64,000 nt of DNA from Gracilariopsis chorda (lineage: Eukaryota; Rhodophyta; Florideophyceae; Gracilariales; Gracilariaceae): contig NBIV01000286.1 in assembly GCA_003194525.1 (NCBI GenBank), positions 1 to 64,000 of the forward strand, written 5' to 3'. Shown here piece after piece: positions 1-64,000 of this stretch; the stretch's first letter is position 1; the number at the start of each line of letters is the position of its first letter. Position numbers and translations under genes: made by a program. The notes beneath the pieces were generated by a model. The model did not search any database. It was not told the DNA's origin and saw nothing but the letters and a program-made list of their open reading frames with translations.

Positions 1-3000
1 TTCGTCGGATTGCTTGGCGGAGACGTGCATCAGTCTCATCTGTAGGCAGACCACACAAGAAGCGCGCAATGTTTGCGTAGTATGGTTCAACACCGGAGAA
101 GTCGTCAGGCTCAACAGCCATACAAGCAAGGTCGCCTTCATCTTCGTAACGGCTCGACCTCGTCTCCGTGAACTATCCTTGACAGATAATCTGCTGCGCC
201 ATTCTCCTTGCCTGCGCGATACACTATTTCAAAGTCATACTCGGCCAGAAAGTCTAGCCAGCGAGCTAAGCGTCCATGTATATCGCGCTTCTGAAATGCA
301 TATCGTAAAGCCATATGGTCCGTGATTACCTTGAATGGAACAGACGAGAGTAGATACAATCTGAACTTCTTGAGAGCAAAGATAACTGCCAATGCTTCTC
401 TTTCACATGCCGAGTAGTTCTTTTCCGCAGCGGTCATAGTACGACTGGCAAACTGCAGAGGATGTATCTTCCCATCTTCCTTTTTCTGAGAGAGAACTGC
501 GCCGAGTGAAACACTAGAGGCGTCCGTTTCCACAATGAAAGGCTGCTCGAAGTTTGGAAATGAAAGTACCGGAGGCTCAGTCATCTTTTTCTTCAGACCG
601 TGGAAAGCTTCTAGCATCTCTCTGGTCCAACGCAGCTTCTTATTCCCCGAGGTAGCACTGTGAAGCACGGCGGAGGTCTCAGCAAAGTTTCTGATGAACC
701 TTCGATAGTATCCAGCTAGTCCCAGAAAAGATCGTAGTTCCGTAGTGGTGGCAGGAATTGGGGCATCCTGGATCTTAGCAATCTTCTCCTGGTCCACGTG
801 CACTCCATCTCCGTTGATGACATGGCCTAGAAGAGACACCTCCGATAGTGCAAAGAAACATTTGGACAGTTTGAGCTTCAATCCATGCTTCGCAATCCGA
901 CCAATCACAGCCTTCAAGTGAATCACGTGCTCTCTGAGGCTTCTTGAGAATATGACAACGTCATCAATGTAAACCCGAACGAATGGAAGTCCTCTTAGCA
1001 CATGATCCATCATCCGTTGAAAGGTGGAAGGCGCATTCATGAGACCAAATGGCATGACTTCGAACATGAAAGTTCCGTATCTGCACACAAAGGTCGTCAT
1101 CTCTTTGCAATCCTCAGACATCTTGACTTGCCAGTATCCAGAGAACAGGTCGAGCGTAGTGAAGACACAGCAACCTCCAAGTTCGTCAAAGATCTCTTCC
1201 ATGCGTGGCAAAGGCCAGCGGTCAGCTTTCATGACTCTGTTCAGCTCTCTGTAATCGACACAAAACCTTGCGCTTCTATCTTTCTTCGAGGCAATGACAA
1301 TTGGAAACGACCAAGCAGAGGCTGAAGGGGTAATGATACCAGCTTCGAGAAGAAGATCAATCTCCTTGCGTACGAACTCGTTGTGCTTCGGCGACATCCT
1401 CCTGGCTCTGAAGTAGATTGGTTTGTCAACTGTCAACTCGAAAGAGTGAGAAACAGGCACATCGGCTGGGCGTAAGTCTTTCAATGACCAAGCGATTACA
1501 TTCGAGTCCTTCAGACAAGAAACCAAGTCGTCTCTTTCATTCTCTGAAATGTGCGAGAGTTTTTGAAAAGAGTAACTCCTCGTGCTGCTCATCGGTAGTG
1601 ATGTCCAATTGCGGGATCATTTCGGGAGTCTCGCCATGGTTCTTTTCTGTTAGAGCAACCACGAGTTGTTCGTTCATTTTCAGAAGCAGTATCAGAGTCA
1701 ATAGCGGCGTCAGAATCTGAAGTGAAGTCGTCGCTATCCGTCTGGAAACCCTCTTCGTCTGAAATCTCGACGCGAGCATAGTCAAAGCCAAGTGTTACTC
1801 TCTTTCCATCAATATTCATCTTCACGTGCTGATTTCCGAGGTCAAGGCAGGCTTGTAACGATTCAAGTGTTGGACAACCCACAATGATGTCGAATGGCGG
1901 ACCATCAATAACAAGAAAGTCTAATGGAACGGAGACGCCCCTGAAGGATATAGGGATATCGTATAGTATTCCTCTGCACACGGCGCTCTGTCCATTGGCA
2001 ACAGTTATCTTCTTCGTCGTATGCTTGGGTTCCAGTGCTAGCCTGTCACACAGCTTGGTTGAAATAAGGTTTGGAACAGCTCCAGAGTCGAGCAAAGCTT
2101 CAGTCTCAGTCCCATATATCATAACGGAGACCGCCTTAAGACGTCTAGGGTGCTTACCGACTGGCCCAACAAAAGGGCGTCGAACATTGCTTTTGCGACC
2201 GATGAGCTTACGAATCTCTTTCTTCGCATCATCTGCGTCTCTTCTGATAAGTTGTCCAAAGGTTAGTCCGGAAGAGGCATTTGCGAGCTCAGTGAGAACG
2301 TTATATTTGCTTGCATGGTCTTGAAGACTCTGTTTCTTCGATTTCCTCTGTTTCGGCTTCTTGACTTTCTGTTCATGAACCTTAGGTCTCCGAACTTCTC
2401 TCTTCGTATCTTGTTGGATTGAGCAAAAGCGGGATGGGTGCACCACCGTCTGAACGGCGCTGTTTGGGCAACGCTTCACCGTCAGCACTTCTCTTGGTTG
2501 TGGCGACTACATCAGCATTCCCGGCGTTTTCGGTGACAATTGATACGGGTCGGATCCTTTCTGAAGATTAAATGCTGACTCTTTAGATTCCTCATTGGCA
2601 TCCCATACTTTGCGGGTCTCTTTGGGTCGGATTCTTCGCCAACAAGTGATCTCTGAGTGTCCAATTTTCCCACAACGCGGGCATCGCGTATCTCGGTGCG
2701 GATTAGAGTCACATTGTGAGGCATAATGTCCGGGCTTCTTGCAGTATGAACAAACCTTTTCGTAGTCTCGACGCTCCGTCTGTGTCTTCTTAACCATTAA
2801 TGACAGCTGAGCAAACTGCTCAGAGAGTTTGTCGACCTTAGACTCCAAAGCATGAGAGATAGTTTCTTCAGAAGACCTGTGGTTTTGGACAATACGCTTA
2901 GGTGGGGTACTTAATGAAACGTAGTTCCCCATTGCTTTCCGGGCAGCATCGAAGGCTTTCACTTGAACCTTCAACTCATCATAATCATCAGCGCCACGGA

Positions 3001-3500
3001 AAACAACGAACTGGGCTAGATCAGCGTATTCCATTACAGATTTCTTCAAAAGACCAAACTTAGCCTTAGCGTTGAATCCTGCCTTTAAGAAGAGGTTGTC
3101 CATATAGGTCAAGGAACCAACCAAGTCTGCATAATCCAATTTAGCAGAAATTGCAAGGCGTATATCTTCCTCAGGCTCCTCGGCTTTTCCAAAACGATCG
3201 ATGAAAGCTTGCTTAACGGAGCGGTAGTCCTTTGCTTCTTCCGAAAGTGAACCATTAACAGCATAAGAATCATAGTAGAACTCAAAGGCTTTGTTCTCAA
3301 GGAAACCAAGCAACTCAAGTGCCATGTCCTCGTCAGTCTTTCCTCTCATTGCAACATTCTCAAAGTAAAAGAAGAACTTTACGACGTCAATAAAATAACC
3401 GCCATAAGAAGTAAATGCAGCGTTAGAGTCAGAAGAGCTCCCTCCTCGAGAGTACCATGTGGGCGCCATCACGAGACGGTGACGCAGGGGGCCAAAACGT
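1..3500 (-). mobile_element. Ty3/gypsy element A, internal part, cut by the window edge
   Basis: Minus-strand Ty3/gypsy retrotransposon, nearly identical to element B to its right and collinear with it. Gag starts at an ATG at 3469 and carries two CCHC knuckles (CSYCKKPGHYASQC and CPRCGKIGHSEITC, about 2650-2750). It is followed by an aspartic protease (Asp-Ser-Gly near 2090), a reverse transcriptase with YIDD near 965, and RNase H running toward position 1. Integrase and the far LTR lie outside the window. A 17-base primer-binding site (3478-3494, minus-strand TGGCCCCCTGCGTCACC) sits six bases inside the LTR at 3501. The copy looks broken in a few places but is recent, judging from its closeness to element B. 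Family assignment rests on domain order and motifs. Confidence 0.93.
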
Positions 3501-4520
3501 TGTAATAATAAAAGCCAAAAGGGTGCTCTTCGTAGCTAAAAGCCCCAAAACAAGTTGAAAACAGTGGGATCAAAAGAACTAAACCCACTGGATGAAATAA
3601 AACAACACTAGGGAGAGCAAGAGGCTCAATCCCTAAATAAAACTTCTTAACTTCTTTGTTGAAACGGCGCGCAACCCAAGAATTATGTCAAGGATCACTA
3701 AGGGTCAGACCCTCGGCTTCCGGTCAGACACTCCGGATGTGAAGTGGATTCTGCAGCCTACCTACCTCTGCACTAACCAGAAGCAGGCGCATACAATCCT
3801 TACAGGGCTTCCCGAGGAGAGCTACTAACAGCGGGATATGCTTTCACTCTATACCCAAGCTGGCCCTTTGCAGGAAAGGTTGCACGGCACGTCGCCTGCG
3901 GATAGCTTCCCGTCAAGTACTTCCGTCCGGAAATCACCAGGTCTTTCGACCGACACCGTTATCCGAGCAAAGCTCCGGTGGGGCTTACAGACGACAGAAA
4001 CACCTTTGGTACACACTACCCGTCTCCCGTCCACGCCTAAGGCGCTTCAACCGGTCTTAGCGACGGTACTTCCCCACCCTATTGGACAAATAGCGGCATA
4101 CGCCTCACTAGAAGCCCTTTATCTAGTGGCGAACGCCTCACTGGTTGTTGATGATAGTTGAAGTGGCTGAAGGTTGATAGGGGGTGGGGCTTAGATGTTG
4201 GTTGATTGTTGAGGTGAGTTCAGACCGAATTCCGAAGCTCAGAACCTCTTTTTATAGTGTTTAGAGGCACTACAAACGAGCTAAATACGCATTTCTACTT
4301 GCTAGTTACTCATGTGTGCGTCTAGGTTACTCCATTGGCTTCTAGAGACCTCTGGAGCTGCACACTAACCAATAATAAAGTGACAATTTGCGCCAGCATC
4401 ACTAAAATACTGTAGTCTTTGCTGGGCCAACAAAGCGTGCAATGTGCTAGACACTAATGGAACATTCTACACGTGTGTTCCAGCAATGTCTGGCACATTC
4501 CGCAACATTAGCGACCAACA
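3501..4520 (-). repeat. Ty3/gypsy LTR shared by elements A and B
   Basis: 1020-bp long terminal repeat. On the minus strand it starts TGTTGGTCGC and ends TTATTACA. It is the upstream (5') LTR of element A and at the same time the downstream (3') LTR of element B, because element B's integrase end lies directly to its right (4521 onward). By eye it differs from the LTR at 9180-10199 at about 11 positions, roughly 1%, with no length change. Next to it, the minus strand of 4521-4540 gives a purine-leaning stretch that could be the polypurine tract. Confidence 0.9.
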
Positions 4521-4564
4521 CAACCCCAACCTCAAGGGTTGCCACGCCGCGGCAACCTGAAAAC

Positions 4565-7500
4565 CTAACCTTCCATCGGGCGCGCAATATACTTCTTCAA
4601 ACGACGGGCGTGTATTCCATGGCGAGTGTACCGGTTGTGTGGAGAAACCAACGTGTACCTTGAATGGTGAGCCCTCACCACACGACATGGGCCAAAGTAC
4701 TTAGAGGAAAAAGCAGGCCATTTCACGGTAGTGTTCGGGGCCTTTCCACGAGCCACAAGGACCAGATCACCGACTTCAAACTTCGTAATGGAGACTGCAT
4801 CGACTTCCTTCAAAGGCCTCTGAGCAGAACGTTTAGCTCTATGATTCCTTGATGCGAGCAGCTCCACTGAGCGGAACCGGTCAGAGGAGTCCCCAACTCG
4901 TTCCACGACACCACCTTCATCGGAGGTCATACGTGGTTTCACGCCGTAAAGCAACTCGAACGGAGAGATCCCACTGGCAAGATGTCTGCGCCGGTATCCG
5001 TACAGAACTGAAGGCAGGTGTTCGTCCCAACTTGAACGATTATCCAGAGCTTTCTTTCCTATTGCTCTTTTCAGAGTACCAACCATCCTTTCAGCTCGGC
5101 CATTGGACATGGGGGCGTACGCCAAGACCGTTTTCCATTTGATACCATGGTCCTCCATGAATGAGACGAGCGACTTAGAAGTGAAGCATGTAGCATTGTC
5201 CGACACCACGATACGAGGGAAACCAAACAAGGCAATGATCTCTTTTCTCACGAATTCTATGACCTCCTGTGACGTAGACCATTTTGTCGCTACGGCAAGT
5301 GGCCAACCAGTCAAATGCTCAACACAAACCAGAATGAAACGGTTTCCGGATTCGGTAGTCGGAAGAGGACCTGCAAAATCAATCGAGAAGACGTCAAAGA
5401 GAGAGGAAATGGGAGTCCGAAGGTTGCTGTAATACCTTGGTAGTGGTGCGAGTCTCTGGCATTCGTCAAAACTCTTGACGTAGTTGCCGATATCTTCATG
5501 CATAGTGGGCTACCAGTATCTCTCAGTGATGAACTTCCTTGTAGTCTTCAAATCCCAGTGTCCAATCTCATCATGAAATGACTTGATAATGATCTGTCGC
5601 CGACCAATAACAGGAACAACTCGCAGTGCGTTTGGCATCCTTCTGAACAATTTTCCTTCCCAGACCAGGAATTTCTTCGCATTTCGTCGGATTGCTTGGC
5701 GGAGACGTGCATCAGTCTCATCTGTAGGCAGACCACACAAGAAGCGCGCAATGTTTGCGTAGTATGGTTCAACACCGGAGAAGTCGTCAGGCTCAACAGC
5801 CATACAAGCAAGGTCGCCTTCATCTTCTAACGGCTCGACCTCGTCTCCGTGAACTATCCTTGACAGATAATCTGCTGCGCCATTCTCCTTGCCTGCGCGA
5901 TACACTATTTCAAAGTCATACTCGGCCAGAAAGTCTAGCCAGCGAGCTAAGCGTCCATGTATATCGCGCTTCTGAAATGCATATCGTAAAGCCATATGGT
6001 CCGTGATTACCTTGAATGGAACAGACGAGAGTAGATACAATCTGAACTTCTTGAGAGCAAAGATAACTGCCAATGCTTCTCTTTCACATGCCGAGTAGTT
6101 CTTTTCCGCAGCGGTCATAGTACGACTGGCAAACTGCAGAGGATGTATCTTCCCATCTTCCTTTTTCTGAGAGAGAACTGCGCCGAGTGAAACACTAGAG
6201 GCGTCCGTTTCCACAATGAAAGGCTGCTCGAAGTTTGGAAATGAAAGTACCGGAGGCTCAGTCATCTTTTTCTTCAGACCGTGGAAAGCTTCTAGCATCT
6301 CTCTGGTCCAACGCAGCTTCTTATTCCCCGAGGTAGCACTGTGAAGCACGGCGGAGGTCTCAGCAAAGTTTCTGATGAACCTTCGATAGTATCCAGCTAG
6401 TCCCAGAAAAGATCGTAGTTCCGTAGTGGTGGCAGGAATTGGGGCATCCTGGATCTTAGCAATCTTCTCCTGGTCCACGTGCACTCCATCTCCGTTGATG
6501 ACATGGCCTAGAAGAGACACCTCCGATAGTGCAAAGAAACATTTGGACAGTTTGAGCTTCAATCCATGCTTCGCAATCCGACCAATCACAGCCTTCAAGT
6601 GAATCACGTGCTCTCTGAGGCTTCTTGAGAATATGACAACGTCATCAATGTAAACCCGAACGAATGGAAGTCCTCTTAGCACATGATCCATCATCCGTTG
6701 AAAGGTGGAAGGCGCATTCATGAGACCAAATGGCATGACTTCGAACATGAAAGTTCCGTATCTGCACACAAAGGTCGTCATCTCTTTGCAATCCTCAGAC
6801 ATCTTGACTTGCCAGTATCCAGAGAACAGGTCGAGCGTAGTGAAGACACAGCAACCTCCAAGTTCGTCAAAGATCTCTTCCATGCGTGGCAAAGGCCAGC
6901 GGTCAGCTTTCATGACTCTGTTCAGCTCTCTGTAATCGACACAAAACCTTGCGCTTCTATCTTTCTTCGAGGCAATGACAATTGGAAACGACCAAGCAGA
7001 GGCTGAAGGGGTAATGATACCAGCTTCGAGAAGAAGATCAATCTCCTTGCGTACGAACTCGTTGTGCTTCGGCGACATCCTCCTGGCTCTGAAGTAGATT
7101 GGTTTGTCAACTGTCAACTCGAAAGAGTGAGAAACAGGCACATCGGCTGGGCGTAAGTCTTTCAATGACCAAGCGATTACATTCGAGTCCTTCAGACAAG
7201 AAACCAAGTCGTCTCTTTCATTCTCTGAAATGTGCGAGAGTTTTGAAAAGAGTAACTCCTCGTGCTGCTCATCGGTAGTGATGTCCAATTGCGGGATCAT
7301 TTCGGGAGTCTCGCCATGGTTCTTTTCTGTTAGAGCAACCACGAGTTGTTCGTCATTTTCAGAAGCAGTATCAGAGTCAATAGCGGCGTCAGAATCTGAA
7401 GTGAAGTCGTCGCTATCCGTCTGGAAACCCTCTTCGTCTGAAATCTCGACGCGAGCATAGTCAAAGCCAAGTGTTACTCTCTTTCCATCAATATTCATCT

Positions 7501-8080
7501 TCACGTGCTGATTTCCGAGGTCAAGGCAGGCTTGTAACGATTCAAGTGTTGGACAACCCACAATGATGTCGAATGGCGGACCATCAATAACAAGAAAGTC
7601 TAATGGAACGGAGACGCCCCTGAAGGATATAGGGATATCGTATAGTATTCCTCTGCACACGGCGCTCTGTCCATTGGCAACAGTTATCTTCTTCGTCGTA
7701 TGCTTGGGTTCCAGTGCTAGCCTGTCACACAGCTTGGTTGAAATAAGGTTTGGAACAGCTCCAGAGTCGAGCAAAGCTTCAGTCTCAGTCCCATATATCA
7801 TAACGGAGACCGCCTTAAGACGTCTAGGGTGCTTACCGACTGGCCCAACAAAAGGGCGTCGAACATTGCTTTTGCGACCGATGAGCTTACGAATCTCTTT
7901 CTTCGCATCATCTGCGTCTCCTCTGATAAGTTGTCCAAAGGTTAGTCCGGAAGAGGCATTCGCGAGCTCAGTGAGAACGTTATATTTGCTTGCATGGTCT
8001 TGAAGACTCTGTTTCTTCGATTTCCTCTGTTTCGGCTTCTTGACTTTCTGTTCATGAACCTTAGGTATCCGAATTCTCTC
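4565..8080 (-). CDS. pol region (protease, RT, RNase H, integrase) of element B
   Basis: Polyprotein region of the element. Visible parts, in order of translation: aspartic protease with LLDSGA at about 7766; reverse transcriptase about 7100-6540, with the YIDD catalytic box at 6641-6652; RNase H about 6220-5880 (ETDAS, then a YSACEREALA helix); integrase HHCC zinc-binding region about 5600-5450; integrase core with a DD35E triad at about 5380, 5200 and 5092; and a GPY/F-like C-terminal segment near 4660 (KYFGPCRVV). No chromodomain is seen after it. The order places it in Ty3/gypsy. The region is slightly broken. Confidence 0.9.
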
Positions 8081-8084
8081 TTCT

Positions 8085-9148
8085 TATCTTGTTGGATTGA
8101 GCAAAAGCGGGATGGGTGCACCACCGTCTGAACGGCGCTGTTTGGGCAACGCTTCACCGTCAGCACTTCTCTTGGTTGTGGCGACTACATCAGCATTCCC
8201 GGCGTTTTCGGTGACAATTGATACGGGGTCGGATCCTTTCTGAAGATTAGATGCTGACTCTTTAGATTCCTCATTGGCATCCCATACTTTGCGGGTCTCT
8301 TTGGGTCGGATTCTTCGCCAACAAGTGATCTCTGAGTGTCCAATTTTCCCACAACGCGGGCATCGCGTATCTCGGTGCGGATTAGAGTCACATTGTGAGG
8401 CATAATGTCCGGGCTTCTTGCAGTATGAACAAACCTTTTCGTAGTCTCGACGCTCCGTCTGTGTCTTCTTAACCATTAATGACAGCTGAGCAAACTGCTC
8501 AGAGAGTTTGTCGACCTTAGACTCCAAAGCATGAGAGATAGTTTCTTCAGAAGACCTGTGGTTTTGGACAATACGCTTAGGTGGGGTACTTAATGAAAAG
8601 TAGTTCCCCATTGCTTTCCGGGCAGCATCGAAGGCTTTCACTTGAACCTTCAACTCATCATAATCATCAGCGCCACGGAAAACAACGAACTGGGCTAGAT
8701 CAGCGTATTCCATTACAGATTTCTTCAAAAGACCAAACTTAGCCTTAGCGTTGAATCCTGACTTTAAGGAGATGTTGTCCATATAGGTCAAGGAACCAAC
8801 CAAGTCTGCATAATCCAATTTAGCAGAAATTGCAAGGCGTATATCTTCCTCAGGCTCCTCGGCTTTTCCAAAACGATCAATGAAAGCTTGCTTAACGGAG
8901 CGGTAGTCCTTTGCTTCTTCCGAAAGTGAACCATTAACAGCATAGGAATCATAGTAGAACTCAAAGGCTTTGTTCTCAAGGAAACCAAGCAACTCAAGTG
9001 CCATGTCCTCGTCAGTCTTTCCTCTCATTGCAACATTCTCAAAGTAAAAGAAGAACTTTACGACGTCAATAAAATAACCGCCATAAGAAGTAAATGCAGC
9101 GTTAGAGTCAGAAGAGCTCCCTCCTCGAGAGTACCATGTGGGCGCCAT
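8085..9148 (-). CDS. gag region of Ty3/gypsy element B
   Basis: Structural gag region of the element, about 350 residues, beginning at an ATG at 9148 (the codon before it is GTG, so a longer start is not needed). The N-terminal two thirds is a helical capsid-like region, then a predicted coiled coil, then two zinc knuckles of the CX2CX4HX4C type near residues 250-285, which bind RNA in this family. The C-terminal part is basic and Ser/Asn-rich. The matching region of element A (about 2510-3469) is almost identical. Confidence 0.85.
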
Positions 9149-9156
9149 CACGAGAC

Positions 9157-9173
9157 GGTGACGCAGGGGGCCA
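9157..9173 (-). other. primer-binding site of element B
   Basis: 17 bases reading TGGCCCCCTGCGTCACC on the minus strand, beginning with the TGG expected opposite a tRNA CCA end, six bases from the LTR boundary at 9180. An identical copy lies at 3478-3494 in element A. I cannot name the primer tRNA from the window. Confidence 0.6.
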
Positions 9174-9179
9174 AAACGT

Positions 9180-10199
9180 TGTAATAATAAAAGCCAAAAG
9201 GGTGCTCTTCGTAGCTAAAAGCCCCAAAACAAGTTGAAAACAGTGGGATCAAAAGAACTAAACCCACTGGATGAAATAAAACAACACTAGGGAGAGCAAG
9301 AGGCTCAATCCCTAAATAAAACTTCTTAACTTCTTTGTTGAAACGGCGCGCAACCCAAGAATTATGTCAAGGATCACTAAGGGTCAGACCCTCGGCTTCC
9401 GGTCAGACACTCCGGATGTGAAGTGGATTCTGCAGCCTACCTACCTCTGCACTAACCAGAAGCAGGCGCATACAATCCTTACAGGGCTTCCCGAGGAGAG
9501 CTACTAACAGCGGGATATGCTTTCACTCTATACCCAAGCTGGCCCTTTGCAGGAAAGGTTGCACGGCACGTCGCCTGCGGATAGCTTCCCGTCAAGTACT
9601 TCCGTCCGGAAATCACCAGGTCTTTCGACCGACACCGTTATCCGAGCAAAGCTCCGGTAGGGCTTACAGACGACAGAAACACCTTTGGTACACACTACCC
9701 GTCTCCCGTCCGCGCCTAAAGCGCTTCAACCGGTCTTAGCGACGGTACTTCCCCACCCTATTGGACAAATAGCGGCATACGCCTCACTATAAGCCCTTTA
9801 TCTAGTGGCGAACGCCTCACTGGTTGTTGATGATAGTTGAAGTGGCTGAAGGTTGATAGGGGGTGGGGCTTAGATGTTGGTTGATTGTTGAGGTGAGTTC
9901 AGACCGAAGTCCGAAGCTCAGAACCTCTTTTTATAGTGTTTAGAGGCACTACAAACGAGCTAAATACACATTTCTACTTGCTAGTTACTCATGTGTGCGT
10001 CTAGGTTACTACATTGGCTTCTAGAGACCTCTGGAGCTGCACACTAACCAATAATAAAGTGAAAATTTGCGCCAGCATCACTAAAATACTGTAGTCTTTG
10101 CTGGGCCAACAAAGCGTGCAATGTGCTAGACGCTACTGGAACATTCTACACGTGTGTTCCAGCAATGTCTGGCACATTCCGCAACATTAGCGACCGACA
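9180..10199 (-). repeat. Ty3/gypsy 5' LTR of element B
   Basis: 1020-bp LTR, minus-strand start TGTCGGTCGC and end TTATTACA, paired with 3501-4520. The boundary at 10199 is set by loss of similarity to the other copy and by the TG...CA ends. Confidence 0.9.
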
Positions 10200-10359
10200 G
10201 CATTCTCACAGTCTCCTGGTATCCCCTGCCTCGGCACCGAGCTTGGCCACGTGGGATATTTAGGCCAGCAATGGTCTGCCCTCTGCCAGCCCGGACCTTT
10301 AGCTACCTCACCACTCCACATGCCCGATGGTCATTCTCCTACAAAGACCCTGTGGCCAT

Positions 10360-11040
10360 TTAGTGGTATGGTTTGGCAATTTGCGTTAAGTGTACAGCAG
10401 AATCTAGTACCCGCTTATCGTCACCTGGTTTTCGGTCAGCTGGATCCACGGTCCGTTCGACGTCATTCTTTTGAAGGAGTAAGATCTCTAGTAGATAGGA
10501 TGGAGGTAAGGTTGTGTCAGGTGGATGTGGTTGGCCTTCTATTTTGAACTTCTTCATTTTGCACTCCTTGTAGCTGTGCGCAACACATCCGTGAACACGG
10601 CACCACTTCCTATTGTATCCTTGAGGGCGAGGATGGCTGTCTTACGGCCGTCTGCCAGAGCAATGTTGGCGCACGGAGGTTGTGACGACTCAAGGGGTAT
10701 TTCAGCGGTGTTTTGTCACTGTAACGAACTGTTTAAGCTGCTGATTTGCTTTGGAGTGCTGTATGAGAGGATCAGGGAGACTCATAAGCGTTTTGTTGAA
10801 GCAAAAACGCCTGTGTTAACCTATTGGTGAGTTCACGTATAGGTGATACGTGGGATCCCGCCATGACAATGGCAAGTTGCAGGAATTCTGGATTGGAGTT
10901 CAGACCATGGATGAGATAATTAGCTGTTGCACATTCTGCAGTGATGTTGAGCAACTCAATTTTCAGCATTTTGGTGCAAATGAAAAGGCGCTTTGAAATC
11001 GTTTGAGTTTGAGTGGAGATAGAGACTCCACTGTTCATGA
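10360..11040 (-). mobile_element. worn gag relic of an LTR retrotransposon
   Basis: Minus-strand fragment with a retroviral-type zinc knuckle variant, CRVHGCVAHSYKEC (about 10562-10606), preceded by a helical stretch of about 90 residues (10772-11038) of the kind found in gag. No protease or polymerase follows within 10.2-10.4 kb, so only a piece is left. It is heavily broken and clearly older than elements A and B. Its strand is opposite to the copia relic that follows, so I treat it as a separate fossil. Confidence 0.4.
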
Positions 11041-11399
11041 AGATGATGCGTGAGATGAAGCGTCAATTGATACGGTTTCTGTAGATATATCTCTGTCAAG
11101 TAGTTGTCACTTGTGCCTGAGTGATTGAAGATTTAATTATATTTCGGATCTGTCATGTAGTTTCAAAAATAGTGGGAGTCTTGAAAAAATGGGAGCTGGT
11201 TCTGGGCCCGTGAACTGTGACGAATATAGAAGGCTAAGAACCCCGCCGGCGAGCCAAGTGTTTCTGGCTGCTTTATGAGGGAGGTATGGCTATGTGTGTG
11301 ACTTGGATTGGGGTGCGTGTCGCCGCACAAAATTCATTTGCCTTCTGTCGATTCCCACTAACCGACTGTACTTCAAACGACGTCAACAACCTACACTTT

Positions 11400-14300
11400 T
11401 TTTCAAGTTTTACGAACTAAACATATGAAATTGTGGCCTACGTCGAGAACCTGTTGGGCATTTCTAAGCAAAAGGGTTTTGTTCAACGTCTGAGAGAAGT
11501 AACAAAAGTTGGCTACAAGAATTCTGAAGGAACAGCAACCTTCATCAAAACCCATCGCCAGTAACAAGCTCTTTTCATCAACCCTGGCGCATCTAAGTTT
11601 CGGACCAACACTCGACCCGTCAAAGCCATCCTCCAAGGTCTTTCAGCAACCGCAAATCCTTTCTCTCACATCAATGCATCCCTGCTTTCGGCTGCCACGC
11701 CTACAATCATATCCAAAAAAGAAGGGCCTTGGAAGCATTTGCTTCAGTTGGTGCGCAGTCTCGTCTGAATTAGCATCTAAACACTACAGAAACTCACAAC
11801 AAGCACCCGTCCTCGAATTTCTTGCTGCATGGCGCAACAACAACTGCAGACCCTACTGTTTGCAAACTTCTATCAGCGCTAAGCCGAATGAAAAATCATC
11901 GCCATTTCATTGACAGAATTCTAGCAACTCAATCGAACGGAGATCCCACTCAGGGCTTTTATGACAAGAAGAAGGTCAAAATACGCAGCAGAGGTAGAAG
12001 GCGAGCTCCCAATGCGAGCCAAGCCAACTTTATCACGATTTAGACCTCGATGGAAAAGCAATGCAGACCTTGCAAGCCATAAAAGTGGGCAGTTACCCAG
12101 AAGACGTAGCGCAATGTGACTGTTAATATACATTGGACTCCATCGCGCAACTTTATCAAATGCGTAGCACAATTCCTAATAGCAAACAGTTCATCCGTCC
12201 AAAATACTCCACTATCGCCAATGCTTGGCCTCTCCCAACTCAGAAGATGGGCACAATCAATCTGGAGAACGATCAACGCTACAGCATTACAATTTCTGCA
12301 CACATTTCAAAGCAAGTTCACAACAAAATTTTCTTTTTAAGGTAAATTGTGCAATGGTACGCCTGGGTTCTCTTTGAACAAGGAAAAAGATTCAATATAC
12401 GTTCGTAACCGAAACTGAAGCTCAATTACATAGTTTTTTGGACCCCAAATGGCTACATTCTGAAGTATCCATCCATATCCGCAAGCGTTCAAACACCTCA
12501 GCGTTTCACGCACGCCCTATCCACAAATTATTTGTCAGCACACGCAGTTTAGATTAACAAGTTTGCCTATGGATAAATCCCACCTCATACAGCCCAGCCT
12601 CCAATAACCAAACCAACTCCAATCTCCCACTCTACCACAACTTGCGACGCTATCACTCGCACTTTCCACCAATGGGACTTGCCCTATAACAACATCGACC
12701 CACGTAGTATACAAGAAATGGTTAAGAGAAACTCACCTGCCCTACCCCCAATTCGCAAGAGAGCGCACCCAAACTCAGCTATTTTAGGTAGTTGCACGCT
12801 AGTTTCGCCAGCAACCCATATAGAAAACCCTTTCACGTTCATAAGTTTGGAGAATCATATCTTCCGACACCAGTGGACCCATTCTCACACCTTCCAAGCA
12901 CGGCAGTCGAGACTTCACCGTATTCATAGAAACCTTAGTACGGCTTTTTGTCGCGTTTTACACGGCAGACCACAACCAAACCTCCAAGCTTATTACAACC
13001 ATCCTAACCATATCGTAAGCCGAGTTCGAACGGGTTCGTCTGCTGTTTTCTTCCGATTACGCCAGAGAATTCACATCAGCAGTCACAGTGGCCGTGTTGC
13101 AAAGCTACAACGGAACACAAAACCCTTACACTGCTCAACGCCCACAAGAAAACGCGATTGGTGAGCGCGAGATCAGCATCCTTACACAAATAGCCAGTGC
13201 CGCTCCCTTCCACAACAAACGTCCTAATTCCTATCCAGGGAATATGTCTTGCGAGGTGCTGTTTGCAGATACAATCACACGTTACACAAATTCACATTTT
13301 AATCCTGTACATTGATTGCCATGAACACTCACCACAGTTTACGCACATGTCCATATTCGGCCAATTTGGCCGGGCTCCAATAATAACTGACAACACTTCA
13401 CTCAGAAAGCTTTGCATTAGAGGCGTATTGGCTCGATATATGCACGGAAGTACTGACACCCACATCAGAATTCTTGAAATTGGATCCGGTCGATATCCCT
13501 AAGGTCGAAATGTTCACCTCCACCCATATGTCCCCCAAAGCGACCACGTGGCTATGCACGCATTTGTCTTCAAAGCTATCCACATCCATGGATCCCCCTG
13601 TGAGATTAAAAAGAACTCCCACAGCCCATGTCCCAAACACAAACTTGACAATACTCACACAGCAGTCTTTGGGCAGTAGCACACAACGCAGAACTTGAAA
13701 AACTCGACAAACTGATCGTCATAAGAAGGATTCGAACAGAACCGCTACAACTCAAACTCATACATTTAACTAGGAAATGTTGGTAAAAACACCAGTTCTT
13801 GGATTCAGTAGAAATCTCAAAGCTCGTCTTGCTGTACGAGGAGATTCTAAGAACCCCCCAATATACACTTCCTGACCGCTAAACATCGCACTATACTGAA
13901 AGTTGTAGTGGGAGTTTTATTGACTTTGCTAAGCAAAAATGACCAAACTCACACCAGGAATGATTATCGCTCGTCTGGACAAGCTAGTGGCAAACCACTC
14001 TTATTTCCACATCCACACAATCTGATATATTGCTGCTGCCTTTAGTTCTCACCGCAATTCAGAAAACAGGTTTCAGTCAGAAAAACGCTTGTAACACCAG
14101 ACGTCATCCTTTCTACTATGCAGAAGCTCCACATTCTCGTTCCATTAGGTCTTGAAGATATTCCATTCACCAAAAAGAGCAAAACAAAGTCAAGTTTATC
14201 TCATATTTTCTCACATCTTATGCGCAAAAAGGTGTAAATAAGACCCAAACGTCAATGCCACTACAAAAAGTTGATCCCAAGCACTACACCCCATCCTCTG

Positions 14301-14465
14301 TCAGTGGTCTGTAGCTCAGTTGCAGATCAGTTGCCATTGGTCTATCCCAGCATCGATGCGCATGGAACCACCCTTGAACGAAGACGTGAGGAGAGGGATC
14401 AGAAAACTGGTTATATCCGTGAGGCAGCCTTTCATCTTTTTCAAGAGCAGCCGAAGTTTTTGTAG
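11400..14465 (+). mobile_element. heavily decayed Ty1/copia relic
   Basis: Plus-strand relic. The clearest part is a copia-type integrase core at about 12.88-13.3 kb, where short motifs in several frames recall the family (for example SDYARE and an E-containing QENAIGERE). Copia-like integrase C-terminal wording follows near 13.35-13.45 kb, and an RT-like entry motif (LKARLAVRG) near 13.82 kb. The order integrase before reverse transcriptase is the copia order. Many breaks; old. Limits are approximate and no LTR pair was found. Confidence 0.5.
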
Positions 14466-15790
14466 CGCATTGCGCTGCTGGGGAAACTAACCGCTATCAG
14501 GAAAACTAAGAGACGGCTGAGTCTGGCAGGAAGAGCCTGGAAGGCCCAGATTAGTTTGAATCCCAATCTTGGGTATATTTTACCAACGGAAGTACGATTA
14601 CTGGGCGTTGCACACCACTCTCAAAGGGACCAGTGTCCAATAGACTTCCTAACAATCTGTCCGTCTTGACACAAGACCTATGAGGCGACCGGAAAGGTCG
14701 CATAGCGACGGGAAACGTGGGCACAGTCCCAAGATTGGACCAGCGTCCGAGTGAGGGCCTACGCTTGCGTCGTGAACAATGCTTTGACCGAACACCTAAC
14801 GGGTGGCGATAGGAGTGCCTGGTACCTCTCAGATTGTGCCAGAGCCCAGACGTGTACGTTTGCTACAGCTGCGTCGTCTGGCCCTCGAAGAAAGCGATGC
14901 TCACTAACAGGGATTCGTGTCCGCACCCAAATTTCATGGTGGACTCAATAGGTTAGCTGGCTACTCAGACGGCAGCATTGCAAGTATCTTAATGGGATAA
15001 CCGACAGTGCAACGCGCACTAAAAGCACCCGAAGGCTGATAGTGACGAGGAATGAACTGGTAGTACCCGGCTAGTGTGGGACACGAGGGTGACCTCGATT
15101 ATAGTTGCGAAGGCTATAGGCCGTATTGTTGGCGTTGACACTAGATTAAGTCTAGGAAGACTTGTGTTTCAATACCAGTAATGGAGTTCCGGAGCCACCA
15201 ACAGTCCGGCGTAGTTTACTCAGAAGCTGGAGCATGGTATTGGCTCACAAATATGGCCGGCCATTACGGCAGTTGTCCAATTATTAGTATACTGTAATAA
15301 ACAAAGTACATAAATGTAGAAGTGTATACGCGCCCGCGTGCTGCAGTCGGCCAAGGGCTGGTGCAACATGTGGACAAGTCATGCCTGATGGGCACGTAGT
15401 GCAGCGCAGTAGTGCCGTTAAAACATAAACATTTCAGGGTACCACCTTCTAAATTAACAGTGCGGCTGCACCGTAGTCGCCAGGCCTCTGGATTCTATAT
15501 GAGGGAAAGGGCTAAACTACACGACGTAGATAGTGCAAGCGAGTCAGCGCGCATTTGCACAAATAAAAAGAGAGTGTCAGCGGACACGTGCCACGGCGAG
15601 CTGCACTAGTGCCCGTGCCACCTCAGATCTTACTGTAGCCAATAATACGCCCCTATTTTGGATTTAAACCAGTAGATCCGCAGAGTCAGGGCATTGTCTC
15701 TATCCCTGCTCTCTCTGGCCGCCAAGTCATCAAAACGTAAATGAGATGTAGATGCAGTCGAGGTCACCGCGCGGCGTCGTCAAATTGTGT
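14466..15790 (+). other. unassigned stretch between the copia relic and the MULE island
   Basis: No convincing gene. The 14.55-14.95 kb part repeats short words, for example GGACCAGTGTCC near 14630 and GGACCAGCGTCC near 14738, and may be noncoding remains of a repeat. 15.12-15.25 kb contains a TGTTGGCGTTGACA start like those of copia LTRs but no partner. 15.24-15.79 kb shows nothing I recognise. Confidence 0.3.
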
Positions 15791-15794
15791 GGGA

Positions 15795-16732
15795 ATGGTA
15801 GATACGTCAGGTTTTACGTCCTACTTCACATCTTCGACGACCCTTTCAAAGACTGCTGACTCTCTCTACATCCCAATCTCTTTCCCTGACAAATCTCGTG
15901 TACTGTTCTATTGCTTTGAGCAATGGAGCAAAAAAAAAACCTTTGATTACGTAGACATTCTCCCAGAACATGAACTATATGAAACGTTTACGTCGTTCTG
16001 GGAGAATGTTGAAAAGCGTACGCAAATGCGCATCAGCAATGGCACTGGGAGTTCCGAAGTTCTTTTTGCAGTTGTGAAGGACCATGTAGCCAGAATTCTG
16101 ATCGCAGAAGGCAAAGAAACATCACCTTTTTTTTATTACACAGTCCAAAACCTGGTTTGGAAATGTGTAGCGATTTGATCTCAACAGCTGTGTTGAACAT
16201 GGTAACTTCTGTTGGTGTGGCTTTTGCCTCATGTTCTATTGGAGTGATGGTGACAAGACTATCGAATTCATTCAAAGGAAAGAAAGAGAACATACCGGAA
16301 GAGGATTTAGAAGTGGTCAAGAAGTGGTTTAACTTTAAAGGTAATGGTGATACAGAGATAAACACCGTTGTAGTCTCGTTGAACATGTAAAACAACCATT
16401 CGAGTGTTTTGGTAGGGAATAAAATTGTCAATACGGTGCGAGGAACGCAACGATGGACGGTTTGGTTTGGAGACAGTCTTGAAATATCTCTTGATGGAAG
16501 GATTCTGAAACTGTTCTCTTTCTTATTTCCCTTTTGCCTCACAGGAGATGAAGCGCTACGTGCGGTGATATCGGAGCGGAACTACATGCTACAAGTAAAG
16601 GGTTTTAAGCGAAAAAAAAGACTCGCAGAGCTGTGGTTGCTATGTTGTTTCCCTTTTCACCATGTTCAGTGCGGACCACGGCTGTGTCCCGAAGCGAACC
16701 TGTGGCGTTGGGTACAGCCGAGCGTTGAATGA
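15795..16732 (+). pseudogene. unidentified reading frame upstream of the MULE island
   Basis: I do not recognise this protein. A good ATG (15795, G at -3 and +4) opens 127 codons to 16178. Similar-looking coding sequence then continues in another frame from about 16157, with one in-frame stop near 16388, to 16732. Composition is that of a globular protein (many Trp, Phe, Val and Lys). A pyrimidine-rich run ending CACAG at about 16512-16543 looks like a 3' splice site, so part of the frame change could be an intron and not decay. It may be the start of the same transcription unit as the MULE frame downstream, or a separate decayed gene. Confidence 0.35.
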
Positions 16733-16970
16733 GAGGATTTGATGGATGTCCATTAGAATCCGGATTCTATACATACTCATGGCGAAGTAGTTCTTTCAAA
16801 CTGACATTGTTACTGAAACAATGGTCGTACGGCTCCGGTCAGAGCATCGTTTAGAACTCCTTCGCATGAGGAAGGAAGGTAAACAACGGGAGCGTAGGAA
16901 ATGAAGCGTGGAGTGGAGCATTACAAAGCAGACTGGAAAGGAAGAAGCTTGAAAGGAAGAGCGAACATAT

Positions 16971-18773
16971 GTGAATACAGTTCTGAGAGAACAGGATGCA
17001 GGAGAAGGAAAGGTCGTGGATGTTATCATCGACCTCTGTAGAGAGACGAATATTCAGCCAATGCCGTTGGGTACGCACGACTCTGAAGCGCGTGCTATAC
17101 GGAAAAGCCAGCGAACAAAGCGTTTTCATGAGCTGAACCAACGTTCTGTTCAGAGAAGTGGGATGTGTCTACCCCTGAAGATTCGCATGAAGCGACGAGT
17201 GCAGTTTTCTGATTCTGCTCCAGTTGTAGCGGACATTGTGAACACATTGGTTGAGACATGTATATCACAGTGCTCCGAGGTGGTGCACAAAGCGCTAGAT
17301 GAGAAAACTGGAAGAAGTTCTGAAGTAAGTGGAGTATCAGGTGTAGAAGAGGAGCAGAAAAGGATTCAGAATGGAGAAGGTAGTGAAGTGGACATGGAAA
17401 TTGACGGAAACTCACCAGCAAAGACGATCAGTCGGACATAGGCACAGGTAGAAATTGAAGCTGAAGAAGGAGCGAAGGATACCGCGGCGCCTTCCGAGCT
17501 GAAGGCACAAACTGAAAAACAGATTGAAGAGAAGAAGCAGGCTGCTGAGAATGGGGGTCAAGCTCAAGAGCTGAATGATGAATTGGTAGCTTGTTCTGAT
17601 GCTCAGATACAGGAGAAGCCGCACATGGAGCTACCATGAATGAATATGCGTGAAGGGCGCACTACGAAGACCGGGTCATGCACTGAGATTCAGGTAGAAT
17701 TACAAGAGACATTTGAAAACAATGGAAGGTGTTTAGGGGTTGATGTGAAACTTCAGGACGGTGGTGAATGTAAGACAGAACTTGCGATGTCAAACGAGAA
17801 GCTTGTCTCAGCTCTGAAAGTTTTAAACAAGGTCTTTGACCTCCCTGCACTGGTCACCTACATCGCTAAGAACCTTGGCTACCTCTATGGTGTATAATGC
17901 TTCTCAGTGTTGCAGACGAGGAAGTCGAGGTCGTCTGCGCCGCTCACCGGAAAATTGCGGTGTCTGGGGCACAAGTCGCAGTCCCGCTCCAACATTCGGG
18001 TAAAGTTCTATCCCATGGCAAGATGTTGGGTAATCGAACAGGACCTGATACACACGTACACCCCCCAACAACTTCCATGCCCCGATGATGTTGTAAGAAG
18101 AAGATTTGAGGGCATTCGCTCCTCTTTAGCCTCCCGTCTACAAGAATGGGAAGAGCACATACGGATAAATGGAGAATATGTACGTCTGTCATGCATATTA
18201 CGAACCATACCCTCCTTCCATGGAGCCGAGTTCTGCAACAGCTCATCATTCTACCTCCTAGAGCTTTCACATAGTCCTTTATCTCAAAGCGATGCAGAAA
18301 CAGGAAGCGAAGACGATATGGCGTATGGCGACTCCAGTGGGGCTGAGGACTTGTATCCCTTCTATTGCGTGTTACATAGCACGAAATTTCCTGCGAGGAG
18401 AGGTGTTTTTGATTGCCGTGCTTCGCAAAGAGGAATGCACGAACCCAAACCCGAGCTTTGGAAGCAACACTCCTCGGTTTCACAGGAAGGACGTAGGCTG
18501 GTTTCCAATCTAACGAAAAGGCCGCAGCAAGGACCTATCTCAAGGGAAGGCATCGGGAAAGGTGGCGTAAACGATGTAAAATGCTCGGATGGACTTCTGG
18601 AAAACGCGTTTAACGTCGACAGTGGCGTAAGAGGCGATTTTGGCATTAGCTCTTTTGAAGCTGACCCCCCTGTTGCTTCTCCGAACTCCTCAACACAAAC
18701 AGTGGACGCGAAATGCAAGCGTGAACCCCACAGCGCTTTGGGCGCCGAGCTAGGCTCAAAGATGAGTGAGTAG
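16971..18773 (+). pseudogene. unidentified Glu/Lys-rich frame leading into the MULE transposase
   Basis: One plus-strand frame stays readable over 1.8 kb, broken by four in-frame stops (near 17439, 17637, 17895 and 18771) with no frameshift. Frame 16971 starts at GTG, not ATG, so the true beginning is uncertain. The stretch 17.3-17.63 kb is rich in Glu, Lys, Gln and Ala and should be helical. 18.05-18.77 kb is mixed and partly acidic (SGAEDLY). I see no named domain. The same frame runs on into the transposase at 18774, so this may be a long N-terminal extension of that protein, which would be unusual for MULEs, or an accessory gene. Confidence 0.45.
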
Positions 18774-21640
18774 AGTGAAACTCTCAACGCATACGTTGCA
18801 TATGCGCAGCAGGTTTCAGATGAGCAATCCGCTGAAGAAGAAGAGGCGCTGCTCACTGATCGATTCTTAGATGACGAAGAGAACATTCATTCATGCTTCT
18901 TCGAAGACTCTGATGGTGGCATCCTGAATGAAGAAGAATCAGAATCAAAGGAGAAGGATGGCCTCGGAGAGAAGGACGAAAAGTACTGGACAGAAGATGA
19001 TAATGAAGAACTGGGCATGGAATCCGTACAGAACACGATACCGAATGAGAGAACTGAGGATTGTTTTAAAGCAGCTCTCTTAGTCTATCTGGAAACCCTT
19101 CCTTTCAATGCTCCTGGTGTCACGGTGCTGAAGGAAGTTCAATTTATCGCGGACTGCTTCGGGTACAGCTTATTCGTAAGGACGTCTATATACTTTGGAG
19201 AACGAAAGCGATCTCTGGATAAGGCGAAGTCTCCGAAGAGTCGTGGAGCTGAACGTGGGAATAGAAGGGTGCTGAAGAATGGAATCTTGAAGTGCCATCA
19301 ATACCATGACAAGATGAGGCGATGCCTCTTCTCGATAACGAGTAAGACGGAAGATTCTTGGCAGGAGGAAGATGGTGAAATGATCTACGTGGCTAATTTA
19401 AATGGGTGTAAACATGGACATGGTCCCTCTGGGAGCTTTGGTATTAGACATTTCAAGCTGCAAATGCGTTCTGAAGGGATACATATGACGAACGATTTGC
19501 ATATGAGCTTCAGAGATATGATACGATACCTGGAAGACAAGTACAATCAAAAGATAAATCCAGTATCGGCGAGGAAGGAGTTGAGGTATGCTTCCTCCAC
19601 AAGCAGTCCCCCCGATTTGGAATGTGTAAGGTTATGTGACCTGCTCTTTTCGTTGAGCCGGGAGGATGCAGGGAATAAGGGATTTTTCGCTGCGGATGAT
19701 TCGGGTAGGATGAAGTACGCTTGTTGGTCGTTTCGATAGTGGATGGAAGACTACCAGAAGTTCGGCATTGTTTCGGGGGTATCTATTGATTGTAAAGCCA
19801 TAGCCAATAGATACGGTTTCCCTCTGGTCACCATTAATGTAAGAGCCAATGATGGTCATGTGTTGACGTTTTTCATGGGGTACATGTGCTCCGAAACAAA
19901 AGAGGACTTCGTACGAGTTCTGTCCTACTTCAAGTCTATAGTCACCGTCTCACCGGCGATGGTAGTGATGGACCAGAACACTGTGTGTATAAATGCAGCT
20001 GAGAAGGTGTTCAACTCGTCCTATATAAGCCTCGACGAATGGCATCTGAACGTAAGTCAGAAGAAGAATGTGGCCAATTGCTGTAGAAAGATTGGCAAGA
20101 TGGAGTGGATGCACGTTATGAAGAAAGACCTGTTCAACCTCAGAAAGTCATATACGTCGGAAATCATTTTCGAAAGGAGAAGAATGCTAGAATCCAAGTA
20201 CTTTGATGCTTTTGACGATCGTCTCCCTGTGTGGTATAAGTAATTGTACCACTATAAGCCGCATAGGCTGGTGTCTTGCTTCTGAAACGCGGCTATACCT
20301 ACCCGTTACATGTTACAAGGAACTGGCTCCACCGAATCTTCTAACTCTGCATACAAGAAAATCATTATATCAAAGAATAATCCCTTGTGCAAGGTTCCTT
20401 GGGAGGTTTGGCGTATTTCCCAAGAACGGGCTGATACCCGGAACTTGGAGCTTGTACGAACCTTATCTTCTCTAGGTGGGAGATATCCGGAGACAAGAGA
20501 GCTTGAGCACTTTCTATCTGTAGAAGTTGTAGACAGCCTGGTGGCTGAGTACACGAACTATGACTTGGCAAACTTCGTAGATTTGAGCTTTAAGCCCTCG
20601 AAGAACTACATTCTTTGCAGCACAGAGGTTGTGTATTATTCACAGGAAGCGTGGCCGGAAGCAATCAGACACCTGGAAAGTAGTTCAACCCCAGCACTTG
20701 GACCTGTGGCTCACTTTAAGTTGAAATGGGGAAGCCATTTGAGTCAGAGCCGAATGCGTCGTTGAATGAAGAACGGTCATCACAGGAGACTGTTGTACAA
20801 TTCTCAAAAAGGTATACGGGGTCGGGGGATGACGTTAAGGCAGAGTATATTGGTGTCTGTTCCTGTAGGCAGCCCTGGTCCGTTGGTTTTGCTTGTCTTC
20901 ACATGGTTCGATGTGCTGTGGTTTATCAGGAAGAACGTCTGCGGTTCCCTGAACTACAAAACATACTAGGATTCTTCATACCTCTTGAAGCGCTTTTCTC
21001 TACATACTGGAGAAAAGATTCTTCTGCTATGACAGTCTCATACTTGGCGAAACTCAAGTCAGAGGCCCGATGCATCAACAAAGAGGAGATGTATTAAGGA
21101 CTACGCCATTTTGATGAGTCAATGGAGAAAAAGTTTATCCCCATTGACTCAGATATACTTAGAACCAGTAGAGAATACTGGGAAGTAGATGGGTACAATA
21201 CGTACATGGAAGGAAAAAACCTCTATGATGCTTTACATCGACAAACTACTGGAATTGGACGTGTTGCGGTGAGTGGAGTTCTACGTCTTTTAAGGGATGC
21301 CATCGCGGACATTCAGCAAGGAAAAGCGACACAATTCGAAGCTAGAGGTATCTTTAAAGCAAGGCTGGCTTCATTAACAGAACACGCGGAAGAAACAGAG
21401 AAAACTATCACTTTACTGCATCCATCTTCGTCTACAAAAGATTTCAGTTCATCAGGGATCCGTCCGCCAAACAATGGACGCCACAGGGCACAACGGAGAA
21501 AGAAAAGCTCCTTGGAGCGCACGAGAAAGCGAGCGAGGACAAGCCCACATTCATCCCAGGAAGCGTCTCAGAAAGACTGTCACCCACCTTCAACATTTTC
21601 AGAACCAGCTGTGCGTCGGTGTTCTCGGAATGCTAGATAG
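18774..21640 (+). pseudogene. Mutator-like (MULE) DNA transposase, decayed
   Basis: Cut-and-paste transposase of the MULE superfamily. Parts in order: an acidic lead (18.82-19.02 kb); a FAR1/WRKY-GCM1-type zinc finger with C-x9-C-x29-H-x-H at 19293-19421; the RNase H-fold catalytic core with first Asp at 19788 (SIDCKAIANRYGFPL), second Asp at 19971 (VVMDQ) followed by the WH pair, and catalytic Glu at 20334 (GSTESSNSAY); a SWIM finger CxCx9CxH at 20858-20902; and a Lys/Arg-rich tail at 21.47-21.64 kb, a likely nuclear localisation signal. Four in-frame stops (near 19737, 20241, 20286 and 21095) and one frame change near 20.73-20.76 kb make it inactive. I found no terminal inverted repeats by eye. 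Superfamily call is firm; boundaries are not. Confidence 0.85.
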
Positions 21641-22372
21641 AGGTGGTAGATCGCAAGTTTCTTAGGCAAAAGCTCAAAAATACTACGAAAATGATAGATT
21701 ATGCTAGTTTCTGGCGCTTGCCAAGTAAAAAAAAAATTTTTTCGAATTCACACTTCCATATCTGACAGAGCCTTGCCTCACCTGCACTGCACATCGCTAG
21801 TTTAAAGTTTGGAGCAAGTTTATTCTCCACTAAAAGCTAGATACACATCTCGAAATGGCGCTGGCCGCGCAGTGGCCAGCGCCCTTTCGAGCACCCAGCC
21901 AAAAATAACATTTTTATTTCCCCCTAGTTTGACTTCCAACTCATCCTCAGGAACTCATCTGGGCAGCTCTCTCCATTCTCACACACCCGACGCACTGCGC
22001 ATCAGATTCCAATACCACCCATTCCGTGGTCCGAACAGCCTCAACGACACTCCTAAACATCACTAGCCTTCTTCTCCCTCTTCCCTCTTTCCATGCCTCC
22101 TCTTCAACGTACTCTTAACCTTCAACCTTTCTTCATCTCCTCCAATCTCCTTTTCACGACCCCATCTTCACGCCCAGCACTGCACGTGTCTTAATACCCA
22201 TCTCTTTTTGCATGTTGCGTCACGCACGCCAGTACACAGCATGATGAACCATTCGGAAGTCATCAGTTGATAGGCACTCCGGCTGATGGTGCTTTCTCAG
22301 ATTTATCCTCTGCATCCATGGATGGGAATGCTTCACTGCATTTCCGCTTGCAGGCCACTCACTCGGCAACGA
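21641..22372. other. intergenic stretch between MULE frame and ParB-like gene
   Basis: No gene. Contains an A/T homopolymer junction at 21727-21740, the 39-bp hairpin at 21851-21889 and pyrimidine-rich sequence from 22.07 to 22.2 kb. It holds the converging 3' ends of the plus-strand MULE frame and the minus-strand ParB-like gene. Confidence 0.5.
21851..21889. repeat. perfect 10-bp GC-rich hairpin
   Basis: GGCGCTGGCC and GGCCAGCGCC are separated by seven bases and extended outward by CGAAA and TTTCG with one unpaired base on each side. It lies between convergent genes. It could be a small foldback element, an end of the MULE, or a structured RNA end; nothing in the sequence decides. Confidence 0.55.
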
Positions 22373-24787
22373 TTATACCAGGTCCATCCAAGAAATGTCC
22401 ACTCCCATAGCCAGCTCTCCTGGCGTACTTAAGCCAGCTGGAAGCTTGTCAGGATTCTTATCGTCAAAGCTGCCTGCGGTTTGCTGCTCCTCTGCCTCGT
22501 CTTCCTCATCATTCACAAAGTCCTCTTGAGCTTCATCCTCGCTTGACTCGAGCACAATGATCTCCTGTGCTGTCAACCACCTCTTCATAGCTCTCCTTTC
22601 CATACTATGCAGCACCTCCACCACCTTCTGCGAGATACCAAAGCCAAGTCGCTTCACATCAGGTCCAGTCGGCTTACGATTCGATGGTCTCTGCCTCTTC
22701 ACCGGTGGCTCAAAATCAACTGACTCTTCATCTTCATCTTCGTCCAGGACCTCCACTTTACGCTTCTTTGAGATTTGCTTACTTCTTCGAGGCTCCTGGT
22801 CAGCGTTCAGAGGCTCCTGAGCAGCTTCCTCATTCAGACCAAGCAACTTCATCACGTCCACATCGGCCGCAGAGGGAGCAGCAGCAGTAGCATCCTGTCC
22901 TTGCATGCCTGACAAAGCGCTGGACAATGTCCTACGAACCTCTTTTACCTTATTACTTACTCTGGACTCCAGTGAACTACGTTTCCCTTTCGTATACCAC
23001 TTCCCCAGACGAGATATGATATACTTTGACACAGTCTGGTCAGAATCGCCGATGGTAGCCGTGGTATTCATCACTTCCTGTACAATCTTTTTCTCCTTCA
23101 TGGAACTTCCCAGCTCACTGCAAATGTCATACGTTCTAGAAACGCAGTCGAAGAAGTACTTTCGGAAATCCTCAAACGGTCCCATCTTCACACTGGCCAC
23201 CGACCTCACTCGAACATGCGCCTGTAGACATTGGATAGTAAAACAAAACTTATCCCCTGACATTCCAAGCAGAATATCACTAGACACATGAGTGATTCCA
23301 ATTTGAGGCGTCTCCTGCCAAACCACATCGAAGAACTCTAACAGACCGGGATTACGCGCAAACTTCAGAGCAAGAGCAGAATGGTGATTGAAATGACGTA
23401 TCTTCCCTTCTTTCACCTTCCTCTCACTGCTCCACAACACCCCCGTGATTTGGCTTGGTTTAAGCTTCGAAACATCATACCCATCCTGCTCTACGCCATT
23501 ACGAATAAACGAAACAGCAGTGTGAATCTTATCTGCAAAGGACATCACCAGAACATTGGAGCTCAAATCATTCAACGTCTTACCCAGCCACAACACCTCA
23601 TTCAATGTCATTCTCCGGCCATCGTTCCGTTCCCGAAGCGTGACGTTCAAACCAGCAGTAGTTCGTGCCCATTTCGCACCATCCTGCTCGAGGTCCAGTA
23701 GAACACTCACTCGATGGAAGCCGTCCACCAAAACCACAGGAACAATCAAACGCCCACTGGCATCAATAGCGTCACGAACCGGCACATCGTCCAACAGGGC
23801 CACCGCAATCGACCCAAGAGAAGAGAGCCATCCGACGTTCCTCAGTTTGTTCGAAGTATCTCGAAGATGTTTGTCATTTTTCGAACCAACCATGTTCATC
23901 GGAAATCGAATGTTGTGGATATCGATTACGCAATTGTACTGGTCATAATCATCACGATCGATGTCGAAGACCCCCAAACTGCTATCCACCTCTTCCGAAG
24001 GATCAGCATCACCGTCATCATATAAAACCCTCTCCTCCGGATCAAGATCGTTCCTGGAGAGTACAGGCACATCTATGGCGTCATCTTCGGAGCTTGCTCC
24101 GACTTCAGGGCCTCGTCGGTTTCCAGAGCCGCCCACGAGAGCACCTGATATTCCTCCAGCGCTCTGACGGGTTTTCACCGGAGCCTCTCCACCGCTCTCA
24201 AGGCTCCTCACCGTTGCTTTGGTCACAAAAATGCTTGATGGGGTGCCAGCAACAGCGGGAAGGCGCTTGGCTGGTCTTGCAGTGGTCTTGGAAGCTGTAC
24301 TTCTGTGGACAGACTTCACATTTGCTCCTGATTGCGGTGGAACCGACTCATTCCCCTCTCCGCCTTCATTTTTGACACTCATCATCGCAGTGTCCCATGC
24401 ATATAAACCCGCTGAAACCATCTCCTTCAAAGTTGCGCGCAATTCCTCGGGACATCCAAAAACATAAGGGTACTTCTCATCTTGGTGTGACGAAATATTT
24501 GTCTTAAAGATAACCACCAAGTTCTCTCCAGGTCTCTGCGTAGAGGAAAGGGGATGGTTGTGTAGTGAACGACAGAGTCTCGTCCCCGGCTCCCCAGCAA
24601 CCCCCACACCACGCAATTTTGCCTCTCCTACCTTCACCCTCTTATCACTACTCCCAACTCGTACGAACAGATTGACCTCCGCATCACCCTTAAGCACCTG
24701 ACTCGTATTGCCCCCAATTGATGGCTCAGGGTGGCTGGCAGTTCGGGTGGCGCCCCGGCTCTTCGCTTTGCCTCGCGTGGTCGGCAT
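22373..24787 (-). CDS. ParB/Srx-fold nuclear protein, intact
   Basis: Intact single-exon frame of 804 residues from the first ATG (24787); an upstream TTG is open but not a likely eukaryotic start. N-terminus is basic (MPTTRGKAKSRG). Residues about 50-280 are low-complexity and acidic in places. About 285-396 form a ParB-like region: an IHNIRFPMNM strand (290-299) followed by the DGFHRV box (355-360), matching the GxxR nucleotide-binding motif of ParB and sulfiredoxin folds. About 397-600 is a helical region I cannot name. 666-700 carries a nuclear localisation signal (SKKRKV) next to an acidic run, and the C-terminus is acidic. ParB-fold proteins bind nucleotides and may act as DNA clamps or nucleases; function here is inferred. 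Its start faces the methyltransferase frame across 475 bp. No stops or shifts, unlike its neighbours. Confidence 0.75.
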   Translation of the reverse strand: MPTTRGKAKSRGATRTASHPEPSIGGNTSQVLKGDAEVNLFVRVGSSDKRVKVGEAKLRGVGVAGEPGTRLCRSLHNHPLSSTQRPGENLVVIFKTNISSHQDEKYPYVFGCPEELRATLKEMVSAGLYAWDTAMMSVKNEGGEGNESVPPQSGANVKSVHRSTASKTTARPAKRLPAVAGTPSSIFVTKATVRSLESGGEAPVKTRQSAGGISGALVGGSGNRRGPEVGASSEDDAIDVPVLSRNDLDPEERVLYDDGDADPSEEVDSSLGVFDIDRDDYDQYNCVIDIHNIRFPMNMVGSKNDKHLRDTSNKLRNVGWLSSLGSIAVALLDDVPVRDAIDASGRLIVPVVLVDGFHRVSVLLDLEQDGAKWARTTAGLNVTLRERNDGRRMTLNEVLWLGKTLNDLSSNVLVMSFADKIHTAVSFIRNGVEQDGYDVSKLKPSQITGVLWSSERKVKEGKIRHFNHHSALALKFARNPGLLEFFDVVWQETPQIGITHVSSDILLGMSGDKFCFTIQCLQAHVRVRSVASVKMGPFEDFRKYFFDCVSRTYDICSELGSSMKEKKIVQEVMNTTATIGDSDQTVSKYIISRLGKWYTKGKRSSLESRVSNKVKEVRRTLSSALSGMQGQDATAAAPSAADVDVMKLLGLNEEAAQEPLNADQEPRRSKQISKKRKVEVLDEDEDEESVDFEPPVKRQRPSNRKPTGPDVKRLGFGISQKVVEVLHSMERRAMKRWLTAQEIIVLESSEDEAQEDFVNDEEDEAEEQQTAGSFDDKNPDKLPAGLSTPGELAMGVDISWMDLV

Positions 24788-25262
24788 GTCGATAACACGT
24801 CTCTTTGGCGAAACAAGCTCCCTCGGAGTCTGTTTCCGTGATGGCGCGTTTATCTTATTCCCAGTGGAATCTATGGCTGAGTACTTCAAAGGTCGCGCTT
24901 GCGTTTTCTTGGCACCCGCTGATGTCGAATGCTCCCGTGATCACGTATGCTTAGTTCCAAAGAGATGGACGTAAGCACTATATATCGTTTTCAAGACGTT
25001 TCATGACATCCATTGTCGTCAACGTAGCATCCCTGCAATTCCCCTCCCAATTACTTGGATTGCAAAAAGAATTTGATGATTTTTTGGTCGAAGACGATGG
25101 TCCGAGGTGTCCTGGTGCTCCATCGCGAACACGATGGAGCACCAGGACGCAAAATTCTAAGTAAAATTCATGCCTGGCGCTCCATCGTGTCGCGATGGAG
25201 CACCATGACACCTCGGACCACGGTCCTCGACCCAAAACGAAGAGAAACATAATCCGAAGGAA
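24788..25262. promoter_or_regulatory. divergent control region between ParB-like gene and methyltransferase frame
   Basis: 475 bp separate the ATG of the ParB-like gene (minus) from the ATG of the methyltransferase frame (plus), so both promoters must lie here or overlap it. A TATATA-like run is at about 24980-24985. The 156-bp foldback 25082-25237 takes up the half nearest the methyltransferase start. Role as a shared promoter is inferred from layout. Confidence 0.5.
25082..25237. repeat. nested palindrome (four copies of a 13-mer)
   Basis: Two arms of about 65 bp (25082-25146 and 25173-25237) are inverted copies, about 90% alike, around a 26-bp loop. Each arm holds its own palindrome. The left one is TCCTGGTGCTCCATCG, a 6-bp spacer, then the exact inverse (25110-25147). 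The right one has 13-bp arms with one mismatch and a 5-bp spacer (25175-25205). The 13-mer TGGTGCTCCATCG thus occurs four times, three exact. It could be a protein-binding cluster (parS-like in layout only), a foldback MITE, or a structured transcript leader. Confidence 0.85.
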
Positions 25263-28200
25263 ATGGGTTCATTCAAGATGCACGGAACCGCAGAAGAGCT
25301 CATTGATGCTTATCTTGCAGTTCGTGATGAGTAGGCAGCGACGAGGCAAAATGTGGACGAGCCGAGAAGTTTGAAGCACACCGACTTTGTGGAGTTCGGG
25401 GCACAAAGTCGCAACGTTCATGACTGTGCCAAGAAAATGTTTCTCACTCTCATCGGACCGGATTACATCTCGTATTCGGACTTCGAGCTCCGTAACAAGT
25501 CTCTCAGAGGCCCTCCACGTCAACTCTATCTTATAGCAAGAGTGGTGGACGTAAAGGATGGTGAAGAAGACAGGCGTGTAAGGGACGTTTGGAAGGTTTA
25601 TTGTAAAACGGAAGGGCTTAAAGGAATAACTCCTAACGTATTGCTATCTTTCCTTTGCAAGTCCCGTGTTCTGGGAGCAACCAAGAAATCTTCCGCTTTC
25701 CACACCGATCCTTGAACCCACTTTGAAATGGTCATTGGGTTTTCTATGGTGTAACAGATTGCCGTAGATAAGAAAGGAAGTGGTAGGAAGAGGAAAAGGG
25801 GCATGGCAGCTAAGATGTTCTCGAAAGTGATTTTTTCGGACAAGACCAAGAGTCAGAGAGTCGGGTATGGTGTGCAGCTGGTGACCAGGGCTTGGAGTTG
25901 TTTCGCCCAATTCCTCGGGTTTCCCAACGTTGAGGTTATGATCTTGCCTTACATTTGACTCGACTATATCAGTGTAGTCTTCACCGATATCGCACAACGC
26001 TCCATGGGTTTCCAACACAAAGATTGTCCCAAACAGTTTTTAGAGTAGAAGAACGTCACCACCGTAGAAGAAAACGCTACCAAGTGGGCATGGAATCTGC
26101 CGAACCCAGTGGATACAGCGCTTCGCCTTTGTGCCAAAGAATAAATTGGTGACCTTTTTAATGTGGTGGTACAAGAGAAACTGTTCGACATCTCTGCTCC
26201 CAACGAATGGGATGCCCTCAAAAGGTTCATCATCACGAGAACGAGACTTTTCCCTCTGCGGTTTGAGAACTTTAGTGAATCTCTTGTCACTACAGTTCAA
26301 TAGGCCATAAACGCTCTGGCGCTCATTGCATTGCACGGAAGCAATGTCAAAGTACATCAAGCCGTGAAACCAGAGCCCGCAGAAGACATTGACATCATTA
26401 TGGAGCCGGTAGAAACTGGTACGGCCGGTGGTGGGAACGAACGTGCTGAGCGTGTGGAAGGTGGTGATCAGGGTGAGTTGGAAGAAGTGGAAGAGATAGA
26501 GATGGTAGAGGATGCGGAACGTGGTACTGCGGAAAGTGGTACTGCACCAAAGGCCACTGAAGGACTGCAGACAACAGCTTTGTCGCAGAACTTATCGTAT
26601 GATGTCGAAGGCACAGGGACACGTGCACTACCGTACCTTACGACTTTGGATGATATGATAGCTTACAAGTATTGTGAGAAGGAGATGTCCCGCAACTTCC
26701 GTCTCCACAACTGCAAGTTCGAAAATCTCATCGAAGTTGACGACAACAAGTCTGGCGAAAGCGAGGTATCTATTGAAGGAAGGGTACAGTTCCTGCTTTC
26801 CGATCCGCCATATGGGACCCGTTCTGAACGTCGTTTGGAGAACAACGAACATGATATTCTGACAGAGAAGGGCATGAGCAGGTCAGCGAGGAGGTCGTCA
26901 AAGCTTCTACGTCCTGGTGGACATATTATACTGTTATGCTCATGGGATCAGGTACCGTTGTTGCGGGATGTGCTACGGAAAGTTACCTACATGGATGAAT
27001 CTGATACGATGCGTCTCTCCTTTGTCGTCGACGAACAGCCCCTCCATTTCGTACGGTCTTTAGGTAATACGACGGGTAACGTTGGGAGAAGATGTTGCCG
27101 GTTGCACCAGACGACAGAATACGCTGTACATGCTGTTCGTTCTGGAGTTCCTTATGCACAACAGCACCGGATGGTCAACTATGAGAACTTCAATTATATT
27201 GCTTCCCGATACCCAGCGTATCATGCAATCATGATTCAGGTGCCGCCGATGTCAAATAGTGAGATGCTTATGTGGTCTGTGAAAAACCCAGATGGGAAGT
27301 ATACGAGGAAGAGGGTGCGACCGGAACAGAAGTGTAGGGCACTGTTGAAAGAGCTGATTTGCAGGGTCAGTCAGCCAGGAGACCTCGTGGTCGACATGTT
27401 TGCCGGAACGTTCTCGACAGCGATGGCGTGCATGGAACTGCCCAAGCATCGGAAGTTTATGGGGTGTGAACCGGACAAAGCTTGCTTTGAACACGCCAGG
27501 CATGCCGCTATTGTTCGCTTCGCTTCCATAATACGGGAAGGAAACACGGATATTGAGAAGAGCCAGGAGCTTCGAAAGATGCCCCATTGTCTTTCCTCTG
27601 CATTCCCAATGGGAAAAAGCAGGTACACCGTGTTATGGAGGGCTGTCGACGGATTTCCACCGTACCAAATTCTTCCCCCACACCTTGTCGACTTTCTCTC
27701 CACTTTGTGGCAAAGTGAAATTCTAGGGAACTTGGGAAGGAAGAAAGCTATAGATAGATGGCCGAGGGAGCTGCAGAGAAGAATGAATCTGGAGAACATG
27801 AAGTCTCTATTGGCAATGGAGGCTGTGCAATATGGGTTGCGAGTGGGCAAGTCTACTACTTGTCACGAAAAGGCTGGTGTTGGAGTGTTTGCAACTCGTC
27901 AAATTGCTGCAGGCGAGGTAGTGTGCTATTTCTAAGGGACTTTGGTTTATCATGACCTTTCGAATCAGAAAGAAGTGCACAAGACCTACGGGGAGGGAGT
28001 CATGGGTGTGACGAAGGATCGCTTTGAGAAGTATGCAGTGGAGATAGAAGTATACGGTCAACAGTTCCAATCACATCTGCATCGAAAACAGCTGACAAAT
28101 TGGCATGGAAAACAAGCAAACCCCATTTTATGGGTGGTTCCTTCCCCTTTTTGTATTGCGGGGTATATCAACGATCCAAAGTACGTCGAAGGGGATAAAC

Positions 28201-28430
28201 AGTTAGATTTCATGGTGGATGGCCTCTTGAAAAAGAGGGAGGCTAATGTGCAAATGAAACGGACACCGGGAGTGGGACGAACACCAGGGGGATTAACGGA
28301 CTACAAACTTAGTAAGATGGAGGCGACAGCCGACATAGAGCAAGGAGAGGAACTCTTCGCCAGATATAGTGATGTTTATGACTGGCAAACCCATTTGAAT
28401 GTGGAGGATGGAACGAAAGTCATTGATTAG
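25263..28430 (+). pseudogene. DNA N6-adenine methyltransferase fused to a SET domain, interrupted
   Basis: One frame of 1056 codons opens at a well-placed ATG (25263, A at -3, G at +4) and stays in phase to 28430 with eight in-frame stops, seven of them before about 26.3 kb. Residues 1-350 match nothing I know. The middle is a DNA methyltransferase: DPPYGT (about 26805-26822), a PGGHIILLCSWD segment (26913-26948), then DMFAGTFST (27394-27420) and a GCEPD acidic loop. Catalytic motif before the AdoMet-binding motif is the beta order of the N6_N4 methyltransferase family; DPPY favours adenine. The C-terminus is SET-like: GVGVFATRQIAAGE (27870-27911), a GYINDP segment (28159-28176) and IEQGEELFARYS (28336-28371), the order of SET lysine methyltransferases. 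Eukaryotic style and ATG context speak against bacterial contamination. Whether it is dead or decoded in some unusual way is open. Confidence 0.75.
26400..27935 (+). CDS. uninterrupted methyltransferase segment of the fused frame
   Basis: Within the interrupted frame, the stretch 26304-27932 has no stop. Its first ATG (26400) would give a 511-residue protein containing an acidic lead (26.40-26.56 kb), the complete methyltransferase domain with DPPYG and FAGTFS, and the first strand of the SET domain. A stand-alone adenine methyltransferase of this size would be normal for the family, so a shortened but working enzyme is possible. Against this, the ending falls inside the SET domain and no promoter is evident at 26.3 kb. 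Confidence 0.45.
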   Translation: MEPVETGTAGGGNERAERVEGGDQGELEEVEEIEMVEDAERGTAESGTAPKATEGLQTTALSQNLSYDVEGTGTRALPYLTTLDDMIAYKYCEKEMSRNFRLHNCKFENLIEVDDNKSGESEVSIEGRVQFLLSDPPYGTRSERRLENNEHDILTEKGMSRSARRSSKLLRPGGHIILLCSWDQVPLLRDVLRKVTYMDESDTMRLSFVVDEQPLHFVRSLGNTTGNVGRRCCRLHQTTEYAVHAVRSGVPYAQQHRMVNYENFNYIASRYPAYHAIMIQVPPMSNSEMLMWSVKNPDGKYTRKRVRPEQKCRALLKELICRVSQPGDLVVDMFAGTFSTAMACMELPKHRKFMGCEPDKACFEHARHAAIVRFASIIREGNTDIEKSQELRKMPHCLSSAFPMGKSRYTVLWRAVDGFPPYQILPPHLVDFLSTLWQSEILGNLGRKKAIDRWPRELQRRMNLENMKSLLAMEAVQYGLRVGKSTTCHEKAGVGVFATRQIAAGEVVCYF

Positions 28431-28595
28431 TTTGTTGTTACAAACCTTTCTCCACAGCTTGGGTAAAGCATGTCGTTAATTATGTGAACGTATGTCTAGT
28501 CCTAACTTAGGAAAATATTACTTTTCAGTAGGGATAGAAGATACAAAGCGATATAGATGTGACACAGAAACGTCCATTTTCGGTACCACCGAGGA

Positions 28596-29094
28596 TTGTA
28601 TTTTCAAGATTTCACAAAAAGCAAAGATTTTTGTGCGCATCGGGTGGCGAGATTTTCCCGGAAAACACACGGCGTGCGCCAACCCAGAGCGTCACCAGGC
28701 ACTTGTGCAAGAGTTTTGACTCCAAGAATCGCGCTGAAGGGAAAGAAGCGAGGCCCAGGAAGGGGTAGTGCGGCGAGTGCGGCTAAGACGCGGCGAAAGG
28801 CTATTGAGGAGCGAGCTGCGAGTGGAACGAAAGCGAATTCATGTATCCCCAGTAGCGGATTATCGGGGAGGAGGTGAGGAGAAGGTGCTTCGAAGAGAGG
28901 GGGAAGAGGTGGGGCAAAGAACGTCGGATCCGAGCGCACGACGAGTGAGCGCACGACGAGTGAGAATTTGAAGGCTGATGACCATGCGCATATGGCAGGC
29001 GGGAGAGATTCGGTTAGGGGAAAGCGATCTATGCCTGGGCCGGGTGGTAGACTGGAGGGTAAAAAGGGTTGGTTGTTCGGAGAACGGAAGAGCT
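28596..29094 (+). pseudogene. low-complexity basic frame before the coiled-coil gene
   Basis: Lys/Arg/Gly/Ser-rich plus-strand frame with one in-frame stop, containing a 15-bp tandem duplication (GAGCGCACGACGAGT, about 28938-28967). It may be the N-terminal part of the coiled-coil frame that begins in another phase at about 29.07 kb, linked by an intron or a shift. No domain recognised. Confidence 0.25.
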
Positions 29095-30802
29095 AACAGA
29101 CCAAGGAGGGTTGAAAGGAAATGTGCCAGTCGAAGGCCGAAATAAGGATGAATATATGCCCGGAAGGAAACAAATAGAAGAGGCAGGTGCGCTGAGGAGA
29201 GGTGGGGCCCCAAGTGGAAACCGGGATGTAGGAGAGGTGAATGTCTCTTTGGAACACAGTGATGGGGACGAAGAGGATCACATTGTGAAGGAGAGATGGA
29301 CGAGAGATATGATAAACGAAGGAGTGGGACGCCGCTCTAATTTAAAGGAAACGCAAGAAGTGGAAGAATTTGTCAGAGCGACGGATGGAATACAGGAAGC
29401 ATCGAAAAGCGGAGACCGTACAAGCACACTCGTGCGGACGCAAAAGGTACAAATGGTTGAAAACTTGGAAAGTGATAGAGAAAGCAGAACTCCGCAGACT
29501 CTGAAAGGCATGCGAGAGAGAACATGAATTGTTCATCGGTCGCCGAGTGAACCTGCTGACGAGCGAAGCCTGCCTGTCAATGTTTTGGGAGATGCCGGAA
29601 ATGACGACATCGGTGTGATTTCTTGATCTTTGTTAGTTGAGACGGTCAATATATTGAAGGCAGAACTCGGACAGATCAAAGGGGACCACTGCAGCCTAAA
29701 GATATCGCTGAAGCTAACGCAAGAGGAACTGAAGAGGATGAGAGAAGAGATGAGCGAGAAGAATATATTGATAGATAGCTTACGGGAATAGATGAAGGTG
29801 GGAAGAGGGGAGAGAAAGGGATCTGAAGGTGAAAATGGCTTGAGAGGGCGTAGGAAGTATGTAGTTGATGTGCAAGAGAGTTTTTATGGGTTTGCCAGGG
29901 TATTATATGATAGGTTGTTGTACTATGCCAAGGTGGAGGTATCGGAGTTTTGTTTTACTTCGGAGGGTGTGGAAAGAAACTGGAAGAATCGATGCAAAGT
30001 ATTGGGGAAGGGAAGAGAGTGGATTGTGTTTGTCGTCGGAGGAAAGGAAATTGTGCCTCGATGTCCGTTTGAGATCGCGTCTGAGATGAAGTCATACACG
30101 CCTTCGTCGCGAGGAGGAAGTAATGACCAATAAAAGTACTTGTTTGGCGTTGAGATTGAGAGGAAGAGATGGCAGTCGATTCGTGAAGCGGGTAGGAAGG
30201 ATCAATGCGTGCGGGAGGTTGTTGCGGACAGGTGTTTGAGGCAACAAATGAAGCAGAATTTGAGTGGTGTGATTGGGATTCGGAAGCGTGCGGAACCGGA
30301 CAAAATGCTTTCGTTGCTTGGATATGACATGATCGCCAGACGTGTGAGACCGCGAGAGGGGACGGGGCTAGACATTAAGTTGAAGAAGCAGTTAGAGGAA
30401 GCAAAGACGAAGTTCAAGGGGGATGGGGAGGTGAAGAGCGGTAGGTTATGTTCTTGGAGGATGAGAACAATCGAGGGTCTTACGTATTCTGGATTTCAGG
30501 TTGCTGGTTGGCTGAGGGCGTTTAGTGAAGAGGACATGTACTTCAAGAACGGGGCTGCGGTGGAAGTGTTGGAAGAATTCATGGGATATGAGGTGGAGAC
30601 GGAAAGGGAGGGAAAGATGGAGTACGTTGATGGGACAGTGATGCATTTGGCTCCTTTGAATGCGTGGATTGGATTTGCTTTGACAGCAATGGACACAGAT
30701 ATGGGGCGTGGAGGAAGAAGGCAGTTGATATTTTCTAGTTGTACGGGGACTATCTTCGGCTTGCAGTGGAGAAAATACTTGGAGTGGCGTGGGAGAGGGT
30801 GA
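29069..30802 (+). pseudogene. unidentified coiled-coil protein frame, interrupted
   Basis: I do not recognise the family. One frame remains in phase over 1.73 kb with stops near 29525, 29624, 29789 and 30131, ending at 30800. 29.07-29.52 kb is charged and low-complexity. 29.63-29.79 kb is a clear coiled coil (NILKAELGQIKGD, then LTQEELKRMREE). 29.87-30.80 kb looks like a folded domain with regularly spaced aromatic and hydrophobic residues (GFARVLYDRLLYY, YSGFQVAGWLRAF, LNAWIGFALTAMD). The purine-rich strand is coding; the opposite strand gives Ser/Pro/Leu-rich shadows. It follows the methyltransferase-SET frame on the same strand, so it may belong to the same element or cluster. Confidence 0.45.
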
Positions 30803-30812
30803 GAGAACTACA

Positions 30813-32060
30813 TCATGAAGAATTGGAGAATGAAGGTTGCGATGAGGGTGACCCGCGTTTTATAGCTAGGAATGGGAGTAGAGAAGCGAAGGCAGCGCTG
30901 TGGATACCTTCGAAACGGAAGATTGTGGAGATGGCGCGCTGAATGAGGGCCATTCTTGTTTCGCGTGGGATATTGGAGGACGAATGTGGGATGGAGTATC
31001 CCTCGCCGGGGGAAGAAGAGTGGGAGAAGAAAGTTGGGAGGTATCCGAGTAGGGTGAGGTTTTGGGAGACACAATTTCGGTGGAATGCGTCGGAGAGGTT
31101 GAGAAGAGTGATATGAAGGGGGTAAGAGGTGATGGAGAAGCCTTTGAGTGAGGTTACAGACGTATCGAAGTATCACTGGACGAGACCGACGAATGATTCC
31201 ATACCGGTTGTTTCGGGGGTGTGCCAGACGATATCATTGATGTGGCACTGCGTGATGGCCTGTTTAAAGACAGGAACGACTTTGTTTCTGAAGGCTGCAG
31301 CCATAGGATGAGCGAAGGCGGGGGTTGAAGAAGAGTAAGGTGAAGATTGGGACACGCGTTGGAAGAAGGTGTTGTTGAAGTGTGCGAGAGCGAGTTGTTG
31401 CTTCAGGACGTCTGTGGCGCGTTTTTGGAAGAGGGTTGCGGAGAAGGAGTTGTGCTCGTCGGTGAGTGTGAGAGGGAGGAAGCCGGTGGAGCTGATGCAT
31501 TCCTTAAGGAGGTTTTCTTGGAGTGCGAGGCACTGCTTTGCGGAGGAAATGGATTTCTGGAAGGATGACTTGGAGAAATCTGGGTGGTTGAGAAGGGAGA
31601 TGAGTTCGTCGGCTTTGCGTGTGCTGAAGGAGGAAGCGATGGAGGACATGCAAAGGACGAGTTGCTCGAGATGGGGGTTGTTGAGGAGAGGGGAGAGGGA
31701 TTGGGACGAGGTATGGGGAGGTGGGTTTGAGGAGGAGACTAAACAGTGGGCGTGACTTGCCATGTGGTGAGCGTCTTGTGTTTGGAGGGAAACGGAGGCC
31801 TGTTGGATGTGATAGGGTTCATCTTCGGCGAGGGGGACGTTGTCGGAGGGGCGGTGTGAGGGAGTGGGAGGAGGAATGGTGGAGAGGTTTGAAACGGATT
31901 TTCGTCGCTTGGTCCTTGGAGTGAACTGGACGGGAGCGTTGGCGGAGGAGGAAGGGCGTTTGTTGGGGGTGAGTCGACGAGGGCACCTGCGTTGGTGACT
32001 CTGGAGAGAGAACGCGGTGCGGCCATAGAAGGTGCAACGGGGATGGCAACAGGGTATCAT
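30813..32060 (-). pseudogene. Plavaka/KDZ-type DNA transposase, N-terminal half
   Basis: Minus-strand frame from an ATG at 32060. It begins with a C2HC-type zinc finger (MIPCCHPRC ... SHQRRC, residues 4-26), continues through a Ser/Pro/Thr-rich linker and a helical region, and then reads, after one in-frame stop at 31173, VTSLKGF, YPLHITLLNLS and LLGYLPTF. A first catalytic-strand region followed by YP-x-(8)-N and a Gly-Tyr-Leu-Pro turn is the hallmark of Plavaka and related KDZ transposases. A second stop at 30813 ends it; the rest of the catalytic core is not found beyond that point, where the plus-strand coiled-coil frame lies. It is therefore a truncated, inactive copy. Family call is by motif memory. 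Confidence 0.55.
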
Positions 32061-32446
32061 GGCGGGGAAGGAGAACGGAGAACGGGATGCTTGGAAACAG
32101 AGAAGGGAGGGTGGTGGCGGAGTGGGATATCGGGGAGCGTAATATCATGGCGCACGTAGATGAGGTGGTGCACGTGATGCAGAGCGTCTTTTCGTAGGGC
32201 GTGGGGTAGAGCATGCGATGCAGGGAGCAGGTTGAGCAACGGGTGATAGAAAGCCAAAGCTATTTGGTTATGTAAACTCTATGTATCTATTCTATCTATC
32301 CTATCTATTCTATTTTGCTATTTGAAGGGGCACTCGCTCAGGACCAGTAAGATTTGGATTCCACGTGCACCTGAGAGGGTAGGTATTAGTAGAGTCTGGC
32401 GGTAGTTTTACCTCCAAAGAAACTAGGAAATGTCTAGTACACTGCT
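32061..32446. other. intergenic stretch with a small tetranucleotide repeat
   Basis: Upstream of the transposase half. About 32283-32320 is an imperfect TATC/TATT microsatellite. No gene or RNA recognised. Confidence 0.5.
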
Positions 32447-33130
32447 AGTCTTTTGTCCTAAACGAACTAGCTCTGTGCTATGTATGGAATTATTTTGAGA
32501 AATTTGATTCATTCAAAACTGGGTTTGAAGAGTCGTTATTCGTTCATTTTAATTCTTTGCCTTTTGAATGCCAAACTAGCATAACGAGAACACCGACGAA
32601 TGTTGACATCAACCATGAAGCATTAAATCCTGTGGTGATGCCGATTATGGTCCAATTCAACATTTATAACGAGGATGAATATCTTCAGATGAGCTTTGTA
32701 GCAGGCCGCCCCATCTCTGCGTGGCTCGCACCCCTCCACAGGTCCGGGAATGTTCGAGAAAAGATTGTATGGCATCTACTACATCTTTGTCTTTTCTTAA
32801 ACAAGTTCTATGGTCCCTACGTAAGACCCAAAGTCTTCCAGACTGTTCTATCTTTAACAAACCACCTAGATCCGGACATTGAAATAAATGTGGGTGTAGG
32901 CTTTTTAAAGTATCCCTACCATTTCGTCGTCGGTTAGTATGGATATTAACCACCAACAAAACGTACACGGGAAAGATTATGCAGTTCATCATGGCATTGA
33001 AAAGCGGTCAGCCATTTGCTTTCAGCTATGCTCAGGAACAAAACCGTATGGACATAGAATTTATGTTCTGGTTTCATCTGGTACAACGTTCCAAAGTTGG
33101 TGTGGCCGAAAGTTGTTGGTCGCCGGTATA
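32447..33130 (+). pseudogene. unidentified open-frame fragment
   Basis: From a stop near 32446 to 32937 one plus-strand frame is open for about 163 codons with protein-like composition (YVWNYFEKFDSF, FNIYNEDEYLQMSF, HLLHLCLFLNKFYGPY). The next 190 bases are readable in another phase (WILTTNKTYTGKIMQ, FMFWFHLVQRSKVGV). There is no ATG near its beginning. It could be an internal exon, or a piece of a DNA-transposon protein; I cannot name it. Confidence 0.3.
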
Positions 33131-35458
33131 GCGACCACTGAGAAGGGGAGTGTGAAAGTGCGGCGTGCACGTGCGAGCCAAGGTGCTATGAAAAAGTACG
33201 CCATGTTTCGAGTGGCAGCTACAAAGTGGCAAGTAAATGAGCCATGTTGGCCTTGTAATGTATTTATTTTGACAGCGGCCATACGCGTGTCTTGTATTTT
33301 ACATTTTTAGTGGTTACTTAACCGCTGTTCGCCCATTATTTAGGTCACGGTAAGTAGTTACGTACACGATGCGTCCTGCCAAGCGGGCAAGACATGAGGC
33401 TATGCAACAGAGGGGCGTATACACTAGTAGTGTTATCTAGAAGAGGCACTGGAAGTTGTCTTGTGCTCCAACTCTGGCCACCACACCTCACAACTCTACT
33501 GCAGCCTCCAGAGCAGTTCATTCTCAACAGCCTCGTACGTAGAGATCAGTAGCTCCTTCTTGGCTGGGTCTCTTGAGCATTGCAACCTTGGCCGACTACT
33601 GGTCTGGACACCAACAGGTATATTAAACAACTCATCCGTACTTCTCTGGTTCTGATTTCTTTCTACATCCTGGCTCGATCTTGGTGTTGCCTTAGGCTTG
33701 TACTCATTTTTCTTGCTTCGTTGCTTGTAATAACAGAATTATGTCTTGGTGACAGCTGTTTATTTTCTCGTTGACCTTACTAGTCTCAATGTTGGCTTGG
33801 AATATCTCTTTCTTTTGTTCCCTCTTTTTGTGCTCACTTGAGCTGGTTTTTGATATTGCTCAAGGTCAATTAAAGTTTCTTATTCGGGTTTGCAGTACAG
33901 AGCAAGGTTGAACTACGATTTCTTGCTTGATGTTTCTGTGTTGGTTTTTTGAAGGTCTGCTTTGGTCATTTTGATGGCTAGTGCTAATATATTGGCTGCA
34001 ACACAGTTAAGATTTTGCTGAATCGTTGCATACTATCGTCGTGTTGCTTGTTGCCGCCAAAATGCTATCTTCAAGAACGCTTGCAGTTTGGCGTGTTGCT
34101 GAGTACACTTCGAATAAAACTCTTGAATGTACAGTGGAAAAGGGTTTTGGCGTGCTGTTGTATTCAAAGCGATTAGTGCAGTGTGTTTTTGGAGTGCGTG
34201 GTCACAAGAGCGACGTTCGAAGCGTGAATCGATGCAGTAGTGACGCTCATATTGTGCAGTGGCGCGATGGTGCCCGTAAACTGAGACAGAAGACAGCCGA
34301 TGACCACTCGCCCAGTGGCTCTCCGCGCTGTCAGTGTCGAACGGTGCCTTTTATACTTCTTGGCTACGTATATAACAGTCGGTGATCGGCCGCAAACTGT
34401 TCCATATAAATCCGCAAACCATTGAATTGAGTGCTACAAGCGGGCATTTCTAGGGTTCAAAAATATAATCACGTTTTAACTTCTGACGTTGTGCCTATGG
34501 TCTACATTCAGATGGAATTACAAGGAAATTACATGGTCTCGACATCCGAACAGCTCCAAGTTTAAAATTTTTTCTTCCTGTTTGGTTGAAACAAATGTCG
34601 TGGCCAAGTTCGCCTGAGAAATCGAATCGAGTGTACATTTTCCTTTGTTTTATCCCTTTATTTTGGCTTATGTCCATCTCTGTACTCTACGGTCAGGTCT
34701 GCGTTTGTGTTGGCGTGTTCATTATCAGGGACTTTTTCGCTTTCTACGGCTCCCCGAAAAACCATTATCGTCTCCTCACCTTGTCCCCGTGCCTTTAAAC
34801 ATCGAAAACACCGCAAACGCAGTCCTGGCTACAATGAAGAGCGTGTCGTGTCCCCAAACGGCTCACAAATCGCAGTTCAGGTATCCAAATTGATAATTTC
34901 CATTCTCATATCCGTAATACATCAATCTGGCTTTGTATCGTGTGTTGCAAGACTCTCATAAAGGGGCTACATCACCACGGAATGCTACTTTCGTATTACT
35001 ATCCCTATTTCAGGTACAAAACGTCGCACGTTTTAGTGATCCTGCAAATTATCATGTCATCTCTAGAGGCGGTACTTTTCTGTTATCGGTAAGTTCCATT
35101 CCGGCTTGAGCTCCGTTAGCAACGTCAACCCATAGAAAGTTAAAGAGATTCCAATCCCTTGAAAGAATTCTGTTCGTATGGACTTGAAAATCAGAGTGGA
35201 CGTCTTGTGCACTCGAAAGTGGCATGGTTGAACAAATGGTGCACTGAAAGGTAAAACCCGAAGATTCGCTGCCGTGAAATCGTCTCTTTTCATACTCTTA
35301 GTGCACTATTCTCAACCTCCTTGAACTTTCAATGGTTGCATATGATTTTTCATTCGCAGAGAACGTGTTTGCACTCCAAGCATAACATAACAGTCTGCAA
35401 AGAGCTTAAGTAAATGTTTTGAATGGGTTAGGGATTTCTGATGTGTCTATGGCAAAGC
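33131..35458. other. unassigned, T-rich in part
   Basis: No convincing gene. 33.6-34.0 kb is strongly T-rich on the plus strand, as in an intron or UTR. The frame 34026-34385 (119 codons) starts at GTG or TTG and shows no domain. 34.4-35.4 kb shows nothing I recognise. Confidence 0.3.
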
Positions 35459-35842
35459 TTAGAACGCTTTGGTTTGATCGTAGGTGGTAAGGGCAATTGA
35501 GAGGCGTTGATCAGAACTTCCACAACCAAAGCAGCTAATATAGTAGGGCAAACCTTTGAGGAAAGGGTCAATGTAACCTTCTACCGAAATGCCATTGTTT
35601 TGTAGTTTTGCAATGTAATTAATGCTATTGGATTTGCACACCCCAACGAAAGGCGTGGTTAGGGTGGGCAGACTTTCGCATCTCTTTGATGGACAGAAGG
35701 GCTTGTGGAACTTGGAAGAGTTGATCATGTTGGAAAAGCTTTGGAAAAGCTCGACGGGGGACCTTTTTTGGCGGCTCCTAGGACAGGGAGGCATTTCAAA
35801 ATTGTGGGAGCTCACTACAAGTATCGCTGGACAAGCTCGCAT
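35459..35842 (-). CDS. hypothetical small protein
   Basis: A 127-codon minus-strand frame from ATG 35842 to 35459, with a Cys- and aromatic-containing C-terminus (GLPYYISCFGCGSS). It overlaps the first copy of the 82-bp direct repeat at its start, which weakens it as a gene. No domain seen; it may be chance. Confidence 0.2.
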   Translation of the reverse strand: MRACPAILVVSSHNFEMPPCPRSRQKRSPVELFQSFSNMINSSKFHKPFCPSKRCESLPTLTTPFVGVCKSNSINYIAKLQNNGISVEGYIDPFLKGLPYYISCFGCGSSDQRLSIALTTYDQTKAF

Positions 35843-36037
35843 CAGTGTCTGGCCGGACACTTTTGTAGCCCAGTCGTCTCACAAAAATAATATAATACCT
35901 GGCAAAATGTAGAATGTGATCGCTTGGTCACCGACTGATAATGCGTGATGACACTGTGGGAGCTCACGACAAGTATCGCTGGACAAGCTCGCATCCATGT
36001 CTGGCCGGACACTTTTGTAGCCCAGTCGTCTTACAGA
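35804..36037 (+). repeat. 82-bp direct duplication
   Basis: 35804-35885 and 35956-36037 are the same sequence with a few mismatches (both contain GACAAGCTCGCATC and GGCCGGACACTTTTGTAGCC). Unit-to-unit distance is 152 bp. This looks like a local duplication in noncoding DNA. Confidence 0.85.
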
Positions 36038-36781
36038 CACAGCGCTAACAGTAAGTTCGCCGTCGAGATCTTCACCTGGCACTACTGTACACGTCGCCAC
36101 GTGGATAGGACTGACACTTCACCGATTTGTACAACATGGAAGTAGTTTGCTGGTTTGTTTCTGTTGAAATCTTTTCTCTCGTTCACATAAGAAAAGGTGA
36201 TGAATTTCACAAAATCCTTCTTCACTTCTACAAGAAAGTAGAAAGCTCATTGCAGTGGTGGAGGGTGCTAAGATAGCGTGGGGCACGCGCGACTCCTGGA
36301 AGGTACGAAGGTACGAATGTGGTCGCCCGCTGTACATGTCGTTCGCTTGTTCATCGCTTGTTGTATCCCAAGGAGGTGCGCTTTTAAAGGGACTCCCAAG
36401 AAAGATCATCGTGCACTGCCCGTATGTGAATGCCCAACATGCCAACTCGGAATGACCAAGGATCGTACTCGTGCCCTGCCTTTCCACACTCAGGTTTCGT
36501 TGCGATATTTGGAACGGGACACATGCAACATGTGACTACTAACCATGCGCATTCTTTCATGCACCAGTAATGAACGGATGAGGATGCTGGATTGAGACCA
36601 AGTGTAGATTGAGAAGCTTGCAGGTGGCACTTTATCACAGGGTGTTGACATAACGTTAACCCCTACGCATGTAGTCGACACATGAGGACGTACGTGCGGA
36701 GATCCCAAAGAATAGCATGCGCTTTAGCGACCTTGCGAGGAGAGCTTGCTAAAACACCTTTGGTGTAGATGATACGGCGAC

Positions 36782-36999
36782 TAATCGGGGCGTGGCAGTT
36801 TGCTTTTCTTGTGAGTGTGACCGCTGTCTTCCAGTCCGCTCAGCAATAACGCAGCCATAACGCAGCAATAACACGCGAGCTTCGAGCCGATGTAAAGTTC
36901 CATCAATTCCACTGCAAACGCCCGTTCTGGCTGGTAAAACTCGTCTGGAATGAATACATTTTCGTCCAAATCTGTTCCATGCACCAAACCAGCACCCAT
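36782..36999 (-). CDS. hypothetical small protein, 72 residues
   Basis: An ATG at 36999 opens a minus-strand frame with a hydrophobic stretch (CYCCVMAALLLSGL) and an acidic N-terminal half (HGTDLDENVFIPDEF). The frame is open a little further upstream without ATG, so it could be the last exon of a longer gene. Not recognised. Confidence 0.25.
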
Positions 37000-38591
37000 A
37001 CCAAAACACGTGCCGTCGCCCCCTCCAGCGTTCTAGTAGGCACGTGAGATGTCTTATTTCAACATATACATGACGCAATGCATGTCTTGCGTGTATATGT
37101 TCATTCATCCTTACTTTCTCTTCTCCACTCATACCATATCCCCCGCGATAACGCTATCATTCAAAACCGGCGTTAGAATGCTGCCCGTTTCAGCAATGCA
37201 CGGAGTTGGCCCACGGAACAGATTAACGTACCTCGCAAAAACGGGGCCGGGAGAGGCGACGTCGCGCGAGATAGATTCCGAAAACACGCCCGTTTTACGC
37301 CGTGCGTTCAGGAAGTGTGACTATGGACCACGGGAAGCTCGTCCAAGGCCGTGGTGACTACAAGTCCCACGCGATATGACGGCAACAATACGAGTACCAC
37401 CGACCACTAACTGAGACGGCGCCCTCACGCCCACAGCACTACATTGCGAGCACGTCGCTGTCGAAGACAGCGCCGGCCACACGCAACAAACGGACCGCGA
37501 CAAGAAAGCGCTCGCCGCTACACGAAGCGCTATACTGTATACACGGACGCGAAGCTTGTGCCAGCGGCGTAGCGCTAGTGTCCACGGTACCTTTCTGAGA
37601 CCACGACGCTCAGGGTACGCCTCTAGGCGTAACGGAGGGTAGACGGCGGGACGTAGGGAGGAGCGGAAGCGAGCGCGATGACGACGGTGTCCGGAAACGG
37701 CATGGACAACAACACGACGGCTGAGAAAGAATCGAGAGCGGCTTTTTTTTGATCACACGTGAGGCGTGGGCTGGGGACGCGGATCACGACACGCGGCGAC
37801 AGAGAAGTGGCCCTTCATTGCTGGAGCGGCGGCTTTTGGAGCGCGATCGTGACAGCAGCCGCAAAAAAAAGGAATACTTCGCTGGGGCGGCGCAGCGCAC
37901 ATGATGTACGCGTGGCCGCATTCGGACCGTCTTTGCTACGGGCATCGCTTTAGTAAGAGCTCATCGTCACTGCGCTGGAGGACTGATCTCGCCATTCCCC
38001 TTGCGGCTCAGTGCGACACTTGCTTACGTCGGGATACGTTTGTCGATGATACAAGTTGATATCGGGATCAGGATGTGATGTATGTTTTACTTGATGCGAT
38101 TATGTCTTAAAAGGTACAATGGGCAGTCAGCACGCGGGAAAGCATGCTCGACTGCCACAACAACCGCACCGTAGTTTCGTGGTACACAAAGTGGACAAGA
38201 CAATATCGTTATTCACAGAGACATTAATGACAAACAACAGAAAACCAAGGTTACATAGGAACTAGATCGGGTACGGCGCAACACGCGCCTGCTTTTGTTC
38301 ACCCCCACAGTGGCCAGCGGGCGTGTTTCGACGTCGTACCCTAGCAGAAGTCATGTCACAAATAATGTAATCCACAAATGAACAATGAAATAAGCGGTAC
38401 AAGTGGAGAAGCACGGCCCTCAGCAACATCGTGCCAAGCCATCGTACAACAAAAGGGGATACCCTCCTCCAGAGAAACCAAATAACACACACCCGACGTA
38501 TTCGTACAAAAAAAACTCAAGAAGTGATTTAGAAGTTAGTGGAGTGAGCACAAAGCGGGGAGAAAAAGTAGCAGCCACAGCGGGTGTATCC
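37000..38591. other. unassigned GC-rich stretch downstream of the zinc-finger gene
   Basis: CpG-rich sequence with short frames only. It holds the 3' flank of the minus-strand zinc-finger gene. No RNA gene or repeat recognised. Confidence 0.3.
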
Positions 38592-39818
38592 TCAAGACTG
38601 GATTTGAGAATGCAACGTCGTCGCTGCCGCTCGATTGCGGATTGCAGCCGTGTCCACCTGCACATCCGGGTGCAGTGAGCCCGTGTGCTGTCGCAAATTC
38701 CCCAGCTCACCGAACTTTGCCGAACAAACTGGGCATGTGTAGGGACGCAACTTCAAATGAACCGTTTCCCGATGTCTTCGCAGCTTGTTCCGTTCCGAGA
38801 ATTTGCTGCTACACTTGGTACATGGGTATGGGCGGATGCGATCGTGAACGATGCGCATGTGACGGTTGGCATCCGATTTGGTCTTGAAACGGCTAGGGCA
38901 CTTGTTGCAAGCGAAACTGCGTTCGTGCTCACTGCGAACGTGGTTGTCCCGTTGGCGCTTGTTCGGGAAAGTGGCACTGCAAGCGCTACAGTTGAAGCCG
39001 GTGCCCGAGCCAGCGGGTTTGTTGGAACCATTGGCAGTGGCAGAAGGTGGATGGGGCGTTTGGGAGATGACGGGGACGGGAGTGGGCTGCGGCTTTGGAG
39101 GGGCCGGCACTTGGACGGGCGGCGGGGGCGGGTGCACGAACTGGGAGGGAGCGTGGCCCTGCCAGAAAATGTCATGCATGCCAGGAGCGAACCTCTGGTA
39201 GGGGAAAGGGTGCTGTTGGTGTGGGTAAACAGGCGGCTGTTGGGGGTACGGGGCCGTCGGTGAGGAAGAGGGATAAGGCTTGGAGAGGGTGGGCACACGA
39301 GGCTGGTCGGCAGCCAGGGCGGCAACGGTGGTGAGCGGATTGTTATCTGCGGCAGCCGCAGCGTGCTCGGTGGCACTAATGGCGTCGAACAATGCGTTCG
39401 GCGCGAATGCATGGCGGTAATGCGGCGGCGGAACAGGGTGCGCCGAAGGGAGCGGTGCAGGGTGGGTCCTTGGAATCGCAGCGGACGGCGGCGACACCGG
39501 GGGGTAAGCGTACGACGGCAGGGGGTGAGAGTAGTGCGGGTGATACGGATGTAGCGGGGCGTGGTGGGGGAGCGCCGAGGTTGGATGATATGGGGGGGGT
39601 GGGGCAGAGTACGGCGGTGGGGTGGACGTGGTGGCTACCGGATGGGGAACGGTGAGCGGAGCGGTGGTTGCGACGGTGGGAAGAGGTGAGGCGTTGGGGA
39701 GCGGTGCGGTGCGCTGGGGGGCCGTGGGCGGAGAAGCCAAGGGCGGAGTGGATGTAGAAGGAGCGGAAAGAGCGGGGGCAGAACGGCGCCAGTCGGAGGA
39801 AGATGGGAGGGAAGTCAT
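38592..39818 (-). CDS. C2H2 zinc-finger protein, four fingers
   Basis: Likely sequence-specific nuclear DNA-binding protein, 408 residues, single exon, intact. I take ATG 39818 as start: it has a good context, and the frame upstream of it is only open because the leader is Pro-coding GC-rich sequence with homopolymers. Residues 1-270 are Pro/His/Ser/Ala-rich and disordered, with many PPP and HP runs, a typical activation or interaction arm. About 275-383 are four tandem C2H2 fingers (38670-38996); the first is C-x2-C-x12-H-x4-H, and the linkers between fingers (RSFACNKC, RPYPCTKC, RPYTCPVC) replace the canonical TGEKP. The C-terminal 25 residues are plain. Target genes cannot be told from sequence. 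This is the clearest ordinary host gene in the window. Confidence 0.85.
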   Translation of the reverse strand: MTSLPSSSDWRRSAPALSAPSTSTPPLASPPTAPQRTAPLPNASPLPTVATTAPLTVPHPVATTSTPPPYSAPPPPYHPTSALPHHAPLHPYHPHYSHPLPSYAYPPVSPPSAAIPRTHPAPLPSAHPVPPPHYRHAFAPNALFDAISATEHAAAAADNNPLTTVAALAADQPRVPTLSKPYPSSSPTAPYPQQPPVYPHQQHPFPYQRFAPGMHDIFWQGHAPSQFVHPPPPPVQVPAPPKPQPTPVPVISQTPHPPSATANGSNKPAGSGTGFNCSACSATFPNKRQRDNHVRSEHERSFACNKCPSRFKTKSDANRHMRIVHDRIRPYPCTKCSSKFSERNKLRRHRETVHLKLRPYTCPVCSAKFGELGNLRQHTGSLHPDVQVDTAAIRNRAAATTLHSQIQS

Positions 39819-39986
39819 CGCGATGGGGGGAATATTTTTTGGAAAATGGACGGGGGAGATGGAAGAAGGAAGGAGGGAGGAAGAGAGTGAGAAGGGGTCG
39901 GACGGGGAGGGGAGAAGGGGGGGGAGGAAGGATGGAAGGGTGAGAGCGGAGAGGTTGTGAGAGCACGGAGAGGATCGTGGGAAGAC

Positions 39987-40013
39987 GGGGGGGGGGGGGG
40001 GGGGGGGGGGGGG
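39987..40013. repeat. 27-base G homopolymer upstream of the zinc-finger gene
   Basis: A run of 27 G on the plus strand (27 C on the gene's strand), about 170 bases before the zinc-finger ATG, in leader or promoter. Shorter runs lie nearby: ten G at about 40145, fourteen or so C at about 40466, and fourteen or so C at about 40629. Such tracts can form quadruplexes and vary in length by slippage; the exact length may also be a sequencing estimate. Confidence 0.85.
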
Positions 40014-42900
40014 TGGCGGGTGGACGTGTGTGTTTGGGGCGGGGAGGGGGTTAAGTAGAAGAGGGCATAGATAGCGGTGGATGCACTCGAGAGGGCGCTG
40101 CGCGTGCGTCGCGGGCGGCTTCGTGCGACGTGAGCACGGAGCGCGGGGGGGGGGGCGTGACGGGGGCGCGGCGCGCGGTGGCGCGGGCTGGGCGCGGCTG
40201 ACAGAGGACGCCAATGGGGGCGGGGCACGTGGCCACGCGGCGTGACGCGTTCGAATTGGTCCTGCGCGCTTGCAGTTTCGCGGGAGCGAGCGCGAGAGCG
40301 CCGCTTGCGAGCGTGTCAGCGCTGGCGGGCGTGACAGGCGCACCGCGCGGCATGGGCGCGTCGCTTGGAACCGCTTGGACCCGTTCGGCGCATCGCGCCT
40401 GGTGCGCGAGACGCGCCCACGCCCTCCCTGTTGCTCACTGTCGGCTACTCCGCTACTTTTCAGTCCCCCCCCCCCCCCTTCACCGCCTCCTGCCCACGCA
40501 TGTGCGCTACGCGTCCCCATGCGCCTCTGCTCGCTTGCGTGATGCCCGACAGCAAGATATTAAACCCGCAAGACCCCCGCTTTTTACGCCCTACCCCTTG
40601 CCGATTCTTCGCTACGCGACCGTTTTTGCCCCCCCCCCCCCCTCCTGCCTTCCACTCGCTCACAAGTCGCTGTACCTTCGCACGAAGCGCCTTGGCGCCA
40701 AAATCTCCTTCGTCTTCCTTCTCCGTAGAGTCGTGCTGTACAACCGACACGGAGTTTCCTCTGCACCTTCATACGTTGGCTTTCGCAACCTCCGACGCCC
40801 AATCGTCCCCCCTACTTCCACTTCCAAGTCATCCGATAAGTTGCCACATCCTCACGCTTCGACTCGCCTCTGCTAAAAATGCATACTGCCCCGCCGCCGT
40901 CACTCCATGGCAGCTTGCGCCAGCGCCACACAGAAATTCACTCTAGACCGCGATTTTTCCCTCCCTAACACCATTCCCAAAAGACACTCTTGCGTATGCA
41001 GCATGCAAAAATTTCTGTCCCCCCTACGTACAGAATACCCGTTCCTTCGCTATACCCCCTGCCGTCTGTCTTGCTCATGTCACACGTTACAAACGCTCCC
41101 GCGCTCCCAAATGTGTAAAGTTGTCAGTTCTAGCGCAGTACACGAATAACTCAAAATTCTGCCGCCACCGTCGCCAACGATACGGAAGATGCTTCTACTC
41201 ACCTTGCCGTTTCCATTTCCCACACCCAGTATCCCTCTTGCCACTAATCTTGTGCAAACCAAGTGACACACTCCCCCCTAAGTCATTTCTCTTTATGTCT
41301 GTCAAATATTGTACCTTACACGACTACCAGGAAGCTCCATCTCGCTCTTGGTTCAGCGTCATAGCGAAAATACCTACGTAGACTACTGCCTTTGATTACC
41401 TATACTCACTTTATTTGTCTTCCAGAAGTCTTGTGTATGCAATGTGGTACACTACCTCCCCAGTAGCCCCAGTCAGCCGCTTTCCACGGTACGTACTCGT
41501 ATCTTACAGGAATATCCTTGCTCTTTTCCATTAAGGGTTACCGTCCAGCACGCAGTACAGTATTGTTTATCTGCATGCATTTCGTCTCCCGTTTTCTAGA
41601 TCATCCGAGTCCACTGCATTCAGGTATGCTGGAACTCTACTGCGTTCACCCTACCCCAGCCCACCCAACTCCGCAGATTTCCAGTTCTCAAGTAATCCAC
41701 GATCAACATGACTCTCTGCGGTCACACCTTTGCAAGCTGCGTGGTTTGACCCCTCCCAAGTTCTTTTTTTAGCCATTTTCGGCCAAGCCGAGAGCACCAA
41801 CACGGCCATACAAGTTTATCGCCAGTATCAACGGTTGATTACTCTCGTTCCTCCCAATATTTCTTCCCTCATGCCTGCGTCCACGCAACGCGCCGTTTCG
41901 CGAAACGACCCACCAATCGCTCTGTTCAAGGGACTCGGGACTGGCTAGTCATAAGAAAAGTGCCTAATAATATACCCCAGACCCACGGCACAACAGCCGT
42001 TGTGTGTCTTCTGACGGTGTGTGCGCTTGCCGGTTGCTAGCGCAAGGGGGTGTGCAGAGAATATGGAGTTCGATGCCTCCGATTTACTCACCGAAGTGGG
42101 TGGTTACCACCCACTACACGGTTGTGTGATCATGAGCTCGTTGACTTCCTCAAGAAAAGCCGTATCTTCGTTAGAATCCGCGCAACTTTGAAGCACAAAA
42201 CACAAGCATCTATATACCGTTTCATGGCGAATGCAGCCTGTACTTGCCCGCATAGTCTACCTTTGGTACCCACGCTGCTGTACACAACCCTGCTCTTCTC
42301 GCAATTGCCACGGCGCATAGTTCTACCTTCGGATCAAACCCTCGGAGTACGTGTTCTGTATGTTTCAAAAAAACAGGAAAACATACACTTTACACGTGCA
42401 CACCACCCCTCGTTCCTACACTGGGGCACTCGTTCCGTAAATCTTCCTCGTGTACATTCGTTTCCTCACTTCTATACGTGTAATTCGTATGAGCACTGCT
42501 CTAGTCTACGCACCTACTGCGCGTGCATATGCTGTTCTAATTTTCTTGCAATTTTTTCGGATGTCACCATAAACAAGCCTGGTACAGGCCTGGTGCATGG
42601 CAGATCCCGCACGTGTCAAGGCCTTTCTAGCTAGCATTGCATAACCTCGTGTACCACGTCTGAGCTTGCCAAGCAGCAAAACACAAGCCCATGTCTCAAG
42701 TATGTTGCTCTTAGAAAACAGCGTTACTGATGGCATTTTAATCATAGGGATAAAACTGCTTTTGTGTCTGTGGCTAACGGTCCCTTCCAATCGCCCTTCT
42801 GTGCGAAAAAAGCAATATATTTGCAAATAGTTTTGGCATGCGCTTACAGAATCAATACAACGGATACAACGCGCACACGTTTCAGACATTTTAATTTGAC
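40014..42900. other. unassigned region upstream of the zinc-finger gene
   Basis: 40.0-40.9 kb is CpG-rich with homopolymer tracts and is the probable promoter side of the zinc-finger gene. Long plus-strand frames there (40214-40876) are low-complexity by-products of base composition. 40.9-42.9 kb has moderate composition; the 194-codon frame 42050-42634 has no recognisable domain and I do not call it a gene. Confidence 0.3.
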
Positions 42901-45240
42901 TCTTCAAAGCCATTGTATTGGCTGCGACATTTAAAAGCAAAGACAAGGGCAAGAAAGGGTTTCGGCCCTACCACTCTTTCCTGCAGTTGTGATATTTGCA
43001 TGCTGCCTGCTAGAAAAAGTGTTCAGGCCGACGCTTGAGGTAGAAGAACAGAAAGCAGTTTGCTCTAAAAGCCTGGCAATGAAACTTTTTTGTTTTGCAT
43101 CACTTTTGATTATCATTAATGCAAATCTTTGGTACGCTTAGAAAAGTCAAAACATTAATACCAAACACATATTGAGAACTGAAACATTCTGAATTTCACA
43201 AATGTCATCGTAGAGTTTGCTAGATATACTATATGTTTCAACTACATTATCAAGTAGACGTAGATAGTTCAAACATTTGCACCACTGAAAATGCTATTTG
43301 GAGTCAAAACATCTATTGAAATGTACATTAAAAATAATAGAAAGCTTAGTTTGACTTTTTCATGGTACGAGATTTCAATAAGGATATTATAGTATATGGA
43401 AGTTCAATTTAGTAGCAATAGGTATTTTTAATCTATTTATTGTATTCTTATACCTCAGAGTTGAATTTTTACAACATATTGAATATTTTAATCTGATTTA
43501 CTCACAGAAATATCGTTAGCAGCTCTAAAAGACAGAACATCTCAAACGGTTCGAAATAAAATCGATAACAACCTCCATTGAGTTCATAAATTAAACAATT
43601 GGTACTATTTTGCTACGTTTACACTCGGTAACATCTTAGGGTGTGTCCTAAGAAACAAAAGTTCAAAGGAATTATAAAAAAGTGACTCTTTCAACTCTTA
43701 GGTAGTGTAAATCGGACTGGTGCGCTGACCTCATATGCGGTCAGCGCAACAGCACGCAAAATTAAAAACAAATTGAAATATGATCCGCATACTCCCACAT
43801 TTCAAATTTCGAACATGAAACATGGCCAACCAGGTGGTCTTTGAACTATAAGATCTGTGGATGAGGCCATTGTGTACGAATGTTGTTGACGATAGTGCTT
43901 GATGTGATAGCTACGACTGTTGGTGATGTGTTGTGGACATGGTTTAGCGCTGCTGGCGTAGAAGACATGATGAGGAGATCAAAGTGAAAAAGTTTTTGGA
44001 AAAATTTCAAGGTTTTGATAAAGTTCTAGAGTAATTAAAATTGACCTCATATGAGGTCGCTGGTCAGATAGACACTAGAATGAGAAGCGAGAAAAGCATA
44101 TTATAGCGATTAATCTGGTGCAATGCCCAGTGATGGAAAAACACACCGAAGATGTTCGGGATCCTCCTCTCACGGGGTGGGCACAGCGAAAAAGCCGTTC
44201 GAGGGATGACAATACAAAGTATGGTGTAAATCGAGGTCAGGCTATGAGACTAGCGTAGGAAGGGAAATGCTGAACCTGTACAGTGTAATGCACCGTCGAA
44301 GAGGAGCGACTCAACACAGTGGCGCATACACGACAGTTGTTGGTATGAGCTGCGGATAGCGGGAGCTACCTTAAATAGGAGAGCGGAAATGGAAAGGAAA
44401 AAGGGCGAATTGGGATAAGGAGAAGGGACAACAACGAGTCACATGAGTGGCTCGGGGGTGGCCCGGCACTGCCGAGAAATATAACTTATACACGGGTGAA
44501 ACCACAAAATGGGAACAATCCTCAAGATGGGTTTCTTGGCGAGCAAGGGGGTTGAGCACTCCGCGGGCAACGGTATATCTCTATTAAGTGGATATGAGTA
44601 CCACCGAAGGCGTCAGAGCTTGGAGCCAAGTTCTTGGAGTAGAACAACCTTGTTGGGGAAGCTTTAATGGTGCGGTGGCCACGAGGCCGGCGCAGTAAGC
44701 AGTGTAGCTTCCCTAGTGTAATAAATACATAAATAGATAATTAAATCAATATATATAGTAACCACCCGTTCGCTATCTAGCTTTGCCTGCAAGCCTTGCC
44801 ACTGTCCGTGTCTTACGTGTATGACCGGTTTACTGGGCCAGCTCCTACTCATAAACAGTGCCACCTGTCAAAAGGGAGAGTCATGTATGAACATGTATGA
44901 ATGCCGGTGTAACCGGAAGACTTACAAAGTCCCTAGATATCTCTCTTATGAGGCGTGCTCTTCAATTAAAACGTGAGATTCACAGCTCTTAATAGAAGAA
45001 AAGCACGTTTTTCGAGGCACATTTCAACCCCAAAAGCCACCATTGAAGGTTTGCCTTCTGAACTGCAGAAGAGCAGTCAAAGCAAGGCTTCAAGGACGTT
45101 GAGTGCGTTAAAATCACCATCATTTTCAATATTCTCTGGTAAATCTTAAAATAGAATGACAGAAGAAGTAATAATCTTTTACTATTCTAGAAAACACATC
45201 GCAGTTTAGGCAGCAATTCTCTGAACAAGAAAGTCTTAAT
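42901..45240. other. unassigned, AT-rich core
   Basis: 43.1-43.7 kb is markedly AT-rich without open frames. Two related palindromes flank 43.75-44.04 kb (described separately). 44.1-44.9 kb is mixed and could be an old LTR or leader of the Ty3/gypsy relic that follows, but no second copy is present to prove it. Confidence 0.3.
43722..44058. repeat. paired palindromes sharing GACCTCATATG
   Basis: 43722-43747 has 9-bp arms GCGCTGACC and GGTCAGCGC around eight bases. 44043-44058 is a perfect 16-bp palindrome, GACCTCATATGAGGTC. Both contain GACCTCATATG and enclose about 300 bp of AT-rich sequence, as the ends of a small nonautonomous element would. This is suggestive only. Confidence 0.45.
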
Positions 45241-45249
45241 TTAGCTTAA

Positions 45250-46960
45250 TATCATTTCTAGGACAGAGCACTTTCATAGTTTTTACGTCTGAAAAGGGAT
45301 ATCAGCAATCCGAGAAGCCGAGAAGAGCTCGAAGAAGCTATGATTAAAGAATTTTTGCCCCCAAAGAAATAAGCTACAGCTCGCATTAAGCTGGTGGACA
45401 CCAGTTTGAACGACTATCAATCTTTGGACGATCACGTTGCTAGATTTAGAGATCTGGTTATGGTTTGTGGCACAGAACGGAGTGAAGTGTACATATGATT
45501 TTCAATTGTCTTACGAAAAAGAATAAGGGCAATTTTACCAAATGATTTCCAACTTTGCAACCAATATATCGTATGGGCCACGCTTGTATGCAGCCAGCTT
45601 ATGTATATGCCATGAATCTGGAATTGTCTTTCAATCTCGCAAACGAGCAACTGAATTCTCATAAAGCTCATGGTTCAAACAAGAACCAGAGCAGAGTAGG
45701 AAAAAAGGGCCAAAGCAGGAGTTATTTTGAAGACAAAAGTAGCGTATAGAAGGATCCAATGCAATCAGCTGGGGACTAATGAAAGGAGGAGAAATTGCGA
45801 TCGATTCGGAAGGTGTGGCAAGAAAGGGTGGAGCGATCCAAATTGTTCTTGTAGACAATTTCATACCCAAGATAAGGAGTCTAATCAATAAACAAACTAG
45901 TGATGCGACATATAATTGCTGCTAGAAAACGCCATTTTAAAGAAGGATTGCCCTACTTCTCTGCATTTAATCATGCGGAAAAAGATCACTGGATGTATCA
46001 TAGCTCTTTTGCAGGACAACCAGTGAAGAGAGTGGTGGATTCATACACGTTCCATTATGTCAATGAAAGTCGCAAAATAGAGGCACCTGGAGGGGAAAAA
46101 TGTTGACCGGATGGAGGTAGAATTAGGAGAGGCATCAAAGACGTAAGTACTTGGAGAGGTATAAGGCATCTTAAAAATCATTGGGTTCATAATTGACGAG
46201 AAGATTCTCGTCATCACTATGGATAAAGAGTTTGAGAAATCACTTCTGATACTGGGACGACCTTGGTTACGCGAACACAATTCAAAAATTTATTGGCATA
46301 GCTATGAGCTCAAGATCATCCGCAGCAATGTAACCGTAGTAATGATAGTTCCCACAAAGCAACCTTCTAGTTTATCAGAGAAATTTGTTTTAAGCAGATA
46401 TCATTGAAAAAGATGCCCAAAGTGGTCAAGGAAGGAGACTGTGACTTCTTTGCAGTGAAATTGGTCGAGGAGATAGACTTTATATCGTCTCATGCAGGCT
46501 GTGCTCCTGAAACTCGAGATCAATTAACAGAGTTCGAGAGTATTTTTAGGGAGGAGTTGCAGGCAAAGTTGTCTCTGCGTTGCCGAACGGAATTTGAAAG
46601 CAACCTCATACCCTGTGCATGACATCTCGTCTTACCCTTCATTGGGCTCTCACCTCTTGAATTGCAGGAGCTAAAGAAATAACTACAGGATTATTTATCT
46701 AAGGGACTACTGAGGCCTTCTTCATCACCTTACAGAGCTCCAGTGTTTTTCATTAAGATGAACGAAGTTCTCAGAAAGGTTTGGTACTACAAAGCGTTAA
46801 ATATGATAAGAATCGGGGATGCAAGCCCAATACCTCTTATAAATGAGACCATTCATCAGATAGCAAGGGAAAAGATGTTTTCAGAGATCGATTCAGTTTG
46901 GGATTATCAAAAGATGGCACTCATGGAATAACATCGTCACAAGACCACCATACGCACCAG
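45250..46960 (+). mobile_element. Ty3/gypsy relic, gag to start of RT
   Basis: Plus-strand fossil. A gag fragment (DDHVARFRDLVMVCG near 45.43 kb), a knuckle-like Cys cluster near 45.8 kb, a linker region, and the entry of the reverse transcriptase (LRPSSSPYRAPVFF near 46.71 kb, FSEIDSVWDYQKMAL near 46.88 kb). It is cut off inside the reverse transcriptase where copia-like sequence begins. It belongs to a different, older family than elements A and B. Heavily broken. Confidence 0.7.
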
Positions 46961-47413
46961 ATAAGTTTTTTTGGATAATATGTGACGACAAGTTCGAGTT
47001 TCATGAACTTGAGGGAGTGTATTTGCGTACTCCAGAGCATGGTGTTTCTGAGGTTCTCATCACTGATGCCTGCCGGGTACCTTGAATTTCAAGGTCGTCA
47101 TGTCACTTTTGATGAATTTACATTCCCTGGTGCATCATAACTCACACATTATATGGATGATGGAAGTGCATCAGACGCTAACTATAGTAGCTCTTGGTAA
47201 ACGAATTGTGACAAAATTTCCCATACTCTCCCAATTTGTAATGTCTACAAAGGTAACAGTGGTCCAAGCGTTCATACAGAAGACCGAATTCTCCAGCCCG
47301 GAGAAGTTGGCAGTGAAGAAAGTGATATGGACATACTCAACAAGCCACTAATCCATAGAACTAGAGAAGTAACAATGAAAAGAAACGGAGCTAGCCAGGA
47401 ACTCTAGAAGGAG
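46961..47413 (+). mobile_element. Ty1/copia relic ending at an LTR
   Basis: Short plus-strand pieces that match the same family as the copies to the right: an integrase C-terminal segment (LEGVYLRTPEHG near 47.01 kb) and, just before the LTR at 47414, the end of RNase H (DMDILNKPL). Their spacing shows that only scraps of the element remain. It joins the Ty3/gypsy relic without a visible LTR on its left. Confidence 0.5.
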
Positions 47414-48099
47414 TGTTGACCTTGGCACGCGGTCGAGTGCCTCGTACCCCTAAAACATCATGGTAGACCACTTGAAAACAAATTTGACTAACACGATGGG
47501 CACGTTTGAGCACCCGACCCAACGTGAAGCAGCAATATGATTGGCTGCTGCAAATGACCCTGTCCCACGTGATATCTACAAGTTTTGTGGATTATATGGA
47601 ACGCTACGAGGGCTCGGTACTGATGGTGCTGTGTGATTGGACAAGGTCAGAAGAAGTAGACTGAGGATGCAGAATTAGATAATGTGCATTGTTGAACTGG
47701 AATGACAGTTTTGTGTGAAATGTGCAATTCTTGGCTGCGCGCGAGAAAGGAGAGTGCCGGCATGTACATTATTGCTTTTTTAGAGCTAGTTCAGGATGCT
47801 AGGACTGATACTTGGATTTCACGCTTGATATTAGTTTTTGAAACGTTCTGTCGTTAGTTTGGGCGCGCTTTTTGTGTACAACTAGGCAGTTGAGCAAAAT
47901 GTCATGCTATGGCGTGCTCACCGCCGTTGCTCACTGCGGCGAGGGCGAAGTGCGTACCCGGGTATTTGTAGAATCTGATCTTCTACCCTCAAGTAATCTG
48001 GATGATCCAAGGACAACACCCTTCCTTGTTTTACTTTCTTGTTTCCCTCTCTATTTCTGTTCCTTCAATTTCTTTTCCCAACCTGCGTGAGTATCATCA
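47414..48099 (+). repeat. Ty1/copia LTR (left LTR of copy C1)
   Basis: About 686 bp, starting TGTTGACCTTGGCA and ending TATCATCA. It aligns along its length with 52802-53516 (shared words GATTGGCTGCTGCAAAT, CTGGAATGACAG, GTTAGTTTGGGCGCGCTTT). Divergence is clearly larger than in the Ty3/gypsy pair, so this copy is older. It also borders copia sequence on its left. Confidence 0.75.
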
Positions 48100-51000
48100 G
48101 GTTACCGGCTCAGAGCCTTGACTATTTTCAGATGTCTCGATCTACTAAGTTCTATTCTGGATTCTATGAAGACTTGATGTTTGCCATGTAGGCGTTGCGT
48201 TGTGGGCGAGTGAAGCTTGTGGATACCTGGGGACCGTGGTGAAAGTAGGCAAAGCCTTCAGAGACTCCTTCCCTAGTAATACGACCTGTGCATGTTCCGA
48301 TCTCTGCTCTTTTGTTTCAGTGCACAAGGAAGACCTCGCTGATTTCTGGCAAGAAAATAGCCGGTGCTAACCGGTGAAAGCTTATTGCCTCAGCTAATAG
48401 CCGTCCTGGGACGTCTCATACGGATTATAAAGCACCCCGTTCTGAAGCACACAGAACAGGGTAGGTTGAGAAGAATTTCGTAACTAACCTGGATAGAGTT
48501 ACTATGGATCAGAAGATTAGTCCTTTAGGGTAGTGGGGATAGTTTCTTCTGCCAGAGCACCAGATCAAGAAGTTTAGAAGTTTTCTATTTCCGCACTCGA
48601 GTACTTTCTCACCCGTGAGCAGGCTAATTGACACAGATTTTGCTGGCATTCTGGCGGTTGAGTGTTGAGCTTTAATTCTATGCCAGACTTACTTTCCTAG
48701 GCAACAGTATACTCCTGCCCAATAGAAGTTTTGATAATATTATTAGGTTTCCTTCTAATTGTGCAACTACTGGTATGGGTTCCTGGTATTTGTGTGTTGA
48801 ACCATGTCGGATTCTGAGATTGAGTCTGATACCAGTTCAGGTGTGAATATCCCCCACTTTCATGGTAAGCGGGGTAAAGATTAAACTGTTTGCGGTCATT
48901 GCCTACGAGCAGCATCCCGGATCAATGGTGTGCGGAACGTTGTAGCATTGAGCTTGGAGCAGAAGTCATCGGCCGCTATGACTCAAGATAATGCTCCAAG
49001 CAGCTCTATGGCTCACTTCCTCTGCGTGTTAAGAGTGAAAATACATGTGCTATCATTATTTGCACTCTTGATGACGCTTCCTTACGGGTCCTAATGAATG
49101 TCGATGATGACTTTTTGGGTATATCTGCATTATTAAATGCGCACTATTTTTCCATTCGAACTGTTTCTGGAATCGCAGTGCAAACCCAGTTGTTCCGAAT
49201 GACATACAATGGGCAGAATATGTCAGAGTAGGCTGATCAGTTCACGGCATTTTTTCCCAAGTAGACCGCATGGGCAACGATGCTGCAATCCCAGAGTTCC
49301 ATAAGGCATCTTTGCTTCTGGCCTCCGTTGGCCTGAACTGCTCCCTGGAGTTCACAGCAGCTGCCCTTCGTACAAAGTAAGGACCAATACTCACATGAGA
49401 AAACGTTTCACCACTCTTATTGACGAGTACCACGCCCTGCAAATGGCCGCCAGTGGTTCTGTTTGTAATCGCAGTCGTATAAAAGGTAAAAACAGAGGGC
49501 ATGGAAATTCTAGATCTTTTTCCAATATATCGAGTGCAGACCTGAAAGATGGGAACGCTTCAGATGATCACAATTGCACTGAATCTACCAGACTTGAATA
49601 CGAAGCAAACAGTAATGGTTATCGTTGCACGTTTTGTGAGCGTGATGGGCATACATCCGATCGATATCACATAAACCTGGACAACCCCGACGATCTTTTG
49701 TTCCAAAGAGTACTGAAAAAAACTGAGCTTGAAAGATAAGGACATGGGCGGAAGTTCTAAGAGTAATAGGAACCTATCTGCAAAGTCATCGAAGATTGAG
49801 ATCGACGGAATGCTGTGAAGAAGTCTATCGTATCGTCACCGACACAAGGAAATATTAACACGTATGCAGACAGTACAGCCACATCTCACCTATTTTGCTC
49901 TATAGCTGTGTTTGTTCCCATCTCACTTCATGTCGTGTTTGGAAGAACCTTAATGCTTGCAGACTATACATCTCTCACAGCTACGAAACGAAGTGATGTG
50001 ATACTGCCGTTTCTAATTGCTAGCCTGCGGCTCACAGATGCGTTCTTCGTTCTAGATCTCAAGTACAACTTGGTTTCTGTAGGAAGACTGGCTGACAAGA
50101 GAATCGAGTTTTTTCTTCCACGAAAGTGAGGTGTGTATCACACATAGATATGTTTTTCTCATCGGAGGCAGTAAAAGCAACGATAAATTTGGGTTGTACA
50201 CTCTTCCTGGGACAGTGATTCACATCAGCACTTTTCATGCTCTTTCCACACGTGAACGTGACTTGGCTCATCTTTGGCACTGTCGACTTGTGCATATCAA
50301 CCCAAAGAACTTTCAAATTGTACACAATCACGCGGAAGCGGTGTCCGAGTTGGTGCGAATGGAAGAGCTAAGTCGTTCATGTGGACTTGGAAAGGCACAT
50401 AAGCTTCTGTTCATGGGCAAGCTCGAGCTTACAACCGATTTCGAATGTGTGGTTCTCTCTGATATAGTAGGGTCTTTGATGCAGTTCTTTCCAGATCGCT
50501 CTCAGTACGCATCCGGGTTTATATACGAACAATCTAGGTACGCGCTGGTCGGCTTCATGGTACACCGAAATGAGCTTGCACCAGTATATTTGGCACCTGC
50601 AGAAAAGCTCCAGCAGCTTGGAGGAGTCTTTTGCAAACTTGTAATCGGACAACACAGACGAGTACACCAATCTACAGCAGGACACTTCCCATGGTTTTCA
50701 AGGACCTTTTTTCTCACCTCCGTACACTCTGGAACTGAATGTAATAGCTGAGTGAATTAATCGCAAAATGGAAGAAGCATGTAGAGCTCTACCACTAGAG
50801 GCCAGTATGTCAGATTTTATGGCCATATGCGTTAAAGCATGTAATATAGGTGCGTAACAGAGTTCTCCACTCTACTACGGGACTCAATCTGTTGTTTCTC
50901 GTACTATATTTAAGAACCCTCATCGAAGAGCATAGTAGTGTTTAACTGCGCAGCGAACGTACTGAAGATGAACCAGCGCACCAAGGTCGATCTTCGTACA

Positions 51001-52801
51001 GTTTAGGGGGGATACTTGCAAACTCTTGACCATTGTCTGTACGAAGTTCTGTTCACGGATCATGACAACGTGCCGCGCTTGTCAGATCAGGAAATGTTAC
51101 GTTTTACGAATCTTTGTTCCCAGTAGCACCCTATCTTGACAATGATATGGGAGATGAGAGTGCTCCTGATGATTACTACCCTTGTAGCGCCGATTTGCAG
51201 AGCTCAAACGATGTTGCCATTGATGATGTGTTAGAAGGAGAGTCAACTTCAGAAGTTTGTACTGCTTATACACTTGATATTTATGCCATAGAAGATATCG
51301 AAGTTGACTTTGTTAATCACGGCTACGGTTCCAACACTACAAGTACTTTTTCGGGTAGCTAACAAAGCGATGAGCTAGCACCTGAGCCCGGGTCTGGCTA
51401 CCCACGCTGCACACGCCACCCACGCTGTGCGTGACAAAGTTTGTGGCATATGTCGGGTACTACAGAGTCTAAATTCGAGGTGACAAAGAGTGACGAGCCA
51501 GAGCTGATGGATGCATTAACAGCATCAACCATTCACAAAGTTTTATAGGAAGATGCTATCAATGAGGAGCTGGGTTCACTTGAGAATAAAAGCACATTGG
51601 TAAAAGATGACTCACCAGCTTCACAGCCCCTCCCTACTCATGTTTTCTTCATTTTAAATCGTAATGCTGATGAATATGTAGATGGCTTTCGCGCTCACAT
51701 TGTTGCAGATGAAAACCACCAAACGATTAGTCAAGACTACATGGGGGCGTACGCACCAGTTGTGCCGTTCAGTTCACTACCCGCGCTTTTGTACCTTATG
51801 GTATGCCTGGAGATGTTTGTTGCGCAATTTTGATTTAAATACAGCGTCCTTGAATGGTGGCCTGAAAGACAATGTGTGGGTGATGTCTCCGCATGGCATT
51901 CCTGGGCTCAGGTGATATTGCTGTAAACTGTTGAAAGCAGTTTACAGACTTAAGCAGGCACATCTGTCATGTCACAGCAAACATACTGCGCACTTGAAGG
52001 GTTCCGAGTTTGAGGAAATGCTCAGTGCTTCTTGTGTGTTCCGGTGCAAACTGACAGTTTTCACGCATGCATATACACTGTTATACATTGATGACCTGTT
52101 TCTGTTCGGGTCAACTGCCGAAAGGCGCTCGGCTACCTTGAAGGAGCTCAAAGCACTACATGAGCTACGCATTGAAGACCGTGTTAAAGTTTACTCAGGC
52201 GTTGGGTTGACTGGGAACATTAGTATACATGGCCAGCTCATTGGTGTTAGACGTGGACAGTCCAGGGACATCGAAGATATGTTACGGCGCTCTGGACTAC
52301 AAAAATCTAAGCCCACACCCAGGTCTATGGTGGATTTCTTTTTTTTCTCACCTGCATTGGGGGGTAATAAGTCATCGCAGCCCGTACCAATTTTTGAGCA
52401 GATGATCAATTCTCTGCGGTACATGGCACTGCTCACGCGATTGGATCCTCTGGCTCCAGTTCTTATTCTTGCACGGTTCCAGAATGCTCCATCAGCTCAC
52501 TTTCATAGAGCTCTTAAGCGAGTGCTACGCTACCTGCGTGGGACATCTGACCGTAGTTTTTTGTATCACCCGGGATCTTTGGATTTGAACGCGTTCATTG
52601 AGCATTGCACTTCTGCAGGTGCGAAGCACATAGACGTCGAGGCACACTTTATTCGAAACCTTTTAAGGCAGAATCTTGTAAGGGTTGAGCATGTGCCCAG
52701 TGAACGGAACGACGCGGTCATCTTGACAAAGCCTCTTCGTCCCGCTGATGTGATTACAATTGCAGCACGCATTGGACTTGGACAGAACCTCAAGGAGGAG
52801 G
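48100..52801 (+). mobile_element. Ty1/copia copy C1, internal region
   Basis: Plus-strand copia element between two LTRs. After a long leader of about 700 bp come gag (from about 48803, MSDSEIESDTSSG; knuckle-like CTFCERDGHTSD near 49.64 kb), protease (ADSTATSH near 49.87 kb), the GAG-pre-integrase motif (LWHCRLVHINP near 50.28 kb), integrase to about 51.0 kb, an acidic linker, reverse transcriptase (YIDDLFLF at 52084-52107) and an RNase H tail ending at about 52805. Integrase before RT is the copia order. Many breaks; old. Confidence 0.8.
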
Positions 52802-53516
52802 GTTGATATTGGCCCATATTGCACAGCATACAAGGCCGTATGGTTAATGTTGAACTACTTGGAACCAAATTAGCATATAACGGTGGGCACATTTGGACAC
52901 TGCTTCGCAAAAGCACATATGCGCGTGTGGCCGAACCCAACGTGAAACGGCAATATGATTGGCTGCTGCAAATAACCTTGTGCAACGTGTTATCAAAAAG
53001 TGTTTTGGATTGTAGGGAGCGCTAAAAGGGCTAATTACAAGTGGTAATCTGTGATTGGACAAATTCATAAGGAGTAGACGGACTATGCAGAATGAGAGAA
53101 TGTGTGTTTTTGAACTGGAATGACAGGTTCGTGTGCAATGTGCGATTCTTGGCTGTGCGTGAAGAGGCGGAGTGCCAGCATGTAAATTATTCCTTTTCTA
53201 GAGCTGCTTCTGGATGCTAGGACTGAAAATTGGATTTCACACTGGATTTATGTTTTTGAAACGGATTGTTGTTAGTTTGGGCGCGCTTTTCGTGTAAAGC
53301 TAGACACACGAGCAGCATGTCATGTGATGGCATGATGACCGTCGCTGCTTGCTGCAACGAGGGCGAAGTGCTTGTCAGGATATCTGTAGGTTCTGATCGT
53401 CGACATACCATTAAAGAAGATGACCCGAGGCAACAATCTTCCGTTTTTTATTTTCTTGTTCCCTTCCCTTTTTCGTTTACTTCACTTTCTTTACAAAACG
53501 TGCATGCGTATCATCA
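52802..53516 (+). repeat. Ty1/copia LTR (right LTR of copy C1)
   Basis: About 715 bp, partner of 47414-48099, ending TATCATCA. Its right neighbour is RNase H coding sequence of another copy, not a leader, so C1 sits inside or against a second copia element. Confidence 0.75.
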
Positions 53517-53993
53517 AATTCTTTTGTAGACTCTGATTTCGCGGATGATACCACAGATTGCAAGTCCCTGGCTGGGTATTTGATTAACCCTGGCTCCAGG
53601 TCATGTTGTTTTGGTGCTCTTAAGCAATCCCCAGTTGCACTGTCTCTTGGTGAGGCTGAATACTATTCATTGGTAGTGGCTGCTCAAGAGATACTTTGGA
53701 TATTACGTATGCTGAGAGAGTGTGGAATAGCAGTTCATAGCAGTGTTCCGATCCTCTTAGACAACCAATGTGGTATTGAGTGGGCTGTCGGTGAGCGTTG
53801 CTCTTCTGGCCGCGCAAAGCACATAGATATGAAGATGCACTTTATCAGACAACTGTTCAAGGACAATGTCATATCTGTGAAGTATGATGCCATTGAAAAC
53901 AATGATACGGACATCCTCACAAAGCCACTTAGCCCTGTGGCTGCACGATCCATATTGGAACGAGTGGGACTTCACCACGAACTCAAGGACAGG
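53517..53993 (+). mobile_element. Ty1/copia RNase H tail of a second copy
   Basis: Plus-strand RNase H region of the same family, beginning directly at LTR 52802-53516 and ending at the LTR at 53994. Visible parts: a DSDFADD entry, an SLGEAEYYSLVVAAQE helix, DNQCGIEW and AKHIDMKMHFIR, all characteristic of copia RNase H. It is a remnant of the element whose 3' LTR starts at 53994. Confidence 0.75.
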
Positions 53994-55456
53994 TGTTGAT
54001 GTTGGCACATCGTCGAGTGCCGTAAAGCCCTGGGACATCATAGTAGACTGCTTGGAAACAAAGTTGCCTGTAACGATGGGCACTTTTGAGCACCTCCTCT
54101 AAAGAAGTGCATATGGGCGTGTGCTCGAACTTAAAGTGGAGCGGGCTTATGATTGGCCACTTCATTTGCCATTATGCATTACATGGTTTAGAAATGGTAC
54201 GCATTGTATAGGTCGTAGGCACGGCATGGGCTACTTTGCATAATGTGAGTGAGCAATTTAAGTGGAATCTCATGATACTAGATGTCGTTCACAGGTATGT
54301 CAAGTTGTTGCACACGTGCGATTATGTGTACTAGCACGTGCAAGGTATGGAAAAGACATAGGGTATCGATATGAATGCAGTGTAATGTGAACTTATGCAT
54401 AGTCATGATCATGATGACGCAAGTAAGTCATTATACAGGGCTCGGACATGCAGATACGTTTTTGTCATGGTTGTTTCACTTACCGTGCTTCGTTGGCATG
54501 TGCCGCAATAATTTCCTGCATGGTTGTAGTGAACTCTCAACAGTTTTTGCAACTCTTATTCTGTTATGTTTGAATATTATTGTGTAGCATTCTGTCTACT
54601 GATGGTTCAAATCGCTTAAAATGGTTAAATGAGTGGGAGAGCCACTCTTACATTTGCACTGTAATCATGCGACGGTCCAGCCGCTTATTAGAAAAACCCT
54701 TCACAGCTGGATTGGTAATAGAAACTGATTTTGGACAGCCCCATGTGCACGGCGGGCTTGTTGCCAAATCTAGGATATTTTCTAGATATTTTAAAATGGG
54801 AATTCCCACTGGACTACTTATTGCGGCTGCCACCGGCGGCTCAGTAAGTAAAAGAAAAGGAACCTATCGGCTTCAATGCAGAGGATACTTCTGACTAAGA
54901 GGTCATAGATCCCAACCTTGACCGAGCCTTACCGGCTTACCGGCATTGCAGCACGGCTCGATGACACCTTCTCAGTTGATGTTGTTGCATCTGTAATCTC
55001 GGGTGTGTTCTTGTCGTCACTTTGCTACACTATAGCGCTCCATGCGGAATCCCACTCTCGGTGGCCTACGGTAGTGGCACCAGAGTCCCGTGACCGTGGC
55101 GTTGATCCCATCGCTCTCGTGGACCCTCACTCGTGCACGTGTGAATTCCAAACCCTTCGGCTTCTAGGATAGTTGCCCGCAACGCAGCGCCCGTATTGTC
55201 CAGTAATTACTGTGGCTACCCCAATATCGAGCACTGATATTGAAAAGGGTGGTATAACAAGAATTGTTAGTATTGGATGTCCGCGCTTAGTTGTTCGGGT
55301 TTTACTTTTAGCGGTGGTGCACTCTATTAGGGCTATAGAAGTTGCAGATATTGCAGCTCCGAGTAAACCACACCAAGCCTGACAACCTTCACTCTTGGTT
55401 TTCTTTCTTGCTTCATTTTCATTTCTGTCCAGTCCTAACTTCATTCATCAATATCA
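53994..55456 (+). repeat. Ty1/copia LTR, unusually long or carrying an insertion
   Basis: It starts TGTTGATGTTGGCA right after an RNase H end, and the LTR-type ending (pyrimidine-rich run, then ATATCA) comes at about 55456, followed by the copia leader. At 1463 bp it is about twice the length of the other LTRs of this family. The outer parts resemble them, while 54.4-55.36 kb does not. It may be one LTR with inserted DNA, or two LTR pieces with foreign DNA between. Confidence 0.5.
54580..55172 (+). other. unexplained coding-like sequence inside the long copia LTR
   Basis: Two consecutive plus-strand frames, 54580-54894 (GLVIETDFGQPHVHGGLVAK, MGIPTGLLIAAATGG) and 54918-55172 (a hydrophobic VASVISGVFLSSLCYTIAL segment), with protein-like composition. 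They do not resemble copia proteins or the sister LTRs. They could be a captured host fragment or chance; I cannot name them. Confidence 0.25.
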
Positions 55457-58400
55457 GGTTATGGGCCCAGAGCGCTGGCATATTGCAGATGTTTTTCTTA
55501 TTTAACTTTTTCTTGTTTTTGCGTTGCAAGGTTTTGTGGAGACCTAGGTTCTGTGGTGAAAGTAGGCAAAGCGTTCAGGGAATTTTCTCTGGTAAACCGA
55601 CCTACGCCTGTCCTAAGCCCTATTTCTTTGGTTTTAGCGCACAAAGACCGAGATAAGTTTTTGCAAGAGACCAGCAGGGGTCATTTGGTGAAAGCATATT
55701 GCTCTTGTAAGTAACGTCTCTGGGACGTTTCATACAGATGGAACACCCTGCTCTCAAAGTGCACAGAGTATGGCAGGTCGAAGAAAATTGCTTCTTGCAA
55801 CTGGAGAGAGGATCCAGAGTTTCAACTATCAGGGTAGCGGAGGTAGATTTTACTGTCAGAGCATCCCCTTTTACGAACTTTAATCTCTTATTTTATTTTC
55901 CTAGTGTTTTGCAAAGCTGCTGGCGAGGACACCCGGGTGTAGAAGACCCGAACTCAGCCTTGGAATGGCGTACCAGACGCGTCTGGACCAATATTGAGAC
56001 CTGTTCACACAGTCTTCACTGGCACCCTTGTTGCTGAGTGTTGAGAGCACTACACTCCTGTATTCATTTCTTAGTTTGGTCTCAGCTACACGTTTTGACT
56101 GATCTTCCAATTCAACACATTCCCTCTCTTGAAAATTGGTTTTCGAGAAGCACTGAGTCCCTCACTTTGCTTCGCAGTGTATACTTATTGGGTTTTCAGC
56201 TCCATCTGGAAGTATTTCTGACTCCAAAGTTGAGAACGAAACTAATTCTGGTGTGAAAATCCCACGCTATCATGGTAAGCGTGGTGAGATTTATACACTA
56301 TGGTGACATGGACTTCGTGCAGCGTGTTGCATGAAAGGTGTTTGGGATGTAGTGGGGTCAGCTATGAATGGGTCATGTAGTGCTAAATTGACTCAAGATT
56401 CAACCTTCACTGCTGCATCGAGCAGTTCCCGACTCATTTCAAATCGCGAAAAGGCATGTGCAATCACCATCCGTGCACTTGGAGACCGCTTCTACGCGTA
56501 CTCATGAATTTGGATGATGATCCTGGGCGTATAATGAAACTATTAGATGCAATTTATGCCTCTAATCGAACTGGTTTTCGTATCGCTGCACAGACTCAGC
56601 TGTTCCGAATGTCGTATAATGGACAAAGTATGTCAGGATGTGCCGACCAGTTTGCCACGTTATTCTAACAATTAGACCAAATGTAAAAGGATGCTGCTAT
56701 TCCGAAGTCACATAAGGCTGCAATGCTGTTAGCCTCCATGGACCCGAAATGCTAACTAAATACCACTGCTGCGGGACTTAAGAATAAGGAGATCTCGGAA
56801 CTAACGTGGGATTATGTGGCAACTATTTTCATTGAAGAGTACAACGCTCGTCAACTTGGTTCTGCAACTTCTAGTTGTGGTTGTAACTGCAAAAGGAACC
56901 GAAGTGAGAGCAACGGCGGTTAATTTGGACGCAACAGAATGGGAAATGGGGACGAAAATGACGGTAACACATCATATTCCAACTCCATTTTTGAGTCCAA
57001 TGAGTGTGATTATGCTGTTGTCAGCAAACACGGTTATCATTGGACCTTCGGCGACCACAAAGATCATACGCAGGACCGACGATACATGTGCTGCGACAGT
57101 CTGGACAACCGCTTACCGAAGATCACCTTGGACCAATTCATAGCTAGGTCTGGTGACAATTCCAAACGCTCTGGGAAAGCCCAAAGAATAGGACCCACGA
57201 TTAAAATCACCGGAAAGGGTGTCAGGAGGTCTAAGATGCTTCTATCTGCTTGAACAGGATGGGAAAACTATCGAGACAGCCGTGCCACGTCTCACGTTTT
57301 TTGTTCTGCATCTGCATTTGTAACCAACACGTTGGTTTATGTACCTCCAAGGTCTATTGAGCTTGCTGACAACATCACGGTCACCGCCACACAACAAGGA
57401 GGTGTTTTACTGCCTTTCCTCGACGCTAACTTGCGATTGACAGATGTAATGCTCGTACCAGATCTTGGATACAACTTGTTGTCTGTTGGTCGTCTGGCCG
57501 ATAAAGGCCTTCAATTCATGTTCGGTGCAAGTGAGGTTCGCCCTACACACGAAGAAGCGTTTGAAGTTGAGTGTGGTCAACGAGATATGAGATCTAGGTT
57601 GTGCACGATGCCACGTCTAATCGAGCATACCGATCACACAGCGCTCCTTTTTGCTAAAGACTTAGACCTCACAAAGCTGTGGCACCACCGAATTCCATAT
57701 ATGAACCCACTAGACCTTTAAAAGGTACACGAGCAAGTCGATGAAGTCCCAAAGCTAAAGTGGATGGAGGAGGTTTCTCGGCTGTGTCCACTGGGCAAGG
57801 CGAACAAACTTCCATTTTTGGGAAAGGATACAGGACCAAAAGAGGTTGGATGAATTGTGCATTTGGATATCCTTGGTCCTTTGCTCCCATCGTTTCCTGA
57901 TCGTTTTCAATATGCGTATGCGCTCATCGATGACCGGTCCCGGTACGCTCTGCTTGGTCTCATGTTGCATAGACCTGAGATTGGTGATGTATTTGTGGGG
58001 ATAAGACAGAGGCTCAAGCAGCTTGGAGGAGCGCATGTGCTTGTTCAGACTTGCACTCTGACAATGCAGAAGAGTACATTGCACTACAAGAAAACTCTGC
58101 CAATGATCTGCAGGGAACGCCGTTCTCACTTCCTTATACCCCGGGCCATAAGGCCATGGCCCAGCACATAGACTGCACTACGGAAGAAACGGCTTCAGCT
58201 TTGCTGATTCAGGCCAATTTACCAGAGGTCTTATGGCCATATGCATTAAAGTATATTATATGTGGTCGCAATAGAGTTTTCCACTTTATCACAGGCTTGA
58301 ATCCGTGCCAATGAGTGACTGGTAAAAAGCCGTCGTTGAAGCACGCCAAAGGTTTTGGATGCGCATGGTATGTATTGAAAATGAAGAGGGACACCAAGTT

Positions 58401-58545
58401 AGATTCTCGCACACTTGAGGGAATGTACTTGCAGACTCTATACCGTGGTGGTTGAGAGGTTCTGATAACTGATAACTGTGAGAGTTCTCGAATTGGGAGT
58501 TCTTGGCATGCCACTTTTGATTAGTCCACATTTCCTGGTGACACA
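55457..58545 (+). mobile_element. Ty1/copia copy C2, leader to integrase
   Basis: Plus-strand copy of the same family as C1: matching leader (GTGGTGAAAGTAGGCAAAGC near 55.55 kb), gag from about 56.25 kb (LFRMSYNGQSMSG near 56.6 kb), protease to pre-integrase (YNLLSVGRLADKG near 57.48 kb, LWHHRIPYMNP near 57.68 kb) and integrase (VHLDILGPLLPSF near 57.86 kb) to about 58.54 kb. There it is cut by the LTR of minus-strand copy C3, so its RT and RNase H would lie beyond C3 and C4, outside the window. Broken in many places. Confidence 0.75.
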
Positions 58546-59251
58546 ACGCATGCTGGTTATGAAAACAAAAAAAACAAAAGGGAGGAAAAAGAAACCAGAA
58601 AGTAAAACAAGGAAGGTTGTCAGGATTAGTCGACCAGTTTACTCCAAAGCGGGCAAAGGCATCGTACATATACCGTCTCGCACACACTTCACCTTCGTCG
58701 CAGCAAGCGACGGTGTCGTTTTCACCATTGCACTACACGTTCTTTGTATGTGCAGGTGTACACGAAGAGCGCATGCAATCTACATTGTCACAATTTCAAA
58801 TAACTAAATCAATCAATGCAGCAAATCCATTGCCAGTCCCTTGATCTGGAACCAGCTCAAAGAATAACAACAATTTCCATCCCGGAACTCCAACCCTTCA
58901 GCACAGCCCACATTGTCCGGAATCTCCCAATACAGCTCCCATTCGCATCTTCTGCATTGCAGTACAAACGCCTACTGCGCACAAACGTGAACCATCCACA
59001 TTGCTTCACTTTTGAATATCCGCAATCCAGTACCATACACGCCATAACATTTGTATGGCATACAATACATGTGGTATCTTGCAGTAGCCAATCATATTGC
59101 CATTTCACGTTGGGGTTGAGCAGAGGCGCATTTGCACTCTTGGAGTGAGGGGCTCCAAAAGTGCCCAGAGTCCCCTGAAGGTTTGTTTTTGGACCAAGCT
59201 GAGGCCTTCTGGGGGAATGGGCAGGCACTCGACTACTTCTAGACTTCAACA
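58546..59251 (-). repeat. Ty1/copia LTR of minus-strand copy C3
   Basis: About 706 bp in minus orientation. Minus-strand start is TGTTGAAGTCTAGAAG, at 59251. It is related to the plus-strand LTRs at 47414 and 52802 (for example the complement of the CAACGAGGGCGAAGTG word near 58.69 kb). It is the 3' LTR of C3. The left edge at 58546 is approximate. Confidence 0.65.
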
Positions 59252-61519
59252 CTCCACCTTGAGTTCCTGTCCAAGACCCATCCGTTTGAGATTCGCATTA
59301 ACACTCATACGTCTCAAATGCTTGGTGAGTACATCTGCATCGTTCAGCTCTTTTGGGACGTATTGAACACTAATCATATTGTCTCTTATGAGATCTTACA
59401 TAAAGTGAACCTTTACATCAATGTGCTTTAGCACGACTAGAAAGGACACCTTTGAACACCAGCCCAATCCAATGCGCACTGCTTGTCAGAGTGTAGAGGA
59501 ACCAAAGTTTTCACGTCGAAGCCGCATTCTCGTAACGCACGAGCACCCCATACCACTTCCTGTGCAGCCAACTTCAGAGCATAGTACTCCGCCTCGCCAG
59601 TTGATAGCGCAACTGGCGCTTGTTTTCTACCACCATACCAGCAGGTTGCTGACTCAAGTTTAACGATATATCCAGACATTGACTTCCGACTGGTATTGCC
59701 TCCAGCGTAGTCAGAGTCCAAAAAACCATGCAGATCTAGCGATCCAGGCCTGTAGCGTAGCCCATGCTGTCGCGTTCCACACAGGTACCTGAGCACTCGC
59801 TTCACAGCTTTTTGACACCAAGCGGTAGGAGCGCTCTGAAAACGAGCCCGGATGAGAACTGGTGCAGGTATATCCACCTTAGTACGTAGTGCCGAGTACA
59901 GCAGAGACCAGATCATCTGTTGGTACAACTGCACATCCATTGGTGATTTGTCCTCCTCCATTGCTAGAGATGTGAAAAAGCACTTTACCATAAGGCTAAG
60001 TACTGACTTAGCGTTCTGGAAACCAAATCTTCGAACTATACTTTCAATATACAGCGACTGTCCCAGTTTGACACCAAGAAGTTGTCCGGCTATACCTATT
60101 TTCCATGACAGCTCCACGCCAAGGTACAGAGTGATTTGGTTCTCAACGCGAAGCTCATAGAGCGCTTTGAGCTCCTCCAACGCCGTACTCTGCTGCTACA
60201 GCGTGGGCGTGAACACCAGAATGTCTTCCACGTATACGAGTATGTAGGCATACATGCCATCTACAACCTTTCGCTTGCATACGCACGGTGCGCTGGGTAG
60301 TTCCTCAAAACCCAACCGCTTCATGTCTGCTTTGACCTTGGTGTGCCATGCTATATAAGCCTATTTCACACCGTACATAACATTGAGTAACTTATTGTAC
60401 CTTGCGGTTAAACCAGGAACACCACGCGGCGACATCACCCAAACGTGTTCTTTAAGCTCCCCGTTGATAAATGCAGTCTTAACATCTACTTGAGCCACAT
60501 ACATCTGAAGACAAAAGGTGACGTACAGTAGCATGTGGACCAGACTAAATGGCACCACTGGCGCATATGTCTCCATGTAGTTCTGCCCGTATGTCTGGTG
60601 ATTGCCAGCAGCCACAAATCTAGCCTTGAATCTATCAACCGCTTGTTTGGCATCGCACTTGACTTTTTAGATAACATTAGTAGGAAGAGGGTGATAGGCA
60701 GGTGATTCATCCTCCTCCAAAGTTTCCTTCTCCTCCAGAGATGTCAGTTCTTCATCAATGGCATTCTTCCAAAGGCTCTGCTCAAGTGGTGTGGCAGACA
60801 GTGCTTCGCCCAGAGTACGTTCATCACTGGTAGTAATATCCATTTGTAATGTTGCACTACCGGCCATGTACCACCATCTAGCTGGTGCACGTCGTGTACG
60901 GCGAGGATAGCGTAGTTCTGGTTCAGATTCCGGGAAGACATCAGTGTCCGAAGTATGTTGACTAGCACTTGGGGCATGCTCACCACCATTGTCTGGGTCT
61001 GAATCGTCATCAGAAGCATGCTCGCTATCATCAGGATGATCGGTACCGCTTTCAGTGCTCTGTGCCTTTGGTATAGGAGTGGATTCAATATGTTCCGTAT
61101 CACTCTCACTGTCGAGTGGATTGTCCACAGAAACCATTCTACCACTCTCAGTATCCATTTCAAAGTGATCTGGGCATTCATAAATATCATCTGAGGCACC
61201 TTCATCACTCATAACATGTTCAAGAAATGGTGCCCTAGGGAACTTGGACCCGTCAAATGTCACATGCCAAAACTTTGCAATGCGTGGAATCTCATCACTA
61301 TCATTGACTAAAACATCATACACACCATGCTTTAGAGTCTGCAAGTACGCTCCCTCAAGTGCACGAGACTCGAACTGGGTATCCTGTTTCATCTTAAGCA
61401 CGAACGCAGCACACCCAAACACTTTGACATGCTTCAGGGATGGTTTTGAACCAGTCATCAAAAGGTAAGGGCTGCTTCCAGTTGCAGAGTGACAAAAACT
61501 GTTGCGAACATGTATGATG
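59252..61519 (-). mobile_element. Ty1/copia copy C3, integrase end to RNase H
   Basis: Minus-strand copy inserted into C2. Reading from right to left: end of integrase (SKPSLKHVKVFGCAAF near 61.44 kb), an acidic Asp/Ser-rich linker (61.2-60.95 kb), reverse transcriptase (about 60.70-59.8 kb), and RNase H (DSDYAGG near 59.71 kb, AEYYALKLAAQE near 59.58 kb, KQCALDWA near 59.48 kb). The remainder of its integrase and gag are separated by insertion of copy C4 at 61520. It is less worn than C1 and C2, with a handful of breaks. Confidence 0.8.
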
Positions 61520-62298
61520 TGATAGAAGTTGAATTGGAAGGGAAAGGAAGGGCAGGGAAGTGCAAAGGACGTTTGCCAGCTCTGGCTCCGATTTACTTGG
61601 AGGTTCTACAATCCCAACTTATATAGAACTCTAACTTCATCTTAGTCGCAACTATGACTTCAACTGAAACCTAAACTAGTAGCTGGGGACACTCAATACT
61701 ACCAATCATCATGTAACATAATATAGCCACGCTAGCACTAACTCATGATACCTTAAATCGACTCAACACAATAACGCACCAACACGACACCATAAGTTAC
61801 GTGCCTGCACACAACCATCACAAAGCACAAATTCACAAAACACAACACAGATTCACATGCCAACGCATGCCAACGCATCCAAATTCATCCATGCACGTCA
61901 CAGTAATTCACCACATCACGTGTACGTGTAAGTGCATCAACTCACACGTCATTAACCACTTGGTGTACCTGTAAACCTGATGAGAGTACCCATACTCCTC
62001 ACCAAGGTACCACTGCTGTAACACATGTGCGGCGTGTCCAACTATCATAGGTACGTGCCCTGTACACTGTGCGCACTGTACTAGCTGGACACGTGGGTGT
62101 GCCAATTTAGCCCATTTGTGCACTACCACTTGTACGCACTACAGTGCATATGTGTATTTGCAGTTGCCAATCACAAGCCATATTCACTTTGAGTTTGCAC
62201 AGCGACGCATTTGCGCTTTTGCAGAGGCACCCTCCAAAACAGCCGATGCTCCACGGAACACTTGGTTTTTCAGTGACAGGACAGGTACTTTTCTCACA
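61520..62298 (-). repeat. Ty1/copia LTR of minus-strand copy C4
   Basis: About 779 bp in minus orientation, start TGTGAGAAAAGTACC at 62298 directly after a purine-rich AGGGGAAGGG tract, end TTCTATCA at 61520. It interrupts the integrase coding sequence of C3. Sequence is unlike the C1-C3 LTRs, so C4 is another copia family. Confidence 0.65.
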
Positions 62299-64000
62299 CC
62301 CTTCCCCTGTCACTGACTTCATAAGTCTTGGGGTAGCAGGCCACTGTCACCGCGGAACTTCTCCAGCTTCACGCGACCACGTGCCTTCGTAAGCATATCA
62401 GCAACCATTCCATCCGTAGAGCAGTACTGTAGCTGAATAGCTTTCTCACGTAGGGCCTCTCGTGTGAAGCGAAAAGGAATGTCGATATGCTTGGTACGCT
62501 TATTGAAAACTCTATTCCCGGTGAGGTCTATGCAGCCTTGGTTGTCCACATAAACTGTTGTGGGTTCAACCATCAGCTTTACTGACTCATCTACGTGCAG
62601 ACCAATTGCATCACTAATGGCACTCCAAAGTCTTCTCAGCCAGATTGCCTCTTTCGCTCCGGAACATAGATTCACATACTCAGCCTTGGCACTGGACAGC
62701 GCAACTACTTCCTGTTGGCGTGAGCTCCAAGAAACAGAACCACCACTCATCATGAACGCATACCTACTAGTAGACTTGCGATTGGATGTGTCACCTGCTC
62801 AGTCGGAGTCTACATATCCATAAAGCTGAGTATCCGTGCATGATCCATACGTGACTCCAAAAGATCGAGTGCCACTGAGGTACCTCAGTTCACGCTTGAC
62901 TGCCTTTCAATTAGTCTCTCCTGTGTTCTCGACATATGCTGCTAGCTTGGACACTGCAAAAGATATGTCCAGTCGAGTAACCACAGAAAGATACATTAGA
63001 GAGCCAATCACTTGCCTGTATGGGATGCTTTTCATAGGTCCCTCGATCTGAGTACGGTCCACTTTGGAGTCCATGGGAGTGTCCACTGGCTTCGACTGAC
63101 ACATGCCAAACCGTTCGAGGACCTTGTACGTGTACGCTGATTGCGTGAGGTACAACGTTTTCTTAGCTCGGTCCCGACGAATCTGGAATCCTAGAATCAT
63201 GCGAGCATCATTCAGGTCCTTCATTTTAAAACAGTTCGACAGCTCACACTTCACTCGATCTATTTCATCCATTGATGGACTTGCTATAATTCGGTCGTCT
63301 ACGTAGAGAACAATGATCACCAACACCTCCAGTATCATCCCGATGTAAACACGCTCGTCAGCACTGTTTGGCTTCAGACCCAGTTGTACAACAAGAAAGA
63401 CGTCAATCTTTGCGTGCCATTGCCTTGGTGCCTGTTGCAGCCGATATAGAGCTTTCTTTAGTTTTCACACCAAGTACTCGTTTCCGGCTTTGACGAACCC
63501 ATCTGGGTGCTCCATGTACACAGTTTCCTCGAGGTCGCCATTCAAGAATGCAGTCTTCACATCCATCTGGTGTAGGTGGTGGTCCTGCACGGCCACAATG
63601 GACAGATTCACCCTTATAGATGTAAAGTTGACTACTGCGCATACGTCTCTGAAAAATCGACGCCCTCAACTTGTAGGAATCCACGAGCAACCACGCTGGC
63701 CTTGTACCGCACTGTCGGATCACCACTTGCACTGCCCTCATACTTTTGCACAAGTATCCATTTGGACGAAATCACGTTGCTGTTGGCTGGTCTTAGCACT
63801 AAGTCCCATGTGTCATGCTCCATCAAGGACTCATACTCACTGTCTATAGCTTTGATCCATGCTTTCGAATCTGGTCGTGTCACTGCATCCGAATACAAAG
63901 ATGGGATGTCATCACTGGCTGTGAGTAGGGCTGTGCCACGCCACCAAGAGGTAGGTGCTTTGCGTTCACGAGTGGACCTTCGGAGTGTTTGTGGTTCTGG
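62299..64000 (-). mobile_element. Ty1/copia copy C4, RT and RNase H, runs off the window
   Basis: Minus-strand copia element of a second family. RNase H lies at 62319-62753 (SSAKAEYVNLCSGAKEAIWL, DNQGCIDL, KHIDIPFRF) and ends just before the LTR. Reverse transcriptase lies at about 62.9-63.9 kb (LYVDDRIIA near 63.3 kb, SSKWILVQKYEG near 63.76 kb). A linker begins at the right edge. It is the youngest layer of the nest (C2, then C3, then C4) and the least worn, with a few breaks. Its 5' half and other LTR lie outside the window. Confidence 0.85.

Follow-up and report, generated by a model that had tools for sequence, protein, structure and literature searches.

What do a ParB-like gene and a DNA methyltransferase gene with a fused SET domain, lying back to back in a red alga, belong to? 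We asked this of a pair that an earlier note had picked out in 64,000 nucleotides of Gracilariopsis chorda DNA (contig NBIV01000286.1, positions 1 to 64,000), hereafter the window. Our answer, which we hold at a probability of roughly 0.72, is that both genes are cargo of a family of Plavaka-type DNA transposons, with a mechanism that we infer.

Two divergent genes flank a palindrome

The two genes, their domains and the palindrome between them are placed as follows.

22373..24889, minus strand: ParB-like gene, open over 838 codons, 804 of them from the first ATG at 24787
23480..23977, minus strand: putative ParB/Srx-like core with a DGFHR box, from hhalign
25081..25237, no strand: palindrome, with arms at 25081-25128 and 25190-25237
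25266..28430, plus strand: methyltransferase-SET gene with 8 in-frame stops, located by tblastn with the intact frame of copy C53 (alignment 25266-28427)
26784..27494, plus strand: N6_N4_Mtase domain in beta-class order, DPPY before FAGTFS
27876..28367, plus strand: SET domain (PF00856, 29.2 bits), with one TAA at 27933

The minus-strand frame is open, as first described, and the two genes are indeed transcribed away from each other. A methyltransferase followed by a SET domain had been read on the plus strand, and the two do lie in the same gene; its frame, however, is broken by the eight stops, seven of them at 25332-26301 and one at 27933. Stop-free frames of 1060 residues are present in other copies (C53 is intact), and two separate genes were ruled out, as this is a single frame with stops. 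If the gene is collinear with the intact copy, its start projects to near 25209, which narrows the gap to the ParB-like gene from the 475 bp originally given to about 0.3-0.4 kb and lets the right arm of the palindrome overlap the projected start.

Homology of the plus-strand gene to DNA methyltransferases is clear (N6_N4_Mtase profile, E 2e-15 within 26331-27932), bearing out the original assignment. The PF01555 domain has motif IV before motif I and a catalytic DPP(Y/F), as in the beta class, and the motif IV residues Asp-Pro-Pro are identical in 25/25 aligned homologues. Structural matches (6pbd, 8s9m, 1boo) include both adenine-N6 and cytosine-N4 enzymes, and the best phage match is a ParB_N-methyltransferase fusion from phage PhiCh1. 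The SET domain that had been proposed was recovered too, at a marginal score (29.2 bits in the window and 23.3 bits in the intact copy, against a Pfam cut-off of 22.4). Homologues of the methyltransferase found elsewhere number 26, one of them from the red alga Chondrus crispus, and precomputed annotation places PF00856 in 18 of the 26.

The proposed ParB box fared less evenly: it was recovered as a remote profile match by hhalign, but searches of Pfam, NCBIfam and PDB sequences gave none. Compared with 11 phage ParB domains, the core scored 28.8 (E 4.9e-4, probability 32%), a value reached by 0/200 and 0/200 column-shuffled controls (maxima 18.6 and 24.0); other inputs to the same comparison gave weaker results (E 0.0019 and E 0.093). 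A Pfam search with the protein and six members of set A4 returned one row, an unrelated DUF at E 0.16, and PF02195 had no match in the genome. With the core as query, a protein search found nothing and tblastn against phages gave no match, while the whole protein hit only unnamed families in PHROGs (E 0.0067-0.041). We found one homologue, P0001 (26% identity over 87%), and a structure model built from two sequences was too poor for use (pLDDT 39.7). The profile comparison thus suggests a remote homology of this frame to ParB.

The pair lies in a multicopy transposon

Both genes fall within a larger unit whose limits are set by blastn alignments with other copies, which end at 21614 and 32598.

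21614..32598, no strand: decayed Plavaka-type transposon copy of group A, 10,985 bp, with terminal inverted repeats
21614..21636, plus strand: left terminal inverted repeat, 23 bp, 21/23 bases matching the right end
28668..30924, plus strand: gene 3 remnant with 5 stops and no Pfam family
30918..32060, minus strand: transposase gene remnant, only residues 1-384 of 1087 kept
32576..32598, minus strand: right terminal inverted repeat, 23 bp

The suggestion that the pair might belong to a mobile element, and that its outer ends should be compared, proved well founded. The terminal inverted repeats have 115 + 125 matches in the genome at up to two mismatches, versus 1 + 0 for a reversed control. 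A target duplication of exactly 2 bp accompanies 19/19 end pairs tested and was also read at 4/6 individually inspected copies; C7 lacks one, and none is left at the ends of the window copy. Intact copy C53 encodes a Plavaka transposase (PF18759, E 2.5e-21, 76.7 bits against a cut-off of 26.3), with CPRC and HLLDH visible in the translated frame. Only residues 1-384 of 1087 remain in the window, so most of the Plavaka domain (residues 248-541) is missing there, and no match to that domain is listed on C286.

The element ends in CGTCGG..CCGACG rather than in the TGT..ACA of PlavakaA or the CATCA..TGATG of PlavakaB, both of which are described for fungal Plavaka families (PMC12730594). Because the published termini stem from fungal families and those of this element differ, the comparison of end sequences argues for a distinct Plavaka branch.

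A unique locus was ruled out by the many element copies in the genome. The 91-Mb assembly holds at least 81 methyltransferase places; among the 81 listed, a convergent Plavaka match lies within 12 kb downstream at 44, a same-strand match at 3 and an upstream match at 0. ParB-like sequence occurs upstream on the opposite strand in 16 of the 20 further group-A copies fetched, as well as in C60 and C7 (these counts cover only element copies whose DNA was compared), which answers the concern that the two frames might never be neighbours elsewhere.

The full gene set is a composite across copies, as no single copy is entire. From the left end it runs S (minus), M (minus), ParB-like (minus), palindrome, methyltransferase-SET (plus), gene 3 (plus) and Plavaka transposase (minus) to the right end. 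S is a small coiled-coil gene and M a membrane-protein gene; capture of M by groups B and C only was ruled out, as M is also found in group-A copies. Gene 3, for which a Pfam search gave no family, encodes 802 residues in C53 and looks coiled-coil-like by eye. Mobility, copy number, gene order and a conserved palindrome are thereby established for this element family.

Past selection and the conserved palindrome

Between groups A and B, dN/dS is 0.159-0.190 for methyltransferase-SET, a rough ratio since dS exceeds 1 for the methyltransferase, and is higher for gene 3 (0.24-0.26) and the transposase (0.21-0.30). The N-terminus of the ParB-like protein gives 0.254 and its core (60-190) 0.132. 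At the level of codon comparison, these values show past purifying selection on both methyltransferase-SET and the ParB-like N-terminus. Within group A, to which the window copy belongs, the ratios are 0.85 (methyltransferase-SET) and 0.92 (ParB), by which measure these copies are now drifting under no present selection.

The palindrome has a folding z-score of -13.5, and homologous palindromic units are present in 17/17 distinct copies whose intergenic region was compared. The ParB domain is absent from group B copies C53 and C48 and from all four group C copies, which also lack the N-terminal ~420 residues of the methyltransferase; in C241, the ParB-like gene is reduced to its first ~283 aligned residues. 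The groups lacking the domain are the recently amplified ones, which counts against ParB in the best explanation. A conserved palindrome between divergent genes makes ParB action at palindromes, where binding is predicted, more likely.

How the cargo might act

These data are best read as a transposon equipped with an epigenetic writer and with a ParB-like regulator whose site of action would be the palindrome. The methyltransferase would methylate adenine, or less likely N4-cytosine, in element DNA, and the SET domain would methylate histone or other lysines at the element. In this way, the element could write its own chromatin state and so escape silencing or time its transposition. The ParB-like protein would bind the palindrome, there repressing the divergent promoters or keeping them in balance, and may also guide the writer to copies of the element. 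The conserved palindromic DNA may thus serve as a switch for self-control of the element.

Several narrower or competing explanations deserve weighing. A tentative but serious one is that the element is shielded from host silencing by activating or blocking marks which methyltransferase-SET deposits. Selection on this gene was stronger than on the transposase, and in fungi, where Plavaka and Zisupton are among the transposons that carry TET/JBP genes, escape from silencing has been proposed (PMC12730594); writers, however, can silence as well.

We consider it rather unlikely that the ParB-like gene is unrelated or a passenger. In that case methyltransferase-SET and transposase would be all that the element needs, and the palindrome would be a site for the transposase or for transcription to end. 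The palindrome persists in copies of groups B and C though they lack the ParB domain, the homology is remote and the single homologue stands alone; on the other hand, the opposite-strand arrangement in most of the further group-A copies fetched, the purifying selection on the N-terminus between A and B and the profile match to ParB all speak against a mere passenger.

Hemimethylation after replication, set by Dam, gates the transposase of bacterial Tn10 and Tn5. By analogy, methylated ends or a methylated palindrome might gate the Plavaka transposase after replication, with SET and ParB tuning the response, which we regard as unlikely. Also improbable in our view is a partition-like epigenetic module, in which the ParB-like protein would load at the palindrome of every copy and recruit the methyltransferase-SET writer, such that dispersed copies would share one self-propagating DNA and histone state. 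Very unlikely, finally, is an element that would silence itself and thereby hold down its copy number, on the model of bdelloid rotifers, where the genes in question are host genes, whereas here the cargo has been under selection in the element.

Relation to known systems

The regulated-writer reading has partial counterparts. Fungal Plavaka elements with TET/JBP genes share the Plavaka transposase, 2-bp target duplications and a DNA-base-modifying cargo enzyme, but theirs is an oxidising eraser while ours is a methyl-writing enzyme with a fused SET; the ParB-like gene and palindrome, the CGTCGG..CCGACG ends and the red-algal host further set this element apart. HarbingerS and MuDR transposons of oomycetes likewise carry SET histone-methyltransferase genes as cargo (PMC12730594) but belong to other transposase families, and the available text of that account mentions no DNA methyltransferase fusion.

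In bdelloid rotifers, a captured N4-cytosine methyltransferase, N4CMT, and SET histone methyltransferases are described as silencing transposons (PMC8885841, in part; PDB 8s9m). N4CMT is similarly a bacterial-type beta-class amino-methyltransferase linked to histone methylation in a eukaryote, but according to the same partial source it is a host gene with a chromodomain and no fused SET, not transposon cargo. Phage PhiCh1 and Bacillus cereus Bce_0392, the latter a ParB-methyltransferase fusion (PMC5512222, in part), pair a ParB-like domain with an amino-methyltransferase in one fused protein, whereas here the two are encoded by separate, divergent genes and SET is joined to the methyltransferase. 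In the eukaryote Amoebidium, 'Plavaka giant repeats' are likewise sizeable units that carry genes and have a Plavaka transposase at their flank; the available part of that account (PMC11244446) describes tyrosine recombinases and tandem clusters of up to 50 kb and does not mention the gene set here. We found no report of methyltransferase-SET, ParB-like gene and Plavaka transposase combined in the open-licence PubMed Central literature.

Transposons that carry erasers are already known. If our reading is true, a fused writer of DNA and lysine methylation, with a ParB-like partner and a palindrome, would mean that such elements also import and write marks, and would connect ParB and amino-methyltransferase, a pairing of phage type, with a mobile element of a eukaryote. 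As hundreds of element ends, some from copies with the ParB gene and some from copies lacking it, serve as ready-made replicates, the existence and role of 6mA or 4mC would be testable in this alga.

The two genes belong to a mobile transposon family

The ParB-like gene and the methyltransferase-SET gene are part of a mobile transposon family, of which the window holds one decayed copy:

21614-32598, transposon copy of group A, 10,985 bp
22373-24889, reverse strand, ParB-like gene
25081-25128 and 25190-25237, palindrome arms, 90% complementary
25266-28430, forward strand, methyltransferase-SET gene with eight in-frame stops

A protein search of the genome (91.3 Mb, 1081 contigs) with the methyltransferase frame gave at least 82 matches at no fewer than 81 places, counting a copy split in two as one place; this place count is a lower bound, with 81 of 302 first-look candidates scored. 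Copies like that in the window (group A) show about 76-92% identity, with in-frame stops in most of those of intact length. Group B copies (C745, C332, C53, C48 and C241) show about 70% identity and have 1065-codon frames, while those of group C, at 71-72%, have frames of about 608 codons and are near-identical to one another.

Copy-to-copy comparison revealed sharp element ends carrying a 23-bp inverted repeat, CGTCGGTGTTCTCGGAATGCTAG, whose left and right versions in the window copy are identical at 21 of 23 bases. The repeat has 115 forward and 125 reverse genomic matches with at most two mismatches, compared to 1 and 0 for a reversed control. At all 19 end pairs picked among the exact matches listed, the target duplication was exactly 2 bp. 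Ten of these pairs enclose a listed methyltransferase place; the remaining nine all contain a match to gene M, a further element gene, and a Plavaka match is present in eight of those nine. Both ends were read in six further copies: a 2-bp duplication flanks C187, C37, C12 and C336, and is missing from the window copy and C7.

The 1087-residue frame of C53, a group B copy with intact frames, matched the Plavaka transposase family (PF18759; E 2.5e-21), and the genome holds 114 Plavaka matches. Of the 81 listed methyltransferase places, 44 are followed within 12 kb downstream by such a match in the opposite orientation and 3 by one on the same strand; 0 have one upstream. Together with the terminal repeats, target duplications and many copies, this transposase bears out the idea, raised in the earlier note, that a mobile element is involved. 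Because its transposase is reduced to residues 1-384, and no Plavaka match is among those listed for its contig, the window copy cannot move by itself.

Gene order and cargo

The divergent pair was found to recur elsewhere, as the earlier note had asked. We surveyed 20 group-A copies, hand-chosen from the methyltransferase matches, over 1 kb at the expected ParB position; ParB-like sequence was present in 16, on the strand opposite the methyltransferase in 16/16. C10 and C3 have only a short part of it, since gene M follows, and C151, C24, C2 and C4 have none in that 1 kb. Three copies were compared over longer flanks: ParB-like sequence is present in C60 and C7, and none was seen in C336. In group B, C241 retains about the first 283 aligned ParB-like residues, followed by gene M; C53, C48 and four group-C copies gave no ParB match. 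A short N-terminal ParB-like piece was seen by eye in C187 (group C).

Gene M, which by eye resembles a membrane protein, has about 400-430 codons and 130 genomic matches. In group A copies including C10, C3, C24, C4 and C46 it separates ParB from the left end; it has been lost from the window copy. Gene S, of 259 residues, adjoins the left end and has no match in the window. Neither of these genes, nor gene 3, matched a Pfam family. Relatives of gene M at about 36% identity, with 434-codon frames, form a second set, for example at C228:3720-4427, C12:171230-171937 and C3:357649-358356, on the same contigs as other Plavaka matches (C228:11028, C12:178533, C3:364953); more than one Plavaka family thus seems to carry gene M. 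Left of the element, window positions 17907-21640 hold broken frames of another repeat, Mutator-like by eye only, and similar sequence occurs at the C53 insertion site.

We found 26 homologues of the methyltransferase-SET protein elsewhere, one of them in the red alga Chondrus crispus. The N-terminal ~450 residues of these homologues (P0002-P0027) form a conserved helical third of the family; group C copies have amplified although they are without it.

Kinship of the ParB-like gene

Family and PDB searches with the 838-codon ParB-like frame gave no match. Its one homologue, P0001, shares 26% identity; a second protein search with the ParB-like core alone returned none. The C-terminal stretch of P0001 (residues about 840-1060) resembles a 2-oxoglutarate dioxygenase by eye (H-x-D ... 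S-H-R), and Pfam gives no match there.

Among phage proteins, the methyltransferase is best matched by one from PhiCh1, in which an N-terminal ParB_N match (E 5e-5; 23.7 bits, short of the 26.3-bit cut-off) precedes an N6_N4_Mtase domain; two Streptococcus phage enzymes checked had no ParB_N match. We compared a profile of 11 ParB domains from PhiCh1 and relatives with one of six ParB-like family sequences. The match, which begins at the first strand and extends as far as the DG-x-HR box, scored 28.8 (E 4.9e-4, probability 32%), a score reached by 0/200 column shuffles of the phage profile (maximum 18.6) and by 0/200 of the element profile (maximum 24.0); the reversed profile scored 13.2, and an unrelated control, A3, gave E 0.61. 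Results were weaker against PhiCh1 and three near kin only (E 0.093) and with a two-sequence alignment (E 0.0019). Of the earlier ParB assignment, a remote profile-profile match above shuffled controls stands, and a family or PDB match does not. The gene is likely, not proven, to be akin to ParB/Srx.

Past selection and a conserved palindrome

Nei-Gojobori dN/dS between groups A and B, rough because dS exceeds 1 for methyltransferase-SET, gene 3 and ParB, was 0.159-0.190 for methyltransferase-SET (10 group-A loci versus C53), 0.24-0.26 for gene 3 (four loci), 0.254 over 283 codons of the ParB-like N-terminus (window versus C241; 0.132 for residues 60-190) and 0.21-0.30 for the transposase (four loci, partial). 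Within group A, the medians were 0.85 for methyltransferase-SET and 0.92 for ParB (91 pairs of 14 copies). We read these ratios as indicating that selection kept the genes during A-B divergence and that group-A copies now decay neutrally.

The strand bearing the intergenic palindrome folds with a z-score of -13.5, and two arm sets occur in 9/9 other group-A copies examined. As seen at loci L029 and L022, group B carries a pair of palindromes at the same position, of which one is perfect (43-base arms, no spacer), and group C retains one perfect palindrome. Units of A and B agree at 21/27 bases, and still each is paired to a partner of its own. With a degenerate unit derived from both, inverted units were found in 17/17 distinct copies with intergenic DNA examined (10 A, 3 B, 4 C), with one extra unit in C336 and no further occurrence in the 64-kb window outside the palindrome. 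The long, spacerless, perfect or near-perfect palindromes at L029:382-475, L029:622-707 and L022:1744-1829 are unusual in assembled genomes. Because the palindrome persists in groups B and C, where the ParB domain is absent, ParB as its sole reader is disfavoured, unless it acts in trans.

Relation to known elements and possible roles

Passages of PMC12730594 give Plavaka elements 2-bp (or 2-3-bp) target duplications, and describe TET/JBP genes, thought to counter silencing, in fungal Plavaka and other transposons, as well as SET genes on board oomycete HarbingerS and MuDR elements. Parts of PMC8885841, PMC5512222 and PMC11244446 describe, respectively, the bdelloid N4CMT, ParB-methylase fusions with nicking activity, and Plavaka giant repeats. 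We found no report in the open-licence literature of methyltransferase-SET fusions, or of a ParB partner, as transposon cargo. We therefore file the element as a variant within the known class of DNA transposons with epigenetic cargo.

The comparison establishes a mobile family whose members have a common gene order, whose writer and ParB-like genes were under selection in the past, and in which the promoter region between these two genes holds a conserved palindrome. The methyltransferase-SET protein, carried by the element, would write DNA and lysine methylation, and the ParB-like protein would regulate or target it via the palindrome. Such a writer may serve in defence against silencing, in the timing of transposition or in limiting copy number.
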